Below are positions 1-64,000 of a stretch of 64,000 bases of DNA, in pieces. Every line of letters starts with the position of its first letter. Within the stretch, counting starts at the first letter, position 1. The translations under genes were made by a program, and so were the position numbers. Source of the stretch: Pseudoxanthomonas sp. JBR18. GTDB taxonomy: Bacteria > Pseudomonadota > Gammaproteobacteria > Xanthomonadales > Xanthomonadaceae. The notes below the pieces were generated by a model that had not been told where the DNA came from, made no database searches, and was given only the letters and a program-made list of their open reading frames with translations. Location of the stretch: assembly GCF_028198165.1 (NCBI RefSeq), contig NZ_CP116339.1, positions 4,161,001-4,225,000 on the forward strand. Reading direction: 5' to 3'.

Positions 1-1438
1 GCGCCGTCAACGAAGGCGAATACTTCTTCTCGGCGGGCGTGCGGCTACTGGAGTAGTAGTCGCCCGAAGCATTGCCCACCGGCAGGTAGACCATGCCCAG
101 CGTGTCGTCGCCGGTGAAGGAGGTCCACACGTCCGGCGAACCACGCTTGTAAGCGTCGTCGTGATCGCGCGGTGCGGTGTTCTCCGGATCGGCCGCGTCC
201 CAGGCCCACTTCAGCTTGCCGGTGTGCACGTCGTAGGCCTTGGTTACCCCGGCCGGGCCGAAGGCACGCTGGCCATCGACGGTCTCGTGCCCCACCACGA
301 TGGTGTCGCGGATCACCGCTGGTGGGCTCGAGATGGCCACATACCCGTGGTAAACCTTGCCCATGTCGACAGTGATATCCACCTGGCCGTTTCTGCCGAA
401 GTCGCTGCAGCGCTTGCCGGTCTGCGGGTCGAGTTCGATGACGCGACCGTCCAGGGTGCCCATGATCAGGCGGGACGTGCAGGCCTGCGGGGCAGCGCCT
501 GCGACAGGCGTCGCAGGTGCGGCAGGTGTCTCATTCGCGGCCGCTGTGGACGTCTCGGTCGCCGGAGCCGTCGCCCGGTCGACGGGTGTCTGCGGGGCGG
601 CGCCGGTGTCGGTGTAGTAGGCCATGGAGCGGCACGAGGGGGTGTAAGGCACGGATGTGGCCTTGACCCCCGGGTCGAAGGTCCACTTGGTCTTGCCCGT
701 TGCCGCATCCAGCGCCGCGACCTTGTTGAGGTAACCGCACACATACAGCGTGTCGCCGATCTTGAGCGGGGTGTTCTGGACGCCCCAGCGACCATCGGTG
801 GGCACCTCGCCCACCTGGGCGGTCCAGGCCATCTGGAGGTTCTTGACGTTGTCCGGCGTGATCTGGGTGGCGGTGGTGTAGCGGTCGGTCGCCTGGTTGC
901 CGCCGTAGGCGGGCCAGTCGCTCGAAGGCAGTGCGCCGTCCACGCTCGAACCGGTCTGGGCGGTGAAGTCGGCATCGCCGGCCGTCGGCACATTGGACGC
1001 TTCGGTCACGTGATGCGGCGCGAACGCCAGGCCCCCGGCGACCAGGAAGGCGGCCACGAGCACAGCGGTGATGCCGCCGGCCTTGGCGCGCGATAAACCC
1101 GCATGCAGCCCCGGCAGCAGTAGGGAGAACCAGATCGCGAAGACCAGCACCAGCGCAAAGCGCGGCACCCAGCCCCAGTAGTCCAAGCCGGATTCCCAGA
1201 TCGTGAACAACAAAGTGATTACGAACAGCGCGCCAAACCAGAGCGTGGCACTGGCTTTACGGCGCCATAGCGCTACCGCACTGCCCACGCTGAGCAGGCC
1301 GGCGACCAGGTAATACCAGCTGCCGCCAAGTGCGATCAGCCAAGCGCCGCCAATCGTCAGGAAAAGGCCGAATGCGCATAGACACAGCGCGAGAAGCCAA
1401 CGACCCACGCGCATGGGAGTTGTCTCGGTTTTAAGCAT
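1..1438 (-). CDS. gcd: membrane-bound PQQ-dependent glucose dehydrogenase, N-terminal part (runs off the window)
   Basis: Oxidises glucose to gluconolactone in the periplasm and passes electrons to ubiquinone. About 479 codons are present; the family is near 800 residues, so the C-terminal 40 percent lies outside the window. The N-terminus starts MLKTETTPMRVGRW and holds about five membrane helices in residues 12-140, followed by the propeller start with SSDWPAYGGNQATDRYT. Further family motifs are VPTDGRWGVQNTPLKIGDTL and GHETVDGQRAFGPAGVTKAY. The start at 1438 is chosen because AAGGA sits 7-8 bases upstream; a second ATG lies at 1414. An Ala/Pro/Thr-rich stretch (around residues 285-325, between TDTGAAPQTP and QACTSRL) interrupts the propeller and is longer than I expect for the family. 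No other gene is seen with it. Confidence 0.93.
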   Translation of the reverse strand, partial: MLKTETTPMRVGRWLLALCLCAFGLFLTIGGAWLIALGGSWYYLVAGLLSVGSAVALWRRKASATLWFGALFVITLLFTIWESGLDYWGWVPRFALVLVFAIWFSLLLPGLHAGLSRAKAGGITAVLVAAFLVAGGLAFAPHHVTEASNVPTAGDADFTAQTGSSVDGALPSSDWPAYGGNQATDRYTTATQITPDNVKNLQMAWTAQVGEVPTDGRWGVQNTPLKIGDTLYVCGYLNKVAALDAATGKTKWTFDPGVKATSVPYTPSCRSMAYYTDTGAAPQTPVDRATAPATETSTAAANETPAAPATPVAGAAPQACTSRLIMGTLDGRVIELDPQTGKRCSDFGRNGQVDITVDMGKVYHGYVAISSPPAVIRDTIVVGHETVDGQRAFGPAGVTKAYDVHTGKLKWAWDAADPENTAPRDHDDAYKRGSPDVWTSFTGDDTLGMVYLPVGNASGDYYSSSRTPAEKKYSPSLTA

Positions 1439-1601
1439 GTTATTTCCTTCGGCAAAGGAGCTCCGCCGCGACATCCATGCCCGGCCTGGAGATTTACTTG
1501 AAGGCCGGCCTTGCGATGGCGAACCTTCAATCAAGGAGTCGCGGGTAGGTTCCTCATCGGCCGCGATGGGGCCGGTGGGCCCACGATTTCGATCCAAGTG
1601 G

Positions 1602-1619
1602 AATGACCGTTCTGTCATT
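1602..1619. promoter_or_regulatory. inverted repeat AATGAC-N6-GTCATT, possible operator
   Basis: A perfect 6-bp inverted repeat with a 6-bp spacer lies about 165 bp upstream of the gcd start. The shape resembles operators of TetR-family repressors, but no such regulator is encoded nearby, so the assignment is a guess from form only. Confidence 0.25.
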
Positions 1620-2346
1620 TTGGCCCGCTGGATGCATTCCCACCGTGAATTTTGGTCGAGCGCCCGCTGGTGCCGGTCCGTACTGGCGGTCTCATCGCCA
1701 AGGCACGATCGCTGCACACCTAGAGGTGTGCTTACGTCAGAACATGCGCAGGTCGATTCTCAGCAGAACCTCTGCGGCGAGTACCTGCGCCGCGCGCGAG
1801 ATTGGTTGGCGCTGCGCCACCGCATGCGAGCCGTGGTGGGAGGCCGCGCCGCATCGATCCAAAGCCATGACGGCCGTGCGCCGAGCGCCGAGGTGATGTG
1901 TCCGGCTCGTCAATGCCGGCGACTTCCGCCTGGGCGACGCGCATCGCCAAAGCCGTATCGAATGCGGCGCCCGGAACATGAGACCCGCATGCGCACCACA
2001 TGCGGGGAGCCGCATCCATGCGACCCGAGCCAGCGGAGCGACACTGCGCCGTCTACAGCACACCCACTAACCAGGGCTCGCGCGCCAGAGCGCTCGGTCA
2101 AACCCTCCCGCAGCGGCGAGCCCCCGGGGCCCTCATGGGACTGACCATGTGGCAACCGCGGCTCGCCGCGCCAAGCGGTCGACCACCTGGGCGCGTTCCG
2201 GCCTCCACGGACGGACCTCGACAGCGCTGCGCGCCGCGCCGGGAATCGGCAAGCCACGACACGACGTGTCACTAGGCGAACACCAGCTCAAATTTGTAGC
2301 GAAACGCTGCCCATTTCTACGCGGCACTATTCCCGCACAAAGTGAT

Positions 2347-2358
2347 AGCGTTAACGCT
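2347..2358. promoter_or_regulatory. perfect 12-bp palindrome AGCGTTAACGCT upstream of the hybrid kinase
   Basis: The palindrome sits 82 bp before the kinase start, in the position of a promoter-proximal operator. Its form (AGCG/CGCT arms around TTAA) resembles LacI-family operators of Xanthomonads. No matching regulator gene is adjacent. Confidence 0.3.
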
Positions 2359-2440
2359 GATAGAGGGGACGGCCTTGCGAGCGCATGGCCAACGACAGGG
2401 GTAGGCCAGCACCGGCCTCAGAGGGAGCGGAGAACGGGCA

Positions 2441-6574
<4,134 letters not shown>

Positions 6575-6627
6575 AGCCCCGAATAATGGAACCCGGTCTC
6601 ATCGAGCGGCATCGATCCGGAGCGGTC

Positions 6628-7614
6628 ATGAGCCAACGCCCCATCCTCTGCGTGGACGATGAAGCCAGTAACCTCGCGTTGCTGCGCCAGATCCTGCACA
6701 ACGACTACCCGCTGGCCTTCGCCAAGAGCGGCACCGACGCCATCCGCTGCGTGGTCCAGCACGCGCCCTCACTGATCCTGATGGACGTGGACCTGCCGGA
6801 CGTGGATGGCTACACCATCGCCCGCACCCTCAAGCAGGACAACCGCAGCGCGGCGATCCCGATCATCTTCGTCACCTCCAAGAACAAGGACGCCGACGAG
6901 GACGTGGGGTTCGCCGCCGGCGGCGTGGATTACATCACCAAGCCCTACTCGCCGGCGGTCCTGCGCGCGCGCATCCGCACCCACCTGTCGCTGGTCAGCG
7001 CCACCGAGCTGGTGGCCAGCTACCACGACGCCATCCGCATGCTCGGCATCGCCGGGCACTACAGCGACAACGACACCGGCGTCCACATCTGGCGCATGGC
7101 CGCCTATGCCGGCGCCCTGGCCTGCGCCGCGGGCTGGCCGGTGGAGGAGGCCCGGCTCCTGGAGGAAGCCGCGCCGATGCACGACACCGGCAAGATCGGC
7201 ATCCCCGACGCGGTGCTCAAGAAGCCCGGGCCGCTGACGCCCGAGGAATGGGCGGTGATGAAGACCCACCCGCGCATCGGCTACGACATCCTCAGCCACA
7301 GCAAGGCGCCGTTGTTCAAGCTGGCCGCCGAGGTCTCGCTCTACCACCACGAGCGCTGGGACGGCAGCGGCTATCCCAGTGGATTGGCCGGCGAGCGCAT
7401 CCCGGAGTCGGCGCGCATCGTTGCGGTCGCCGACGTCTTCGACGCCCTGACCTCGCCGCGTCCCTACAAGGAGGCGTGGCCGGTGGAACGGGCGATCCAG
7501 CAGTTGCAGGACTCGGCCGGCAGCCACCTGGACGCCCGCCTGGTGCGGATCTTCATTTCGATCCTGCCGCGCATCCTGCAGATCAAGGCGCACTGGGACG
7601 AACAGGACGCCTGA
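6628..7614 (+). CDS. response regulator with HD-GYP phosphodiesterase domain
   Basis: Predicted cytoplasmic c-di-GMP phosphodiesterase under phosphorelay control. The receiver domain starts PILCVDDEASNLALL and has its acceptor Asp in LILMDVDLPDVDG. The HD-GYP domain shows HDTGKIGIP and the signature HHERWDGSGYP, so the metal and GYP residues are present. The reading frame is open from 6571, whose ATG overlaps the kinase stop, but the ATG at 6628 has a GGAG 6-7 bases upstream and starts closer to the receiver domain, so it is preferred (328 residues). It sits just after the hybrid kinase, which is its likely phosphodonor. Confidence 0.92.
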   Translation: MSQRPILCVDDEASNLALLRQILHNDYPLAFAKSGTDAIRCVVQHAPSLILMDVDLPDVDGYTIARTLKQDNRSAAIPIIFVTSKNKDADEDVGFAAGGVDYITKPYSPAVLRARIRTHLSLVSATELVASYHDAIRMLGIAGHYSDNDTGVHIWRMAAYAGALACAAGWPVEEARLLEEAAPMHDTGKIGIPDAVLKKPGPLTPEEWAVMKTHPRIGYDILSHSKAPLFKLAAEVSLYHHERWDGSGYPSGLAGERIPESARIVAVADVFDALTSPRPYKEAWPVERAIQQLQDSAGSHLDARLVRIFISILPRILQIKAHWDEQDA

Positions 7615-7744
7615 GCGCGGCGCACGCTGGATAGCGCTTCATGGCGGAAGCGCGACGGCTCACCAGCACCGGGCCCCGGTGCCTGCGTGAAGCGGGTGGG
7701 ACACGCTAGGCTAACGACTCCCCGGCTCCTGACCGACCCCGCCC

Positions 7745-9100
7745 ATGCCCGCCGACGCCCTGCACGACGACACCGCCCTGGCCACCCAGCGACCGGAGGC
7801 GATGGACGCCTTCTGGATGCCGTTCACCGCCAACAAGGCGTTCAAGGCCAGGCCGCGCCTGCTGGCCAGCGCGCAGGGCATGTACTACACCGATGTGGAC
7901 GGGCGGCAGATTCTCGATGGCTGCGCCGGCCTGTGGTGTGTCAACGCCGGTCACGCCCGCCCGCGCATCGTCGAGGCCGTGCGCCGGCAGATCGGCACGC
8001 TGGATTTCGCCCCCAACTTCCAGATGTCCTCGCCCCTGCCCTTCGTGCTGGCCGAGCGCCTGGCCGAACTGACCCCGGGCGACCTCGACCATGTGTTCTT
8101 CACCAACTCTGGCTCCGAAGCAGTGGACTCGGCACTGAAGATCGCCCTGGCCTATCACCGCGCCCGCGGCGAGGGGCAACGCACGCGCCTGATCGGCCGC
8201 GAGAAGGCCTATCACGGGGTGGGCTTCGGCGGCATCTCGGTGGGCGGATTGCCCAACAACCGCAAGTGGTTCGGCCCCGGCCTGCCGGGCGTGGACCATT
8301 TGCGCCACACCCTGGACATCGAGCGCAACGGCTTCACCCCGGGCCTGCCCGCCCACGGCAAGGAATGGGCCGAGGAACTGGAGCGCGTGATCGCCCTGCA
8401 TGACCCGTCGACCATTGCCGCGGTCATCGTCGAACCCATCTCCGGCAGCGCCGGGGTGATCCTGCCGCCGGAGGGCTACCTCAAGCGCATCCGCGAGATC
8501 TGCACCCGGCACGGCATCGTGTTGATCTTCGACGAGGTGATCACCGGTTTTGGCCGCGTGGGCAAGGCCTTCGCCGCGCAACGCTTCGGGGTGACGCCGG
8601 ACATCATCACCGCGGCCAAGGGCATCACCAACGGGTGCGTGCCGATGGGCGCGGTGTTCGTGTCCGAGGACATCTTCGATGCCTTCACCCATGGCCCGGA
8701 CAACGCCATCGACCTGTTCCATGGCTACACCTATTCCGGCCATCCACTGGCTTGCGCCGCCGCGCTGGCGACCCTGGACACCTACGCCGAGGACCATCTG
8801 TTTGAGCAGGCCATTGCCCTGGGCGAGGTCTGGCAACAGGGCCTGCACGCGCTCAAGGGCCTGCCCAACATCATCGACATCCGCAACTACGGGCTGATCG
8901 GCGCGATCGAGCTTGCCCCGCGCCCCGATGCGCCCGGCGCGCGTGGCGCGGAGGTGTTCACCCGCGCCTTCCACGACGGCCAGCTGCTGGTCCGCGTCAC
9001 CGGCGACACCATCGCCCTGTCGCCACCGCTGATCATCGAGAAGTCGCACATCGACCAGATCTTCAATGTCCTGGGCGAGGTCATCAAAGCGACCGCATAA
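7745..9100 (+). CDS. omega-amino acid:pyruvate aminotransferase (class III, PLP)
   Basis: Transfers the terminal amino group of beta-alanine or related omega-amino acids to pyruvate. The 451-residue length fits class III transaminases. DAFWMPFTANKAFK near the N-terminus and the motifs FTNSGSEAVDSALKIA, IFDEVITGFGR and TAAKGITNG are typical of the omega-amino acid:pyruvate subgroup. The PLP lysine is about residue 292. No strong ribosome site precedes 7745; an ATG at 7802 is an alternative start. It is monocistronic between a 130-bp gap and a repeat cluster. A related substrate such as a diamine or aminobutyrate cannot be excluded. Confidence 0.9.
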   Translation: MPADALHDDTALATQRPEAMDAFWMPFTANKAFKARPRLLASAQGMYYTDVDGRQILDGCAGLWCVNAGHARPRIVEAVRRQIGTLDFAPNFQMSSPLPFVLAERLAELTPGDLDHVFFTNSGSEAVDSALKIALAYHRARGEGQRTRLIGREKAYHGVGFGGISVGGLPNNRKWFGPGLPGVDHLRHTLDIERNGFTPGLPAHGKEWAEELERVIALHDPSTIAAVIVEPISGSAGVILPPEGYLKRIREICTRHGIVLIFDEVITGFGRVGKAFAAQRFGVTPDIITAAKGITNGCVPMGAVFVSEDIFDAFTHGPDNAIDLFHGYTYSGHPLACAAALATLDTYAEDHLFEQAIALGEVWQQGLHALKGLPNIIDIRNYGLIGAIELAPRPDAPGARGAEVFTRAFHDGQLLVRVTGDTIALSPPLIIEKSHIDQIFNVLGEVIKATA

Positions 9101-9103
9101 CCC

Positions 9104-9304
9104 GTAGCGCGGAGCTTGCTCCGCCGCCCTACGACCAGATCAAGAAAACCCCTCTGCAATCAGGTCAAGGGAACGCCCCGTAGAGCGGAGCTCGCTCCGC
9201 TGCTCTGCAATCAGGTCAAGTGAACCCCCTGTAGAGCGGAGCTCGCTCCGCTGCCCTTCGGCAAGGTCAAGGGGAACGCTCCAGCGGAGCAAGCTCCGCT
9301 CTAC
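9104..9304. repeat. cluster of four GTAG-type palindromic (REP-like) repeats
   Basis: Units at 9104-9132, 9180-9203, 9231-9252 and (inverted) 9283-9304 each carry GCGGAGC(T/C)(T/C)GCTCCGC-like stems beginning GTAG or ending CTAC. They are joined by a recurring linker containing AATCAGGTCAAG or ACCAGATCAAG. The form matches the GTAG repeats described in Stenotrophomonas. They lie beyond the transaminase stop, a usual place for such elements. Confidence 0.85.
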
Positions 9305-9324
9305 ACGTGGTGCGGCGGACCTGC

Positions 9325-9496
9325 TCAGGCCGTCGGCAACTGCATGCAGGCCTCGGCTCCGCCCCCGGCGGCGTTGGCCAGTTGCACCTGGCCGCCGTGC
9401 AGGCGCGCGACTTCACGCACGAAGGGCAGCCCCAGCCCGCTGCCGCGCTGCCGCGCTGCCGCGCTTGCCGGTTGCCGGCGAGGCCTGCGAATAACA
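9325..9496 (-). pseudogene. duplicated 3' end of creC (about 45 codons)
   Basis: Read on the minus strand the segment encodes GLGLPFVREVARLHGGQVQ and ends ACMQLPTA, matching the C-terminus of the intact creC at 10822 (same G-box region, ending ACVQLPTA). There are scattered substitutions and a repeated GCCGCGCT expansion where the copies part. The match continues beyond the stop into flanking repeats (9231-9325 against 10724-10823). The copy lacks everything upstream of the last ATPase motifs and cannot be functional. The IS110 element lies between the two copies. Confidence 0.85.
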
Positions 9497-9532
9497 CCGC
9501 TGCCCTCCGTCACGGATCAAGGCAAAACACCC

Positions 9533-9561
9533 GTAGCGCGGAGCTTGCTCCGCCGCCCTAC
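9533..9561. repeat. GTAG-type repeat, exact copy of the unit at 9104
   Basis: The 29-base unit from GTAGCGCGGAGC to GCCCTAC, plus the linker GACCAGATCAAG, is identical to 9104-9144. It lies just outside the 3' end of the IS110 element. Confidence 0.8.
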
Positions 9562-9599
9562 GACCAGATCAAGGGAAAGCCCTGTAGCAACTGTCTTCC

Positions 9600-10517
9600 T
9601 CACTCCCCCGCCGGCAGCACGCTCCAGGCGTCGCGTGCACGCGCATTGAGGATCACCAGCATCTTGCGCATGACCGCCACGATGGCCACCTTGGCCGCTT
9701 TGCCGCGAGCACGCAGGGATTGGTAGAACTGGCGTAGACGCGGCTCGTAGCGCAAAGCCGACAGGGCCGACATGTACAGGGCCTGGCGGATGTCAGCGCG
9801 GCCACCCCAGATGCTGCGGGTGCCGCGCAGGGTGCCGCTGTCGCGTGCCAGTGGCGCCACCCCGACCAGCTTGGCAATGGCCTTGCCATCGAGCCTGCCC
9901 AGTTCAGGAAGCTCGCTGGCCAGGACCGCCAACAACACCGGCCCCACGCCCTTGAGCGTCTGGATCGCCTCCAGTTGTGGCTGCTGGCGCACCTGTTGGG
10001 CAATCTGCTGATCCAGAAAGGCCTTGCTCTTGGTGAGTTGGAGGACATTGGCCTGCAACGCACCGCGTAGCTGGCGGTCCTTGACCCAACCCAGCTGTTG
10101 TTCGGCGCTGACCAGCATCTGGACGACCTGACGACGGCTCTGCACATACTCGGCCAGCCGGCGCTGCCATGGATGCGCCGGCTGATAAAGCGGCAGATCA
10201 AGGACCTGGGCGATCTGAGCCAGCACGGCCGCATCCAACCGATCGGTCTTGGCCAGTTGTCCGGTGGCCCGGGCAAAGTCACGGACCTGGCGCGCGTTAG
10301 CCCGCACCACCGGCAGGCCTGCTGCATGCAGGGCATCGAGCACCTGCTGCTCATAGCCGCCGGTGGGCTCCAACACCACCCGGCGCACGGCCAGGGGCTT
10401 GAGCCAAGCGGCCAGTTTGCGATGACCGGCGACGGTGTTGTCGAACTGCCGCCAAGGGCCATGGTAGACGGCCACCTCCAAGGTGGCCTTGCTCACATCG
10501 ATCCCGATCCCGTGCAT
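9600..10517 (-). CDS. IS110-family transposase (DEDD recombinase)
   Basis: Recombinase of 305 residues that moves the element with the help of an element-encoded guide RNA in this family. The N-terminal RuvC-like part shows the DEDD set Asp7 (GIDVSK), Glu50 (LEPTGGYE), Asp92 and Asp95 (TDRLD). The C-terminal Tnp_20-type part runs from LKGVGPVLLAVLASELPEL through GTLRGTRSIWGGRADIRQAL and has the serine region expected for catalysis. The gene looks intact. It sits between a broken copy of the creC 3' end and creC itself, so its arrival is linked to a duplication there. Confidence 0.92.
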   Translation of the reverse strand: MHGIGIDVSKATLEVAVYHGPWRQFDNTVAGHRKLAAWLKPLAVRRVVLEPTGGYEQQVLDALHAAGLPVVRANARQVRDFARATGQLAKTDRLDAAVLAQIAQVLDLPLYQPAHPWQRRLAEYVQSRRQVVQMLVSAEQQLGWVKDRQLRGALQANVLQLTKSKAFLDQQIAQQVRQQPQLEAIQTLKGVGPVLLAVLASELPELGRLDGKAIAKLVGVAPLARDSGTLRGTRSIWGGRADIRQALYMSALSALRYEPRLRQFYQSLRARGKAAKVAIVAVMRKMLVILNARARDAWSVLPAGE

Positions 10518-10702
10518 GGCGCATCTCCGTTAGGCTGGAAGGGTCGAGCACTCCCCCGCTTGCCCAGTCTTATCCATCCGAGTGTCGGCTCGGGCAACTG
10601 TTCGGGCGGATCAAGGGAGCTTCCGGCGTGGGCACCAGGCTACAAAGCGATCGTCAGATCCAGAGCGGAGACGGTGGCCCACGCCGGCGCTCGGCACCTA
10701 AC
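10518..10702 (-). ncRNA. candidate bridge RNA region of the IS110 element
   Basis: About 185 noncoding bases precede the transposase start. In the IS110 group this end is known to encode the bridge RNA that pairs with target and donor DNA. Conserved blocks are shared with the noncoding end of the second IS110 copy (23665-23840) although the two elements differ elsewhere, which suggests selected structure. Loop assignments were not attempted. Confidence 0.5.
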
Positions 10703-10723
10703 CTGACAGATCCACAGCAGATA

Positions 10724-10794
10724 AGAGCGGAGCTCGCTCCGCTGCCCTTCGGCAAGGTCGAGGGGAACGCTCCAGCGGAGCGAGCTCCGCTCTA
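10724..10794. repeat. inverted pair of GTAG-type repeats
   Basis: Units at 10724-10744 and 10773-10794 face each other across CCCTTCGGCAAGGTCGAGG. The same pair, nearly base for base, occurs at 9231-9304 beside the creC fragment, so it is part of the duplicated segment. Confidence 0.8.
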
Positions 10795-10821
10795 CGCGTG
10801 GCAGGGCGAACCTGCTTGCGC

Positions 10822-12261
<1,440 letters not shown>

Positions 12262-12448
12262 CAGGGCGCCCCGTCACTGCACAGGCGGCACGCGCGGCGC
12301 TCGCGTGCGCGCAGGGAAAGCAAGCACGGGGCCATAGCCACCGGTCCATCACCGAGCGACGAGCGCGCATGGGGCAGACACAGGCCGGGCCACACGCGCC
12401 GCGTCTGAAAGCCCAGGCACGACGTGTTCGGAAACGGACGGCGCACCC

Positions 12449-13120
12449 TCACAGCTCCAGCGAATAGCCCAGGCCGCGATGCGTGCGCACCGGGTCCGGC
12501 TCGGCCCCGGCGGCGCGCAGCTTGGCGCGCAGGGTCTTGATGTGGGTATCCACGGTGCGGTCCGCGCTGTCGGCATCGCGATCCCAGCCCCGGTCCATGA
12601 GTTGCGCGCGGCTCAGGATGGCGCCAGGCCGCTGCAGTAGCGCGGCCAGCAGCGCGTACTCGTAGCGGGTCAGCTCCAGCGGCTGGCCGCGGAAGTGCAC
12701 ACGGTGGCCTTCGGGATCGACACTAAAATCGCCCTGTGTCCTGCCGCCGGCCATGACCACCGCCGGGCGCCGCAGCCGAGCACGCACGCGCGCCACCAGT
12801 TCGCGTGGCGAGAACGGCTTGGCGATGTAATCGTCCGCGCCCAGTTCCAGGCCCAGTACGCGGTCGATCTCTTCGTTGCGTGCGGTCAGGAACAGCACCG
12901 GCACCTCGCTGAAGGTGCGCAGCTGGCGGCACACGTCAAAGCCGCTGCCGTCCGGCAGGCCGACGTCCAGCACCACCACGTCCACGCCACCGGCGCGCAG
13001 GCGCGGCACCACTTCGCGCGCCAGCTGCAGGTGCTCGGCCTGCAGCCCTTCGCTGCGCAATGCGTAAAGCACCGCATCGGCGATGGCGGTTTCGTCTTCG
13101 ACAACCAGGACATGGGGCAT
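12449..13120 (-). CDS. creB: response regulator CreB
   Basis: OmpR/PhoB-type DNA-binding regulator, partner of CreC. The receiver has VVEDETAIADAV and acceptor Asp in VVVLDVGLPDGSG (Asp52 from the chosen start). The C-terminal winged helix includes LTRYEYALLAALLQRPGAIL and DRTVDTHIKTLRAKLRAAG. An upstream in-frame ATG at 13132 adds four residues; the one at 13120 matches the usual start just before the receiver. Neither has a clear ribosome site. It is divergent from rlmJ, with the two starts 55 bp apart. Confidence 0.92.
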   Translation of the reverse strand: MPHVLVVEDETAIADAVLYALRSEGLQAEHLQLAREVVPRLRAGGVDVVVLDVGLPDGSGFDVCRQLRTFSEVPVLFLTARNEEIDRVLGLELGADDYIAKPFSPRELVARVRARLRRPAVVMAGGRTQGDFSVDPEGHRVHFRGQPLELTRYEYALLAALLQRPGAILSRAQLMDRGWDRDADSADRTVDTHIKTLRAKLRAAGAEPDPVRTHRGLGYSLEL

Positions 13121-13175
13121 GGCGCGCAGCATAGCGGTGCGCCGTGCCGGCCCGCATCCTCTATGCTTGTGCGCG

Positions 13176-14033
13176 ATGAACTACCGACACGCCTTCCACG
13201 CCGGCAACCATGCCGACGTCCTCAAGCACCTGGTGCTGGTCAACCTGCTGGAGGCGATGGCGCGCAAGGACAGCCCGTACTTCGTGCTCGACACCCACGC
13301 CGGGCGCGGCCACTACCTGCTGGCCTCGCCGGAGAGCCGCAAGACCTCCGAGGCCGCCGAAGGCGTGCTCAAGCTGTTCGGCCAGCCGCCACTGCACGAG
13401 AGCATCGAGCGCTACCTGCGCGCGGTGCAGTCGCACAACCCGGTCGGCGCGCTGGTCGCCTATCCCGGCTCGCCGCTGCTGGTCGCCCAGCACCTGCGTG
13501 AGCAGGACCGCCTGGCCGCCTGCGAGCTGCAGCCCGAGGAAACCCAGGCCCTGCGCGAGCTGTTCGCCCGCGACGCGCGCGTGGCCGTGCACGGCCGCGA
13601 CGGCTACAGCGCGATCAAGGCGCTGCTGCCGCCGCGCATCGGAGACACCAAGTTCGGCCGGGGCCTGGTCCTGATCGACCCGCCCTACGAGGCCCAGGAC
13701 GCCGAGTACCCGCAGATCATCACGGCCGTGCGCGAAGGCCTCACCCGCTGGCCCAACGCCACCTGGGCGGTGTGGTATCCGATCAAACAGCGGCGCACGC
13801 TGCTGCCATTCTTCCGCAAGGCCGCTGCCCTGCCCGCCAGGTCCATCTGGCTGGCCGAACTGCAGGTCCGCCCGGACGACTCCCCGCTGCGCCTGGCCGG
13901 CAGCGGCATGCTGATGATCAATGCCCCATGGCAGCTGGAGCAGGCGATCGCCCCAGCCCTGCCAGTGCTGCAGCGGCTGCTCGGCGAAACCGGTGCGACC
14001 ACGCGCCTGGAATGGCTCAAGCAGCCGGACTGA
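13176..14033 (+). CDS. rlmJ: 23S rRNA (adenine(2030)-N6)-methyltransferase
   Basis: Methylates A2030 of 23S rRNA using SAM. The 285-residue length fits RlmJ. The N-terminus MNYRHAFHAGNHADVLKHLV is the family signature, DTHAGRGHY is the SAM site, and the catalytic DPPY appears in VLIDPPYEAQDAEYP. The open frame extends upstream to 13083, but the conserved start is at 13176. It stands alone between divergent creB and a GNAT gene. Confidence 0.95.
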   Translation: MNYRHAFHAGNHADVLKHLVLVNLLEAMARKDSPYFVLDTHAGRGHYLLASPESRKTSEAAEGVLKLFGQPPLHESIERYLRAVQSHNPVGALVAYPGSPLLVAQHLREQDRLAACELQPEETQALRELFARDARVAVHGRDGYSAIKALLPPRIGDTKFGRGLVLIDPPYEAQDAEYPQIITAVREGLTRWPNATWAVWYPIKQRRTLLPFFRKAAALPARSIWLAELQVRPDDSPLRLAGSGMLMINAPWQLEQAIAPALPVLQRLLGETGATTRLEWLKQPD

Positions 14034-14111
14034 GCGCCGCACGGACGCTGGCTTGCACCACGGCCAGCCATGTCAAACCCGCTTTCACCCGCCGCGTGAC
14101 AGCATCCGGCC

Positions 14112-14702
14112 ATGAGCGGGCAAAAAAGACTGCCGCCGTGGCACGAGAAATTCCGGCTGAGGGATGGCCGTGAACTCCTGATCCGGCCAATTAGGCAAGA
14201 AGACGCGGCACCGATCCGCGGGGCGTTTTCCCTGTTGGAGCCCCAGGAGATCCGCCAGCGTTTTCTTTCACCGATGAACGAACTGTCCGTGGACCAGGCT
14301 GCGGCCCTGTGCACGCCCGACAGCCGCACGGCGTTCGCGCTGGTCGCCGCCGAGCCGATGATCCCAGGCGAAGCCCTGGTCGGCGCGGTGGCGCGGGCCC
14401 ACATCCTGGACGGTGGCAAACAGGCCGAGTACACGGTCCTGGTGAGTCGCTTCATCGCCGGTCAGGGCGTGGGCCGGCATTTGATGCGCCGGCTGGTGAA
14501 GTGGGCGCGCGGACGCAACGTGCAGCAGCTGCAGGGCGACGTGCTGGACGACAATCAGCCAATGCTGCAACTGGTCAAGTCGCTGGGCTTCCGCGTGTTG
14601 CCAGGGCACCAGACCCCGGGCATGTCCCGGGTGGTGCTGGATCTGGACACGGCCGCCGGTCGCCTGGGCGAGGCCGAACCCGCGCCGACCGCGCCAGCCT
14701 GA
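14112..14702 (+). CDS. GNAT-family N-acetyltransferase
   Basis: Predicted acetyl-CoA dependent acetyltransferase of 196 residues. It resembles the stand-alone GNAT domain found at the C-terminus of Pat/PatZ protein acetyltransferases: LLIRPIRQEDA near the start, FLSPMNELS, and the CoA-binding turn GQGVGRHLMRRLVKWA. The tail after residue 175 is Ala/Pro-rich. The substrate is unknown. It lies 60 bp upstream of mfd. Confidence 0.8.
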   Translation: MSGQKRLPPWHEKFRLRDGRELLIRPIRQEDAAPIRGAFSLLEPQEIRQRFLSPMNELSVDQAAALCTPDSRTAFALVAAEPMIPGEALVGAVARAHILDGGKQAEYTVLVSRFIAGQGVGRHLMRRLVKWARGRNVQQLQGDVLDDNQPMLQLVKSLGFRVLPGHQTPGMSRVVLDLDTAAGRLGEAEPAPTAPA

Positions 14703-14761
14703 TCCCCTCGCACGCCCGCTCACGGCGTTTGTCCCGGCCAGCAAGTTAAAATGGCCGACTG

Positions 14762-17700
14762 ATGAGCCAGTCTTCCTCGACCCCGCCGCTGCCGCGTGCC
14801 GGCCAGCCGCGCGCCTGGTGGCGCGCCCCGACCTCTCCTTCCGCCCTGGCCTGGCACCTGGTGCAGGCCGCGCGCGCGCATGATGGCCCGCTGCTGGCTA
14901 TCGCCGCGGACAACCACGGCGCGCACCAGATCGAATCGGACCTGCAGACCCTGCTGGGCCCCGATGCCGACCTGCCGGTGCTGCCATTCCCGGACTGGGA
15001 GACCCTGCCCTACGACCGCTTCAGCCCGCACCCGGACATCATCTCCCAGCGCCTGGCCGCGCTGAACCGCCTGCCCACGCTGGGGCGCGGCATCGTGGTG
15101 GTGCCGGTGCAGACGCTGATGCAGCGCCTGGCACCGGTGGCGCGCATGTCCGGCAGCAGCTTCGACTACCGCGTCGGCCAGAAGCTGGACTTCGACGAGG
15201 AAAAGCGCCGCCTGGAGGCCGCCAGCTACCGCAACGTGCCCCAGGTGCAGGACCCGGGCGACTTCGCCGTGCGCGGGGGCCTGCTGGACGTCTACCCGAT
15301 GGGCGCCAAGGCCCCGCTGCGCATCGAGCTGTTCGACGAAGATATCGACACCATCCGGGCCTTCGACCCGGAGACCCAGCGCTCGCTGGACAAGACCGAC
15401 GCCATCCGCATCCTGCCCGGGCGCGAGGTGCCGCTGGACCCGCGCAGCGTGGAGAAGGCGATGAACGCCCTGCGCGAGCGCTTCGACGTGGACACACGCC
15501 GCAGCAGCCTCTACCAGGATCTCAAGTCCGGCCTGGCGCCGGCCGGCGTGGAGTACTACCTGCCGCTGTTCTACGACGCCACCGCCACGCTGTTCGACTA
15601 CGTGGGCGACAAGGCGCTGCCGGTGCTGGCCGATGCCGCCCTGGCCAATGCCGATGCGTTCTGGCTGCAGGCGCAGTCGCGCTACGAGCAGCGCCGCCAC
15701 GATGTCGAGCATCCGGTGCTGCCGCCCGAAGAGCTGTACCTGGCCCCCAATCCCCTGCGCGAGCTGCTCAACCAGCGTCCGCGCGTGGAGCTGTGCGGAC
15801 CGGCCCACCCGCGCGTGGACGAGGCCAAGTCGCTGGGCGACGTGATCATGCCGCCACTGCCGCTGGCGCCGCGCGACGCGCCGGCCGGTCAGGCGCTGCG
15901 CCAGTTCCTGGACGGCTATCCGGGCGGCGTGCTGGTCGCGGCCGATTCGGCCGGCCGCCGCGAGGCGCTGATGGAAGTCATGCAGTCGGCCCAGCTCAAG
16001 CCCGAGGTGGTGCACGACTTCAAGGCCTTCCTGGACAAAGGCCCGGGCGCCAGGACCTTCGCCATTGCCGTGGCGCCGCTGGAGGACGGCTTCGCGCTGG
16101 AATCCCCGCGCATCGCGGTGCTCACCGAGCGCCAGCTGTTCCCCGAGCGCGCCAACCAGCCGCATCGGCGGCGCCGCAGCGGCAAGGAGCCCGAGGCGAT
16201 CATCCGCGACCTGGGCGAACTGTCCGAAGGCGCGCCCATCGTCCACGAGGACCACGGCGTGGGCCGCTACCGTGGCCTGATCACGCTGGAAGCCGGCGGC
16301 ATGCCGGCCGAGTACGTCGAGATCGAGTACGCCAAGGGCGACCGCCTGTACGTGCCGGTGGCGCAGCTGCACCTGATCAGCCGTTACTCCGGCGCCTCGG
16401 TGGAGACCGCGCCGCTGCATTCGCTGGGCGGCGAGGCCTGGACCAAGGCCAAGCGCCGCGCCGCCGAAAAAGTGCGCGACGTGGCCGCCGAACTGCTGGA
16501 AATCCAGGCCCGTCGCCAGGCCCGCGCCGGCCTGGCCTTGGATGTGGACCGGGCGATGTACGAGCCGTTCGCCGCGACCTTCCCGTTCGAGGAGACGCCC
16601 GACCAGCACGCGGCCATCGACGCGGTGCTGCGCGACCTGGCCAGCAGCCAGCCAATGGACCGCGTGGTCTGCGGCGACGTGGGCTTCGGCAAGACCGAGG
16701 TCGCCGTGCGCGCCGCCTTCGCCGCCGCCAGCGCCGGCAAGCAGGTCGCCGTGCTGGTGCCAACCACCCTGCTGGCCGAGCAGCACTACCGCAACTTCCG
16801 CGATCGCTTCGCCGACTGGCCGCTGCGGGTGGAGGTGCTCTCGCGCTTCAGGTCCACCAAGGAGATCAAGGCGGAACTGGCCAAGCTGGCCGACGGGCAG
16901 CTGGACGTGATCGTCGGCACCCATCGCCTGCTGCAGAGCGACGTCAAGTTCAAGGACCTGGGGCTGGTGATCGTCGACGAGGAGCAGCGCTTCGGCGTGC
17001 GCCAGAAGGAGGCGCTCAAGGCCCTGCGCGCCAACGTGCACCTGCTGACCCTGACCGCCACGCCGATCCCGCGCACGCTCAACATGGCCATGGCCGGCCT
17101 GCGCGACCTGTCGATCATCGCCACCCCGCCGGCCAACCGCATGGCGGTGCAGACCTTCGTCACCGTGTGGGACGAGGCGCTGCTGCGCGAGGCCTTCCAG
17201 CGCGAACTGGCGCGTGGCGGGCAGGTGTATTTCCTGCACAACGATGTGGAAAGCATCGGCCGCATGCAGCGCGACCTGCAGGCGCTGGTGCCGGAGGCGC
17301 GCATCGGCGTGGCCCACGGCCAGATGCCCGAGCGCGAGCTGGAACAGGTGATGCTGGGCTTCCAGAAGCAGCGCTTCAACGTGCTGGTGTGCTCGACCAT
17401 CATCGAATCGGGCATCGATATCCCGAATGCCAACACCATCATCATCAACCGCGCCGACCGCTTCGGCCTGGCCCAGCTGCACCAGCTGCGTGGCCGCGTC
17501 GGTCGCTCGCACCATCGCTCGTACGCGTATCTGGTGGCGCCTGAGACGCGGTCGCTCACCGACGATGCGCGCCGTCGCCTGGAGGCCATTTCCTCCATGG
17601 ACGAACTGGGCGCTGGCTTCATGCTGTCCACCCACGACTTGGAAATCCGCGGCGCCGGCGAGCTGCTGGGCGAAGACCAGAGCGGCCAGATGGCCGAGAT

Positions 17701-18235
17701 CGGCTTCAGCCTGTACACCGAGCTGCTGGATCGCGCGGTGCGCTCCATCCGCCGGGGGCACCTGCCCGACGTGGATGCCGGCGAGGAAGCGCGCGGGGCC
17801 GAGATCGGCCTGCATGTCCCCGCCCTGATCCCCGAGGACTACCTGCCCGACGTGCATACGCGCCTGACCCTGTACAAGCGCGTGTCCAGCGCCCGCGACG
17901 TGGACGAACTGCGCGAGCTGCAGGTGGAGATGATCGACCGTTTCGGCCTGCTGCCCGACCCGGTCAAGCACCTGTTCGCCACCGCCGAGCTCAAGCTCAC
18001 CGCCGACCAGTTGGGCATCCGCAAGCTGGAGCTGGGCGAAGCCGGCGGGCGCATCGTGTTCGAGGCCAAGCCCAAGGTCGACCCGATGACCGTCATCCAG
18101 CTGATCCAGAAGCAGCCCCGCATCTACGCCATGGACGGCCCGGACAAGCTGAAGATCAAGCTCCCCCTGCCCGAGGCCGCCGACCGCTTCAACGCCGCCA
18201 AGGGCCTGATGACGGCGCTGGCGCCGGCGGCCTGA
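14762..18235 (+). CDS. mfd: transcription-repair coupling factor
   Basis: Removes RNA polymerase stalled at DNA lesions and recruits UvrA. The 1157 residues follow the Mfd plan: a UvrB-like N-terminal module (FPDWETLPYDRFSPH), the RNA polymerase interaction domain around residues 490-560 (YVEIEYAKGDRLYVPV), a RecG-like translocase with Walker A GDVGFGKT (Lys644) and DEEQ (739-742), motif VI in QLRGRVGRS, and the C-terminal TRCF domain. The cassette array begins about 440 bp after its stop. Confidence 0.97.
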   Translation: MSQSSSTPPLPRAGQPRAWWRAPTSPSALAWHLVQAARAHDGPLLAIAADNHGAHQIESDLQTLLGPDADLPVLPFPDWETLPYDRFSPHPDIISQRLAALNRLPTLGRGIVVVPVQTLMQRLAPVARMSGSSFDYRVGQKLDFDEEKRRLEAASYRNVPQVQDPGDFAVRGGLLDVYPMGAKAPLRIELFDEDIDTIRAFDPETQRSLDKTDAIRILPGREVPLDPRSVEKAMNALRERFDVDTRRSSLYQDLKSGLAPAGVEYYLPLFYDATATLFDYVGDKALPVLADAALANADAFWLQAQSRYEQRRHDVEHPVLPPEELYLAPNPLRELLNQRPRVELCGPAHPRVDEAKSLGDVIMPPLPLAPRDAPAGQALRQFLDGYPGGVLVAADSAGRREALMEVMQSAQLKPEVVHDFKAFLDKGPGARTFAIAVAPLEDGFALESPRIAVLTERQLFPERANQPHRRRRSGKEPEAIIRDLGELSEGAPIVHEDHGVGRYRGLITLEAGGMPAEYVEIEYAKGDRLYVPVAQLHLISRYSGASVETAPLHSLGGEAWTKAKRRAAEKVRDVAAELLEIQARRQARAGLALDVDRAMYEPFAATFPFEETPDQHAAIDAVLRDLASSQPMDRVVCGDVGFGKTEVAVRAAFAAASAGKQVAVLVPTTLLAEQHYRNFRDRFADWPLRVEVLSRFRSTKEIKAELAKLADGQLDVIVGTHRLLQSDVKFKDLGLVIVDEEQRFGVRQKEALKALRANVHLLTLTATPIPRTLNMAMAGLRDLSIIATPPANRMAVQTFVTVWDEALLREAFQRELARGGQVYFLHNDVESIGRMQRDLQALVPEARIGVAHGQMPERELEQVMLGFQKQRFNVLVCSTIIESGIDIPNANTIIINRADRFGLAQLHQLRGRVGRSHHRSYAYLVAPETRSLTDDARRRLEAISSMDELGAGFMLSTHDLEIRGAGELLGEDQSGQMAEIGFSLYTELLDRAVRSIRRGHLPDVDAGEEARGAEIGLHVPALIPEDYLPDVHTRLTLYKRVSSARDVDELRELQVEMIDRFGLLPDPVKHLFATAELKLTADQLGIRKLELGEAGGRIVFEAKPKVDPMTVIQLIQKQPRIYAMDGPDKLKIKLPLPEAADRFNAAKGLMTALAPAA

Positions 18236-18250
18236 CCGGACCCTCGCCTC

Positions 18251-18288
18251 CGCCGTGACGGCACGCTTCATCGCGCGCCGTCACGGCG
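18251..18288. terminator. 12-bp perfect inverted repeat after mfd
   Basis: Arms CGCCGTGACGGC and GCCGTCACGGCG enclose a 14-base loop starting 16 bp after the mfd stop. There is no T tract, so it may be a Rho-assisted stop or only a stable stem. Confidence 0.45.
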
Positions 18289-18677
18289 TCCGCACCGTCG
18301 TCACGAAGGCGCGCGCGCAAGCGAGGGGGGTCGCAACGATTGATCACGGGGCCGGACCGCGCGTACCAAAATCCTCCGGCGAAGAACCCCTGTGCCGGTT
18401 GAGACCCTCGCGGCAATCCCTGCTTTTCGGCCTAACGCCTTCCAACACCCGTCAACGTTGCGGCCCGTGACGTGGACGGAACTCCGCGCGATATCGGGGT
18501 CTGCACGCCCCGCGATGTTGTACCGGGGTCTGCTCGCCCCCTATCCCGACACGCGGCGAGCGACTCACGCGCTCAATGGCACCGCAACCACCTGATTCCT
18601 ATCGGGAACTTTGAATTGACCCGCCAGCGGCGACAGCACAGAATCCGGATAACGCTCCTTCGAGGGGTCTAATAGTA
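18289..18677. other. noncoding stretch between mfd and the cassette array
   Basis: No coding frame is convincing and there is no room for an integron integrase (about 1 kb). It has GGCCTAAC at 18429-18436, which could be a worn half of an attC site. A weak promoter-like pair, TTGACC at 18615 and CAGAAT 17 bases later, points into the array. Confidence 0.4.
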
Positions 18678-18684
18678 GTTAGGC
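18678..18684 (+). other. first cassette boundary (GTTAGGC core; attI or truncated attC)
   Basis: The first recombination core of the array is GTTAGGC after CTAATAGTA. The bases to its left do not fold like an attC site, so it is either the attI insertion point of a lost integrase or the stub of a deleted cassette. Confidence 0.55.
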
Positions 18685-18913
18685 GTGTGCCTTCTCCTTT
18701 GGCTTGGTGCTCCCGCTTGCATCAGCCCTCGCGCCGGCTGACACTTGACGGGTCACTTCATCGGACGGACAACGTGGCAAGCCCTGCATCGGATGCAGCA
18801 CAAGACAATCGGCCAATCGGCTCGCAAGCGCAGCCGGCCACCTGCGTTGGGCCGTCCTGGCCTAACAAGTCAATCAAGCCGAAACCGCTTCGCGGTTCGG
18901 CTTATTTCCAGCG
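18679..18913 (+). other. cassette 1, no convincing ORF
   Basis: A 235-bp cassette. The only long frame (from 18687) reads into the attC site and has no known relatives that I recognise. It is closely similar in sequence to cassette 2, including GTTAGGCGTGTGC at the start and GCAGCACAAGACAATC in the middle. Confidence 0.7.
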
Positions 18914-18919
18914 TTAGGC
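18860..18919 (+). repeat. attC site of cassette 1
   Basis: A 60-bp site from GCCTAAC to GTTAGGC with arms AAGCCGAAACCGC and GCGGTTCGGCTT. It is of the TCAATC/TTTCCAGC subtype. Confidence 0.93.
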
Positions 18920-19147
18920 GTGTGCTTTTTTCTTTGGCATGGCGCTCCCGCTTGCACCGGTCATTGCGCTGCTTGACACTTGGCAGGTCACCTCGACGGA
19001 TGGTCAACGTGGCAAGCCTGCATCGGACGCAGCACAAGACAATCAGCCCGTTGTCTTGCACGCTCAGCTGGCTACATGCGTTGGGCCGTCCTGGCCTAAC
19101 AAGTCAATCAAGCCGAAGCCGCTCCGCGGCTCGGCTTATTTCCAGCG
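18914..19147 (+). other. cassette 2, paralogue of cassette 1, no convincing ORF
   Basis: A 234-bp cassette that aligns end to end with cassette 1 (start, middle and attC). Differences include indels that change the reading frame, so conservation does not look like protein selection. Both may be noncoding cassettes, or decayed copies of one gene. Confidence 0.7.
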
Positions 19148-19153
19148 TTAGCC
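19094..19153 (+). repeat. attC site of cassette 2
   Basis: A 60-bp site, GCCTAAC to GTTAGCC, arms AAGCCGAAGCCGC and GCGGCTCGGCTT. The right core has one base changed (AGCC). Confidence 0.92.
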
Positions 19154-19166
19154 TTCAAGACAGACT

Positions 19167-19574
19167 ATGACGCTCTCGCAGATAGCTGACATCGCCTCAT
19201 TGATCGGCCTGCCGGTGACCTTTTGGGTTTTGTACGAGACCCATCTGATACGGCAGCATTTTTCTCTGCGCGCGCGAATCCCTGAGCTGCGAACGGCTCT
19301 TGCCGAACAGACAAAAACGCTTTTGTCCGCCATCCAATCCCGTAACTCTGGCGATGCCCACGAGAGCCTCGCCGCCATCACTGCTCTTTTAAGGAACTTA
19401 GAGAAGAAGGTGGGTGCGGCGCACAAGCAGACCGTTACCGAGGCAATCCAGAAAATAGAAGCTGTGACGAGCCAAAGGCTTTCAGATACGCGCAGCCTCC
19501 GCGGCACCTATGAGGCCACGCTCGGGATTGTGGTAACCCTTGAACAAGTCGAACGCGATCTAGCCTGGAAGTGA
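19167..19574 (+). CDS. cassette 3 first gene: membrane-anchored helical protein, unknown
   Basis: A 135-residue protein not recognised as a known family. Residues 4-24 (SQIADIASLIGLPVTFWVLY) form one hydrophobic helix; the rest is Ala/Leu/Glu-rich and predicted helical, so it is probably an inner-membrane protein with a cytosolic helical bundle. It starts 14 bp after the cassette core, and no strong ribosome site is seen. A second gene follows after three bases in the same cassette, so the two are likely made and used together. Confidence 0.75.
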   Translation: MTLSQIADIASLIGLPVTFWVLYETHLIRQHFSLRARIPELRTALAEQTKTLLSAIQSRNSGDAHESLAAITALLRNLEKKVGAAHKQTVTEAIQKIEAVTSQRLSDTRSLRGTYEATLGIVVTLEQVERDLAWK

Positions 19575-19577
19575 GCC

Positions 19578-19952
19578 ATGCCAACTGATTCGAAAGTCTC
19601 CAAGCTCATCAGCACACTTACTTGGGCAACCGTATCCGGCGAGCTCATTTGGCAGATCGTAGAGCCGCCCTCAAGTTTGCGCCAAGGCAGCGATGACATC
19701 GTTGCGTTGTACATTGAATGCAACTTCAAGAACCAGAGAATCGGTCTCTACGAACGTCGCTACAGGGATTACCAGCCAGATCTGGATTCGTGGTACTGGG
19801 CATCGGCCATCCATATGGTCTTCTTTGATCGTTTCGAGCGCGTAATCTGGGAGCACGGCGAGCCAAGCACCGCATTCTATAATCTGTTCGTTGTCGCCCG
19901 CGATTCCGCGTCTGGCATCGATGGAATCTTGAAAGGGCTAGTTGAAGGCTAA
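19578..19952 (+). CDS. cassette 3 second gene: small globular protein, unknown
   Basis: A 124-residue protein with alternating strands and aromatic motifs such as LTWATVSGELIWQIVEPPS and RIGLYERRYRDYQPDLD. I recall hypothetical proteins with RIGLYERRY, but not a function. GGAAGTGAG lies before the ATG, inside the end of the first gene. The stop overlaps the attC site, as is usual for cassette genes. It is encoded with the membrane-anchored protein at 19167. Confidence 0.78.
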   Translation: MPTDSKVSKLISTLTWATVSGELIWQIVEPPSSLRQGSDDIVALYIECNFKNQRIGLYERRYRDYQPDLDSWYWASAIHMVFFDRFERVIWEHGEPSTAFYNLFVVARDSASGIDGILKGLVEG

Positions 19953-20006
19953 CAATTCGTTCAAGCCGAACCCGCTTCGCGGGTCGGCTTAATTCAGGCG
20001 TTAGGC
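19947..20006 (+). repeat. attC site of cassette 3
   Basis: A 60-bp site from GGCTAAC to GTTAGGC with arms AAGCCGAACCCGC and GCGGGTCGGCTT. It is of the TTAATTCA subtype. Confidence 0.92.
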
Positions 20007-20023
20007 GCCAATAGGAGAGTTCT

Positions 20024-20284
20024 GTGAGACCGTATGGATCCGCAATTAGCTATGACACATCCAACCATCCGATCAGGATGATCATTGACTCGTCACGTTA
20101 CGAGGCAATCAGGCACAAGTTCGTGACGGACTATGGACTGCACCCAGTTTCAGAAGAAACTGACTCGGCAAACAACTCTGTAGTCGCAACGCTTCATGAA
20201 AGCGTTGATGAGCACACCTTCCTTCGCCATCTTCAGACCATGCCCCCTGAACAGTACGAAGAGCTAGAAATTCCGCAGGAATGA
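20024..20284 (+). CDS. cassette 4 protein, unknown (86 residues)
   Basis: The protein is not recognised. The GTG start has AGGAG six bases upstream, just after the cassette core. Soluble, mixed composition with YGLHPVSEETDSANNSVVAT and an acidic C-terminus (EQYEELEIPQE); no membrane helix or cysteine pattern. It is the only ORF of its cassette. Confidence 0.72.
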   Translation: MRPYGSAISYDTSNHPIRMIIDSSRYEAIRHKFVTDYGLHPVSEETDSANNSVVATLHESVDEHTFLRHLQTMPPEQYEELEIPQE

Positions 20285-20310
20285 TCGAGCCTTAGGCGGC
20301 ATCGTTTGGC

Positions 20311-20370
20311 GCCTGACGACTCATTCAAGCCGAAGTTGCTTCGCAACTCGGCTTAATTCAAGGATTGGAC
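20311..20370 (+). repeat. attC site of cassette 4, degenerate right core
   Basis: From GCCTGAC to ATTGGAC; the arms AAGCCGAAGTTGC and GCAACTCGGCTT are intact. The right core still fits TTRRRY, but the leading G is A. Confidence 0.85.
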
Positions 20371-20372
20371 TC

Positions 20373-20624
20373 ATGCCGGACAGAAACACGCATCACGATA
20401 GATTGCGATCCATTATTGTGCAGATCGGTCGACTGCAGACCGCTAGAGTCGACATAGTCACATCGTGCGCAGGAGTCGACCACAATAATGTTGTGGCTGT
20501 CATTGATGCGCTCGACAAGATCATTTCAATCTTAGATCAGGAAGCAGCCTGCGAGGAGCAGACCTCGAACATCCACGAAGCTCTTCATATGCCGCAGACG
20601 GGGCGAAAACCTCGTAAGATATGA
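20373..20624 (+). CDS. cassette 5 protein, unknown (83 residues)
   Basis: The protein is not recognised. The ATG lies only two bases after the attC core, so the leader is inside the recombination site. It is predicted mostly helical (LRSIIVQIGRLQTARVDIV, NVVAVIDALDKIISILDQEA), with no membrane helix and a basic C-terminus ending RKPRKI. Confidence 0.7.
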   Translation: MPDRNTHHDRLRSIIVQIGRLQTARVDIVTSCAGVDHNNVVAVIDALDKIISILDQEAACEEQTSNIHEALHMPQTGRKPRKI

Positions 20625-20625
20625 G

Positions 20626-20685
20626 TCCTAACAATTAATTCAAGCCGAAGTTGCTTCGCAACTCGACTTAATTTAGGCCTTAGGC
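20626..20685 (+). repeat. attC site of cassette 5
   Basis: From TCCTAAC to CTTAGGC, arms AAGCCGAAGTTGC and GCAACTCGACTT. Both cores carry one change. Confidence 0.87.
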
Positions 20686-21017
20686 GGTGGTGGAGCAAAT
20701 CAGTTGGTTGGTCCGGCTTCGGTCGGTTCACTGGCATGCAGGCGATCGGCTCCGCGCAGTGGTCATCACCGTTGCTGTTGCGGTAAGTTCAGTGCTTCGT
20801 CCTTGTGCGTCATTGCCGCGCCATGCTCGTTGCATTTGGCTTCGGTAGCAGCCCAGATCGGGCATCGCTGGGCAAGCTCCGTCTCGCAAGCTGGGGCATA
20901 CTCGGTCCAGACGGCGGTGCTGGGGAGCATGGTTGCACCATCCAACCTTTGCAGCCACTCACTGCCTAACAACTCATTCAAGCCGAAGTTGCTTCGCAAC
21001 TCGGCTTAATTCAAGCG
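20680..21017 (+). other. cassette 6, no confident ORF
   Basis: A 338-bp cassette. The plus-strand frame from 20704 runs into the attC site and is Ser/Cys-rich without known features. A minus-strand frame from an ATG at 20930 to about 20766 (MLPSTAVWTEYAPACETELA) has plausible composition and would be antisense to the array. Neither can be called a gene. Confidence 0.5.
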
Positions 21018-21023
21018 TTAGGC
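20964..21023 (+). repeat. attC site of cassette 6
   Basis: From GCCTAAC to GTTAGGC, arms AAGCCGAAGTTGC and GCAACTCGGCTT; a full-consensus site. Confidence 0.93.
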
Positions 21024-21037
21024 CCAAGAAGCAGCAT

Positions 21038-21412
21038 ATGGCGTCTCCTGACAGCGAGTACTTTTATCATCTGCCTTCGCTTACCTCCGACGATTTCGTC
21101 GAGCTGAGCGCCGACAGCTCTTTGCCGCTCCTACTACTTGAGTACGTTCCGACCGGCGCCGGCGTCATTTTTCCAGTCGAGTACATACATCGAGAGTTGA
21201 TTTACCGCACACCCGTACAGAAGGATGCGGTGGCATTCGGCAAAGGCAGACTTGCCGAGGGCACCGACGAGTATCAAGATGTTCGCATTCTCTTCTCGCG
21301 TCCAAACAAGACTGCGACATTTCGCGGACTAGTGCTTGAGGGGCAGGTCAAGGTCGGTCGGCTTCGGCCTAACAATTCATTCAAGCCGATGCCGCTTCGC
21401 GGCACGGCTTAA
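21038..21412 (+). CDS. cassette 7 protein, unknown (124 residues)
   Basis: The protein is not recognised. It starts MASPDSEYFYHLPSLTSDD after AAGAAG, 20 bp from the cassette core. Mixed alpha/beta composition with LLLEYVPTGAGVIFPVEYIH, no membrane helix. The last about 15 residues are encoded by the attC site itself (PNNSFKPMPLRGTA), a common feature of cassette ORFs. The frame is open further upstream, but only through the preceding attC site. Confidence 0.72.
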   Translation: MASPDSEYFYHLPSLTSDDFVELSADSSLPLLLLEYVPTGAGVIFPVEYIHRELIYRTPVQKDAVAFGKGRLAEGTDEYQDVRILFSRPNKTATFRGLVLEGQVKVGRLRPNNSFKPMPLRGTA

Positions 21413-21426
21413 TTATGGTGTTAGGC
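21367..21426 (+). repeat. attC site of cassette 7
   Basis: From GCCTAAC to GTTAGGC, arms AAGCCGATGCCGC and GCGGCACGGCTT, followed by TTAATTATG. Confidence 0.92.
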
Positions 21427-21430
21427 CTCT

Positions 21431-21841
21431 ATGCCAATCAATGTCGTAGCCAAGCAAGAGATCACGGTCGGAACCGAGCAGTTCGTGGATGGAACTGCCC
21501 CAGATGGTCCCTTCGCTGTCGTTTTCGAAGATGACGGGGACACGGGCTACCTCTACGCGCTAGATAGATCCAAGTCGGACCCGTCCATTCAAGATGCGCT
21601 GCACATCTATAACGTCGCAAATGTCACGGACGGACATCGCCCTTCGCTAGTCGAGATTGGCTGGTCACTGGACAACCTAAAGGCAATTTTGCTTATAAAT
21701 GACTATCCTCATGCCATCTTCGACTTTTCGTCAAAGCAAGGCTACTGCCGAACCGGATTTCCACCTCCTTCGGAGAACGGAGATTGGTCCGGCCACGAGT
21801 GGGACGAGTCCGCGCCCAAGCTCTTCGAGGACGAAGCCTAA
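21431..21841 (+). CDS. cassette 8 protein, DUF2251-like
   Basis: A 136-residue soluble protein. The order AVVFEDDGDTGYLYALD, IYNVANVTDGHRPSLVEIGW, YPHAIFDFSSKQGYCRTGFP and WSGHEWDESAP matches my memory of the DUF2251 family, often seen in cassettes and accessory DNA, whose function is unknown. The start is five bases after the cassette core. The stop overlaps the next attC site. Confidence 0.8.
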   Translation: MPINVVAKQEITVGTEQFVDGTAPDGPFAVVFEDDGDTGYLYALDRSKSDPSIQDALHIYNVANVTDGHRPSLVEIGWSLDNLKAILLINDYPHAIFDFSSKQGYCRTGFPPPSENGDWSGHEWDESAPKLFEDEA

Positions 21842-21895
21842 CAAGTCAATCAAGCCGAAGCCGCTTTGTGGCTCGGCTTATTTCCAGCGTTAGGG
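21836..21895 (+). repeat. attC site of cassette 8
   Basis: From GCCTAAC to GTTAGGG, arms AAGCCGAAGCCGC and GTGGCTCGGCTT. It is of the TCAATC/TTTCCAGC subtype, like cassettes 1 and 2. Confidence 0.9.
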
Positions 21896-21926
21896 CTCAC
21901 AACATGCACTACAGTGACGGCCACGA

Positions 21927-22180
21927 AGTGAATCGCCCAGGGTTTCGTAGACACCTACGAGCCGCTTGATTGCTGCTTCTCGAACTGCACCGGTGACAGT
22001 CTGTAGGACATCTGAGTTTGGTCAAGGACATCTGCTCTGGCCTCAGCACCGTGATTGTGGACACTTCGCTTAGTCCGGTCGCGCTCGAACAATTGAAAGA
22101 AGCACTCCGCCGTCTCATATGCGGGGAAATTTTTTCCGAAGTACTCGACGACAGTGGCGGTGCTGCGGCTTTTCCCCTTC
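21927..22180 (-). pseudogene. IS3-family end with transposase 3' remnant
   Basis: The plus strand starts TGAATCGCCCAGGGTTTCG, a terminal sequence typical of IS3-type elements. Reading leftward from about 22180, the minus strand encodes AECFFQLFERDRTKR and AEARADVLD, then jumps to YRLSPVQFEKQQ, the known C-terminal parts of IS3 OrfB with a stretch missing between them. The rest of the element is absent. It interrupts the cassette that begins at 21890. Confidence 0.7.
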
Positions 22181-22338
22181 CGCGTCATTAACCTCGGGCA
22201 GCTTGGTGCAAGCGTTGCGGATGGCATGCGCTCGACCTTCTGTCGGCCGCATCACACAATCAATCTCAACACGGTTGACAAGGCCGCCGAGTGACCGCAA
22301 TCTGCAGTCAAGGAGCGTAGAAACTCCTCTAGTAGCGG

Positions 22339-22368
22339 TACCCACCTCCGTCAAACCGGTGGGTTTTT
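22339..22368 (+). terminator. intrinsic terminator at the head of the XAC0095-like leader
   Basis: Arms ACCCACC and GGTGGGT are followed by six T. It may stop transcription from the array or act within the leader of the downstream gene. Confidence 0.75.
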
Positions 22369-22395
22369 TGTGCCCGCATTCTGCAGGGACAAACC

Positions 22396-22509
22396 GACGC
22401 GATGCCTGCGTCGGGAGGGCGGCTAATACAACACCCGCAAGGGGAATACGCCCGCCGACTACTAGCGGTTTCTAACCTCCCGACTTCCCGTCCGCCGTTC
22501 GGCGGGCGG
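22396..22509 (+). ncRNA. structured leader upstream of the XAC0095-like gene
   Basis: Three nested or adjacent stems are visible: GACGC/GCGTC (22396-22412), a perfect 9-bp stem GTCGGGAGG/CCTCCCGAC (22410-22418 with 22476-22484) enclosing GC-rich inner pairs, and CCGTCCGCC/GGCGGGCGG with loop GTTC (22488-22509). The last stem ends 15 bases before the ribosome site AAGGAG. The arrangement suggests a cis-acting RNA. I recall comparable leaders before unrelated small genes in Pseudomonas, but cannot name the motif. Confidence 0.45.
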
Positions 22510-22537
22510 TCACTTCATGGTGAAAGGAGAAGCGGCG

Positions 22538-23311
22538 ATGACGGAACAGACGTTTGACGATCGAGGTGCGGGGGACTTCCTGCGTGAGAACAGCGGGCTG
22601 TTGCTGAAGCAGGTGAGGAATCACATCCACTTCCTGGCGCGGCGGGCCCAGCCAAGCGCTGCGGACGGGACGAAGGACGGGGCTGCGGCCGTGGGCATGG
22701 CCGAGGTGATGTCCTGCCTGGACCAGTTGTCCGAGCAGCTGGACTTGTTGATCAAGGACGCGAACTTTTACGGACGTGCGGGCCACCCGCTGATGGTGGA
22801 TATTGCCGATGTCACTGCGGCGCACAGTGACGCTTCCGGTGAAGAAGACGAGGAAGAAGAAGAGGAAGAAGAAGCGTCATCGTCCGAGCAACAGGAGGAT
22901 GAAGAAGGCGATAACGTCCCCGCATCCCCTGCCCGCCACGGCACCTACGCGCAGCGGCTGGTCTTCGGCGTGACGCTGGCGCAGATCGACACGCTCCAAC
23001 AGCTGATGGTGGGCATCAAGGCCTACGCAGATGCGGTGTTCGCCGATGGCATGGCGGACTTCGCACCCGGCACATTGGCGGCGCTGGGTGGCACGATCTT
23101 CGACCGGGCCAATGATGTGTGTGAGATCCTCAGGGAGATCAATGCGCAGTCGCTGCAGCAGGGTCGTTCGGGCTTTGCGGTGGAAGAGACCGCGTCCGGG
23201 TACCTCGTCCAGGGGCGGGCCGGAAGAAGCCACGGATCGCACAGCACGCCTGCATGGGAGGCGCACGTGGGGACCGGGGCGCCGCACGCCGATCGGCGGC
23301 ATCTGCACTGA
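22538..23311 (+). CDS. XAC0095-like protein with acidic linker
   Basis: A protein of 257 residues. The N-terminal part (DFLRENSGLLLKQVRNHIHF, then VGMAEVMSCLDQLSEQLDLL) resembles the small XAC0095 family of Xanthomonads, whose role is unknown. A second helical unit (LVFGVTLAQIDTLQQLMVGI) follows a run of about 20 Glu/Asp/Ser residues (around 105-125). ATG at 22538 follows AAGGAG; an upstream in-frame ATG at 22517 is less likely. The gene has its own leader and a terminator-like stem behind it, and higher GC than the cassettes, so it is an independent unit inside the array and not a cassette. Confidence 0.6.
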   Translation: MTEQTFDDRGAGDFLRENSGLLLKQVRNHIHFLARRAQPSAADGTKDGAAAVGMAEVMSCLDQLSEQLDLLIKDANFYGRAGHPLMVDIADVTAAHSDASGEEDEEEEEEEEASSSEQQEDEEGDNVPASPARHGTYAQRLVFGVTLAQIDTLQQLMVGIKAYADAVFADGMADFAPGTLAALGGTIFDRANDVCEILREINAQSLQQGRSGFAVEETASGYLVQGRAGRSHGSHSTPAWEAHVGTGAPHADRRHLH

Positions 23312-23350
23312 GCGAGCGATGATCTGGCGCAACCGATCCCGTCGGTGACG

Positions 23351-23390
23351 CGAACCAGCGGGCCGTCTCTGGGACGCCGCTGGTTCGTTT
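23351..23390 (+). terminator. terminator-like stem after the XAC0095-like gene
   Basis: Arms CGAACCAGCGG and CCGCTGGTTCG (11 bp, perfect) enclose about 15 bases and are followed by TTT, 40 bp after the stop codon. Confidence 0.6.
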
Positions 23391-23404
23391 GCAGTGCTGA
23401 GGTG

Positions 23405-23840
23405 AGCTTCAGTTCCTTCTTTGTCCGCTGGCCAGGTGCGTCGCCGCTCCTGGCTTGGCGCCGACGCTTGCAGGAGCCAACCGCCTTGTAGCCGCCTGTC
23501 GCCTCCACCACAACGCGGCCTGATCAAGCTTTGCGACCAAGCGGATCAGCTTGCGCATGCCCGCTGCCGAACTGGCGATTTGCACCGCCCCAGGCTTGGC
23601 CTGCATGGCCACATCCAGCGCCGCCTTGCCCACGTCGATCCCTACTGCGGTCATGCCCGTTCTCCGATAGAGTTGGCCGGTCGAGAGCATCGCGCCTGAG
23701 GCCCACGCTTATCAGTTCGAGGGTGACCTCGGTCAACTGTCCGGGCGCAGGGCGCGAGCACCGGCATGCGGCCCCTGCTGAGTTACGGTGCTGCTACACC
23801 GAGGCGTTATCGGGCGCGCATGCCGGGCTCTCGGCGCCTA
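23405..23840 (-). pseudogene. truncated IS110-family element
   Basis: The minus strand from 23654 encodes MTAVGIDVGKAALDVAMQAK and continues to LDQAAL. The expected VVEATGGY is found only after a frameshift and the sequence stops soon after, so less than a third of the transposase remains. The noncoding end upstream (23655-23840) shares blocks with the intact IS110 at 9600-10702. It ends about 28 bp before an isolated attC right core. Confidence 0.8.
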
Positions 23841-23867
23841 CAGTAGGGAAACTGGAAGACATAAGGT

Positions 23868-23874
23868 GTTAGGC
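23868..23874 (+). other. isolated attC right core (GTTAGGC) beside the IS110 remnant
   Basis: GGTGTTAGGC is the normal right end of an attC site (compare 24274-24282), but the arms to its left are replaced by other sequence. The attC site was cut by insertion or deletion. It marks the left boundary of the next cassette. Confidence 0.75.
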
Positions 23875-23878
23875 GGTC

Positions 23879-24228
23879 ATGGAAGAACTCAGCGGCTACG
23901 AGCATGAAGCAATCGCAACAATCGCGCTTTCGGACGCCCAACGAGACATAGTTCTCGCTCAGCTGGCTAAAGCTACCTGCATCTCGCGGGATTACACAGG
24001 CGTTGGCCTATATACACAGAACTTTACGTAGACCCGTCTGCTCCAAAGCTAGATGAGGCTCGCTGGAAGATCGAGGACATGCCCAAAGGGCACGCTTACC
24101 ATCCGGACCTGCCTGCTGGTGCCGGACTTATTCTATGGGTCAAGGACGGCTACATTAGCTGCCTTGAGTCGTACACGTATGAGGGTAGCTGGCCGCAGGA
24201 CGAGTCACTGTTCCGGCTAGCCGCCTAA
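23879..24228 (+). pseudogene. frameshifted cassette gene, unknown family
   Basis: The ATG at 23879 opens MEELSGYEHEAIATIALSD and reads to YTGVGLYTQNFT, then stop at 24029. In another frame from about 24019 the protein goes on as ELYVDPSAPKLDEARW, then GAGLILWVKDGYISCLESYT, and ends DESLFRLAA at 24228, overlapping the attC site. One small indel near 24010-24020 would join them into a protein of about 116 residues. Codon use and position show one broken gene, not two. The function is not recognised. Confidence 0.8.
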
Positions 24229-24282
24229 CAATTCATTCAAGCCGACGCCGCTTCGCGGCTCGGCTTAATTCAGGTGTTAGGC
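24223..24282 (+). repeat. attC site after the frameshifted cassette
   Basis: From GCCTAAC to GTTAGGC, arms AAGCCGACGCCGC and GCGGCTCGGCTT. It is of the TTAATTCA subtype. Confidence 0.93.
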
Positions 24283-24295
24283 CTCAGGGGGAACT

Positions 24296-25153
24296 ATGTC
24301 GAGCGACCAACTTCCAGACGACCGCGTGATCGTCGAGCGCCTTAGACAAGAACTTGCCAAGACGGAGCCCTCAAGGCGACGGCGAATAATTGAGAAGTTC
24401 GTACTCGCCGCACTCGGAAGTATTCCTTGGATTGGAGGATTCCTCAGCGCCGCTTACGACTACAAGGCCGAGGAAGACACACTCCGGCAGGATTCGCTCC
24501 AAACACAGTGGCTTGAGGAGCACCAAGGAAAGATCGCCTCACTCCGAGAGACCCTAGCAGAGATAGAGAGGCGCTTTGAAGCGCTTGGCAGCGCGATCGA
24601 AGACCGGATTCAGAGCGAAGAGTATCTAGGCCTCGTAAGAAAGGCGTTCCGCGCTTGGGATGAGGCTGACACGCAGGAGAAGAGACGGTACATAGCCAAT
24701 CTCGTCACGAACGCCGCTGGCACGCGTGTCTGCTCCGACGACGTACTGCGGCTGTTTATTGACTGGTTAGAGCTCTACCACGAGGCTCATTTCGCCGTTA
24801 TCCGTGAGATCTATCAGTACCCGGGCTCTACCCGTTTCGACATCTGGTCAGCCATCTATGGCGACACGCCACGAGAAGACTCTGCGGAGGCAGATCTCTA
24901 CAAGCTACTCATTCGAGATCTAAGCACTGGCGGAGTGATCCGACAGGAGCGCGACACAAATTCCATGGGGCAGTTCATGCGCAAAAGACCGCAGAAAACT
25001 GGTGCTCGCAGAGTTGCGCCAAGCACGATGGAATCCGCGTTCGAAGATACCAAGCCGTACGTACTGACTGAGATGGGGAAGCAGTTCGTCCACTACACCA
25101 TGAACGAGGTGGTCACTCGCATTGAGAGCGACAGTGATGGGCCGCTGGCCTAA
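24296..25153 (+). CDS. cassette protein with hydrophobic N-terminal segment and coiled coil (285 residues)
   Basis: This is the largest cassette product here and is not recognised as a named family. A basic stretch (PSRRRRIIEKF) precedes a short hydrophobic segment FVLAALGSIPWIGGFLSAA (about residues 36-54). A predicted coiled coil (70-105) and a helical, partly winged-helix-like C-terminal half (AVIREIYQYPGSTRFDIWSA, GGVIRQERD) follow. GGGGGA precedes the ATG. The layout, a possible membrane-inserting segment plus a soluble sensor-like domain, is seen in some phage-defence effectors; that is inference only. The stop overlaps a cut attC site. Confidence 0.8.
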   Translation: MSSDQLPDDRVIVERLRQELAKTEPSRRRRIIEKFVLAALGSIPWIGGFLSAAYDYKAEEDTLRQDSLQTQWLEEHQGKIASLRETLAEIERRFEALGSAIEDRIQSEEYLGLVRKAFRAWDEADTQEKRRYIANLVTNAAGTRVCSDDVLRLFIDWLELYHEAHFAVIREIYQYPGSTRFDIWSAIYGDTPREDSAEADLYKLLIRDLSTGGVIRQERDTNSMGQFMRKRPQKTGARRVAPSTMESAFEDTKPYVLTEMGKQFVHYTMNEVVTRIESDSDGPLA

Positions 25154-25163
25154 CAATTCATTC
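25148..25163 (+). repeat. truncated attC (left 16 bp), cut by an IS3-type end
   Basis: GCCTAACAATTCATTC matches the left end of the TTAATTCA subtype and is followed at once by TGAATCGCCC, the IS3-type terminus. The right part of the site is missing. Confidence 0.8.
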
Positions 25164-25290
25164 TGAATCGCCCAGCGCTTCGTAGACACCCACGAGCCAC
25201 TTGATTGCTGCTTCTCGACTGTAGCGGTGACAGTCCTCCGCCGTACCGTGTCGGTGCTTGGGGCTGTAGGACACCTCATTGAGTTCTTCG
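25164..25290 (-). pseudogene. second IS3-family end remnant
   Basis: TGAATCGCCCAGCGCTTCG and the following about 70 bp match the end at 21927 with few changes (both contain TTGATTGCTGCTTCTCGA and GGTGACAGT). Minus-strand frames give broken pieces such as SYSPKHRHGTAED, the IS3 OrfB tail. Nothing else of the element remains. Confidence 0.65.
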
Positions 25291-25401
25291 GTGGCGGCGC
25301 GGGTGGCGGTTCTCGCCCGGTAGGCAAGCCTCGCGGCTGGCTGTCAAAGTTCTTCTTCAGCGCAAAAACGTACCGATTGTCTGGCCCGGTTAACGGGTGA
25401 G

Positions 25402-25461
25402 GGTTAGCAGTTCATTCAACCCCAACCCGCTTCGTGGGTCGACTCCATTCACGCGTTAAGC
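25402..25461 (+). repeat. last complete attC site, degenerate left core
   Basis: From GGTTAGC to GTTAAGC with arms AACCCCAACCCGC and GTGGGTCGACTC. Both cores and arms carry several changes, so the site is probably old. Confidence 0.75.
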
Positions 25462-25475
25462 TACTGGATGCAGAA

Positions 25476-25886
25476 ATGTCGCAAGCGCTGATTCTGGCCA
25501 TGGCCGCGCATGTCGCGCTCGCGGCATTGCTCTATGTGCTTCTCACCGTTGCTCGCGCCCCGGCGGTGTGGGGCGTCGGGAAGCGCGCCGATGGGTCGAA
25601 CCCGTTCGCGGAATTCGAGCCGCGCATCGGCGCCAGCCTTTCCAACCAATTCGAATGGCCGGTGCTGTTCTACGCCGCATGCATCCTCTTGCTGCTCGGG
25701 ACTCCCGGGCCGGCCGCCGTCGGCTTGGCGTGGCTGTTTGTCGCGGGCCGCGTCCTCCACAGCGTGGTGCACATTGGCACGCGGAACGTCCGGCTCCGGG
25801 GTGTCGTGTTCACCCTGAACTTCCTGGCCGTGTTGGGTCTTTGGGTGCTTGTAGTTGCACGCGCAGCGTCCGAGCCCCTGGCCTAA
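25476..25886 (+). CDS. MAPEG-family membrane protein
   Basis: A 136-residue protein with four predicted membrane helices. NPFAEFEPRIGASLSNQFEWPVLFYAA and VAGRVLHSVVHIGTRNVRLRG are typical of bacterial MAPEG proteins (glutathione-related membrane enzymes in the wider family). ATG at 25476 is preferred; the frame opens earlier inside the attC site. The stop is in GGCCTAACAA, which looks like the left core of an attC, so this gene may be the last, eroded cassette. Its GC is higher than that of the other cassettes. Confidence 0.82.
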   Translation: MSQALILAMAAHVALAALLYVLLTVARAPAVWGVGKRADGSNPFAEFEPRIGASLSNQFEWPVLFYAACILLLLGTPGPAAVGLAWLFVAGRVLHSVVHIGTRNVRLRGVVFTLNFLAVLGLWVLVVARAASEPLA

Positions 25887-26012
25887 CAACGCTCTCTTCG
25901 TCCGCTGTCGAGGCGCGTAGCCTCTTCAGCTTGGCGCTTGTGATTGCAGAAGCCGGCTCGCGCACCGACACTGCGGCCTGGTTCACCAGCATCCCACCAG
26001 GGCCGATCTCCG

Positions 26013-26543
26013 ATGAGCCTGTCGAAACCACAGCGTGGCGTTGCCTTGGGCATGGCGTCGGCCCTGGCGCTCTCTGTCGCCGGGCTGGGCGCTGAGGTCC
26101 TTGTTGCGCCGGCTGTGTTGCTGCCAGACACCTTGGAGGGCCGGCTGCAGCTGGCGGCGTGTGCCGCGTTGGCGCCTGCACTGGCGTTCGCGGCCTGCAT
26201 CGCGCGGCTGGCCGCGCATCGCTTTCGCACGCCCGCCGACCTCGATGGCAGTGGCATGACCGAGGGCACGGACCAGGCCAGATTGCTGCAGGCGCTGCTG
26301 CAGAACACGCTCGAACAACTGGCCCTCGCCCTGCCCGTCTACGCCGCCTGGGCCGCGCTGGCGCCGCCACGCTGGCTGGTGGCACTCCCCGTGGCCGCTG
26401 GCATGTTCGTGCTGGGGCGGCTGCTCTTCTTCGTCGGCTATGCGCGGGGGGCGCCAGGCCGAGCGTTCGGATTTGCGCTGACGTTCTATCCCAGCGTGCT
26501 CCTGCTGCTCGGTGCGCTCTTGTTCGCTGCACACCTGGTTTGA
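26013..26543 (+). CDS. second MAPEG-family membrane protein
   Basis: A 176-residue protein with four hydrophobic segments. NTLEQLALALPVYAAWAAL and GRLLFFVGYARGAPGRAFGF follow the MAPEG pattern. The ATG at 26013 follows a 126-bp gap after the first MAPEG gene. The pair could form a hetero-oligomer or simply be recent neighbours; no partner enzyme is nearby. Confidence 0.78.
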   Translation: MSLSKPQRGVALGMASALALSVAGLGAEVLVAPAVLLPDTLEGRLQLAACAALAPALAFAACIARLAAHRFRTPADLDGSGMTEGTDQARLLQALLQNTLEQLALALPVYAAWAALAPPRWLVALPVAAGMFVLGRLLFFVGYARGAPGRAFGFALTFYPSVLLLLGALLFAAHLV

Positions 26544-26902
26544 CCGCCGCCGCTCGCAGAGCCACCCGCTTCGCCGGGCGATTCGGCTCGGTTAGCAGGG
26601 ACATCGCTTTCGCCTGGGCGTAAAGCACGTATGTGCATCGGCGCGGGCCATGCGCTGACGCCGGTGCCGCTCATGCGCACTTGTTGAAGGGCCGGAGCGT
26701 GACGCCGGGGGACTGGTCCAGGAACTGCGTGCGGACCCGCCCCTCCGCGCGCCCGGCAGGGCTGCGTCCTTGTTAGGAATCGGTGCGGCGTCACGGGAAT
26801 TTCTTCACCTGACATGCTCGCCGCAGTCTTTAGGTTCGTACTTCCCCCGCGTCCCACAAGATCCATGTTCTCTCATTCCTTGCGCCGCTTTCCTTGCGCT
26901 CG
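26544..26902. other. noncoding stretch before the GH15 gene
   Basis: No frame looks coding. The DNA shows no attC sites, GTAG repeats or clear promoter, so I can say only that it links the array edge to the following operon. Confidence 0.4.
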
Positions 26903-28771
26903 ATGCGCTGTTTCCATGCGTTGTCGCGCCCGATGAAGGGGAACGCTGAAAGCTGTCTTCAGGACGCGCGCGATTTCCGCGTGGACGGCGTGCTGCCCAT
27001 TGCGCGCTACGGCGCGTTGGGTGAGGGGCGCTCGGTCGCGCTCTCCGGCGTGGATGGCTCGATCGACTGGTGGTGCGCGCCCAACATGGATAGCCCGCCG
27101 CTGTTCGATCGCCTGCTCGATCCCGAGCGCGGCGGGTTCTTCTCGCTCTGCCCCGATGAGCCCTTCGACATCGAGCGCCGCTACCGCGACGACAGCAATG
27201 TGCTGGAGACCGTGTTCCGCACCGCGTCGGCGCGGGCGGTCCTGGTCGAGTCTCTGAACAGCGGCAACGCCGGGCGCCTGCCCTGGTGCGAGCTGGCACG
27301 GCGGGTCGAGGGCCTGGAAGGGACGATGCGCTTTGTCCTCAAAATGAAGCCAGGCGCACGGGCCGAAACCGCCAACCCGTATTACTCCACGGTCGGGCCG
27401 CACAAGGTCTTCCATGTGCAGCGGCTGCTGGGGCTTTTGATCCACCACTCCGCCGTGCAGTGCCACTGGTCCGATGCCGGGATCACCGGTGAGGTCACGG
27501 TCTCGGCGGGAGAACGGGCCACCATTGCGCTGGTGGTCGGCGAGGACGAGCCGCTGGTGGCCCCCTCGGTCGAAGAAGTCGATGGCCGCATCGACCTGAC
27601 CGATCGCGAATGGCGCGCGTGGGCGAGCAACGTCAAGTTCCAGGGTGATGCGCGCGCGGGGTTCGTGCGCAGTGCGCTCGCGCTCAAGCTGCTGCTGTAC
27701 TCGCCTTCCGGTGCCATCGCGGCCGCGGCGACCACATCGCTGCCGGAGCGGATCGGCGGTGAGAAGAACTTCGACTATCGCTATGCGTGGGTCAGGGACG
27801 CCGGCTACACCATCCAGGCGTTCCTGGCGGCCGGGCTGGAAGCCGAATCGAAGGCGGCCTTCACCTGGCTGCTCAAGCAGCTGCGACGACACGGTTCCAA
27901 GGTGGTTTTCACCCTGGATGGGGAGCAGGTGCCGTCGGTCGCGCACAAGCGTGCGGCGGGCTACCGCGATTCCACACCCGTGGTGGTCGGCAACCTGGCC
28001 GGTGACCAGCACCAGCACGGTATCTACGGCGACATCTTCGAGACCGCCTGGTGCTTCGTGAACACCGGCAACGTGCTGGACAGCGCCAGCGCGGAAGTGC
28101 TTTCGCATCTGGCCGACGAGTGTGCCGATCGCTGGCGGATGCCGGATTCGGGCATCTGGGAGCTGGCGGACCTGCAGCACTACACCATGTCCAAGGTCAG
28201 CTGCTGGCAGGCATTGGCGCGGGCGGTGGAACTGGCCGACCAGGGCCAGTTGCCCACCACCTGCCGCGACCGCTGGCACCGCGAGCGCGACAGGATCCGG
28301 GCCTGGATCGAAGCCGAGTGCTGGTCCGACGAGAAGCAGGCCTTCGTCATGTATCCGGGCAGCGATCGGCTCGATGCCTCCATCGCCCTGGCCGTGCGTT
28401 TCAGGTTCGATGGCAAGGAGCGGCTGCAGAAGACGCTGGACGCCATCGACCACGAACTGGGCCAAGGCGAGTTCCACTATCGCTACTCGGACATGGAGCA
28501 GGAGGAAGGCTGTTTCATCGCCTGTTCCTTCTGGATGGCCGAAGCGGTCGCGCGCCTGGGCGACACCGAGGCGGCCCGTGCGCGCCTGCATCGCCTCGGT
28601 CGCGCGCTCGGCCACTGCAACGGCGTGCTGAGCGAAATGATCGACCCCCATACCGGCGAGTTCCTGGGCAACACGCCCCAGGGGCTCAGCCACCTGGCGC
28701 ACATCATGGCCATGTCCACGGTGGCCGAACTGAGCGCACACCCCTCACCACAGCAAGGAGAATCTCCATGA
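26903..28771 (+). CDS. GH15 glucoamylase/trehalase-like glycoside hydrolase
   Basis: Cytoplasmic inverting glucosidase of about 620 residues. The N-terminal beta-sandwich has ALSGVDGSIDWWCAPNMDSP and the catalytic (alpha/alpha)6 barrel has RYAWVRDAGYTIQAF, GNLAGDQHQHGIYGDIFET and EEGCFIACSFWMAEAV, all hallmarks of the GH15 group that includes bacterial trehalases and dextran glucosidases. TTG at 26894 and ATG at 26933 are alternative starts; none has a strong ribosome site. The stop overlaps the SDR start by four bases (ATGA), so they are co-translated. The substrate (trehalose or short alpha-glucans) is not decided by the sequence. Confidence 0.88.
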   Translation: MRCFHALSRPMKGNAESCLQDARDFRVDGVLPIARYGALGEGRSVALSGVDGSIDWWCAPNMDSPPLFDRLLDPERGGFFSLCPDEPFDIERRYRDDSNVLETVFRTASARAVLVESLNSGNAGRLPWCELARRVEGLEGTMRFVLKMKPGARAETANPYYSTVGPHKVFHVQRLLGLLIHHSAVQCHWSDAGITGEVTVSAGERATIALVVGEDEPLVAPSVEEVDGRIDLTDREWRAWASNVKFQGDARAGFVRSALALKLLLYSPSGAIAAAATTSLPERIGGEKNFDYRYAWVRDAGYTIQAFLAAGLEAESKAAFTWLLKQLRRHGSKVVFTLDGEQVPSVAHKRAAGYRDSTPVVVGNLAGDQHQHGIYGDIFETAWCFVNTGNVLDSASAEVLSHLADECADRWRMPDSGIWELADLQHYTMSKVSCWQALARAVELADQGQLPTTCRDRWHRERDRIRAWIEAECWSDEKQAFVMYPGSDRLDASIALAVRFRFDGKERLQKTLDAIDHELGQGEFHYRYSDMEQEEGCFIACSFWMAEAVARLGDTEAARARLHRLGRALGHCNGVLSEMIDPHTGEFLGNTPQGLSHLAHIMAMSTVAELSAHPSPQQGESP

Positions 28772-29661
28772 GCGATCGTCTCAAGATGCAGGACCCACGC
28801 ACCCAATATCCCCAGCCGCCCTTCCCCGCCCAGCCGCAGCAAGCGCCCGGCGAGGCGGCCAAGATGGAACCCACGCCGGATCACGGCGAGAGCAGCTACC
28901 AGGGCTCGGGCAAGCTCAAGGGGCGCAAGGCCCTGGTCACCGGCGGCGACAGCGGCATCGGCCGCGCCGCCGCGATTGCCTTTGCCCGCGAGGGAGCCGA
29001 TGTCGCCATCTCCTATCTTCCCAGTGAGGAGGCCGACGCCAAGGAAGTGATCGAACTGATCCAGGCCGAGGGGCGCAAGGCGCTCAGCCTGCCTGGCGAC
29101 GTCACCGATCAGGCCTGGTGCAAGACCCTGGTGGACAAGACGGTCTCCGAGCTCGGCGGCCTGGACGTGCTGGTCATCAATGCCGGTCGGCAGCAGTACC
29201 GCGAGGACATTTCCCAGCTCAGTGCCGAGGACTTCGACAAGACGCTCAAGACCAACCTGTATGCGATGCACTGGATCGCGCAGGCCGCGGTGCCGCATCT
29301 GCCGGCCGGCGCGTCGGTGATCACCACCGCATCGATCCAGGCCTATGACCCCTCGGCGATCCTGCTGGATTACGCCACCACCAAGGCGGGCATCGTGGCC
29401 TACACCAAGGCGCTTGCCAAACAGCTGATGGAGAAAGGCATCCGCGCCAATGTCGTTGCGCCGGGTCCGTTCTGGACCGTGCTGCAGTGGGCCGGTGGTC
29501 AACCCACCGATAAGGTGACCCAGTTCGGCGCGCAGACGGAGTTCAAGCGCCCGGGCCAGCCGGTCGAAATCGCCCCGCTCTACGTGCTGCTGGCCAGCCA
29601 GGAAGGCAGCTATCTGTCCGGTGAAGTGCTGGGCGCCACCGGTGGCGCTGGCGTCGCCTGA
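28768..29661 (+). CDS. SDR-family oxidoreductase (general-stress YghA/GSP39 type)
   Basis: NAD(P)-dependent dehydrogenase of 297 residues. It has the long Pro/Gln-rich N-terminal extension (YPQPPFPAQPQQ) of the YghA/GSP39 group, the nucleotide fold ALVTGGDSGIGRAAAIAFAR, and the Ser-Tyr-Lys set in TTASIQAY and YATTKAGIVAY. AAGGAG lies 7 bases before the ATG at 28768. The open frame begins earlier only as a shadow of the GH15 gene. Coupled to that gene by overlap, it is likely induced with it, possibly under stress. Confidence 0.92.
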   Translation: MSDRLKMQDPRTQYPQPPFPAQPQQAPGEAAKMEPTPDHGESSYQGSGKLKGRKALVTGGDSGIGRAAAIAFAREGADVAISYLPSEEADAKEVIELIQAEGRKALSLPGDVTDQAWCKTLVDKTVSELGGLDVLVINAGRQQYREDISQLSAEDFDKTLKTNLYAMHWIAQAAVPHLPAGASVITTASIQAYDPSAILLDYATTKAGIVAYTKALAKQLMEKGIRANVVAPGPFWTVLQWAGGQPTDKVTQFGAQTEFKRPGQPVEIAPLYVLLASQEGSYLSGEVLGATGGAGVA

Positions 29662-29669
29662 CGCCCACG

Positions 29670-29693
29670 GGCAGCCCGCTTCGGCGGGCTGCC
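29670..29693. terminator. stem-loop between convergent SDR genes
   Basis: Arms GGCAGCCCGC and GCGGGCTGCC with loop TTCG lie between the two stop codons (10-bp perfect stem). There is no T run, but the position between convergent genes favours a two-way terminator. Confidence 0.6.
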
Positions 29694-29703
29694 TGGACTA
29701 GCC

Positions 29704-30507
29704 TCAGCCGGCGATGGTGAACACTGAGCCGGAGTCAATGCGCAAGCCGGCGCCGTTGATGAAACTGGCGCGCTCGGAACACAGGAAGGCCACGGCCGCC
29801 GCGACTTCTTCCGGCTTGCCGCGGCGCTTGAGCGTCATGCCCGGCCGTTCTTCGTCCAGGAATGTGGCGATGGCCTTGTCCACGCTGACGCCTTTTTCCT
29901 TGGCCCGCTTTTCCATCATGGCGTCGGTCATCGGCGTGTGGATGAAGGCCGGCGACACCGTATTGACCAGCACGTTGTCGGCGCCATAGGCCTTGGAGAG
30001 CCCCTTGGCCAAACTCAGAATGCCGGCCTTGGAGGCGCAGTACGGCAGTTCGTCCACATAGGGCTGAACGGCATCCTCGGAGGCGAACAACACGATGCGC
30101 CCCCACTTGCGCTGGCGCATGGCGGGAATGGCCTGTCGGCACATGCGTACCGCGCCCATCAGGTTGATGTCCAGTGTCTCCAGCCAGCCCGCATCGCTGA
30201 CGTCGAGAAAGTCCCCCGTGGCGCCCGTGACGCCTGCGGCGTTGACGTAGATATCGGGGTCGCCCAGGCGCTCGCGCACCTCCGACCAGATGCGGTGGAC
30301 ATCGTTCTCGCGCCTGACATCGCCGGTCACCGCGATGACCTGCCCCAGCGCGGAGAGCTCGTCGTGGGCCTGTTGCAGGGTCCCGTCCGGCAAGTCGGTG
30401 ATGGCCACGCGGGCGCCAGCCTGCAGTAGCTGCCTGGCCGTTTCCAGGCCCATGCCCGAGTCCGCGCCGCTGATCAGCGCGATCCTGTCTTTGATACCGA
30501 GGTCCAT
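29704..30507 (-). CDS. SDR-family oxidoreductase
   Basis: Classical short-chain dehydrogenase of 267 residues: ALISGADSGMGLETARQLL for the cofactor site, NAAG, and the Ser..Tyr-x-x-x-Lys set (VLFASEDAVQPYVDELPYCASK). The C-terminus INGAGLRIDSGSVFTIAG is typical. It shares its orientation with the GMC oxidoreductase and hydrolase fusion upstream, 55 bp away, so they probably form one oxidative operon. The substrate is unknown. Confidence 0.92.
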   Translation of the reverse strand: MDLGIKDRIALISGADSGMGLETARQLLQAGARVAITDLPDGTLQQAHDELSALGQVIAVTGDVRRENDVHRIWSEVRERLGDPDIYVNAAGVTGATGDFLDVSDAGWLETLDINLMGAVRMCRQAIPAMRQRKWGRIVLFASEDAVQPYVDELPYCASKAGILSLAKGLSKAYGADNVLVNTVSPAFIHTPMTDAMMEKRAKEKGVSVDKAIATFLDEERPGMTLKRRGKPEEVAAAVAFLCSERASFINGAGLRIDSGSVFTIAG

Positions 30508-30562
30508 GTGATCTCCTTGATGAGTGAGTCGTGCAAGCGCAGCGGCGACGGCCGCGCAGGAT

Positions 30563-32080
30563 TCAAGCCGCCAGGAAACGATCGGCCGTCCGCAGGCCCA
30601 AGGCCATCTGGGTCAGGGCCGGATTGGCCGCCATCGCGCTGGGAAAGGTGGAGTTGTCGCAGATGTACAGGTTGTCGATGTCGAACGAGCGGCCATCCGC
30701 ATCGACCACGGCGCGGCTGCGATCGGTGCCCATGCGACAGGTGCCGAGGGTGTGCGCCGAGCGCGCCACCGCGAAGATGTCCCGCGCCCCGGCCGCCTCC
30801 CAGATCTGCCGCAACGTCCGCTGGGCGTGGGCATCGAGCGCCTGCTCGTTGTCGTTGAAGCTGAAGTCGACGCGGGCCTTCTTCATGCCAAAGTCGTCGT
30901 CTTCCGCGGCCAGGGTCAGGACATTGTTCTCGCCAGGCAGGCACTCGCCGTTGATCCCGATGCCGGCCAGGTGGTTGTAGTCCTGCAGGACCGAGACCAG
31001 CTCGGCGCCCCACAGGCCGGCACCGCGCACCAGGCTGTTGGCCAGCGTGACCGGCTGAACGCCGAGGCTCTGGATCAGGTAGCCGCCGGCGAAATCGGCG
31101 TCGGCAGGCCGCAGCATGTCTTCACTGATCAGCGAGGAGGGGTAGCCCCGGTTCATGCGCATGGACGCATCGAAGCGGCCCCAGACCTGGGTCGCCACGT
31201 GCGCCATGAAGTTGCGACCGACCTGACCGCTGGAATTGGCAAGCCCCACGTTCAGCAGCAGGCGTGGGGTCTCGATCCCACCGGCGCACAGGAACAAGGC
31301 CTGGCAACGTTGCCTGACGTTCCGGTCTTCCAGGCGATACACGACGCCGGTCACCCGCCCGCGCGCGTCGAGCTCGATGTCGATGACGCGTGCGCCGGCC
31401 TGGAGCGTGGCGCCATGCGCCTGCGCCATCGGCAGCCAGCTGGTGTCCGAGCCAGCCTTGGCCCCATTGAAGCAGCCCTGGTGACATGCGCCACAGTTGG
31501 CGCAGGCCAGGCGCCGGCCGAGGAAGGGCTGCTCGCGGTCCTGCGTCACCAGCGCCGCCGGGGCGTCGGTCGCGGTGATGCCGCTCGCCGCGCAGCCACG
31601 GGCCATCGCTTCGGCCGGTGCATTGCGCCTGGGTGGCGCATAGGCGTACGCGCGGCCGGGATCCCAGGGATAAGGCGAAGGCCCGGCAACGCCGATGGTC
31701 GCCTCCACCTCACGCAGGTAGTCCACGAGCTCACGATGCGCGATGGGCCAGTCCTCACCCACTGCATGGTGCGAACGCAGCGCCAGGTCGCGCGCATCCG
31801 GCCGTGGGCAGAACGCGCCCCAGTGCAGGGTCGAGCCTCCCATGCCCGTTCCGGAATTGTTGGGGCCGAAGGCGGTCGGTGTGCGCCCTCCGCTCAGTCG
31901 CTCCTCCATCCAGTACAGGCTGGACTCCAGCTCGTCGGGAAGATGGTCGGCCGGGGCGAACCGTGCGCCCGCCTCCAGCACCAGCACCGACAGGCCCGCC
32001 CGCGCAAGCCGTGCGGCCAGCGGGCCTCCGCCTGCTCCGCTGCCCACCACGACCGCATCGACGCATGAGGGGTTGCTCAT
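30563..32080 (-). CDS. GMC-family FAD oxidoreductase
   Basis: FAD-dependent alcohol or sugar dehydrogenase of 505 residues. It has the dinucleotide site VVVGSGAGGGPLAARLARAG, the GMC signature region GTGMGGSTLHWGAF, and the C-terminal catalytic His/Asn region SAHTLGTCRMG and SAMAANPALT. A CANCGACHQGCFNGAKAG segment places it in the gluconate-dehydrogenase-like group. It starts inside the stop of the hydrolase fusion (ATGA overlap), which carries a gluconate 2-dehydrogenase subunit 3-like domain, so the two proteins probably form one complex. Confidence 0.92.
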   Translation of the reverse strand: MSNPSCVDAVVVGSGAGGGPLAARLARAGLSVLVLEAGARFAPADHLPDELESSLYWMEERLSGGRTPTAFGPNNSGTGMGGSTLHWGAFCPRPDARDLALRSHHAVGEDWPIAHRELVDYLREVEATIGVAGPSPYPWDPGRAYAYAPPRRNAPAEAMARGCAASGITATDAPAALVTQDREQPFLGRRLACANCGACHQGCFNGAKAGSDTSWLPMAQAHGATLQAGARVIDIELDARGRVTGVVYRLEDRNVRQRCQALFLCAGGIETPRLLLNVGLANSSGQVGRNFMAHVATQVWGRFDASMRMNRGYPSSLISEDMLRPADADFAGGYLIQSLGVQPVTLANSLVRGAGLWGAELVSVLQDYNHLAGIGINGECLPGENNVLTLAAEDDDFGMKKARVDFSFNDNEQALDAHAQRTLRQIWEAAGARDIFAVARSAHTLGTCRMGTDRSRAVVDADGRSFDIDNLYICDNSTFPSAMAANPALTQMALGLRTADRFLAA

Positions 32081-33435
32081 GTGCGACGCGCTCCAAGCTG
32101 CCAGGCTTCCACCTCGTCGGCACCCGTCAGTGCGTAGCCCAGTGCGAGCTCGCCGTCGCGAGCGACAGCGAAGCCGTCATATCCCATCTTCGCCATCGTG
32201 CGCGGAAGACTGGTCCAGACACGCGCGATCTGGGCACAGGCATCCTCGAACCACAGGGCAAGTTGGTCCGGATCCAGTGGGCTTCCCGCGCCCACCGTCA
32301 GCTCACGGCGCTGGAGCTGGCGCAGCAACGACGCCTGTGCTGCGGTCGTGCGATGACAGAAGCCGCCGGCCAACGCGTCCACGCTCGCGAGTCCCGCGAT
32401 CCACGCGTCCCTGTCGGGTGGAAGCTCGGCGAACCGCCACCCATCGCCCTCGCCAGCGGCCAATGCGATATCGATGCGGTGCGCAAGCTCATCGGCGCCC
32501 TCCGACGAATCGACGACCTGCGCGACGATCGCCGCCAAGACCTGGCGCTGGGCCTGGTTCAAGACGCCAGCGGCCTGCGGGTCGGGAGGCAGATTCCGCG
32601 CGATCAGCCGGGCACGCATCCGCGGATCGACGCGCGAGGTGTTGAGCAGGGCCAAAAAATCCTCAGGCAATGCGCGCCCGAGCGCCGCGCTGGCCAGCGC
32701 ATCGATCTCGCTGGCAACCTCAAACGGCTTTTCGTAGGGAAGGAAATGCGCAGCGTGAGCGAGGACCCGCACCTCCTGCGCCGCCGCGTAATGCGGAAGA
32801 TTCAAATCGCGTTGCGCCTGCGCGCCCAGATCGCCGTCTTCGGCGCCGGCGATGATGCAAGCGGGAAACGCCAGACGGCCCGCCTCCTCGCGCCAGTCCT
32901 CGCGGCTGCCGTGCTCCAGCCAGGCGCGCCACGCCACCGGATCAGCGCGCATGACGTCGTGGATGGCCCGCTCTCGCAGCCGTTCGGGCAATGGCCCCGC
33001 GGTGTTGGCGGAGACGAACGTGTCCGCATCGCGGCGGCTGATCGAACCGTGTTCGACCCAGCCCAGCATGTCCTTGCGCCGAGACGCATCCATCGGCTCA
33101 CGCGCAGGCGGTGAGCCCGCCAGCAAGACGACGCCGCACAGCCCGGCAAGGCCTGCATCGCCGGCAGCCGCCTTGGCCGCGGTGAGGGTCGCGATCTTCG
33201 CGCCCATGCTGTGCCCGACCACCAGCCAGCTCGACGCGCCGCTGTCGATCACGACGTGGCAGAACCACTGCACCAGTGAGGCGACGTCCGTGTGGTTCTG
33301 GACCGGGGTGTCGCCAAATCCCGGTAGATCCAGCGCGTGGCAGTCGTAGCGTTGGTCGAGATGGGCGATCACTTCCTGCCACTGCGCCCCGCTGGATCCT
33401 AATGCATGCAAGAAGAAGAGCGTGGGTCTGGTCAT
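32077..33435 (-). CDS. alpha/beta-hydrolase fused to a gluconate 2-dehydrogenase subunit 3-like domain
   Basis: A 452-residue protein. Residues 1-255 form an alpha/beta-hydrolase: oxyanion segment LFFLHALGSSG, nucleophile Ser76 in VVGHSMGAK, and a late His in AHAAHFLPYEKP. From about residue 275 it continues into LNTSRVDPRMRARLI, LNQAQRQVLAAIVAQVV and AQASLLRQLQRRELT, the pattern of the small subunit that partners GMC dehydrogenases. The start at 33435 (MTRPTLFFLH) is chosen because the open frame upstream is Arg-rich and unrelated. No Tat or Sec signal is seen, unlike typical small subunits. It may hydrolyse an ester or lactone linked to the GMC reaction. Confidence 0.8.
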   Translation of the reverse strand: MTRPTLFFLHALGSSGAQWQEVIAHLDQRYDCHALDLPGFGDTPVQNHTDVASLVQWFCHVVIDSGASSWLVVGHSMGAKIATLTAAKAAAGDAGLAGLCGVVLLAGSPPAREPMDASRRKDMLGWVEHGSISRRDADTFVSANTAGPLPERLRERAIHDVMRADPVAWRAWLEHGSREDWREEAGRLAFPACIIAGAEDGDLGAQAQRDLNLPHYAAAQEVRVLAHAAHFLPYEKPFEVASEIDALASAALGRALPEDFLALLNTSRVDPRMRARLIARNLPPDPQAAGVLNQAQRQVLAAIVAQVVDSSEGADELAHRIDIALAAGEGDGWRFAELPPDRDAWIAGLASVDALAGGFCHRTTAAQASLLRQLQRRELTVGAGSPLDPDQLALWFEDACAQIARVWTSLPRTMAKMGYDGFAVARDGELALGYALTGADEVEAWQLGARRT

Positions 33436-33463
33436 GAATGCGTTGTCGTCGAATTGGCCGGGA

Positions 33464-33477
33464 GTGATAGCGCTCAC
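33464..33477. promoter_or_regulatory. CRP/Clp-like site GTGA-N6-TCAC upstream of the hydrolase operon
   Basis: GTGATAGCGCTCAC lies 29 bp before the hydrolase start. It fits the core of the CRP-like Clp site of Xanthomonads (TGTGA-N6-TCACA) at the inner eight positions only. Confidence 0.3.
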
Positions 33478-33707
33478 CGGGTCACCAAGGCGTGATCGGT
33501 CGCTGGCCCGAGCGCCGTTCTGCTCGGGGGAGCATGAGATGAGTTTTGAAGGCTTCGGACGGCGACGGCGCAGGCCCGCGCATGCATGCCCGCGCATGCA
33601 TGGTCGAGCGCGATGCGACACCCTCCCGGCGCGCCCTGGCTGGTCTGGCGCGATCACGCACAGCGCGAGCCCACCGGATATACGCGGAAAGGCCTCACCG
33701 CACCTGT

Positions 33708-33829
33708 GTAGATCGGAGCTCGCTCCGCTCGGGCTTTACCCACCCACTGATCGCAGCGCAGCGGAGCTTGCTCCGCTGGCACGTCACCCGTTCCCTGGTC
33801 GCAGAGCAGCGGAGCAAGCTCCGCTCTAC
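33708..33829. repeat. three GTAG-type palindromic repeats
   Basis: Units near 33708-33729, 33760-33778 and (inverted) 33807-33829 each contain GCGGAGC...GCTCCGC stems. They fill much of the gap between the hydrolase start and the PA2169-type gene; the rest of 33478-33707 holds no recognisable gene. Confidence 0.82.
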
Positions 33830-33883
33830 GTCGGGCGCGCGTCGCCGGTTGGCCATTCGACTGCGCCCCGTGAGAAGGGCACC

Positions 33884-33912
33884 AAAAAAGGAGCCGGTTA
33901 CCCGGCTCCTTT
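33884..33912 (-). terminator. intrinsic terminator of the PA2169-type gene
   Basis: Arms GGAGCCGG and CCGGCTCC with loop of four are flanked by six A on the plus strand, which gives a U tract on the minus-strand transcript. It starts 21 bp after the stop codon. Confidence 0.85.
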
Positions 33913-33932
33913 CGTGTCATGCAGACGACCTC

Positions 33933-34379
33933 TTACTTCATGGCGTGCTTGCGGTCACGCATGACCGCGTGGGTTTCCTGCACCTTCGGCAGCAGGGCCA
34001 GGATTTCCTCCTTGGCGCCGACCGCGATGTCGCTGTCGTTGGCCGCTTCCTTGAACGCCTTCAGCAGACGGTCCTCGGACTCTTCGAGCTCGGCGACATA
34101 GCCATACTCGGTATCGCCCACCGCCGCACGCACCTTTCCGTAGAACTCCTGCATCGAGCCCACGAAGGTGCCGTGCTCTGCCGGCTTTTCGCCTGTCGCC
34201 GCGACGACGGTGCTCAGCCTGGTCACGATCTCCGCCTTGGTGGTGGCGATCCGCGCGAAAAGGCTGGACAACTCCGCGTCCTTCACCTTCTTCGACGCAT
34301 CGCTATAGAACTCGTTGCCGTCGCGGGCGATCTCGATCAGGTCGTTGACATGGTGTGCGGTTTTCTTTTCGACGTTCAT
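33933..34379 (-). CDS. PA2169-family (DUF2383) four-helix-bundle protein
   Basis: A 148-residue all-helical protein of the ferritin-like PA2169/DUF2383 family: HHVNDLIEIARDGNEFYSDA at the N-terminus, LARIATTKAEIV-like second helix, and KEEILALLPKVQETHAVMRD at the end. These proteins are often stress-induced; the exact role is unknown. AGGAG lies 7 bases before the ATG at 34379; the frame is open 11 codons further up without a site. It is followed by its own terminator. Confidence 0.88.
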   Translation of the reverse strand: MNVEKKTAHHVNDLIEIARDGNEFYSDASKKVKDAELSSLFARIATTKAEIVTRLSTVVAATGEKPAEHGTFVGSMQEFYGKVRAAVGDTEYGYVAELEESEDRLLKAFKEAANDSDIAVGAKEEILALLPKVQETHAVMRDRKHAMK

Positions 34380-34554
34380 CGTGTGCTCCTGAATTGAAGC
34401 CCGATCATTCACCGCGCTCGCGCAAAACGGCGTGAGCCTGGAATGAGGGAGGCGTGACTCATCGGTGCGTGTTCAGAGGACGGGAAATTAACGATGTCCC
34501 GCAGCTCGCCTATTGAGCGGATGCTCCCCAGATCACGATGAGCGCAGCAGCCGC
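34380..34554. other. promoter-side gap of the PA2169-type gene
   Basis: No gene or repeat is seen here. Together with the lhr fragment and the next 160 bp it makes a gene-free stretch of about 530 bp. Confidence 0.4.
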
Positions 34555-34555
34555 C

Positions 34556-34752
34556 GCGATACGCCGCCTGATTGCGCGACGCGCGGGATGCGCTCGCCGG
34601 GCAGCACGGTGCCCCGCATGTTGGCCTGGTCGCGGGCCGACGCGCACACCAGGCGCCCGTCGCCCTCGCGGCGAGTTTCGCGCAGCTGGCCGATGGCCAT
34701 CGGCGGGGCAGACTTTTGCGCGGACAGGCCTTCGATAGAGCGGCTGCCGGAT
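34556..34752 (-). pseudogene. degraded duplicate of the lhr 3' region (about 62 codons)
   Basis: On the minus strand the segment encodes SIEGLSAQKSAPPMAIGQLR, then ETRREGDGRLVC, and GTVLPGERIPRV. The intact Lhr has FIEGLSGEQFALPEAIGLLR, ETRRRPGDGRLVC and GTVLPGERIPRV. At DNA level a 17-base run ACCAGGCGCCCGTCGCC is shared (34648-34664 and 36013-36029). The copy keeps the reading frame with one codon lost, but lacks a start, the helicase core and the last 40 codons. Two genes separate it from lhr. Confidence 0.88.
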
Positions 34753-34910
34753 CAAAACCGGGGATCGAGCAAACGACCCCTGTTGAAGCCACAGGAGGTT
34801 TGCAGCCGCCATGGACCCCGATGCCGTCGCTCGCATCGGGAGGAGCGGCGCTCGGGCCGCTGACTGCGGTAGATTGCGCCATCGTCTGGCAACGACACAG
34901 GGAAAGGTGC

Positions 34911-35234
34911 ATGAAACTGCTCTGCTCATCCAGCAGCCTTGCCTTCATCCACACGCTCCGGATTGCGCTGGAAGGCGAAGACATCGCGACCTATATCTCC
35001 GATGCCGAGACCACCTCGCTTTCCAGCGTCGCCGGCCCCATTGGCAGCTCGGGACGGCTGTATGTGCTCCACGAGGAGGGCTGGGACCGCGCAATCGAAA
35101 TAATGGGAGATTTTTCCGGCCCAGATCAGCCGAGCGCAGAGGTCGCCCGAAGCAGAAAGCCAATGCCTGTTTGGCTTGTGGTTGGTGCAACCACTCTGCT
35201 CACCGCCGTTCTCGTCGGGCTATTGAGCAATTGA
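34911..35234 (+). CDS. DUF2007-like small membrane-anchored protein
   Basis: A 107-residue protein. The N-terminus MKLLCSSSSLAFIHTLRIALEGEDI and YVLHEEGWDRAIEIM resemble the DUF2007 (putative signal transducer) fold of about 65 residues. A C-terminal helix VWLVVGATTLLTAVLVGLL (about 88-105) anchors it in the membrane. AAAGG precedes the ATG at 34911. The frame opens further upstream only across the lhr remnant. It overlaps no gene and is followed after one base by the lipoprotein gene. Confidence 0.78.
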   Translation: MKLLCSSSSLAFIHTLRIALEGEDIATYISDAETTSLSSVAGPIGSSGRLYVLHEEGWDRAIEIMGDFSGPDQPSAEVARSRKPMPVWLVVGATTLLTAVLVGLLSN

Positions 35235-35235
35235 C

Positions 35236-35802
35236 TTGAATCCCTGCCCTCCCGACGGCCTGCGACGCTGGTACCGCCTGTTCACGGCGACGCTCCTCGC
35301 TCTCACTGGGTGCTCGACCCCATCAGCCCGCACACATCAAAACACGTATGACGCGGTCTCCTCGGTCGAGCTCTATCGCGGCGAATGCTTCTGGGGCACA
35401 TGCCCGAGCTACAAGCTCAAGCTCGGTATGGATGGGCAACTGAGCTACACCGGCCTGGGCGCCGTCCCCACACTTGGCGAACGCCAAAAGACCATTGCTG
35501 CGGCAGACGTTCAAGCCATTCTCGCGACACTCGATGAGATGGATGACTTCTCCCTCTCCGATCGTTACACGGCCCTAAAGGAAGGCTGCAAGGAGGTGTG
35601 GACAGACGCGCCTACCGCCGAGATCACCATCACACGCCACGACGTTCGCAAGACGGTGTTGTACTACTTCGGTTGCAGGGGCGGGAAGCAGCCGAGACAG
35701 CTGAATCGTCTCATCGAAGTCATCGAAAGCCGAACGGGCATCGCCGAGTGGATCGATGCCGATCCTCGATCGAGACCCGCGCCACTTCCGTCTCAGCTTT
35801 GA
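35236..35802 (+). CDS. DUF6438-type lipoprotein
   Basis: A 188-residue predicted lipoprotein: a signal segment with lipobox LLALTGC (Cys26) after a TTG start. The body shows VELYRGECFWGTCPSYKLKL, FSLSDRYTALKEGC, WTDAPTAEITITRH and a final EWIDADP, the layout of DUF6438 proteins. Function unknown; location would be the periplasmic face of a membrane. Its last 10 bases overlap the 3' end of lhr on the other strand. With the DUF2007-like gene it lies between lhr and the lhr remnant, so both may have come in together. Confidence 0.8.
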   Translation: MNPCPPDGLRRWYRLFTATLLALTGCSTPSARTHQNTYDAVSSVELYRGECFWGTCPSYKLKLGMDGQLSYTGLGAVPTLGERQKTIAAADVQAILATLDEMDDFSLSDRYTALKEGCKEVWTDAPTAEITITRHDVRKTVLYYFGCRGGKQPRQLNRLIEVIESRTGIAEWIDADPRSRPAPLPSQL

Positions 35803-38800
35803 AGCAAGACGGCTTCCCGACCAGTCAGCAGCGCCATTACCGCAGCGCGTTCTTCTGCGTTGAGTTCGACCAGTGACTCAAACCGCTCACTGACCCACGT
35901 GGCCACCGGCACGCCATCGCGATACGCCACCCGATTGCCGGGCACGCGCGGGATGCGTTCGCCGGGAAGCACGGTACCCAGCAGGTTGGCCGGGTCGCTG
36001 GCCGACAGGCAGACCAGGCGCCCGTCGCCGGGGCGGCGGCGGGTCTCGCGCAGCAGGCCGATGGCTTCGGGCAAGGCGAACTGCTCACCGGACAGGCCCT
36101 CGATGAAGCGGCCGCCACGGATCTCGCCGCGCGCTTCCAGGCGCTGGTAGACCCGGACCAGTTCGCGCCAGGGCGGCAGCCACGCCGCCTCGCGCTCCAG
36201 CAGGCGCCAGGCAATCACGCCATAGCGTTGCAGCAGGATGCGGGCGATATGTTCGACCGAGGCACGCCTCGCCTCGGCCTGCTCGGCGCGGGCTTGCGCG
36301 TCGTCGGCATCCAACGCGGCGAGCGGCCGCAGCAAGGCCCAGCGCCCCGCGTCCTGGATACCGAACAGCGGCACGCGCCGACGCTTGCGTGACAACGCGG
36401 ACGGGCGCTTGGACGCCGGCACCAGCAGCGCGCGCAGGCCGCCGAAGCTGTCGCAGTGCGCGCGCCCACGCGCGACCAGCTCGGACAGCGCGTCTTCCAG
36501 CTCGGTGGACAGCAGGCGCGCGCCGTCGGCGATCTCGTCGAAGAACGATGCCCCGTTGGCCTGCAGATAATCGGCCACGCGCTGCGCGCGCGAGCCGAGC
36601 GCGCCCTCGCCTTCGACCTGGGGCGCCAAGCGCGTCCAATGCGCGGCGCTGCGGCGGGGCAGCAGCAGGATGGGCGTGGCGCGCAGGGACTGGCCGGTAC
36701 CGCCGGCAGGCTTCAGCGCGGAAGCGGCAGCATTCACGCGCGTGGCACTGGAAGCCCGCTTGCGCCGGGAGGACACCTCGGTCGAAGACGACGACGCAAC
36801 GCCCGGCGCCGGGCGCAGGCGCGTCCACAGTGTGCGCCCGGCGCTGCACAGGTCGTCCAGCCACGAAGGCGCGTAATCGCGCACGCGTGCGGACAGCAAC
36901 TCGCTCTCCCACACGGCGGCCTGGGCCTCGTAGCCTTCCAGCTGCGCCAGTACGCCGGCCAAGGCTTCGGGCCCGGCCACGCGCGACTCCGCGTCCAGGT
37001 GCTGCCACTGAAACAGGAAGCGCGCGTAGTCGCGCACGGCCACCGGCTCGATCTCGCGCCGCAGTCGGCCCAGCGTGTAGCGATGGATGCGCGCCAGCAG
37101 ATGCCGCTCGCACCATTCGTCCTGCGCCGCGCCCGGGCTGAAACGACCGGCGATGACAAAGCCATCGGTCTGCAGCGCCAGCAGGCCGGCCTGCACCTGC
37201 GCCAGCGGCAACTGCAGGTCGGCGGCGATCACCGCCGCCGGCAGCGGACCGAAGCCGGACAGGCGCGCGCGCAGCAGTTCGCGCAGGGCGCCCTCCGCCT
37301 GCCAGTCGTCCACGTCGTAGCCGCGCGGGGCAACGATCTGTGGCTGCGGCACCGCATTGGCATACAGCGGGCCGAACTGGGCCAGGCGTTCGGCGCCGAT
37401 CCACAGCCCCGGCGCACCGGCGTCATCCTCCAGTCGTGCGGCGCGGCCGGCGCGGGCCAGTTGCGCCAGCCAGGCGTCCCACCCCGCGTGGTCCCGCACC
37501 TCATTCGGCGTGATGAGGCCCAGGCCGGTCAAGGCCTCGTGCAGTTCGTCGGCATCGCGCACCTGTGGCCAGGCCTCGGCACGCACGGCGGCGATGGCCT
37601 CCGGATCGAGCCGGCCCAGGTCATCGGCGCTGTCCGGATCGGCGTAGCGGCGCGATTGTACGGCCTGGGTGCGGCGCTCCTCCAGCGGCGCATCGTCCAG
37701 GAAAGCGTAGGGCTTGGCGTTGAGCGCCTCGGCCGCCAACGGCGAGGGCGCGGCCAGGTCGCGCGCCAGCAGGCGCACCTGCCCGCTCTCCATGCGTCGC
37801 AGCAAGGTCAGCCAGCCCTCGGCGTCCATGGCCTCGTGCAGGCAGTCCTCCAGGGTCTGGGCGACCAGCGGATGGTCGGGAATCTCGCGCTCGCCGACGA
37901 TGTTCTCCAAACAGGCAACCTGGTCGGGGAACACCGTGGCCAGCAGGTCCTCGGACTTCATCCGCTGCAGCTGCGGGGCGGTCTTGCGGCCCCCGGTGAA
38001 GCGCGGCAAGGCCAGTGCGTTGGTCGCGTTCCAGCGCCAGCGCACACCGAACAGCGGCGCGTCCAGCAGCGCCTGCACCAGCACCTCCAGCGCGCTGGAC
38101 GATTTGAGGTAATGCCAGACGTCCTCCAGCGGAAAGCTGTGGCTGGTGGACAGCGACAGGACGATGGCGTCCTCGGTCGCGGCGGCCTGCAGCTCGAAGT
38201 TGAAGGTGCGGCAGAAGCGCTTGCGCAGGGCCAGGCCCCAGGCGCGGTTGAGGCGACTGCCGTAGGGACTGTGAATGACCAGTTGGGTGCCGCCGGAGCC
38301 GTCGAAGAAACGCTCCATCACCAGTTGGTCCTGGGTGGGCAGCGTGCCCAGGGCGATGGCGGCGCTGGCCAGGTAATCGGCGATCTGGCGCGCGGCTTCT
38401 GCATCGAGCTGGAGCTGCATGCGCAGCAGGGCCAGGGCCGCGTCGCGACCGCCCTGCTCCACCGCACCGGCGACCTCGGCCCGCAGGCGTGAAACGGCCT
38501 GGGACAGCTCGTCGGTCCGGCCGGGCGCCTCGCCGATCCAGAACGGGATGTTGGGCGCCGCGCCGCGCGCGTCCTCCACGCGGATGCGTCCGGGTTCCAC
38601 GCGCAGGATCCGGTAGCTGATGTTGCCCAGCTGAAAGACATCACCGGCCAGGCTCTCGACCGCGAAGTCCTCGTTGACCGTACCGATGGTCTGCGCCTGC
38701 GGCTCCAGCAGCACGCTGTAGTCACCGGTCTCGGGGATGGTGCCACCGCTGGTGAGCGCGGTCATGCGCGCGCCGCGACGCTGGCGCAACCGCCCATTGA

Positions 38801-40241
38801 CCGCATCGCGGTGCACGTACCCGGCACGCTGGCCGTTGCGGGTGGCAAAGCCTTCCGAGAGCATCCGCACCACCGCGTCGAAGTCCTCGCGCGCCAGCCG
38901 CGCATACGGCCAGGCACCGCGCACCAGCTCGAACAAGGCGTCCTCGTCCCAGTCCTGGGTGGCGGTTTCGGCAACGATCTGCTGGGCGAGCACATCGCGC
39001 GGCGCCTCCAGCAGATGCAGCGCATCGAGCTCGCCGCGCCGCACGGCATCGAGCAGCGCGGCACATTCGACCAGTTCGTCGCGCGACTGCGGGAACAGCC
39101 GCGCCTTGGGCGTGCCGCCCACCGCATGCCCGGAGCGTCCGGCGCGCTGGAGGAAGGTGGCGATCGAGCGCGGCGACCCGATCTGGCAGACCAGGTCGAC
39201 CTCGCCAATGTCCAGGCCCAACTCCAGCGAGGCGGTGGCCACCAGGACCTGCAGCTGGCCGGCCTTGAGCCGTTGCTCGGCCAGCAGGCGCGCATCGCGG
39301 GCCAGGCTGCCGTGGTGCGCGGCCACCGCCTCCTTGCCCAGCAGTTCGCCCAGGTGTCGGGTGACGCGTTCGGCCATGCGCCGGGTGTTGACGAACACCA
39401 GCGTGGTGCGGTGTTCACGCACCAGCTGCGCGATGCGTTCATGGATCTGCTGCAGCTGATCGCCGGACAGCACCGCCGACAGCGGCGTGGGCGGCAGCTC
39501 CAGTGCCAGGTCGCGCTGGCGGGTATAGCCGATATCGACGATGGCGCAGTCCGGCACGCCGTCATGCACGTGGCGGCTGCCGACCAGGAAGCGGGCGACC
39601 TGCTCGATGGGCTTCTGCGTGGCCGACAGACCCACGCGCACCGGTGGGTGTTCGCACAGGTTCGCCAGGCGCTCCAGCGACAGGGCCAGGTGGCTGCCGC
39701 GCTTGCTGGCGGCCACCGCGTGGATCTCATCGACGATGACCGTGCGTACGTGGCGCAGCGAGGCGCGACCGGATTCGCTGCCCAGCAGCACGTACAGCGA
39801 CTCGGGGGTGGTGACCAGCACGTGCGGCGGCAGCTTGCGCGCGGCGGCGCGCTCGCGTTGCGGCGTATCGCCGGTGCGCACGGCCGTGTTGATCGCCACG
39901 TCCGGCAGCTCCATGGCGCGCAGTTGCGTGCGGATGCCGGCCAGCGGCGCTTCCAGGTTCAGGTGGATATCGTTGGACAAGGCCTTGAGCGGCGAGACGT
40001 AGAGCACCCGGGTTTCATCGGGCAGCGCGCCACCGGCGGCCACGCCTTCGGCCACCAGAGCATCCAGCGCCGCCAAAAACGCGGTGAGCGTCTTGCCCGA
40101 ACCGGTCGGTGCGGCCACCAGCGTGTGCCGCGCCGCCTGGATGGCCGGCCACGCGGCCGCCTGGGCCGGGGTCGGCCCTGCGAATACACCTGCGAACCAA
40201 CGCGCGGTGGCGGGGTGGAAGGAAGTCAAAGGGTCGTGCAT
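35793..40241 (-). CDS. lhr: large helicase-related protein Lhr
   Basis: A superfamily 2 3'-5' DNA helicase of about 1480 residues with the full-length Lhr plan. Walker A is APTGSGKT (Lys50), motif II VDEIHAVAASKRG, and motif VI FLQRAGRSGHAVGG; then the long Lhr-specific C-terminal half. A Ser/Thr/Arg-rich linker (SSSSTEVSSRRKRASSATR) sits around residue 1165. ATG at 40241 (MHDPLTSFHPATARWF) fits homologues; the frame opens at 40277. It probably acts in DNA repair. Part of its 3' region is duplicated at 34556-34752. Confidence 0.92.
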   Translation of the reverse strand: MHDPLTSFHPATARWFAGVFAGPTPAQAAAWPAIQAARHTLVAAPTGSGKTLTAFLAALDALVAEGVAAGGALPDETRVLYVSPLKALSNDIHLNLEAPLAGIRTQLRAMELPDVAINTAVRTGDTPQRERAAARKLPPHVLVTTPESLYVLLGSESGRASLRHVRTVIVDEIHAVAASKRGSHLALSLERLANLCEHPPVRVGLSATQKPIEQVARFLVGSRHVHDGVPDCAIVDIGYTRQRDLALELPPTPLSAVLSGDQLQQIHERIAQLVREHRTTLVFVNTRRMAERVTRHLGELLGKEAVAAHHGSLARDARLLAEQRLKAGQLQVLVATASLELGLDIGEVDLVCQIGSPRSIATFLQRAGRSGHAVGGTPKARLFPQSRDELVECAALLDAVRRGELDALHLLEAPRDVLAQQIVAETATQDWDEDALFELVRGAWPYARLAREDFDAVVRMLSEGFATRNGQRAGYVHRDAVNGRLRQRRGARMTALTSGGTIPETGDYSVLLEPQAQTIGTVNEDFAVESLAGDVFQLGNISYRILRVEPGRIRVEDARGAAPNIPFWIGEAPGRTDELSQAVSRLRAEVAGAVEQGGRDAALALLRMQLQLDAEAARQIADYLASAAIALGTLPTQDQLVMERFFDGSGGTQLVIHSPYGSRLNRAWGLALRKRFCRTFNFELQAAATEDAIVLSLSTSHSFPLEDVWHYLKSSSALEVLVQALLDAPLFGVRWRWNATNALALPRFTGGRKTAPQLQRMKSEDLLATVFPDQVACLENIVGEREIPDHPLVAQTLEDCLHEAMDAEGWLTLLRRMESGQVRLLARDLAAPSPLAAEALNAKPYAFLDDAPLEERRTQAVQSRRYADPDSADDLGRLDPEAIAAVRAEAWPQVRDADELHEALTGLGLITPNEVRDHAGWDAWLAQLARAGRAARLEDDAGAPGLWIGAERLAQFGPLYANAVPQPQIVAPRGYDVDDWQAEGALRELLRARLSGFGPLPAAVIAADLQLPLAQVQAGLLALQTDGFVIAGRFSPGAAQDEWCERHLLARIHRYTLGRLRREIEPVAVRDYARFLFQWQHLDAESRVAGPEALAGVLAQLEGYEAQAAVWESELLSARVRDYAPSWLDDLCSAGRTLWTRLRPAPGVASSSSTEVSSRRKRASSATRVNAAASALKPAGGTGQSLRATPILLLPRRSAAHWTRLAPQVEGEGALGSRAQRVADYLQANGASFFDEIADGARLLSTELEDALSELVARGRAHCDSFGGLRALLVPASKRPSALSRKRRRVPLFGIQDAGRWALLRPLAALDADDAQARAEQAEARRASVEHIARILLQRYGVIAWRLLEREAAWLPPWRELVRVYQRLEARGEIRGGRFIEGLSGEQFALPEAIGLLRETRRRPGDGRLVCLSASDPANLLGTVLPGERIPRVPGNRVAYRDGVPVATWVSERFESLVELNAEERAAVMALLTGREAVLLQS

Positions 40242-40494
40242 GAGGACGCTCACTGCGCATGCGCACCAGCGATCCATTGAAGATGGGGTCGCGCAGGCAG
40301 CGGGTCAACGTGCGGCGCGAGATCACGCGTGACCGCATACCGGCAACAAACTGGGATGGGTCCCACAAAAGCACCTGAATGCCAAAGGAATTGCGAACAC
40401 CGGGTTTGCAATCGCTTTACAGCGTGACCGATAGCGTCATACCTGCCGCGCGCCGGCACTTTACCCAACTGAGCGCGAACGAGGATCAAACAGG

Positions 40495-40833
40495 ATGATG
40501 GCACTCAAGCAGGGACACGACGAAGACACTTCCCCCTCCCACGACAACCACCGCTGGTCGCAGCACGTCTCGGAGACCAGTGATGCGATGGATCTCAAAT
40601 CCGGCGTCTTCGAGCAGGACGACCCCAAGGAGATCGCCCGCTCGCTCAAGCACTCGGCCGACGCCAGCACCCGACGCAAGGCGCCACCGTTCCGCTCGGC
40701 CATGTCGATGCTGGTCTTCTATATCAACCGCGCCGGCAAGAACCTGCCCCAGCAGCGCATCGAGATCCTGGAGCAGGCCAAGGACGAGCTGAGGGCGCTC
40801 TACGGCAAGCCGCGCAAGGCGGCCACCGCCTGA
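40495..40833 (+). CDS. DUF3175-domain protein
   Basis: A 112-residue basic protein. NHRWSQHVSETSDAMDLKSG, FEQDDPKEIARSLKHSADAS and SAMSMLVFYINRAGKNLP match the DUF3175 family end to end. Function unknown; small cytoplasmic. Adjacent ATGs at 40495 and 40498 are both possible, with AGGATG context. It is divergent from lhr across 217 bp that hold no other feature I can name. Confidence 0.88.
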   Translation: MMALKQGHDEDTSPSHDNHRWSQHVSETSDAMDLKSGVFEQDDPKEIARSLKHSADASTRRKAPPFRSAMSMLVFYINRAGKNLPQQRIEILEQAKDELRALYGKPRKAATA

Positions 40834-40851
40834 GGTTGAGTGGCGCCGCCC

Positions 40852-42006
40852 TCAGCGCGGCGCCACATACCCCCCACGTACCCCGCGCGGCGAGAGCACC
40901 AACTGCCACAGCTGCGAGCGACGCGTGCGGAAGGTGGCCATCGATCCGGCCAGATAAAAGCGCCACATGCGCCGGAAGCGCTCGTCGTAGCGCGCGGACA
41001 GACGGCCCCATGCCGCCTCGATGTTGGCGCGCCAGGCCTGCAGCGTGCGGTCGTAATCGGTCCCGAAGTTGTGCCAGTCCTCGATCACGAACAGCCCTTC
41101 CAGCGCACGCGTGGTCTGCTCGGGCGAAGGCAGCATGGAGTTGGGGAAGATGTACCGGGCGATCCACGGATCAGTGCGATTGCGCGAGGTGTTCGTCCCG
41201 ATGCTGTGCAGCAGGAACAGGCCCTCGTCCTTGAGCACGCGGCGGGCGACCTCGAAATAGGTGCGGTAGTTCTTGGCCCCGACGTGCTCGTACATGCCGA
41301 TGGACAGCACCGCATCGAACGGTCCGCGCACCTGGCGATAATCCTGCAGCACGATCTCCACCGGCAGCCCAGCGCACAGTTTGCGCGCGTACTCGGCCTG
41401 CTCGCGGGAAATGGTCACGCCCACTCCGCTCACGCCATAACGCTCGGCGGCGAACTTCAGCGCCTCGCCCCAGCCGCAGCCGATGTCCAGCACGCGCATG
41501 CCCGGCCGCAGCCCCAGCTTGCGGCAGACCAGGTCGAGCTTGGCCTCCTGCGCGTCGTCCAGGGTGTCGGCCTGGCGCCAATAGCCACAGCTGTAGACCA
41601 GTCGTTTGCCGAGCATGGCCTGGTAGAGGTCGTTGCCCAGGTCGTAATGCCGCTCGCCGACCTTGCGGCTACCCCGCAGGCTCTGGGCATTGAACAGGCG
41701 CGCCCGCAGCGCGTCCCAGATTTCGCCCAGGCCGTGCACCTGCTCGTCCAGGCGTGCTTCCAGCACCCGGGTGAGGAACCCATCCAGTGAGCGCGCATCC
41801 CATGCCCCGTCCATGTAGCTCTCGCCCAGGCCCAGCGAGCCCTGTGCCAGGACCCGTCCGTACATCCCGGGGTCATGCACCTGCAGATCCCAGGGCCGTT
41901 CGCCGTTGAGACGGACGTCGGCCTTGGCCAGCAGGCGCGCAATGCGGGATTCGAAGCGGGGGGCGGTGGAGGACTGGGGATGGGCGGGGGCTTGGAAGTG
42001 GCTCAT
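40852..42006 (-). CDS. cfa: cyclopropane-fatty-acyl-phospholipid synthase
   Basis: Adds a methylene group from SAM across double bonds of membrane phospholipid acyl chains, usually on entry to stationary phase or acid stress. A 384-residue protein, as in E. coli Cfa. RHYDLGNDLYQAMLGKRLVYSCGYW, the SAM site VLDIGCGWGEALKFAAERYG, and GMYEHVGAKNYRTYF are diagnostic. Its start overlaps the stop of the RsiV-like lipoprotein gene by four bases, so they are co-transcribed. Confidence 0.95.
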   Translation of the reverse strand: MSHFQAPAHPQSSTAPRFESRIARLLAKADVRLNGERPWDLQVHDPGMYGRVLAQGSLGLGESYMDGAWDARSLDGFLTRVLEARLDEQVHGLGEIWDALRARLFNAQSLRGSRKVGERHYDLGNDLYQAMLGKRLVYSCGYWRQADTLDDAQEAKLDLVCRKLGLRPGMRVLDIGCGWGEALKFAAERYGVSGVGVTISREQAEYARKLCAGLPVEIVLQDYRQVRGPFDAVLSIGMYEHVGAKNYRTYFEVARRVLKDEGLFLLHSIGTNTSRNRTDPWIARYIFPNSMLPSPEQTTRALEGLFVIEDWHNFGTDYDRTLQAWRANIEAAWGRLSARYDERFRRMWRFYLAGSMATFRTRRSQLWQLVLSPRGVRGGYVAPR

Positions 42007-42863
42007 TTGAGGAAGAGATCTGCGTACTCCGGTGCCAGGTAGGGACGCAGGACCGGGGCGGGCACATCCACGGTCTGCGTACCGTCGGCGTACGAGCCCA
42101 CCTGGTAGGGCGGGAACACGAAGCGGACGGCGGCGATTTTCCCGTCGGCGTTCATCACCGGCTGGAACAGGCTGAAGTTGGAAACCTCCGGCGCGGTCCC
42201 TGCGTCGATCATCTGGTTCTCCGAATCCAGCAGTTGCATGCGCTGGTCCGGCGGCACGGTGTCATCATCGACACGCAGCGAGGCACTGGTGTGCAGCTGC
42301 TCGCGCACGTATTGGCTGGCCGCCTGCAGTCCCGCCGGCGTGGGCAGCATCTCCTGGGTGGTCAGCAACGCCTGCCGCTTGGGCAGCCAGGTGAAGCGCG
42401 CCACCAGCGGCTCGCCATGGGCGCCCCCGGTGTAGCGTCCGCCATCGGCGGCCACGGCGAAGATCTCTGGCGTATCGGCCACCACGTCGAATGACAGCGA
42501 CAACTCGTAAGGGGCCGACGGTTTCTGTCCATCCAGGCCGTTGACCGCCTGCATCAGCTCGGCACGTGCGGACTGGGCGTAATCGCCAAGCACCTTGACC
42601 ATGCCCGGGTAGGCGTTGGCCTGGCGCGGGAAGCTGATCCCGATCACATAGCGCGGATCGGACTCGGCCACATCGGCCAGGGGGCCATCGGCGGCAGGCT
42701 CGGTCGTGGCCGGCGGCGGGGCCGCAGGCGCAACGGGTGTCTCCGAGCCCTGCGGGCGCTTGGCCTCGCCGGCATCGTCAGGCTGGCCGGGGCTGCAGGC
42801 AGCAAGGAACGCGGTCAGGGTCAGCGGAGCAAGAACGGCTTTTACGGATCCCACGTGCATCAT
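42003..42863 (-). CDS. RsiV/DUF3298-like lipoprotein
   Basis: A 286-residue protein with a lipobox TAFLAAC near residue 20, a Pro/Ala-rich linker, and a C-terminal domain with VADTPEIFAVAADGGRYTGGAHG and FVFPPYQVGSYADGTQTVDV, the DUF4163/DUF3298 pattern found in RsiV. Homologues bind lysozyme or peptidoglycan-related ligands, but the function here is not proven. Two adjacent ATGs (42863, 42860) could start it; the longer open frame upstream is not supported. It precedes cfa in an operon. Confidence 0.85.
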   Translation of the reverse strand: MMHVGSVKAVLAPLTLTAFLAACSPGQPDDAGEAKRPQGSETPVAPAAPPPATTEPAADGPLADVAESDPRYVIGISFPRQANAYPGMVKVLGDYAQSARAELMQAVNGLDGQKPSAPYELSLSFDVVADTPEIFAVAADGGRYTGGAHGEPLVARFTWLPKRQALLTTQEMLPTPAGLQAASQYVREQLHTSASLRVDDDTVPPDQRMQLLDSENQMIDAGTAPEVSNFSLFQPVMNADGKIAAVRFVFPPYQVGSYADGTQTVDVPAPVLRPYLAPEYADLFLK

Positions 42864-43113
42864 CCTAGGCAGGGTGTTGGTCGCAGTGTAGGTCCGGCGG
42901 GCGAACGCTCCATCCCACCGGCCAGGGCGCACAGCGCCGAGGCTAGCGCCGGCCCGGTGATGACCGTGCAATACACGGCGGCTGACCTGCCGCGTCACTT
43001 TTCGGCACAAACCGCCGGGGCGGCCAGATCGAAGACGCCGAAGCGTCGCGTCCCGAGGTTGGCATGGTTGATGCTTGATCCTCCCCAACGATCACTGGGC
43101 AGGGGGAAGTGCG

Positions 43114-43326
43114 ATGCATCAGGGTGAAGACGGATCCCAGGGGGTGGGAGTGCCGAGCGACTTCACGTTGCTCGAAGGGTTGTACCAGCTCGCGGTGACC
43201 GGTCATGCCCATGACTGGGAATTCGAGCGCCTCAATAACGCCGTTTACGAGCGCCTGCTCTCGTCATACGGCGTAGAGGAAAGCACAAAGTTTGACCAGA
43301 GCAAGAATGCGTTCAACGGTTCCTGA
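43114..43326 (+). CDS. small protein, unknown (70 residues)
   Basis: The protein is not recognised. GGGGGAAG lies 8 bases before the ATG at 43114, and a strong terminator follows the stop, so this looks like a real single-gene unit. It is soluble: DFTLLEGLYQLAVTGHAHDW, FERLNNAVYERLL. It has no cysteines or membrane helix. Confidence 0.7.
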   Translation: MHQGEDGSQGVGVPSDFTLLEGLYQLAVTGHAHDWEFERLNNAVYERLLSSYGVEESTKFDQSKNAFNGS

Positions 43327-43365
43327 CCGCCACCGCACAGCAACATCGCTTTACTATTGCTACGG

Positions 43366-43395
43366 ACGGGCGACGGGGGTCGCCCGTTTTTTTTT
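43366..43395 (+). terminator. intrinsic terminator of the 70-residue gene
   Basis: Arms ACGGGCGAC and GTCGCCCGT (9 bp) with loop GGGG are followed by nine T. Confidence 0.9.
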
Positions 43396-43412
43396 GCGCA
43401 GCGGTCACCGCC

Positions 43413-44129
43413 TCAACCGCGGTTGTCGCGCTTGCCCTGGTTGCGTCGGTCCTGGACAGACGCACTGCCCTGCACCGCCTTGGTCCGGCTTTCGGCCAGA
43501 TGTAGTTCGTTGGCCTTGGCCGCCGCCTCCTCGTGCGGGACGAAACCGGTCTCAGCGGTGTGGCCGACGGCGTCGTCGAGCATCTGCCACGGTTGCGGCT
43601 GGCGATCATGTTCCTGCTTGGCGGCGAGCAGTTCGCGCGTCTTGGCCAAGGCCTGCTCGGGGCTGATCTTCTTCGGGGCGCTGGGCCGCTTGCGCGCCGG
43701 TAGCTTCTTGGCGCTCGCCTGGGTCAGCGTGGGCGAGGTGCGCTTGACGGCCTGCTTCGCAGGCGCCTTTTTTGCAGGGACCTTCTTCGCCACTGCCGGC
43801 CTGGAACTCGTCTTCTTGATCGCGCGCTTGGCGGCCTGCTTCCCGACGCCCTTGGCGACCTTCTTCGGTGCGGCTTTCCTTGCGACCTTCTTGACGGCCT
43901 TCTTTGCGGCGGCACGCTTGGCCGGCTTTTTGGCGACCGCTTTGCGGGCCGTCGGCTTCTTGGTTGCCTTCTTCGCGGCGGGTGTCCGGATCGTCTTCTT
44001 GGCGACGGCTTTCTTGGCAGCCTTTTTGACTGCCTTCTTCGCTGCCTTCTTGGCCGCCTTCTTGGCTGCGGGCTTGGTCGACTTCTTGGCCGCCTTCTTG
44101 GCGACGGTCTTGCGGACGCGTGTTGCCAT
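43413..44129 (-). CDS. histone H1-like Lys/Ala-rich DNA-binding protein
   Basis: A 238-residue protein. Residues 1-140 are KAAKK-, KPAAKK- and KKAVAKK-type repeats, as in eukaryotic H1 tails and bacterial AlgP/HctB-like proteins; the C-terminal 90 residues (PEQALAKTRELLAAKQEHDR, GHTAETGFVPHEEAAAKANE) are globular and acidic-basic. It is expected to compact or bridge DNA. Repeat length probably varies between strains. It is one gene, and the arginine-rich frames over it in other phases are shadows. Confidence 0.85.
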   Translation of the reverse strand: MATRVRKTVAKKAAKKSTKPAAKKAAKKAAKKAVKKAAKKAVAKKTIRTPAAKKATKKPTARKAVAKKPAKRAAAKKAVKKVARKAAPKKVAKGVGKQAAKRAIKKTSSRPAVAKKVPAKKAPAKQAVKRTSPTLTQASAKKLPARKRPSAPKKISPEQALAKTRELLAAKQEHDRQPQPWQMLDDAVGHTAETGFVPHEEAAAKANELHLAESRTKAVQGSASVQDRRNQGKRDNRG

Positions 44130-44267
44130 CGTGCAGAACTCCTGAAGTGGTCACACGCGCATCGGGATAACACGCAAAACATTCAGAAGCGGTGAGCCGC
44201 CAAGGCGGGCATTCAGCCCGCCTGCGGCATGGCGCAGGACATGCCTGCACCACGCATCAACGAATCG

Positions 44268-45017
44268 CTACTTGGCCTTGCCCTGGTTGGCGACGGCTTC
44301 GGCCGCGCGCTTGGCCGCTTCCGGATCGCCCAGGTAGCGATAGGACTGCACCTGCAGTTCGTCGTCCAGTTCGAACAGCAGCGGGATGCCGGTGGGGATG
44401 TTGAGCTCCAGGATCTCTTCCTTGCTCACCCCGTTGAGGTACTTGTACAGCGCGCGCAGCGAGTTGCCGTGGGCGGTGACCAGCACGGTCTGGCCGGCCT
44501 TCAGCGACGGGGCGATGGCGTCGTGCCAGTACGGCAGCACGCGATCGAGGGTGGTCGCCAGCGACTCGGTGGCCGGCAGCGCGTTGCGATCCAGGGTGGC
44601 GTAGCGGCGGTCGTGCGCCGGGTGCCCCGGATCGGCCAGGTCCATCGGCGGCGGCGGGATGTCGTAGGACCGGCGCCAGATCTTGACCTGGTCCTCGCCG
44701 TGCTTGGCCGCGGTCTCGGCCTTGTCCAGGCCCTGCAGGCCGCCGTAGTGGCGCTCGTTGAGACGCCAGCTCTTGTGGACCGGCAGCCAGTCCTGGTCCA
44801 TCTGCTTGAGCGCCCGCTGCAGGGTGTGGATGGCACGCTTGAGCACCGAGGTGTAGGCCACGTCGAACTTCAGCCCCTCCTCCTGCATCAGCTTGCCGGC
44901 GGCGACGGCCTCGCTGCGGCCCTGTTCGCTGAGGTCGACATCGACCCAGCCGGTGAAGCGGTTGGCCAGGTTCCATTCGCTCTGGCCATGGCGCAGCAGG
45001 ACAAGTTTGCGGCTCAC
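44268..45017 (-). CDS. gpmA: 2,3-bisphosphoglycerate-dependent phosphoglycerate mutase
   Basis: Interconverts 3- and 2-phosphoglycerate in glycolysis and gluconeogenesis. The 249 residues match the family. The phosphohistidine region is [12 protein letters not shown] (His10), then [19 protein letters not shown], and [11 protein letters not shown] with the second His. It stands alone between the histone-like gene and a rhomboid protease. Confidence 0.97.
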
Positions 45018-45105
45018 TGAGGATTCTCCGGGAGGGGGCGAAAAGGGCTGTCGATTGTACGGCAGGCCACCTCCACGCCCGGTAGCGGCCGCACGCGGGC
45101 GCGGG

Positions 45106-45708
45106 CTAGAAGTGCGGCCGGCTCAACTCACCCAGAAAGTGCGAAAAGACCTCCGGGCGCATGATCAGCATGAACATCACGCCGTAGGCCGCGCCGGCCA
45201 GATGCGCGCTGTGGTTGACCCGATCGCCGCCGCGCCGGTCCATCCAGATGCTGTAGACCACGTAGAGGACGGCGAACAGGATCGCCGGCATGGGGATGAC
45301 GAACACCAGGATGCGCGACCACGGCGCCAGCAGGATGAAGGCGAACAGCACCGCCGACACCGCGCCCGACGCGCCCAGCCCCAGGTAGTTGGGATCCTTC
45401 TGGTGCTTGAGGTAGGTCGGCAGGATCGCCACGACCAGGGCGGAGAGATAGAACAGCGGGAACACCCACCACGCCGTCTCCTGGGTCATGAAGCCCTCGA
45501 TCTGCCGCCCGAAGAAGAACAGGGTGAACATGTTGAAGAACAGGTGCATGAAGTCGGCATGGATGAAGCCATGCGTGATCAGGCGGTCGTACTGGTGCTT
45601 TTTGTCGATGGCCGGCGGCCACAGGATCAGGCGATCGGCGATGCGGCGGTTGTTGAGGGCGAGCAGCGACACCACGGCGGTGACGGCGATGAAGATCAGG
45701 GTGAACAT
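45106..45708 (-). CDS. rhomboid-family intramembrane serine protease
   Basis: A 200-residue protein with about six membrane helices. It has the rhomboid features [16 protein letters not shown], the catalytic Ser114 in [13 protein letters not shown], and His169 in [12 protein letters not shown]. It cleaves transmembrane substrates within the membrane; the substrate is unknown. It follows the peptide-transporter gene by 36 bp and could be in one transcript with it. Confidence 0.92.
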
Positions 45709-45744
45709 CGAAACCTGCGGGGATGAGGAGACAGGACCCGCCGG

Positions 45745-47322
45745 TCAGGCGGTCCGGTAATTGTCCTGCATCGGGTAGCGTCGTGCGTACCAGGCGAAGG
45801 CCAGGCCGGCCAAGAAGGCGAATCCGGCGAAGAAGAACATCAGGAAAGCCGCCTCGCTCAGGCCGGTATCGGCGATCCGCGCGGTGAGCGCGTCGTTGCG
45901 GACCGCCGCATTGGTCAACAGCACCCACAGGCTGCCGAAGGTCGTGGCCAGGTACCAGAACGCCATGATCACGCCCTTCATCGCCGCAGGTGCCTGGCTG
46001 TAGGCGAACTCCAGCGCCGTGGCCGAGACCAGCACCTCGCCCAGGGTCAACAGCGCGTACGGGCCGATCTGCCAGGCCAGCGAGACCTGCGCCCCGCCAT
46101 CCATCGCCAGCTGCAGCACGCCGGCGAACACCCAGGAGACCCCGGCCAGGGCGATGCCCGCGCCCATCCGCCGCAGCGGCGTGGGCTCGAACCCCAGGCG
46201 CCGCAGCAGCGGGTAAGCGACCAGGTTGTTGAACGGGATCAGCAGCATCACCAGCAACGGGTTGAGCGCCTGCATCTGCGCCGCATCGCGCACCAGCCAG
46301 CTCGGCCACCAGGCCAGCTGGTGCGGGATCACCATGTCCTGGCCCTGCAGGACCCAGGTCGAGGCCTTCTGGTCGAACAGGGAGAAGAACGGCGTGGTCA
46401 GGGCGAACACGATCAGGATGCGCAGCACGGCCCGCACGCCATCGACCGCCGCATCCGGGTGGTGCGCCCGGGCGCGGTCGAGCTGCAGCGAGGCCCCTGC
46501 CCCGCCGAAGGCGATCACCAGCCCCAGCGCCAGGCAGGCCGCCGCCACGAAGCCCAGCACCGGCGTGGCGGCCAGGGCCAACACGGCAAGCACGGCTCCG
46601 ACCACGGCCACGATCAGGCCGGCGCGGCCCTGACCGTCCGCCCGTCCCAGCAGCGCGCTGCGCACCACCTTGAGGAAGGCATGCGGATCGGCCGGCGTGG
46701 GTGGGACGTTCACGTACTGTCTGCGCCCGGCCCAGAACACGATGGTGGCGATCAGCATCAGCACGCCAGGAATGCCGAAGGCCACCGCCGGACCGTAGCT
46801 GCGCAGGAAGATCGGCATCAGCAGCGAGGCGAAGAACGAGCCGAAATTGATGATCCAGTAGAACGCGTCGAAGACCGTGCGCGCCAGGTGCTTGTTGCGC
46901 TGGTCGAACTGGTCACCGACAAAGGACACCACCAGCGGCTTGATCCCGCCCGAGCCCAGCGCGATCAGGAACAGCCCGGTATAGAAGCCCTGGCGGTTGT
47001 CCTCGAAGATCGCCAGGCACGCGTGGCCGGCGCAGTAGATCAGCGAGAACCACAGCACGGTGTGGTACTTGCCGAAGTAGCGGTCGGCCAGCCAGCCACC
47101 CAGCAGCGGAAAGAAATACACGCCGATGACGAAGCTGTGGAACACGTCCTTGGCCATCGTCGCCCGCTCGGCTTCCGGCGCGTATAGCAGCAAGGTGCCG
47201 ACCAGGAACGAGGTCAGGATGTTGCGCATCCCATAGAAGCTGAAGCGCTCGCAGCCCTCGTTGCCGATGATGTAGGGGATCTGGCGCGGCAGGCGCGCCG
47301 CAGGCGACGGGGTCTGGGTCAT
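45745..47322 (-). CDS. POT-family proton-dependent peptide transporter
   Basis: A 525-residue MFS protein with 12-14 helices importing di- and tripeptides with protons. The POT signature ExxERF is in IIGNEGCERFSFYGMRN, followed by YFFPLLGGWLADRYFGKYHT and ALGSGGIKPLVVSFVGDQF. It resembles bacterial DtpT/POT transporters. It is probably linked in one transcript to the rhomboid gene. It is divergent from an M14 carboxypeptidase that would produce peptides or free amino acids. Confidence 0.94.
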   Translation of the reverse strand: MTQTPSPAARLPRQIPYIIGNEGCERFSFYGMRNILTSFLVGTLLLYAPEAERATMAKDVFHSFVIGVYFFPLLGGWLADRYFGKYHTVLWFSLIYCAGHACLAIFEDNRQGFYTGLFLIALGSGGIKPLVVSFVGDQFDQRNKHLARTVFDAFYWIINFGSFFASLLMPIFLRSYGPAVAFGIPGVLMLIATIVFWAGRRQYVNVPPTPADPHAFLKVVRSALLGRADGQGRAGLIVAVVGAVLAVLALAATPVLGFVAAACLALGLVIAFGGAGASLQLDRARAHHPDAAVDGVRAVLRILIVFALTTPFFSLFDQKASTWVLQGQDMVIPHQLAWWPSWLVRDAAQMQALNPLLVMLLIPFNNLVAYPLLRRLGFEPTPLRRMGAGIALAGVSWVFAGVLQLAMDGGAQVSLAWQIGPYALLTLGEVLVSATALEFAYSQAPAAMKGVIMAFWYLATTFGSLWVLLTNAAVRNDALTARIADTGLSEAAFLMFFFAGFAFLAGLAFAWYARRYPMQDNYRTA

Positions 47323-47491
47323 CGTGGAACGGCTGGCGGCGAATCGGGCCAGCTTACCCAGCGGGTCACACGGCTTGGCTGACCACCCTGTCAGGTCACA
47401 CCGACGACGTGGCGCGCCTGGCGGTGGCAGGTGGCGAGGCGCCGTTCGGCTGGCATGATGCGGGCTGCCTTGAAAACGGTTCCCCGCCCCG

Positions 47492-49261
47492 ATGCGCCTG
47501 CCATCCGCCCTGATCGCCTGTTTGCTCCTCCCGATCCTGACCTTCGCGGCTCACGCCGCCGATGACGCCCTGACCACCGTCGCCGAGGCCTCCGGCTTCC
47601 AGAAGACCGGACGCTATGCCGAGGTGGGACCGTTGTGCCAGGCCTTCGCCACCCGCTGGCCCAAGGCGGTGCGCTGCTTCGACTTCGGCACCACACCGGA
47701 GGGCCGGCCGATGCACGCCATGGTCATCTCCACCAGCGGCGCGCTGGACCCGGCATCGGCCCGGGCGCGAGACCTGCCAGTGGTGCTGGTCCAGGGCGGC
47801 ATCCATGCCGGCGAGATCGATGGCAAGGACGCCGGCTTCCTGGTCGCCCGGCAGCTGCTGGAAGGCCGGCGCGCCAAGGGCACGCTGGACAAGGTGGTGT
47901 GGGTGTTCGTCCCGGTGTTCAACGTCGATGGGCACGAGCGCTTCGCCGCGTGGAACCGCCCCAACCAGCGCGGCCCGGAGGAGATGGGCTGGCGCACCAC
48001 CGCGCAGAACCTCAACCTCAACCGCGACTACACCAAGGCCGAAGCCCCGGAAATGCAGGCGATGCTGGCCCTGGTGAATCAGTGGGACCCGCTGATGGCG
48101 CTGGACCTGCACGTCACCGACGGGGCCAAGTTCCGCCACGACGTCTCGGTCCAGGTCGAGCCCTCGCACGAGGGCGATGCCACCCTGCAGCGCGACGGGC
48201 AGGCCCTGCGCGCGGCGATGATCGCCGAGCTGGACCGACAGGGCTCGCACGCCCTGCCCTTCTATCCCTCGCTGGCCGAGCACGACAACCCGGCCGCCGG
48301 CTTTACCGACGAGATCTACCCGCCGCGTTTTTCGCATGGATATTTCCAGCTGCGCAACCGCTTCGGCATCCTGGTGGAAACCCACTCCTGGCTGCGCTAC
48401 CCGCAGCGTGTGGCGATCACCGGCAACGCGATCGTGGCCTTGCTGCAGCAGGCCGCCGCGCATGGCCGTGACTGGTCCAAGGACGCCGCAGCCGCCGACC
48501 AGGCCGCGACGCAGCTCGGCGGTCAGCCGCAGATCCTGGACTGGCAGGCCAGCGACACCGCCAGGACGATCGACTTTTTGGGCTACGCCTATACCCGCAC
48601 GCCCTCGGACGTGTCCGGCGGGCTGATGACCCACTACGACGAGACCAGACCGACCATCTGGCACATCCCGCTGCGCGACCAGATGGTGCCGTCGGTCACC
48701 ACCACCGCGCCGCGCGCAGGCTATCTGGTGCCGGTCGCCTGGGCGCCGGTGGTCGAGCCGCGCCTGCGTGCCCACGGCCTGACGTACCAGCGCCTGGAAG
48801 CGAACGAGGACCTGTCCGTACAGGCTTACCGGGCCACCGACATCGCCTTCGACAAGTCCTCCACCGAAGGCCACCAGCGCCTGAAGCTCGCCGGCGCCTG
48901 GGGCGCCGAGCCCGCGCAGCTGCCCGCCGGCAGCCTCTACATCCCCATCGCCCAGCCGCGAGCGCGCCTGGTGGTGGCGCTGCTGGACCCGGCCGGGCCG
49001 GACTCGCTGCTGCAGTGGGGCTATTTCAATGGTGCCTTCGAGCGCAAGGAATACATGGAGAGTTATGTCGCCGAGGAGGTCGCGCGGCAGATGCTCCAGG
49101 ATCCCGAGGTCAAGGCGCAGTTCGAGCAACGCCTGAAGGACGACCCGGCCTTCGCCGCCAGTCCACGCGCGCGGCTGGAGTTCTTCGCCCGCCGGCATCC
49201 TTCATGGGATACCCGCTACGGGCTCTATCCGGTCCTGCGCACCGACACCGCACCGCACTGA
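47492..49261 (+). CDS. secreted M14-family zinc carboxypeptidase-like protein
   Basis: A 589-residue protein with a Sec signal (residues 1-22, LPILTFAAHA). The zinc site has His105 and Glu108 in GGIHAGEIDGKDAG and a later His in LMALDLHVTDGAK. Length exceeds digestive carboxypeptidases; the C-terminal 250 residues form an additional domain common in bacterial M14 proteins. Likely role: periplasmic or extracellular peptide trimming, feeding the divergent POT transporter. Confidence 0.9.
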   Translation: MRLPSALIACLLLPILTFAAHAADDALTTVAEASGFQKTGRYAEVGPLCQAFATRWPKAVRCFDFGTTPEGRPMHAMVISTSGALDPASARARDLPVVLVQGGIHAGEIDGKDAGFLVARQLLEGRRAKGTLDKVVWVFVPVFNVDGHERFAAWNRPNQRGPEEMGWRTTAQNLNLNRDYTKAEAPEMQAMLALVNQWDPLMALDLHVTDGAKFRHDVSVQVEPSHEGDATLQRDGQALRAAMIAELDRQGSHALPFYPSLAEHDNPAAGFTDEIYPPRFSHGYFQLRNRFGILVETHSWLRYPQRVAITGNAIVALLQQAAAHGRDWSKDAAAADQAATQLGGQPQILDWQASDTARTIDFLGYAYTRTPSDVSGGLMTHYDETRPTIWHIPLRDQMVPSVTTTAPRAGYLVPVAWAPVVEPRLRAHGLTYQRLEANEDLSVQAYRATDIAFDKSSTEGHQRLKLAGAWGAEPAQLPAGSLYIPIAQPRARLVVALLDPAGPDSLLQWGYFNGAFERKEYMESYVAEEVARQMLQDPEVKAQFEQRLKDDPAFAASPRARLEFFARRHPSWDTRYGLYPVLRTDTAPH

Positions 49262-49604
49262 TCCCGCCCGAGAGGGGGCGCACCACGCGCCGTTGCACGT
49301 CACGCCGCTGGTCCACCGCATTGAAGGCGACCGGTACCGGCCTTCGGCCTGAGGCACGCGGTATCCGGACGCCGCACCGTTGAAGCGGGGCCGATGGGAA
49401 GGCGATGCCCGCACGGCACTTGAGCAGGTCGATGTCGGCCTGCCCGATCGCTGGTCGCCACGCGCATCGGCCGCGTCGACACCTTGACGCGGGTGACGCG
49501 ACGTCACATTCCAGACAAACGGTGACCGATGTTGACCTGCTTGCCCGTTTACATCGGCATGTAGGGCGCCGACACTTCCGACTCAACCTGAACAGGGGTA
49601 GCGC
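49262..49604. other. gene-free stretch before the RNase gene
   Basis: No frame is convincing. A minus-strand frame (49507-49202) gives repeated-looking Arg/Ser-rich text without known features. No repeats, attC or terminator are seen. Confidence 0.35.
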
Positions 49605-50051
49605 ATGTCGCGTCGGGAAGCGCGAAGCCGTCGGCCGCGCAGCACCGGGGGATGGATGGTGCTGGTTGCCGGCCTGGTCCTGGCCATGGCATTCCTGGGC
49701 AGCCGTCCGCTCGACCCGACGCAGCCGGCGTCCACGGTCGCGCGGGAACCGGCCACGGGGCAGCGCCAGGCCCTTCCAGACTTTCTGCCGCCCGAGGCCA
49801 GGACCACGCTGAGCCTGATCGCCCGCGGTGGCCCCTTCCCCCATCCGCAGGACGGCGCGGTGTTCGGCAACTTCGAAGGACACCTGCCACGCCAACCGCG
49901 GGGGTGGTACCACGAGTACACGGTGGAAACGCCCGGGCTGTCCAACCGAGGGACGCGGCGCATCGTCACCGGGGGCACGCCCCCTTCCAGCTACTGGTAT
50001 ACGGCCGATCACTACGCCAGCTTTTGGCCGTTCCAGGTGGAGCGGCCATGA
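49605..50051 (+). CDS. barnase-type secreted ribonuclease
   Basis: A 148-residue protein with an N-terminal membrane or signal segment (18-33) and a catalytic domain of the guanyl-specific (barnase) fold. FGNFEGHLPRQPRGWYHEYTV has the base-binding Glu and catalytic Glu104. RGTRRIVTGG supplies the Arg and YTADHYASF the His136. All three catalytic residues are therefore present. The barstar gene overlaps its stop. Such pairs act in nutrient RNA degradation or in competition with other cells. Confidence 0.92.
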   Translation: MSRREARSRRPRSTGGWMVLVAGLVLAMAFLGSRPLDPTQPASTVAREPATGQRQALPDFLPPEARTTLSLIARGGPFPHPQDGAVFGNFEGHLPRQPRGWYHEYTVETPGLSNRGTRRIVTGGTPPSSYWYTADHYASFWPFQVERP

Positions 50052-50479
50052 GCCAGGAGCCTCCCGCCCTGCACGATCCCGACCAGGCCGGCGTGTTCTT
50101 CGTCGGTGGCAATGACCTGGACGTGCTGGCCTACTACGCCTTCGACGCAAGGCTGCTCTCGCGCCGGATCGACCTGATGGGGGTGCGCGACAAACGCACC
50201 CTGCTGCTGCGCATCGCGGTGGCCCTGGATTTCCCCGTGTCGGCCGGACGCAACTGGGACGGACTGCTGGACAGCCTGCGCGACCTGTCCTGGCTAGAGG
50301 CGTCCGGCTACGTGCTGCTGATGGAGGGGGCCGGTGAGCTGCACGCCCACAACGAACCCGAATTCGACACGCTGATCGCCATCCTGGACCAAGCCCAGGC
50401 GCATTGGCACACGCAGGGCGTGCCGTTCTGGGCATTCCTGGCCCTGCGCGACAAGGACATCGCCGAGCTGGAGGACTAG
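50048..50479 (+). CDS. barstar-family ribonuclease inhibitor
   Basis: A 143-residue cytoplasmic inhibitor that protects the producer. DFPVSAGRNWDGLLDSLRDLSWL is the barstar core, with the NWDG motif that sits at the RNase interface. The ATG at 50048 overlaps the RNase stop (ATGA), so the pair is translationally coupled. The N-terminal 35 residues are an extension over minimal barstar. Confidence 0.92.
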   Translation: MSQEPPALHDPDQAGVFFVGGNDLDVLAYYAFDARLLSRRIDLMGVRDKRTLLLRIAVALDFPVSAGRNWDGLLDSLRDLSWLEASGYVLLMEGAGELHAHNEPEFDTLIAILDQAQAHWHTQGVPFWAFLALRDKDIAELED

Positions 50480-50552
50480 CGCCGCATCGCCGTGCGGTGC
50501 CGGCGCGTGCGCCCGCGCTTCGCAGCGCGTGCCGATGCTGCGATCATGGCGG

Positions 50553-51929
50553 ATGGACGACTTTTCGACACTTCCGCTGACCGACGCGCTGCGCCGCGGT
50601 CTCGACGCCGCCGGCTACGCCCGCCCCACCGACATCCAGGCCCGCGCCCTGCCCGCCATCCTCGAGGGACGCGACGTCATCGCCCAGGCCCCGACCGGTA
50701 GCGGCAAGACCGCCGCGTTCGCGCTGGGGCTGCTCAGCCGCGTGGACACCGGGCTGGTCAAGACCCAGGCCCTGGTGCTGTGCCCGACCCGCGAGCTGGC
50801 CGATCAGGTCGCCCGCGCGGTGCGCCGCCTGGCCGTGGGCCTGCCCAACCTCAAGGTCACCCTGCTGTGCGGCGGCATGGCGCTCGAACCCCAGCTGGCC
50901 TCCCTGGAGCACGATCCGCACGTGGTGGTCGGCACGCCAGGCCGCGTGCAGGAGCTGATGCGCAAGAAGGCGCTGCATCTCAACGGGGTCCGCGTCCTGG
51001 TCCTGGACGAAGGCGACCGCATGTTGGACATGGGGTTCGAGGACCAGATCCGCGAAATCGTCGGGCGCACGCCCGCCACGCGCCAGAGCCTGCTGTTTTC
51101 GGCGACCTGGCCCGACGCCATCCGCGTCATCGCCCAGGACAGCCTGAAGGACCCCGTGGAAGTGGCGTCCGACGCCACCACGACCGTGGCGCCGGCGATC
51201 TTCCAGCGCTTCTGCGAAGTGGAGCCGGCCATGCGCCAGAAAGCGCTGGCGGGCCTGCTGCTACAGCAGCGCGTGGAACCGGCGGTGGTGTTCTGCAACA
51301 CCCGCAAGGACGTGGATGAAGTGGCCAATTCGCTACAGGGTTTCGGCTTCTCCGCGCTGGCCCTGCACGGCGACATGGAGCAGCGCGACCGCGAGGAAGT
51401 GCTGGTGCGTTTCGCCGGCGGCAGCTGCAACGTGCTGGTGGCCAGCGACGTGGCCGCGCGCGGCCTGGACGTGGAGGACGTGGCGGCGGTGTTCAACTAT
51501 GAATTGCCGACCGACACCGACACCTACACCCACCGCATCGGCCGCACCGCGCGCGCCGGCCGCAGCGGCCTGGCCTTCAGCCTGGTCACGCCACGCGAGC
51601 TTCCGCGCGCGCGCGCGCTGGAAGACCTGTCAGGTGCGCCGCTGGACTGGATGAAAACGCCCCTGGCGACCGGCCGGCCCAAGCAGCCGCCCAGCGCGCC
51701 CTTCGTGTCACTGCGCGTGGATGGCGGCAAGAAGGACAAGCTGCGACCGGGCGACATCCTCGGGGCCCTCACCGGCGATGCGGGCCTGCCGGGCACGGCG
51801 ATCGGCAGGATCACGATCGGTCCTGTGCGCAGCTACGTCTCGGTCCGGGACGAACACGCCAGCAAGGCCGTCGCGCGGCTGTCGGCCGGCAAGATCAAGG
51901 GCCGAAGCTTCCGAGTGCGCGCGCTCTGA
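50553..51929 (+). CDS. dbpA: DEAD-box RNA helicase DbpA
   Basis: An RNA helicase that works on 23S rRNA during large-subunit assembly. It has 458 residues from ATG 50553 (MDDFSTLPLTDALRRGLDAAGY); the frame opens at 50529. Motifs: APTGSGKTAAFAL, PTRELADQV, SAT, and HRIGRTARAG. The C-terminal RNA-binding domain (LRPGDILGALTGDAGLPGTAIGRI) is typical of DbpA. Motif II reads DEGD in VLVLDEGDRMLDMGF instead of DEAD, a conservative change. Confidence 0.93.
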   Translation: MDDFSTLPLTDALRRGLDAAGYARPTDIQARALPAILEGRDVIAQAPTGSGKTAAFALGLLSRVDTGLVKTQALVLCPTRELADQVARAVRRLAVGLPNLKVTLLCGGMALEPQLASLEHDPHVVVGTPGRVQELMRKKALHLNGVRVLVLDEGDRMLDMGFEDQIREIVGRTPATRQSLLFSATWPDAIRVIAQDSLKDPVEVASDATTTVAPAIFQRFCEVEPAMRQKALAGLLLQQRVEPAVVFCNTRKDVDEVANSLQGFGFSALALHGDMEQRDREEVLVRFAGGSCNVLVASDVAARGLDVEDVAAVFNYELPTDTDTYTHRIGRTARAGRSGLAFSLVTPRELPRARALEDLSGAPLDWMKTPLATGRPKQPPSAPFVSLRVDGGKKDKLRPGDILGALTGDAGLPGTAIGRITIGPVRSYVSVRDEHASKAVARLSAGKIKGRSFRVRAL

Positions 51930-51977
51930 GGGCCGTGCGCCGCCACGCCTGAGCGCGGGACGCGCGACCCCGACCGC

Positions 51978-52508
51978 TCACGCGTAGCGGAGCGTCGCGG
52001 TCAGCGGCAGGTCGGCCTGCCAGCGACCGCGGCCGCCCAGGGACTGCAGTTCGATCAACACCGCCGCCCCCAGTACGTCGCAGCCCTGCTGGCGCGCCAG
52101 CGACAGCGCCGCGTGCAGGGTTCCGCCGGAAGCCAGCACATCGTCGACCAGCAACACCTTGGCCCCCGGCGGCAGCGCATCGGCGTGCAGTTGCAGGCTG
52201 TCGCTGCCGTACTCCAGGCCGTACTCGACTGTCAGCACGTCACCTGGCAGCTTGCCCGGCTTGCGCACCGGGACGAATCCGCATTTGAGGGCGCGTGCGA
52301 GCGCTGCGCCCAGGATGAAGCCGCGCGACTCGATCCCCAGCACCGCCTGCACGCCGGCCTCGCGCCAGGGCGCGGCCAGCGCACTGGTCGCCGCGGCGAA
52401 GGCGGCCGCGTCGGCCAGCACCGGGGTGATGTCCTTGAACAGGATCCCCGGCTTGGGAAAATCAGGCACGTCGCGGATCAGGGTTGCCCATTCGGTATCG
52501 CCGGACAT
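51978..52508 (-). CDS. apt: adenine phosphoribosyltransferase
   Basis: Salvages adenine to AMP with PRPP. The 176 residues match Apt: [20 protein letters not shown] at the N-terminus, [14 protein letters not shown], and the PRPP loop [17 protein letters not shown]. It is convergent with dbpA and 80 bp downstream of selO on the same strand. Confidence 0.95.
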
Positions 52509-52588
52509 CGAGGCTCTCGCAGTGAAGGATGGCCCCCGATGCTACTGCACTGCGCCGCCGATGCCAGCCGGCAGGGGCGCGCCCGTCG

Positions 52589-54148
52589 CTACGAGCTGCA
52601 CGACAGCATCGAACAGCCTGCCCGCGTGCGCGCCCAGTCCGGGCGCTTGCGGGCGAAGGCCTCGCGACCAGGCTGGTCGTCGTAGGGATGGCGCAGCACC
52701 TCGAGCAGCTCATGCACCCCGGTCAGATCGCCGTCGTGCGCGCGATCGATCGCCTCCTGGGCCAGGTAGTTGCGCAGCACATAGCGCGGATTGGCCGCGC
52801 GCATGCGGCGCTGGCGCGCGGCCTCGTCGTCCTCGCCCGCGCAAAGCGCCGCATAGCGGGTCAGCCAGGCCTCGAAGGCAGGACGATGGGCGGTGTACTT
52901 GTCAGGGTCATAGAACGCGTCGGCCAGCGGCGCAAGGGCCTGCGGCCCAGGCGCGTGATCGCCCAGGCCACGGAAGAACAACGTCATGTCGACCTCGGCG
53001 CCGTGCAGCAGGCCGCGTAGTTCCGCCATCAGGGGCGGTGCCTCGGGCGCGCCCTCCGGCAGCCCCAGCTTGGCGGCGGCATCGGCGCGCTCGCAGGCGG
53101 CATAGGTGTCGGCGTAGGCCTGCAGCGCCTCCTGCAGCGGCGCCGGATCGGCGAACAGCAGCGACAACGCGCCGGCCAGGCGGCTGAGGTTCCAGAAGGC
53201 TACCTGCGGCTGCCAGCCGAAGCGATAACGACGGCCCTGCGCATCGGTGGTATTCGGCGTCCAGTCCGGATCGTAGTCGTCGATCCAGCCATACGGGCCG
53301 TAGTCGATGGTCAGTCCGAGGACCGAGAGGTTGTCGGTGTTCATCACCCCGTGCACGAAGCCCACCCGCATCCAGTGCGCCATCAGCACCGCGGTGCGCG
53401 TACAGATCTGTGTGAACCACGCCGCGTCCCGCTCGGCGCCTGGCGCCAGCTCGGACAGCTCGGGGAAGTCGCGCTCGATGGTGAAGTCCACCAATCGCCG
53501 CAGCAACGCCGTGTCGCCGCGCGCGGCCGGGAGTTCGTAATGCCCCAGGCGCAGGAAGGAAGGCGCCACCCGACAGACCACCGCGCCAGGCTCGGGCGCG
53601 GCATGGCCGTCGTAGAACATGTCGCGCACCACGTCTTCTCCCGTGCCCACCAGGCATAGCGCGCGGGTGGTCGGCACGCCCAGATGGGCCATGGCTTCGC
53701 TGCACAGGAATTCGCGGATCGACGAGCGCAACACCGCGCGTCCATCGGCGAAGCGCGAATACGGCGTCGGCCCGGCGCCCTTGAGCTGCAGCTCCTGACG
53801 GCTGCCATCGGCCGCGATGGCCTCGCCCAGGGAGATCGCCCGACCGTCGCCCAGCTGCCCTGCCCAGTTGCCGAACTGGTGGCCGCCGTAATTGGTCGCG
53901 TACGGCACCATGCCCGGCAGCAGCGCATTTCCACCGAAGACCTGGGCGAACTCGGCCGTCTCGATGTCGTCCTGCTTGAGTCCCAGCAACGCCGCCACTT
54001 CCGGCGACCAGGCCAGCACCCGCGGCGCGGCGACCGGCGTGGGCGCCACGCTGGACCAGACCGCGCCCGGGACCTGTCGGACCTGTGGCCCGTCGATGGG
54101 ATCGCGCGGCAGCGCGCGCAGCAGGGTGTTGTCGAAATGCAGTTCCAT
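52589..54148 (-). CDS. selO: protein adenylyltransferase SelO (YdiU)
   Basis: A pseudokinase-fold enzyme that transfers AMP to protein hydroxyls, linked to redox stress. About 519 residues from ATG 54148 ([16 protein letters not shown]). [20 protein letters not shown] and [13 protein letters not shown] are signature blocks, and [20 protein letters not shown] holds the metal-binding Asp and Asn region. The C-terminus ends MLSCSS, the conserved tail that carries selenocysteine in eukaryotic SelO and Cys in bacteria. A GTG at 54154 is a less likely start. Confidence 0.95.
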
Positions 54149-54187
54149 GCGCACAGCCTACGCGGGCATGGCCACATGGACGCTGAC

Positions 54188-54219
54188 ACAAAAAAAGACG
54201 CCGGGGAAACCCCGGCGTC
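54188..54219 (-). terminator. intrinsic terminator of the cold-shock gene
   Basis: Arms GACGCCGGGG and CCCCGGCGTC (10 bp, loop AAA) are preceded on the plus strand by seven or more A, giving a U tract for minus-strand transcripts. Confidence 0.88.
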
Positions 54220-54252
54220 CTCTTCATGCGGTTGACGCAATGAAGCGCTGGA

Positions 54253-54462
54253 TTACAGCGGCTGCACCTGGTCGGCCTGCATGCCCTTCTGGCCCTGGAC
54301 GGCCACGAAGGTCACTTCCTGGCCTTCCTTCAGCGACTTGAAGCCGGTGCCCTGGATCGCGCGGAAATGCACGAACAGGTCCGGGCCGGACTGCGGGGTA
54401 ATGAAGCCGAAGCCCTTGGCGTCGTTGAACCACTTGACGGTGCCGGTCTGACGATCAGACAT
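54253..54462 (-). CDS. cold-shock domain protein
   Basis: A 69-residue single-stranded nucleic-acid chaperone. [20 protein letters not shown] and DLFVHFRAI contain RNP1 and RNP2. AGGAG lies before ATG 54462; the frame extends 14 codons upstream without support. A long stretch before it (to the pseudouridine synthase stop at 54789) holds no gene and may be a long 5' leader, as in cspA-type genes. It ends in a strong terminator. Confidence 0.94.
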
Positions 54463-54788
54463 TTTTACTACTCCTGAAAACGAACGATGGGTAATCGCAG
54501 CCACGAAAAACCGCGACTGAGACTGGGTTTGCAGGCGTAGGAAAAACGCAAACGATGTAGCCGATCTGACGATCTACCGCATCAGGCTCACGATTTACGG
54601 TGACCCTGGCAAGCACAGTGGCGCGAACGATACGCAGGTTGGGGGGAAAAAGCCAACGCAATTGCAAGCCCGTTCGTCGGGCTCTGGCGGGGGCATGGGT
54701 CCGGCACTGGAACCCGGCTGTTTTCGGAGGAAAATATCTTTCACTATCAATTGGATACGAAAACTCCTGACGGTTCTGACAGGTGGAT
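54463..54788 (-). promoter_or_regulatory. leader and promoter region of the cold-shock gene
   Basis: A stretch of 326 bp without a gene on either strand, AT-richer than its surroundings near 54520-54600. CspA-type genes are known to carry long, temperature-sensitive leaders here, but I did not resolve a structure or the start site. Confidence 0.4.
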
Positions 54789-55718
54789 CTAGAGCGCCTG
54801 CCGGCTCTGGAATTGTCGCAACGCACCACAAAGTGGGTCGCGAAACGCCAAGGATCGCGCCAAAAGTTTGACTGGGCGGCTGAAGTCCTCCGGCGCGTGC
54901 TGGGGCTGCAACACCGGATAAAGCGGATCGTGCTGGATCGGAATGCCGAGCGAGGCCATGTGCACGCGCAGCTGGTGCTTGCGCCCGGTCACCGGCTCCA
55001 GCGCGTAGCGCCACAGGTCTGGCCCGCGCTCCAGGACGGCCACGCGGGTCAGGCTGTTGGGCGCGCCGTCCACCTCGCGCATCCGGAAGAACGGTTCGCC
55101 GCGGACCAGTCGCGAGGCGACCTGACAGGGAAAGATCCGCTGCGGGCACGGTGCGGCCAGGGCCTCGTACTGCTTGTCGATGCGCCGTTCGCGGAACAGC
55201 GCCTGGTAGGCGCCGCGCGTGGCCGGGTCGACCGAGAACAGGACCAGCCCGGCTGTCGCGCGGTCGATCCGATGCAGCGGCGCCAGCTCGGCCAGTCCGG
55301 TCCTTGCGCGCAGGCGCGCGAGCAAGGTCTCTTGCACGAACCGCCCCGACGGCATCACCGGCAGGAAATGGGGCTTGTCGGCCACCAGCAGGTGCGCGTC
55401 CTGGTACAGCACCGACTCGGCGAACGGAATGGACGCTTCGTCGACCACTTCGCGGAAATAGACGATCTCCTGCCCGACCCGCCACGGCGCATCCGGCGCC
55501 AGCGCCCTCCCCTGCGCATCCTGCACGCGGCCGCGTGCGAAACGTGCGCACCACGTCTCGCGCGGAATCGCCGGAAAGCGCGCGCAGAGACCCTCCAGCA
55601 GACAGGACCAGGGGCCTGGCGCCAGTTGCAGGCGGCTGGGCTGTGGCGATGGTGCGTGCGTGTGGGACACGTCGATGCACGGTCGAGCCGTGTGCGTCAA
55701 AGGTGAAGCCATTATCAT
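54789..55718 (-). CDS. RluA-family pseudouridine synthase
   Basis: Isomerises uridine in rRNA or tRNA. A 309-residue protein: HFLPVMPSGRFVQETLLARL, and the catalytic Asp in LAPLHRIDRATAGLVLFS, then GRKHQLRVHMASLGIPIQHDPLY. Such proteins target 23S, 16S or tRNA sites; which one cannot be told. The start is divergent from yaeQ with only 26 bp between the coding regions, so promoters overlap. Confidence 0.9.
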   Translation of the reverse strand: MIMASPLTHTARPCIDVSHTHAPSPQPSRLQLAPGPWSCLLEGLCARFPAIPRETWCARFARGRVQDAQGRALAPDAPWRVGQEIVYFREVVDEASIPFAESVLYQDAHLLVADKPHFLPVMPSGRFVQETLLARLRARTGLAELAPLHRIDRATAGLVLFSVDPATRGAYQALFRERRIDKQYEALAAPCPQRIFPCQVASRLVRGEPFFRMREVDGAPNSLTRVAVLERGPDLWRYALEPVTGRKHQLRVHMASLGIPIQHDPLYPVLQPQHAPEDFSRPVKLLARSLAFRDPLCGALRQFQSRQAL

Positions 55719-55744
55719 GACGTCCGCTTTCCGACGATATCCGC

Positions 55745-56293
55745 ATGGCCCTCTCTGCCACGATCCGCAAGGTCGAGCTTCAGATCAACGACCTTGACCG
55801 GCACCATTACGCCAGCCACAGCCTGACCCTGGCCCAGCATCCTTCCGAAACCGACGAGCGCCTGGTCGCGCGCCTGCTGGCGTTCGTGCTGTATGCGCAC
55901 GAGCGGCTGGAGTTCGGCCGTGGCCTGAGCGCCGAGGACGAACCCGATCTGTGGCGGCGCGACTACACCGGCCAGATCGAACAGTGGATCGATCTGGGCC
56001 AGCCCGACGAGAACCGCCTGCGCAAGGCGGCCGGACGCGCGAGCGAGGTCGTGGTGGTCAACTACGGCGGCCACGCCGCCGAGGTGTGGTGGCACAAGCA
56101 GGGCGCGGCGCTGCGCCGGATGAAGCAACTCACGGTGATCGACCTGCCCCACGACGTGGTGTCCACCCTGGCCAGTCACGTGCAGCGGACCATGCGCCTG
56201 GACGTGCTGATCCAGGATGGCGAAGTGCAGATCATGGGTGACGCGCTGCAGCTGGTGTTGGTCCCCGGCGTGCGCCACGCGCCCCAGGCGTAA
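55745..56293 (+). CDS. yaeQ: YaeQ-family protein
   Basis: A 182-residue protein of the YaeQ family (PD-(D/E)XK-like fold, function poorly known): MALSATIRKVELQINDLDRH, LTLAQHPSETDERLVARLLAF, and DYTGQIEQWIDLGQPDENRL. Its stop overlaps the start of the flavoprotein gene by one base. Confidence 0.92.
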   Translation: MALSATIRKVELQINDLDRHHYASHSLTLAQHPSETDERLVARLLAFVLYAHERLEFGRGLSAEDEPDLWRRDYTGQIEQWIDLGQPDENRLRKAAGRASEVVVVNYGGHAAEVWWHKQGAALRRMKQLTVIDLPHDVVSTLASHVQRTMRLDVLIQDGEVQIMGDALQLVLVPGVRHAPQA

Positions 56294-57483
56294 TGGAACC
56301 CGGCTTCACCCACGACGTCCTGATCATCGGCGGCGGCGCGGCGGGGCTGATGTGCGCGGCCACCGCGGCGCGGCGCGGGCGCTCGGTGCTGGTCATCGAG
56401 CACGCCAATCGGGTGGGCAAGAAGATCCTCATGTCCGGCGGCGGCCGCTGCAACTTCACCAACACCGGCACCACGCCGGCCAACTACCTCTCGGCCAACC
56501 CGCACTTCTGCCGCTCGGCGCTTGCGCGCTACACGCCGCGCGACTTCATCGACCTGGTCGAGCGACACCGCATCGCCTACCACGAGAAGGAGCTGGGCCA
56601 GCTGTTCTGCGACGACTCGTCCAAGCAGATCGTGGCGATGCTGCTGGCCGAGTGCGCGGACGCCGGTGCGCGCATCGCCACCAGCTGCGGCGTGGAACGC
56701 GTGGCCGCGTGCGAAGGGGGCGGCTACACGCTGTACACGGCACAGGGCGCGTTCACCGCGCCGTCGCTGGTGGTCGCCACCGGCGGACTGTCGATCCCTT
56801 CGATGGGCGCCAGCGGATTCGGCTACGCACTGGCGCGCCAGTTCGGGCACGAGGTGCTGGCCACGCGCGCCGGGCTGGTCCCGCTGACCCTGAGCGGCAA
56901 GCCGCAGCAGCAGTTGGCCGACTTGGCCGGCGTCGCCCTGCCCGTGCGCGCGCAGTGCGGCAAGACCGCCTTCGAAAACGCCATGCTGGTCACCCACCGC
57001 GGCATCAGCGGCCCGGCGATCCTGCAGATCTCCTCCTACTGGCAGCCCGGCCAGCCGCTGCTGCTGGACCTGCTGCCGGGCCAGGACGCGCTGGAGGTGC
57101 TGCAGGCCCAACAGGCCGCGCGCCCGGCCGCCGAGCTGAAAACCGTGCTGTCCGATCTGCTGCCGCGGCGCTTCGCCCAGCGCCTGTGCGAGCACTGGCT
57201 GCCCAACAAGCCGATGAAGCAGTTCAATGCCCCACAGCTGCGCCAGGCCGCCGAGCTGCTGCGCGCCTGGCCGCTGGTGGCCAGCGGCACCGAGGGCTAC
57301 CGCACCGCCGAGGTCACCCTGGGCGGGGTGGACACCCGTGAGGTCTCACAGGCCAGCTTCGAGTCCAAGCGCGCGCCTGGGCTGCATTTCATCGGCGAGG
57401 TGCTGGATGTCACCGGCTGGCTGGGCGGCTACAACTTCCAGTGGGCCTGGGCCTCCGGGCACGCCGCCGGCGAGGTGGTCTAG
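56293..57483 (+). CDS. BaiN/YhiN-family flavoprotein
   Basis: A 396-residue FAD-dependent oxidoreductase of the HI0933/YhiN group: dinucleotide fold DVLIIGGGAAGLMCAATAA, the signature NRVGKKILMSGGGRCNFTNT, and the end LDVTGWLGGYNFQWAWASGH. The substrate in these proteins is uncertain. It is translationally coupled to yaeQ. Confidence 0.93.
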   Translation: MEPGFTHDVLIIGGGAAGLMCAATAARRGRSVLVIEHANRVGKKILMSGGGRCNFTNTGTTPANYLSANPHFCRSALARYTPRDFIDLVERHRIAYHEKELGQLFCDDSSKQIVAMLLAECADAGARIATSCGVERVAACEGGGYTLYTAQGAFTAPSLVVATGGLSIPSMGASGFGYALARQFGHEVLATRAGLVPLTLSGKPQQQLADLAGVALPVRAQCGKTAFENAMLVTHRGISGPAILQISSYWQPGQPLLLDLLPGQDALEVLQAQQAARPAAELKTVLSDLLPRRFAQRLCEHWLPNKPMKQFNAPQLRQAAELLRAWPLVASGTEGYRTAEVTLGGVDTREVSQASFESKRAPGLHFIGEVLDVTGWLGGYNFQWAWASGHAAGEVV

Positions 57484-57558
57484 ACCCGCGGATCTGCCGC
57501 AGCGCAACACGGCTTTCGTGGCGCCGCGTGGCATGATCGCGACCTCGTAACACCCTGC

Positions 57559-58605
57559 GTGACTGCCGTGCAGCATCCCATCAAGGGCAAGGCCACCTCG
57601 CTGGACATCGCGCATCTTGCCGGCGTCTCCCAACCCACCGTCTCGCGCGCCCTGCGCGGCAGCCCGATGGTCAACGAGGAGACGCGCAAGCGCATCCTGG
57701 CCATCGCCGAGGAGCTGCACTACAAGGTCGACAAGAACGCCTCCAACCTGCGCACCCAGCTCACCGGGACGCTGGCGCTGCTGTTCTTCGAAGATCCCAC
57801 CCCAGACGACTCGGCGATCAATCCCTTCTTCCTATCGATGCTGGGCGCGATCACCCGTGCCTGCGCGCTGCACGGCTACGACCTGCTGATCTCCTTCCAG
57901 AATCTCTCCGAGGACTGGCAGGCCGACTATGCCGACAGCAAGAAGGCCGACGGGCTGATCCTGCTTGGCTACGGCGACTACCTCAAATCGCGCATCAGGC
58001 TGGAGAAGCTCCAGCAGCAGGGGATCCGCTTCGTGCGCTGGGGCGCGGCCCTGCCCGGCCAGCCGGGCGTATCGATCGGCTGCGACAACTTCCAGGGCGG
58101 GCATGACATCGCCGCGCACCTGCTGGAACAGGGCCGCCGGCGGATCGCCTTCATCGGTCACGCCTCGGCGCATTACCCGGAATTCCAGGAGCGCCATCGC
58201 GGTGTCGCCGCTGCGCTGGCCGAGCTAGGCCTGGCGCCGGACCCGTCCTTGCAGGTCGACGCGGAGACCAGCGAGCAGTCCGGCTACGAAGCCACCAAGG
58301 CGCTGCTGGCGCGCGGCGCCAGTTTCGACGCCCTGTTCGGCGCCAGCGACCTGATCGCCATCGGCGCGATGAAGGCGCTGCTGGAACACGGCTTGCGCAT
58401 TCCCGAGAACGTGGCCGTGGCCGGGTTCGACGATATCCCGCTGGCCAACTTCGTCGCACCGGGCCTGTCCACGGTCCAGCAGGACACACGCCAGGCCGGG
58501 ATGCTGCTGGTCGATGCGCTGATGCAGCTGATCCACGGCCAGCCGGTGGACAACCAGACCATCCCGGTACGCCTGGCCCTGCGCGGCTCGACCCGCTGCG
58601 CGTAG
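57559..58605 (+). CDS. LacI-family repressor of the maltodextrin cluster
   Basis: A 348-residue regulator (GTG start). The N-terminal HTH is SLDIAHLAGVSQPTVSRALR, the hinge around residues 55-65, then a periplasmic-binding-protein core (IAFIGHASAHYPEFQERHRG, AVAGFDDIPLANFVAPGLST). It lies beside the alpha-amylase, transporter and alpha-glucosidase genes, so it most likely binds maltose or a maltodextrin and controls them. A candidate operator lies at 62194-62207. Confidence 0.9.
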   Translation: MTAVQHPIKGKATSLDIAHLAGVSQPTVSRALRGSPMVNEETRKRILAIAEELHYKVDKNASNLRTQLTGTLALLFFEDPTPDDSAINPFFLSMLGAITRACALHGYDLLISFQNLSEDWQADYADSKKADGLILLGYGDYLKSRIRLEKLQQQGIRFVRWGAALPGQPGVSIGCDNFQGGHDIAAHLLEQGRRRIAFIGHASAHYPEFQERHRGVAAALAELGLAPDPSLQVDAETSEQSGYEATKALLARGASFDALFGASDLIAIGAMKALLEHGLRIPENVAVAGFDDIPLANFVAPGLSTVQQDTRQAGMLLVDALMQLIHGQPVDNQTIPVRLALRGSTRCA

Positions 58606-58621
58606 TGCGATGGACACGCGT

Positions 58622-58687
58622 GTAGCGCCGAGCTTGCTCGGCTGGGGCTCTATCGGCAATGCCCCGGCCGAGCAAGCTCGGCCCTAC
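58622..58687. repeat. inverted pair of GTAG-type repeats, CCGAGC variant
   Basis: The units begin GTAGCGCCGAGCTTGCTCGGC and end CGAGCAAGCTCGGCCCTAC, facing each other between the convergent lacI and amylase genes. The stem differs from the CGGAGC units elsewhere in the window, so two repeat subtypes coexist. Confidence 0.85.
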
Positions 58688-58769
58688 AGGAATCGGCGAG
58701 TCAATCCAGCAGAGTCTACCCACGGGGTGCGCGCCCGCACACAGGGACTCGCCGGATTGAGGACACGCT

Positions 58770-60446
58770 CTAGTCGCGCAGGCGATGTCCCATGTCTTCG
58801 GCCAGTCGCGCGCGTAGTAGCGCATTGGTCAGCGGCTGGTCGTAAAGCAGGACGCGCACCCCATGCGCTGGGACGTCCAGCGCTAGCGTGTCCCCATCCA
58901 CCTGCACGGCTGCGCCATCGAAGGCGTCTCGCCACTGGCCGGGCTGCAGCAGCGTATCCAGCGTCACTTCAGAAGCCGTGTCAGCCTTGTTGAGTAGCAC
59001 CAGCGCGGTCTGCGCCTGACCGTCGTGCTCGAAGACGCGATAGAACGCGGCAGTCTGCTTGGTCAGCTGCAGGTTGAGCTGCAAGCCGCGCTGCAGGGCG
59101 ATCGATTCACGACGCAGGTTGGCGATGCGCTTGAGATTGCGGTAGATCGCGCTCTCGCCGGCCGCATCCACACGCGCCTGCCCGTAGTAGTTGCGATTGC
59201 CCGCGTGCTCGGCCGCGCCACGCATGAAGCCGGTCTCCGAGCCGTAGTACACCGCCGGGATGCCGCGCGTGGTGAACAGCCAGTTGTGCGCATCGATGAA
59301 GCCGTTGTCGCTGGCGTCCAGGCGCGCCATATCGTGGTTGTCGTAGAAGGTCACCAGGTCGTAGGGGTTGTTGTACGGACCGTCCTCCAGGTACAGCGTG
59401 CGCTCCAGTTCGTCGTAGCCGCCGCCTTCCCTGCCGAAGACCTTGGACAGCTTCCCGCGCTGGGGAAAGTCCAGCACGCTGTAGTGCCCGTTGCGGTCCA
59501 GCGTGTGCGCGGCGATGAAGGCCGCGTCGTAATCGAAGGCCTCGCCGAACATGAAAAAGCCCGGGTGTTTGGCGCGGATGCGATCGGCGAACTGCTTCCA
59601 GAAGCTGTGCGGCATCCAGGCGATGGTATCGACGCGGAAGGCGGCGGCGCCCTGGTCGATCCACTGTTCGTAGGCGCCGGCCAGATAGTCCAGCACCGCA
59701 GGATTGTCCTCGGCCAGGTCCGACAGCTCGGCCAGCCCCCCGCCGGTGTTGTAGAAGGCATGCATCGGGTTATGCCGCGGGTCCAGCTTGCCTGGATCCA
59801 GGTTCTGGTGGTCGGCGACCTTGTGGCCCTGCTTGTCGAAGAGCTGCCCGAACTGGGGCTGCGCGGTAGGCATGGAGAACGCCGGCGAGCCGTGGTTGGC
59901 GACGATGTCCAGCACCACGTCCAGCTGCTGGCCCTTCATCGCCTTGGTGAACCCGGCGAAGTCCAGGCCCTTGCTGGGCAGGTGCTCGTCGAGCTTGTAG
60001 AAATTCACGCCCCAGTAGCCGTGGTAACCGGTCTTGCCCTGGTCGGTCAGCGAACTGCCCCACTTCACCGGCTTGCCACCAGTAAAAGCCTGGTCGGGGT
60101 TGTCGACGATGGGCGTCACCCACACCGCGCTGAAGCCCATGTCGCGGATGTAGTGGGCGTTGTCGACGATGCCCTTGAAGTCGCCCCCCAGGTAGCCGAT
60201 GTTCGCACTCTTGCCGGCCGGGGCGCCCGGCACGGGAATATCGAAGGTGTGGTGCTTGCCGCCCTGGTCGCGGTGGTCGTTGGACGGATCACCATTGACG
60301 AAGCGGTCGGTCACCACGAAATAGATCGCCTCGCTGGCGAACGGCTCCAGCGTGCCGTACAGCTCATCGGCCGGCGCCTGCTGCGCACGGGCCGGCAGCG
60401 CCAGGACGGTCGCCAGGGCCAACAGGGACAAGGACAGCGGCTTCAT
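58770..60446 (-). CDS. secreted GH13 alpha-amylase family protein
   Basis: Cleaves alpha-1,4-glucans outside the cytoplasm. A 558-residue protein with a Sec signal (LALATVLALPARAQ). The catalytic triad regions are FRVDTIAWMPHSFW (Asp), FFMFGEAFDYDAAF (Glu) and FYDNHDMARLDASD (His-Asp). The start at 60446 overlaps the transporter stop by four bases; the open frame further upstream is a shadow. It is the outer step of a malto-oligosaccharide uptake route. Confidence 0.93.
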   Translation of the reverse strand: MKPLSLSLLALATVLALPARAQQAPADELYGTLEPFASEAIYFVVTDRFVNGDPSNDHRDQGGKHHTFDIPVPGAPAGKSANIGYLGGDFKGIVDNAHYIRDMGFSAVWVTPIVDNPDQAFTGGKPVKWGSSLTDQGKTGYHGYWGVNFYKLDEHLPSKGLDFAGFTKAMKGQQLDVVLDIVANHGSPAFSMPTAQPQFGQLFDKQGHKVADHQNLDPGKLDPRHNPMHAFYNTGGGLAELSDLAEDNPAVLDYLAGAYEQWIDQGAAAFRVDTIAWMPHSFWKQFADRIRAKHPGFFMFGEAFDYDAAFIAAHTLDRNGHYSVLDFPQRGKLSKVFGREGGGYDELERTLYLEDGPYNNPYDLVTFYDNHDMARLDASDNGFIDAHNWLFTTRGIPAVYYGSETGFMRGAAEHAGNRNYYGQARVDAAGESAIYRNLKRIANLRRESIALQRGLQLNLQLTKQTAAFYRVFEHDGQAQTALVLLNKADTASEVTLDTLLQPGQWRDAFDGAAVQVDGDTLALDVPAHGVRVLLYDQPLTNALLRARLAEDMGHRLRD

Positions 60447-61927
60447 GCTTGGGACTCCAGGCGAGGTTCGGGCACGCGCAGGGTGCACAGGCCGGCCACC
60501 ACCAGGCTCAGGCCACCGACGGCCAGGGCGTTGATCGGTGCGCCGCCCAGGACGGTCTTGACCAGCAGGCCCAGGATCGAGGCGGCGACCAGTTGCGGGA
60601 TGACGATGAAGAAATTGAAGATGCCCATGTACAGGCCCATCTTCGCGGCCGGCACGCTGTCGGACAGCAGCGCGTAGGGCAGCGAAAGGATCGAGGCCCA
60701 AGCGAATCCGACCCCGGCCATGGACAGCAGCAACCAGTGCGGATCGCGAAAGAGAAGAAACGAGCAGAACCCCGCGCCGCCCAGGCACAGGTTCAGCAAA
60801 TGGCTCCAGCGCAGGCCGATGGCACGCACCATCCACGGAATCACGATCGCCGCCAGCGCGGCAAAGCCGTTGTAGGCGGCAAACAGCACGCCCACCCAGT
60901 TGGCGCCCTCGTTGTAGGCGGCCGAGGTGGTATCGCTGGTGCCGAAATGGGTGCTGGTCACCGCGTCGGTGGTATAGATCCACATGGCGAACAAAGCGAA
61001 CCACGAAAAGAACTGCACCACCGCCAGCCGCCGCATCGCCGGCGGCATGTCCATCAGGTCGTCCACGATGGTCGCGTACATCCCGCCGCGGGCGCGTCCG
61101 CGCCCCAGCAGCAACGCACCGGCGACGGCCGCACCACCGCCGAGCACGTAGAGCTGCTTGTCCAGGCCAAACGCCGCCACCAGGACGCAGCCAATCAGGC
61201 CCAGGACCAGCGCCACCATGCCCAGCCGCACCCGCACCGCGCCATTGCCCGATGCCACTGGCACGGGCGCGGTGGTCGGCGGCTCCAGCTCACCGGCCAG
61301 TTGGCCGGGCGGGGCTTCGCGCGTGGTGACCACCGTCCAGACGATGGCCAGCATCAACACCGCGCCGCCAAAGTAGAACGCGTAGCGCACCGTGTCCGGC
61401 ACTTCGCCCGCCCCGGCGGTATTGGCCACGCCGACCTGCGCCAGGATCCACGGCAACAGGCTGGCGACCACCGAGCCTAAGCCGATGAAAAAGCTCTGCA
61501 TCGCATAACCCGACGCGCGCTGCCGGGTCGGCAACAGGTCGCCGACGAAGGCGCGGAACGGCTCCATCGAGATGTTGATCGACGCATCCAGCACCCACAG
61601 CAACCCCGCGGCGATCCACAGCGCAGGCGAATGCGGCATGGCCAACAAGGCCAGCGTGGCCAGCACCGCGCCGACCAGGAAGTACGGACGTCGCCGCCCC
61701 AGCCGCGTCCAGGTCCGATCCGAGAAATAGCCGACCACCGGCTGCACCAGCAGGCCGGTCAGCGGCGCGGCCATCCACAGGATCGGGATGTCGTCCACCG
61801 ACGCGCCCAGCGTGTGGAAGATGCGGCTGACGTTGGCGTTCTGCAGGGCGAAGCCGAACTGGATACCCAGGAAGCCGAAGCACATGTTCCAGATCTGCCA
61901 GAACGACAGGGCACGGGTACGGGTCAT
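60443..61927 (-). CDS. MFS transporter (maltose/maltodextrin type, SLC45-like)
   Basis: A membrane transporter of about 494 residues and 12 helices. FWQIWNMCFGFLGIQFGFAL and VVGYFSDRTWTRLGRRRPYF match bacterial maltose transporters of the SLC45/GPH-like group found in Xanthomonas maltose clusters. ATG at 61927 is chosen over the GTG at 61966, which adds 13 residues not typical of the family. It forms one operon with the amylase. Confidence 0.9.
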   Translation of the reverse strand: MTRTRALSFWQIWNMCFGFLGIQFGFALQNANVSRIFHTLGASVDDIPILWMAAPLTGLLVQPVVGYFSDRTWTRLGRRRPYFLVGAVLATLALLAMPHSPALWIAAGLLWVLDASINISMEPFRAFVGDLLPTRQRASGYAMQSFFIGLGSVVASLLPWILAQVGVANTAGAGEVPDTVRYAFYFGGAVLMLAIVWTVVTTREAPPGQLAGELEPPTTAPVPVASGNGAVRVRLGMVALVLGLIGCVLVAAFGLDKQLYVLGGGAAVAGALLLGRGRARGGMYATIVDDLMDMPPAMRRLAVVQFFSWFALFAMWIYTTDAVTSTHFGTSDTTSAAYNEGANWVGVLFAAYNGFAALAAIVIPWMVRAIGLRWSHLLNLCLGGAGFCSFLLFRDPHWLLLSMAGVGFAWASILSLPYALLSDSVPAAKMGLYMGIFNFFIVIPQLVAASILGLLVKTVLGGAPINALAVGGLSLVVAGLCTLRVPEPRLESQA

Positions 61928-62321
61928 GATGCGAGTGAAATCCCCTTGCGACGGCACGGTGCGCACTCACGATGATGCGTGACCGGGTCGGCGCGTCATG
62001 GTGACCTCTGCCCACGCGCTTGCCATGCTGCACTGCAAAACACGCATCCCGGCCTCGAACCCGCCTTTGACCGTTGTCCCAGGCCTCGCCAAAAGCGCAT
62101 GAAATGCCTTTTTTCAAGACACTTCACGCATTGTCCGGCGGACCCCGCGCGTCTCGTCGACTCGCTTCGGCAACGCGCACGCGCCGCCACGCCTGCATAC
62201 GTATTCATGCGTCTTCGAACCCATCCTCTGGCGACGTCATCGGGATCGCGTGGAATAGTGGCGCCCGTTTTCGACCGCCAGGCAGTGGCCTGGCGGGGCA
62301 CCGCATTTCTCGGGGAAGGCA
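61928..62321. promoter_or_regulatory. divergent control region of the transporter and alpha-glucosidase genes
   Basis: A gene-free stretch of 394 bp. TGCATACGTATTCA at 62194-62207 contains a perfect 8-bp ATACGTAT core with partial flanking symmetry and is a candidate LacI-type operator. CCGCCAGG/CCTGGCGG at 62275-62296 forms an 8-bp hairpin 26 bases before the glucosidase start. GGGGAAGG precedes that start. Confidence 0.45.
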
Positions 62322-63929
62322 ATGAACAACTGGTGGCGTGGCGCGGTGATCTACCAGATCTATCCGCGCAGCTTCATGGACACCAATGGGGATGGCATCG
62401 GCGACTTGCCGGGCATCGTCGAGCGGCTGGACTACGTGGCCAGCCTGGGCGTGGACGCAATCTGGATCTCGCCGTTCTTCAAGTCGCCGATGGCCGACTT
62501 CGGCTACGACATCGCCGACTACCGCGATGTGGACCCGATGTTCGGCACCCTGGCCGACTTCGACGCGCTGCTGGCCAAGGCCCATCGGCTGGGCATCAAG
62601 GTGATGATCGACCAGGTGCTCAGCCATTGCTCGGACCAGCATGCGTGGTTCCAGGAGAGCCGGCAGAGCCACGACAACCCCAAGGCCGACTGGTACGTCT
62701 GGGCTGATCCGCAGGAAGACGGCACGCCGCCCAACAACTGGATGTCGATCTTCGGCGGCGTGGCCTGGCGCTGGGAGCCGCGCCGCGAGCAGTACTACCT
62801 GCACAACTTCCTGGGCCTGCAGCCGGACCTGAACTTCCACAACCCCGATGTCCAGCAGGCCACGCTGGACAACGTGCAGTTCTGGCTGGACCGCGGTGTG
62901 GATGGCCTGCGCCTGGATGCGATCAACTTCTGCTTCCACGACCAGCAGCTGCGCGACAACCCGCCCAAGCCCAAGGCCGAGCGCGTCGGGCGCGGTTTCA
63001 GCCCGGACAACCCCTACGCCTACCAGTACCACTGGTACAACAACACCCGCCCCGAGAACCTGCCGTTCCTGGAGCGGCTGCGCGCGCTGATGGACCGCTA
63101 TCCGGACGTGGCCGCGCTGGGCGAGATCTCCTCGGAAGACTCGCTGGCCACCACCGCCGAATACACCGGCCACACCCGCCTGCACATGGGCTACAGCTTC
63201 GAGCTGCTGGTCGAGGACTACAGCGCGGCCTACATCCGCGAGACGGTCTCGCGGCTGGAGGCGGCCATGGACGAAGGCTGGCCGTGCTGGGCCATCTCCA
63301 ACCACGACGTGCCGCGCGCGGTGACCCGCTGGGGCGGCGCTGGCGATGCGGCCTTCGCCGCACAGCTGGTGGCGCTGGTGTGCTCGCTGCGTGGCTCGGT
63401 CTGCGTCTACCAGGGCGAGGAGTTGGGCCTGAGCGAGGCCGAGGTCCCCTACGAGCTGCTGCAGGACCCGTACGGCAAGGCGTTCTGGCCCAACTTCAAG
63501 GGCCGCGACGGCTGCCGCACGCCGATGCCGTGGCAGGCGCTGCCCGGCGGCGGCTTCAGCGCCGGCGTGCCGTGGCTGCCGGTGCCGGCCGAACACGTGC
63601 AGCGCAGCGTGGCGACCCAGGAGGCCGATCCTGACTCGGTGCTGCAACAGGTGCGCCGCTTCCTGGCTTGGCGGCGGCGCCATCCGGCGCTGGTGCGCGG
63701 CGATATCCGCTTCCTGGACACGCCAGAGCCGGTGCTGGCCTTCGTGCGCGAAGGCGAAGGCCAGGCGTTGCTGGTGGTGTTCAACCTGTCGACCGCGCCG
63801 GTGCAGTGGCCATTGCCGAAAGGCATGAAGACCACCACGGTCGACGATCACGGCCTGCGCGCGGCGACGCTCGAGGCCGGCACGCTGTCGCTGCCCGGCC
63901 GCGGCAGCTGGTTCGCGACCCTGGCCTGA
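62322..63929 (+). CDS. GH13 alpha-glucosidase
   Basis: Hydrolyses imported maltose and maltodextrins to glucose in the cytoplasm. A 535-residue protein without a signal peptide. GAVIYQIYPRSFMDTNGDGI carries the calcium-site loop; catalytic regions are DGLRLDAINF (Asp), AALGEISSED (Glu) and AISNHDVPRAV (Asp). Transcribed away from the transporter and amylase. Together with the LacI gene it makes a complete maltodextrin set, apart from an outer-membrane receptor, which may lie beyond the window. Confidence 0.94.
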   Translation: MNNWWRGAVIYQIYPRSFMDTNGDGIGDLPGIVERLDYVASLGVDAIWISPFFKSPMADFGYDIADYRDVDPMFGTLADFDALLAKAHRLGIKVMIDQVLSHCSDQHAWFQESRQSHDNPKADWYVWADPQEDGTPPNNWMSIFGGVAWRWEPRREQYYLHNFLGLQPDLNFHNPDVQQATLDNVQFWLDRGVDGLRLDAINFCFHDQQLRDNPPKPKAERVGRGFSPDNPYAYQYHWYNNTRPENLPFLERLRALMDRYPDVAALGEISSEDSLATTAEYTGHTRLHMGYSFELLVEDYSAAYIRETVSRLEAAMDEGWPCWAISNHDVPRAVTRWGGAGDAAFAAQLVALVCSLRGSVCVYQGEELGLSEAEVPYELLQDPYGKAFWPNFKGRDGCRTPMPWQALPGGGFSAGVPWLPVPAEHVQRSVATQEADPDSVLQQVRRFLAWRRRHPALVRGDIRFLDTPEPVLAFVREGEGQALLVVFNLSTAPVQWPLPKGMKTTTVDDHGLRAATLEAGTLSLPGRGSWFATLA

Positions 63930-64000
63930 GCGGCGGGCGCCGCATGGCCATGCGCAAAGCACCTGCCGCGATGCAACAAAAGGCCGACCGTGGGCATGTG

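Follow-up and report, generated by a model that had tools for sequence, protein, structure and literature searches.

A cassette array beside mfd in Pseudoxanthomonas sp. JBR18 begins with an attI-like head and is a probable satellite of a distant integron

The 64,000-nt window analysed here holds a gene-cassette array, termed array E, with ten attC sites at 18860-25461 between mfd and a MAPEG gene (Table 1). This array begins with a Pc-like promoter, a stem-loop and a GTTAGGC core, a layout also found before intI in relatives, and an intact integron integrase with an array of its own lies on the same contig, 2.49 Mb away. We consider it likely that array E is a satellite integron platform, which lost its own intI and whose attI can be loaded in trans by this single distant IntI. 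Platform E would once have been a complete integron, and IntI would now serve several attI platforms in trans, with cassettes being excised from one array and reinserted in another, either at its attI or at an attC. This scheme implies that IntI would recombine attI-E, that the Pc of the platform may be active, and that the platform is presumably in present use.

Table 1. Features of array E and its flanks (window positions).
Feature	Position	Strand	Evidence or remark
mfd, left flank	14762..18235	+	ORF 1157 aa
Leader common to arrays E and C	18300..18683	+	84% identity to L021:2632-3017, 384 bp
Pc-like promoter TTGACC-17-CAGAAT	18616..18644	+	pattern match 4179616-4179681; same layout before intI in relatives
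attI stem-loop GCTCCT-TCG-AGGGGT	18654..18668	+	stem comparison across loci
attI core GTTAGGC, start of first cassette	18678..18684	+	sequence and Pc-attI pattern
Cassette E1, 235-bp ORF-less repeated cassette	18678..18912	+	attC 18860-18919
Cassette E2, repeated cassette copy two	18913..19147	+	attC 19094-19153
Cassette E3, ORFs 19167-19574 and 19578-19952	19148..20000	+	attC 19947-20006
Cassette E4, ORF 20024-20284	20001..20364	+	attC 20311-20370, core altered
Cassette E5, ORF 20373-20624	20365..20679	+	attC 20626-20685
Cassette E6, without clear ORF	20680..21017	+	attC 20964-21023
Cassette E7, ORF 21038-21412	21018..21420	+	attC 21367-21426
Cassette E8, DUF2251 protein 21431-21841	21421..21889	+	PF10008 E 2.1e-35; attC 21836-21895
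sRNA-Xcc1	22410..22492	+	RF02221, 78.8 bits
XAC0095-family protein	22541..23311	+	NF047335 E 2.2e-10
IS110-family relic, ORF start 23690 on -	23412..23840		NF033542 E 0.0013, below its cut-off
sX15 RNA inside IS110-relic region, then lone core near 23866	23680-23840		RF02234
attC closing eroded stretch 21890-24222	24223..24282	+	86.5 bits, z -6.34
ORF 24296-25153 with cut attC at 25147-25163	24296..25163	+	
Degenerate last attC	25402..25461	+	56.6 bits, z -1.20
MAPEG gene, right flank	25476..25886	+	PF01124 E 5.1e-19

The attC sites were scored with a covariance model trained on 52 sites of this genome, and the ten from the window, which were among them, gave 56.6 to 88.3 bits, eight reaching 76 bits or more. 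Since the models come from this genome alone, other attC types may be missed; 150 candidates were scored per genome. Independently of the model, the sites form a direct-repeat family with 10 copies, and the attC sequence pattern had 58 matches in the genome, against 0 for the reversed pattern. Bottom-strand folds gave z values from -6.34 to -2.80 in nine sites and of -1.20 in the last one, whereas the outer arms of the site with the altered core (20311-20370) remained unpaired. The sequence-only reading of this stretch as an attC array stood, the array having ten attC sites, one cut site and a lone GTTAGGC core, and so did the closeness that it noted between mfd and the first core (442 bp from the stop at 18235, where it gave 440 bp); its statement that there is no clear attI did not, given the Pc-attI sequence at 18616-18684.

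As for the flanks, Mfd from relatives shows 75-97% identity over the C-terminal 300 aa, and the region downstream of mfd was compared over 1.5 kb in 29 of the 36 relatives with a match. The MAPEG gene was rejected as the last cassette, as it adjoins mfd in G007 and G009, where no attC was found.

The head of array E bears on how cassettes came to lie beside mfd. In a search of 61 genomes, its own included, the leader had three matches in G000, the third spanning just 27 bp, and one of 25 bp in G035, and we rejected the idea of a widespread mobile repeat on this basis. No IntI remnant was found in this leader. The stem-loop count took in 41 of 45 loci, L196, L259, L260 and L262 being left out for having no such layout; it takes the best of several positions, without a shuffle control, and the orphan loci were picked by a pattern holding part of the 3' arm. 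On the basis of its layout, the Pc-like sequence may act as a promoter. Sites of the attG type are not known to have a promoter, stem-loop or leader of the attI kind, and in this they differ from the head of array E. Insertion at attG, reported for integron integrases in E. coli in work cited in PMC12444791, would also bring cassettes to a place remote from intI: an attC would recombine with a site that resembles attG by chance, and the outcome would be a CALIN without a platform. We regard this origin as highly improbable, as the head of array E has the same kind of promoter, stem-loop and core as the attI found beside intI, its leader is common to array C over 384 bp, and an attI leader occupies the same place in G035.

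The single TIGR02249 match above cut-off in the genome places intI at 1692089-1693030, the window being 4161001-4225000 of a contig that begins in a phage gene. The presumed catalytic residues R152, H283, R286 and Y318, assigned after IntI1, are in place. That no intI lies beside array E and that the integrase could be distant, as anticipated from the sequence, proved correct; the distant intI is intact, with attC of the same family and an attI, which is the finding that the sequence-only reading had named as one that would refute it. The covariance model found 79 attC on the chromosome, every one within five clusters, and five Pc-attI accompany the one intI, giving five attI-headed arrays with a common attC type. 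The earlier suggestion of a former integron platform is likely in itself, but the uniform attC do not mark an isolated relic, their type being common to all five arrays. Arrays A and C also lack intI, and a piece resembling the start of intI precedes the attI of array A (local alignment 26.0, against 17.5 for the best of 500 shuffles). By the 38-nt core, the intI-side attI ranks only 8th (A), 4th (C) and 6th (E) of 23, and recognition of attI-A, attI-C and attI-E by this IntI is therefore putative. Over 22 orphan attI, the intI-side attI ranks first in nine, two being ties, and the idea of uniform attI within each genome is only partly true by this comparison.

Recent cassette exchange was seen for arrays A and C. 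Exact blocks are shared between A5 and C3 (372 bp), A11 and B16 (351 bp), and A2 and A19 (468 bp), and A1 differs from B17 by one mismatch in 240. Such sharing could reflect homologous recombination or segmental duplication between arrays, rather than IntI acting in trans, since the repeated 235-bp cassettes and similar attC give homology across arrays. Several shared stretches in G001, G024, G242 and G266 are bounded by a contig end or by masked bases, which would fit this, as would a 1.1-kb stretch shared in G299 that is an insertion-sequence transposase gene and no cassette. Site-specific cassette movement, however, predicts block edges at GTTA cores, and the edges of the exact blocks lie at most 4 bases from them, with unrelated neighbours; we thus judge homologous recombination or duplication unlikely. 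Near-identical cassettes were found in 11 of 57 array pairs within one genome, the G299 stretch having been removed (12 before), against 3 of 3429 pairs between genomes, a comparison that took in 84 of 86 arrays, as the other two gave <150 bp. Before removal of the transposon, 12 of 51 array pairs in genomes with intI shared cassettes, against 0 of 6 in genomes without it (p 0.32), a difference that carries no weight.

None of the cassettes of array E has a counterpart elsewhere at 99% identity, the best match reaching 95%, and from its sequence platform E looks as if it displays only old exchange and partial erosion. The stretch 22190-23388 has 86% identity to L016:14905-16099, and 23484-23875 has 90% identity to a copy in array C. 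The 235-bp cassette is doubtful as a gene or a promoter: its length differs by single bases among copies, and the promoter-like TTGACG found in the window copy has not been retained by the 16 others. Cargo mostly without known function, as first described, was borne out by family searches of the array's proteins; the ORFs of E3, for instance, gave no protein family above cut-off. The phage-defence role that had been raised for such arrays found no support among known defence proteins: PADLOC matched 0 of 9 proteins at E 0.05 (eight cassette proteins and the MAPEG flank).

These signs of age lend some weight to a different outcome, in which platform E lost intI long ago and then only decayed, its attI being an unused fossil. 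The altered core at 20311, the damage to attC at the distal end (one site cut, another degenerate), the IS110 relic, the 2.3-kb attC-free stretch, and the lack of recent sharing agree with such a relic, and the nearest relatives without intI, G004 and G017, keep solely attC relics after mfd. On the other hand, attI-E retains Pc, stem and core, most of its attC score highly, IntI is intact, and the orphan platforms A and C exchanged cassettes recently. We hold the relic to be possible, if somewhat doubtful, and retain the satellite platform as our working explanation.

The layout of one intI and several attI was found in many related genomes of the family. The Pc-attI pattern, which misses variants such as that of G035 after mfd and the Xanthomonas-type stems, is present in 82 of 297 family genomes. 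We counted intI, partial matches included, in 80 of these 82, leaving out G319 and G335 and merging one overlapping G207 row, and found no intI near 76 of 145 sites (147 sites and 78 orphans with these two genomes); the single G335 site is probably beside intI, as that sequence is found before intI in L237. Of 72 other orphan sites, 60 were retrieved; 52 of them head attC arrays, with 268 attC downstream and 12 upstream, and 8 keep intI fragments. After mfd, G035 carries an array together with a near copy of the leader of its own intI, the two leaders agreeing at 100% over the Pc part and 92% over the core. No intI match was obtained in four genomes that carry two or three attI, which shows that attI can persist as a fossil.

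Having ten clustered attC, where two or more suffice, and no adjoining integron integrase, with the sole intI at 1.692 Mb, array E is like a CALIN, from which it differs in beginning with Pc and attI. Its sequence layout has the attI with Pc ahead of the first cassette of a complete integron, yet no intI adjoins this attI; as the proposed satellite type would require, attI heads the array, intI is missing locally and the chromosome keeps an intact copy. A published proposal treats cassette arrays without an integrase as degraded integrons (PMC9024848). In the same family, the sedentary chromosomal integrons of Xanthomonas have intI at ilvD and CALINs at other conserved loci, and resemble the present case in combining an intI array with distant arrays and in carrying sRNA-Xcc1 in cassettes, but the accessible text mentions no attI at the distant arrays (PMC12444791). 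Delta-attI cassettes, known from class 1 and class 2 integrons (PMC12901181), also have attI sequence outside its usual place; there, however, a piece of attI replaces attC inside an array, whereas array E is a separate array with a complete attI at its head. Searches of an open-access library turned up no account of attI at the head of such integrase-less arrays. Common software does not search for these sites, and a simple pattern detects them.

We see an even balance for and against the broader proposal that Xanthomonadaceae have a distributed integron, in which one IntI maintains several chromosomal attI platforms, each with Pc, and in which many integrase-less arrays are working satellites rather than debris, with cassettes circulating among them. 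If many integrase-less arrays of the family are headed by attI and loaded in trans, the integron would not be one locus. Each cell would have first positions at several loci, all with a promoter ahead of them and one integrase in common, which would change the count for cassette expression and shuffling, and might explain why such arrays sit at conserved positions in Xanthomonas.

The window spans 4161001-4225000 on a single contig of 4.597 Mb and carries, at 18860-25461, ten attC sites that all belong to one repeat family. The attC pattern matched 58 times in the genome and its reversed version not once; the ten sites reach 56.6-88.3 bits under a covariance model to which they themselves contributed, and bottom-strand folding beats shuffles in nine of them (z from -6.34 to -2.80), the final site folding weakly (z only -1.20). 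On these four lines, the attC array that the sequence-only reading placed beside mfd is borne out. In two relatives, G007 and G009, with Mfd C-termini 93% and 94% identical, the same MAPEG gene occurs downstream of mfd, with other genes between and no attC found in that interval; the MAPEG gene was therefore rejected as a cassette and forms the right flank. The array, termed E, looks aged: the core at 20311 is altered, one attC is cut and another is degenerate. Further signs of age are an IS110-family relic, placed at an attC like the element in array C, and a repeat, present at 21929 and again at 25164, that resembles an IS3-family end.

Features of the window array and attC arrays of the chromosome
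Feature	Position	Frame	Remark
mfd, flank of array E	stop 18235	window	
Pc-like promoter	18616-18644	window	TTGACC-17-CAGAAT
attI stem	18654-18668	window	GCTCCT-TCG-AGGGGT
attI core	18678-18684	window	
Lone core	near 23866	window	
Cut attC	ends 25163	window	
MAPEG gene, flank of array E	25476-25886	window	
Array A	1312069-1323239	chromosome	without intI beside it
Array B	1693434-1702587	chromosome	intI array
Array D	1754146-1755420	chromosome	minus strand
Array C	1877631-1884996	chromosome	without intI beside it
Array E		window	between mfd and MAPEG gene

The suspicion that the integrase was lost locally or far away agrees with the genome search, as the only match over the TIGR02249 cut-off (484 bits) lies outside the window, at 1692089-1693030, where an intact intI encodes 336 aa with both integrase domains. 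The array that it heads has the same attC type as the window array. With the covariance model, 79 attC were found in the genome at E up to 0.001, all within five clusters (arrays A to E).

Immediately upstream of the first core, arrays A, B, C and E resemble one another, and over 384 bp the leaders of arrays E and C share 84% identity. The absence of a clear attI, as first read, did not hold, given that a Pc-like promoter, a stem and a core occupy 18616-18684, before the first cassette. By eye, a short C/G stem plus core lies beside intI in 27 of 30 loci from relatives, the present one included, mostly preceded by promoter-like TTGAC-17-AATACT or CAGAAT; this layout was not seen by eye in L033, L053 and L056. 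A generous search, run without a shuffle control, gave a stem of at least four pairs before the core in 34 of the 41 named loci with intI, in 58 of the 60 orphan loci (Pc-attI matches with no intI nearby) and in 5/5 in the present genome. Stems vary among genera on both sides (CCCC/GGGG, CCGC/GCGG, CCTC/GAGG), and this two-sided change suggests selection on pairing, whether in the transcript from Pc or as a repeat to which IntI binds. The attI of array D resembles that of array B; for the attI of the three other arrays, the array B site is not the top-ranked one.

The Pc-attI pattern is present in 82 of 297 family genomes, its reversed version giving one match in total. In the 80 pattern-bearing genomes where intI was placed by TIGR02249, 69 of 145 sites have an intI match no more than 2.6 kb away and 76 have none at that distance. 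At least two sites occur in 43 genomes: 34 with exactly one intI match, 4 with none and 5 with more than one. All 60 orphan sites examined, from 72 outside the present genome, have about 2.5 kb of upstream sequence, so contig ends do not account for the absent intI. attC follow in 52 of them, and in seven of the remaining eight the contig ends in less than 1.2 kb; 268 attC lie downstream versus 12 upstream. Ten of the 12 belong to one locus, L117 (G073:C1:6717-14217), where an attI without intI is found inside an array, with 10 attC before and 20 after. Fragments of intI persist at 8 of the 60 sites; seven derive from its 5' part, and among these seven the matches in L091 and L127 are weak. 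Array A retains a piece resembling the start of intI. Such remnants indicate that at least some of these satellite platforms, that is, attI-headed arrays without their own intI, are integrons after intI loss.

Cassettes are shared between these arrays. Exact blocks of 372 bp (A5 and C3; array letter and cassette number), 351 bp (A11 and B16) and 468 bp (A2 and A19) have differing neighbours and no edge more than 4 bases from a GTTA core, and a single mismatch in 240 bases separates B17 from A1, the cassette at the attI of array A. With 84 arrays compared, stretches of 150 bp or longer at 95% identity or higher were shared by 12 of 57 within-genome versus 3 of 3429 between-genome pairs, which are not independent. 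The stretch in G299 was rejected as a cassette, being a transposase gene, which leaves 11 within-genome cases in 8 genomes; four (G001, G024, G242, G266) reach contig ends or masked bases. The present genome supplies four sharing pairs, including C-E at only 95%. Orphan platforms A and C are thereby shown to take part in cassette movement; array E has no part in recent traffic, and its participation is only inferred.

Among 29 relatives compared at mfd, attC occur downstream in G035, with relics in G004 and G017. G035 has at least nine strong attC there, headed by an attI leader that is a near copy of that of its own intI, so the mfd site acts as a platform in two species or more. By Mfd, the nearest relatives are G004 and G017 (97%); neither gave an intI match at E 1e-60, and their whole genomes yielded 3 and 7 attC matches, respectively. 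G009, likewise without intI, has 3, versus 44 and 27 listed for G007 and G010, both with intI, these two lists counting a few sites on both strands. These counts, from five genomes only, fit arrays needing IntI.

Other elements recur in these arrays. An ORF-less cassette of 235 bp has 17 copies in the four plus-strand arrays (window 18678-19147; L016, L019, L021); outside this genome, G007 has one partial copy, and a search of the 36 remaining genus genomes gave none. At window 22410-23311, sRNA-Xcc1 ends 48 bp upstream of the start, at 22541, of an XAC0095-family gene, and an 86%-identical copy of the stretch lies in the intI array (L016:14905-16099). In Xanthomonas, sRNA-Xcc1 is reported upstream of symE; it could serve as a leader.

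In array C, an IS110-family element (L021 3631-4840) has its ends inside an attC, just before the core, and can be compared with the attC-targeting IS1111 group. All seven genome copies of sX15 RNA adjoin IS110-family genes (window 10543-10700, 23680-23840; L294-L300), their Rfam strand being opposite to the gene. Five are separated by 25 nt from full-length transposase genes of identical sequence, the copy in array C adjoins a 45%-identical gene, and that in array E adjoins the relic. sX15 may be transcribed from the non-coding end that IS110-type elements carry, the part from which bridge RNAs are known; no paper with both terms was found in the open-access literature.

A 2025 Xanthomonas survey (PMC12444791), in its accessible part, places CALINs (attC clusters lacking an integron integrase) at conserved loci in about half of genomes, states that they can be mobilised in trans, and makes no mention there of attI at CALINs. 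Passages of PMC12901181 and PMC2426708 were also consulted; we recognised no description of attI-headed CALINs in the open-access literature. The several platforms may have originated by duplication of whole integrons with subsequent intI loss, or through transfer. On its sequence, the best reading of the window array is that of a satellite platform made of promoter, attI and cassettes, which would have lost its own intI and may be loaded in trans by the single IntI encoded elsewhere on the chromosome.
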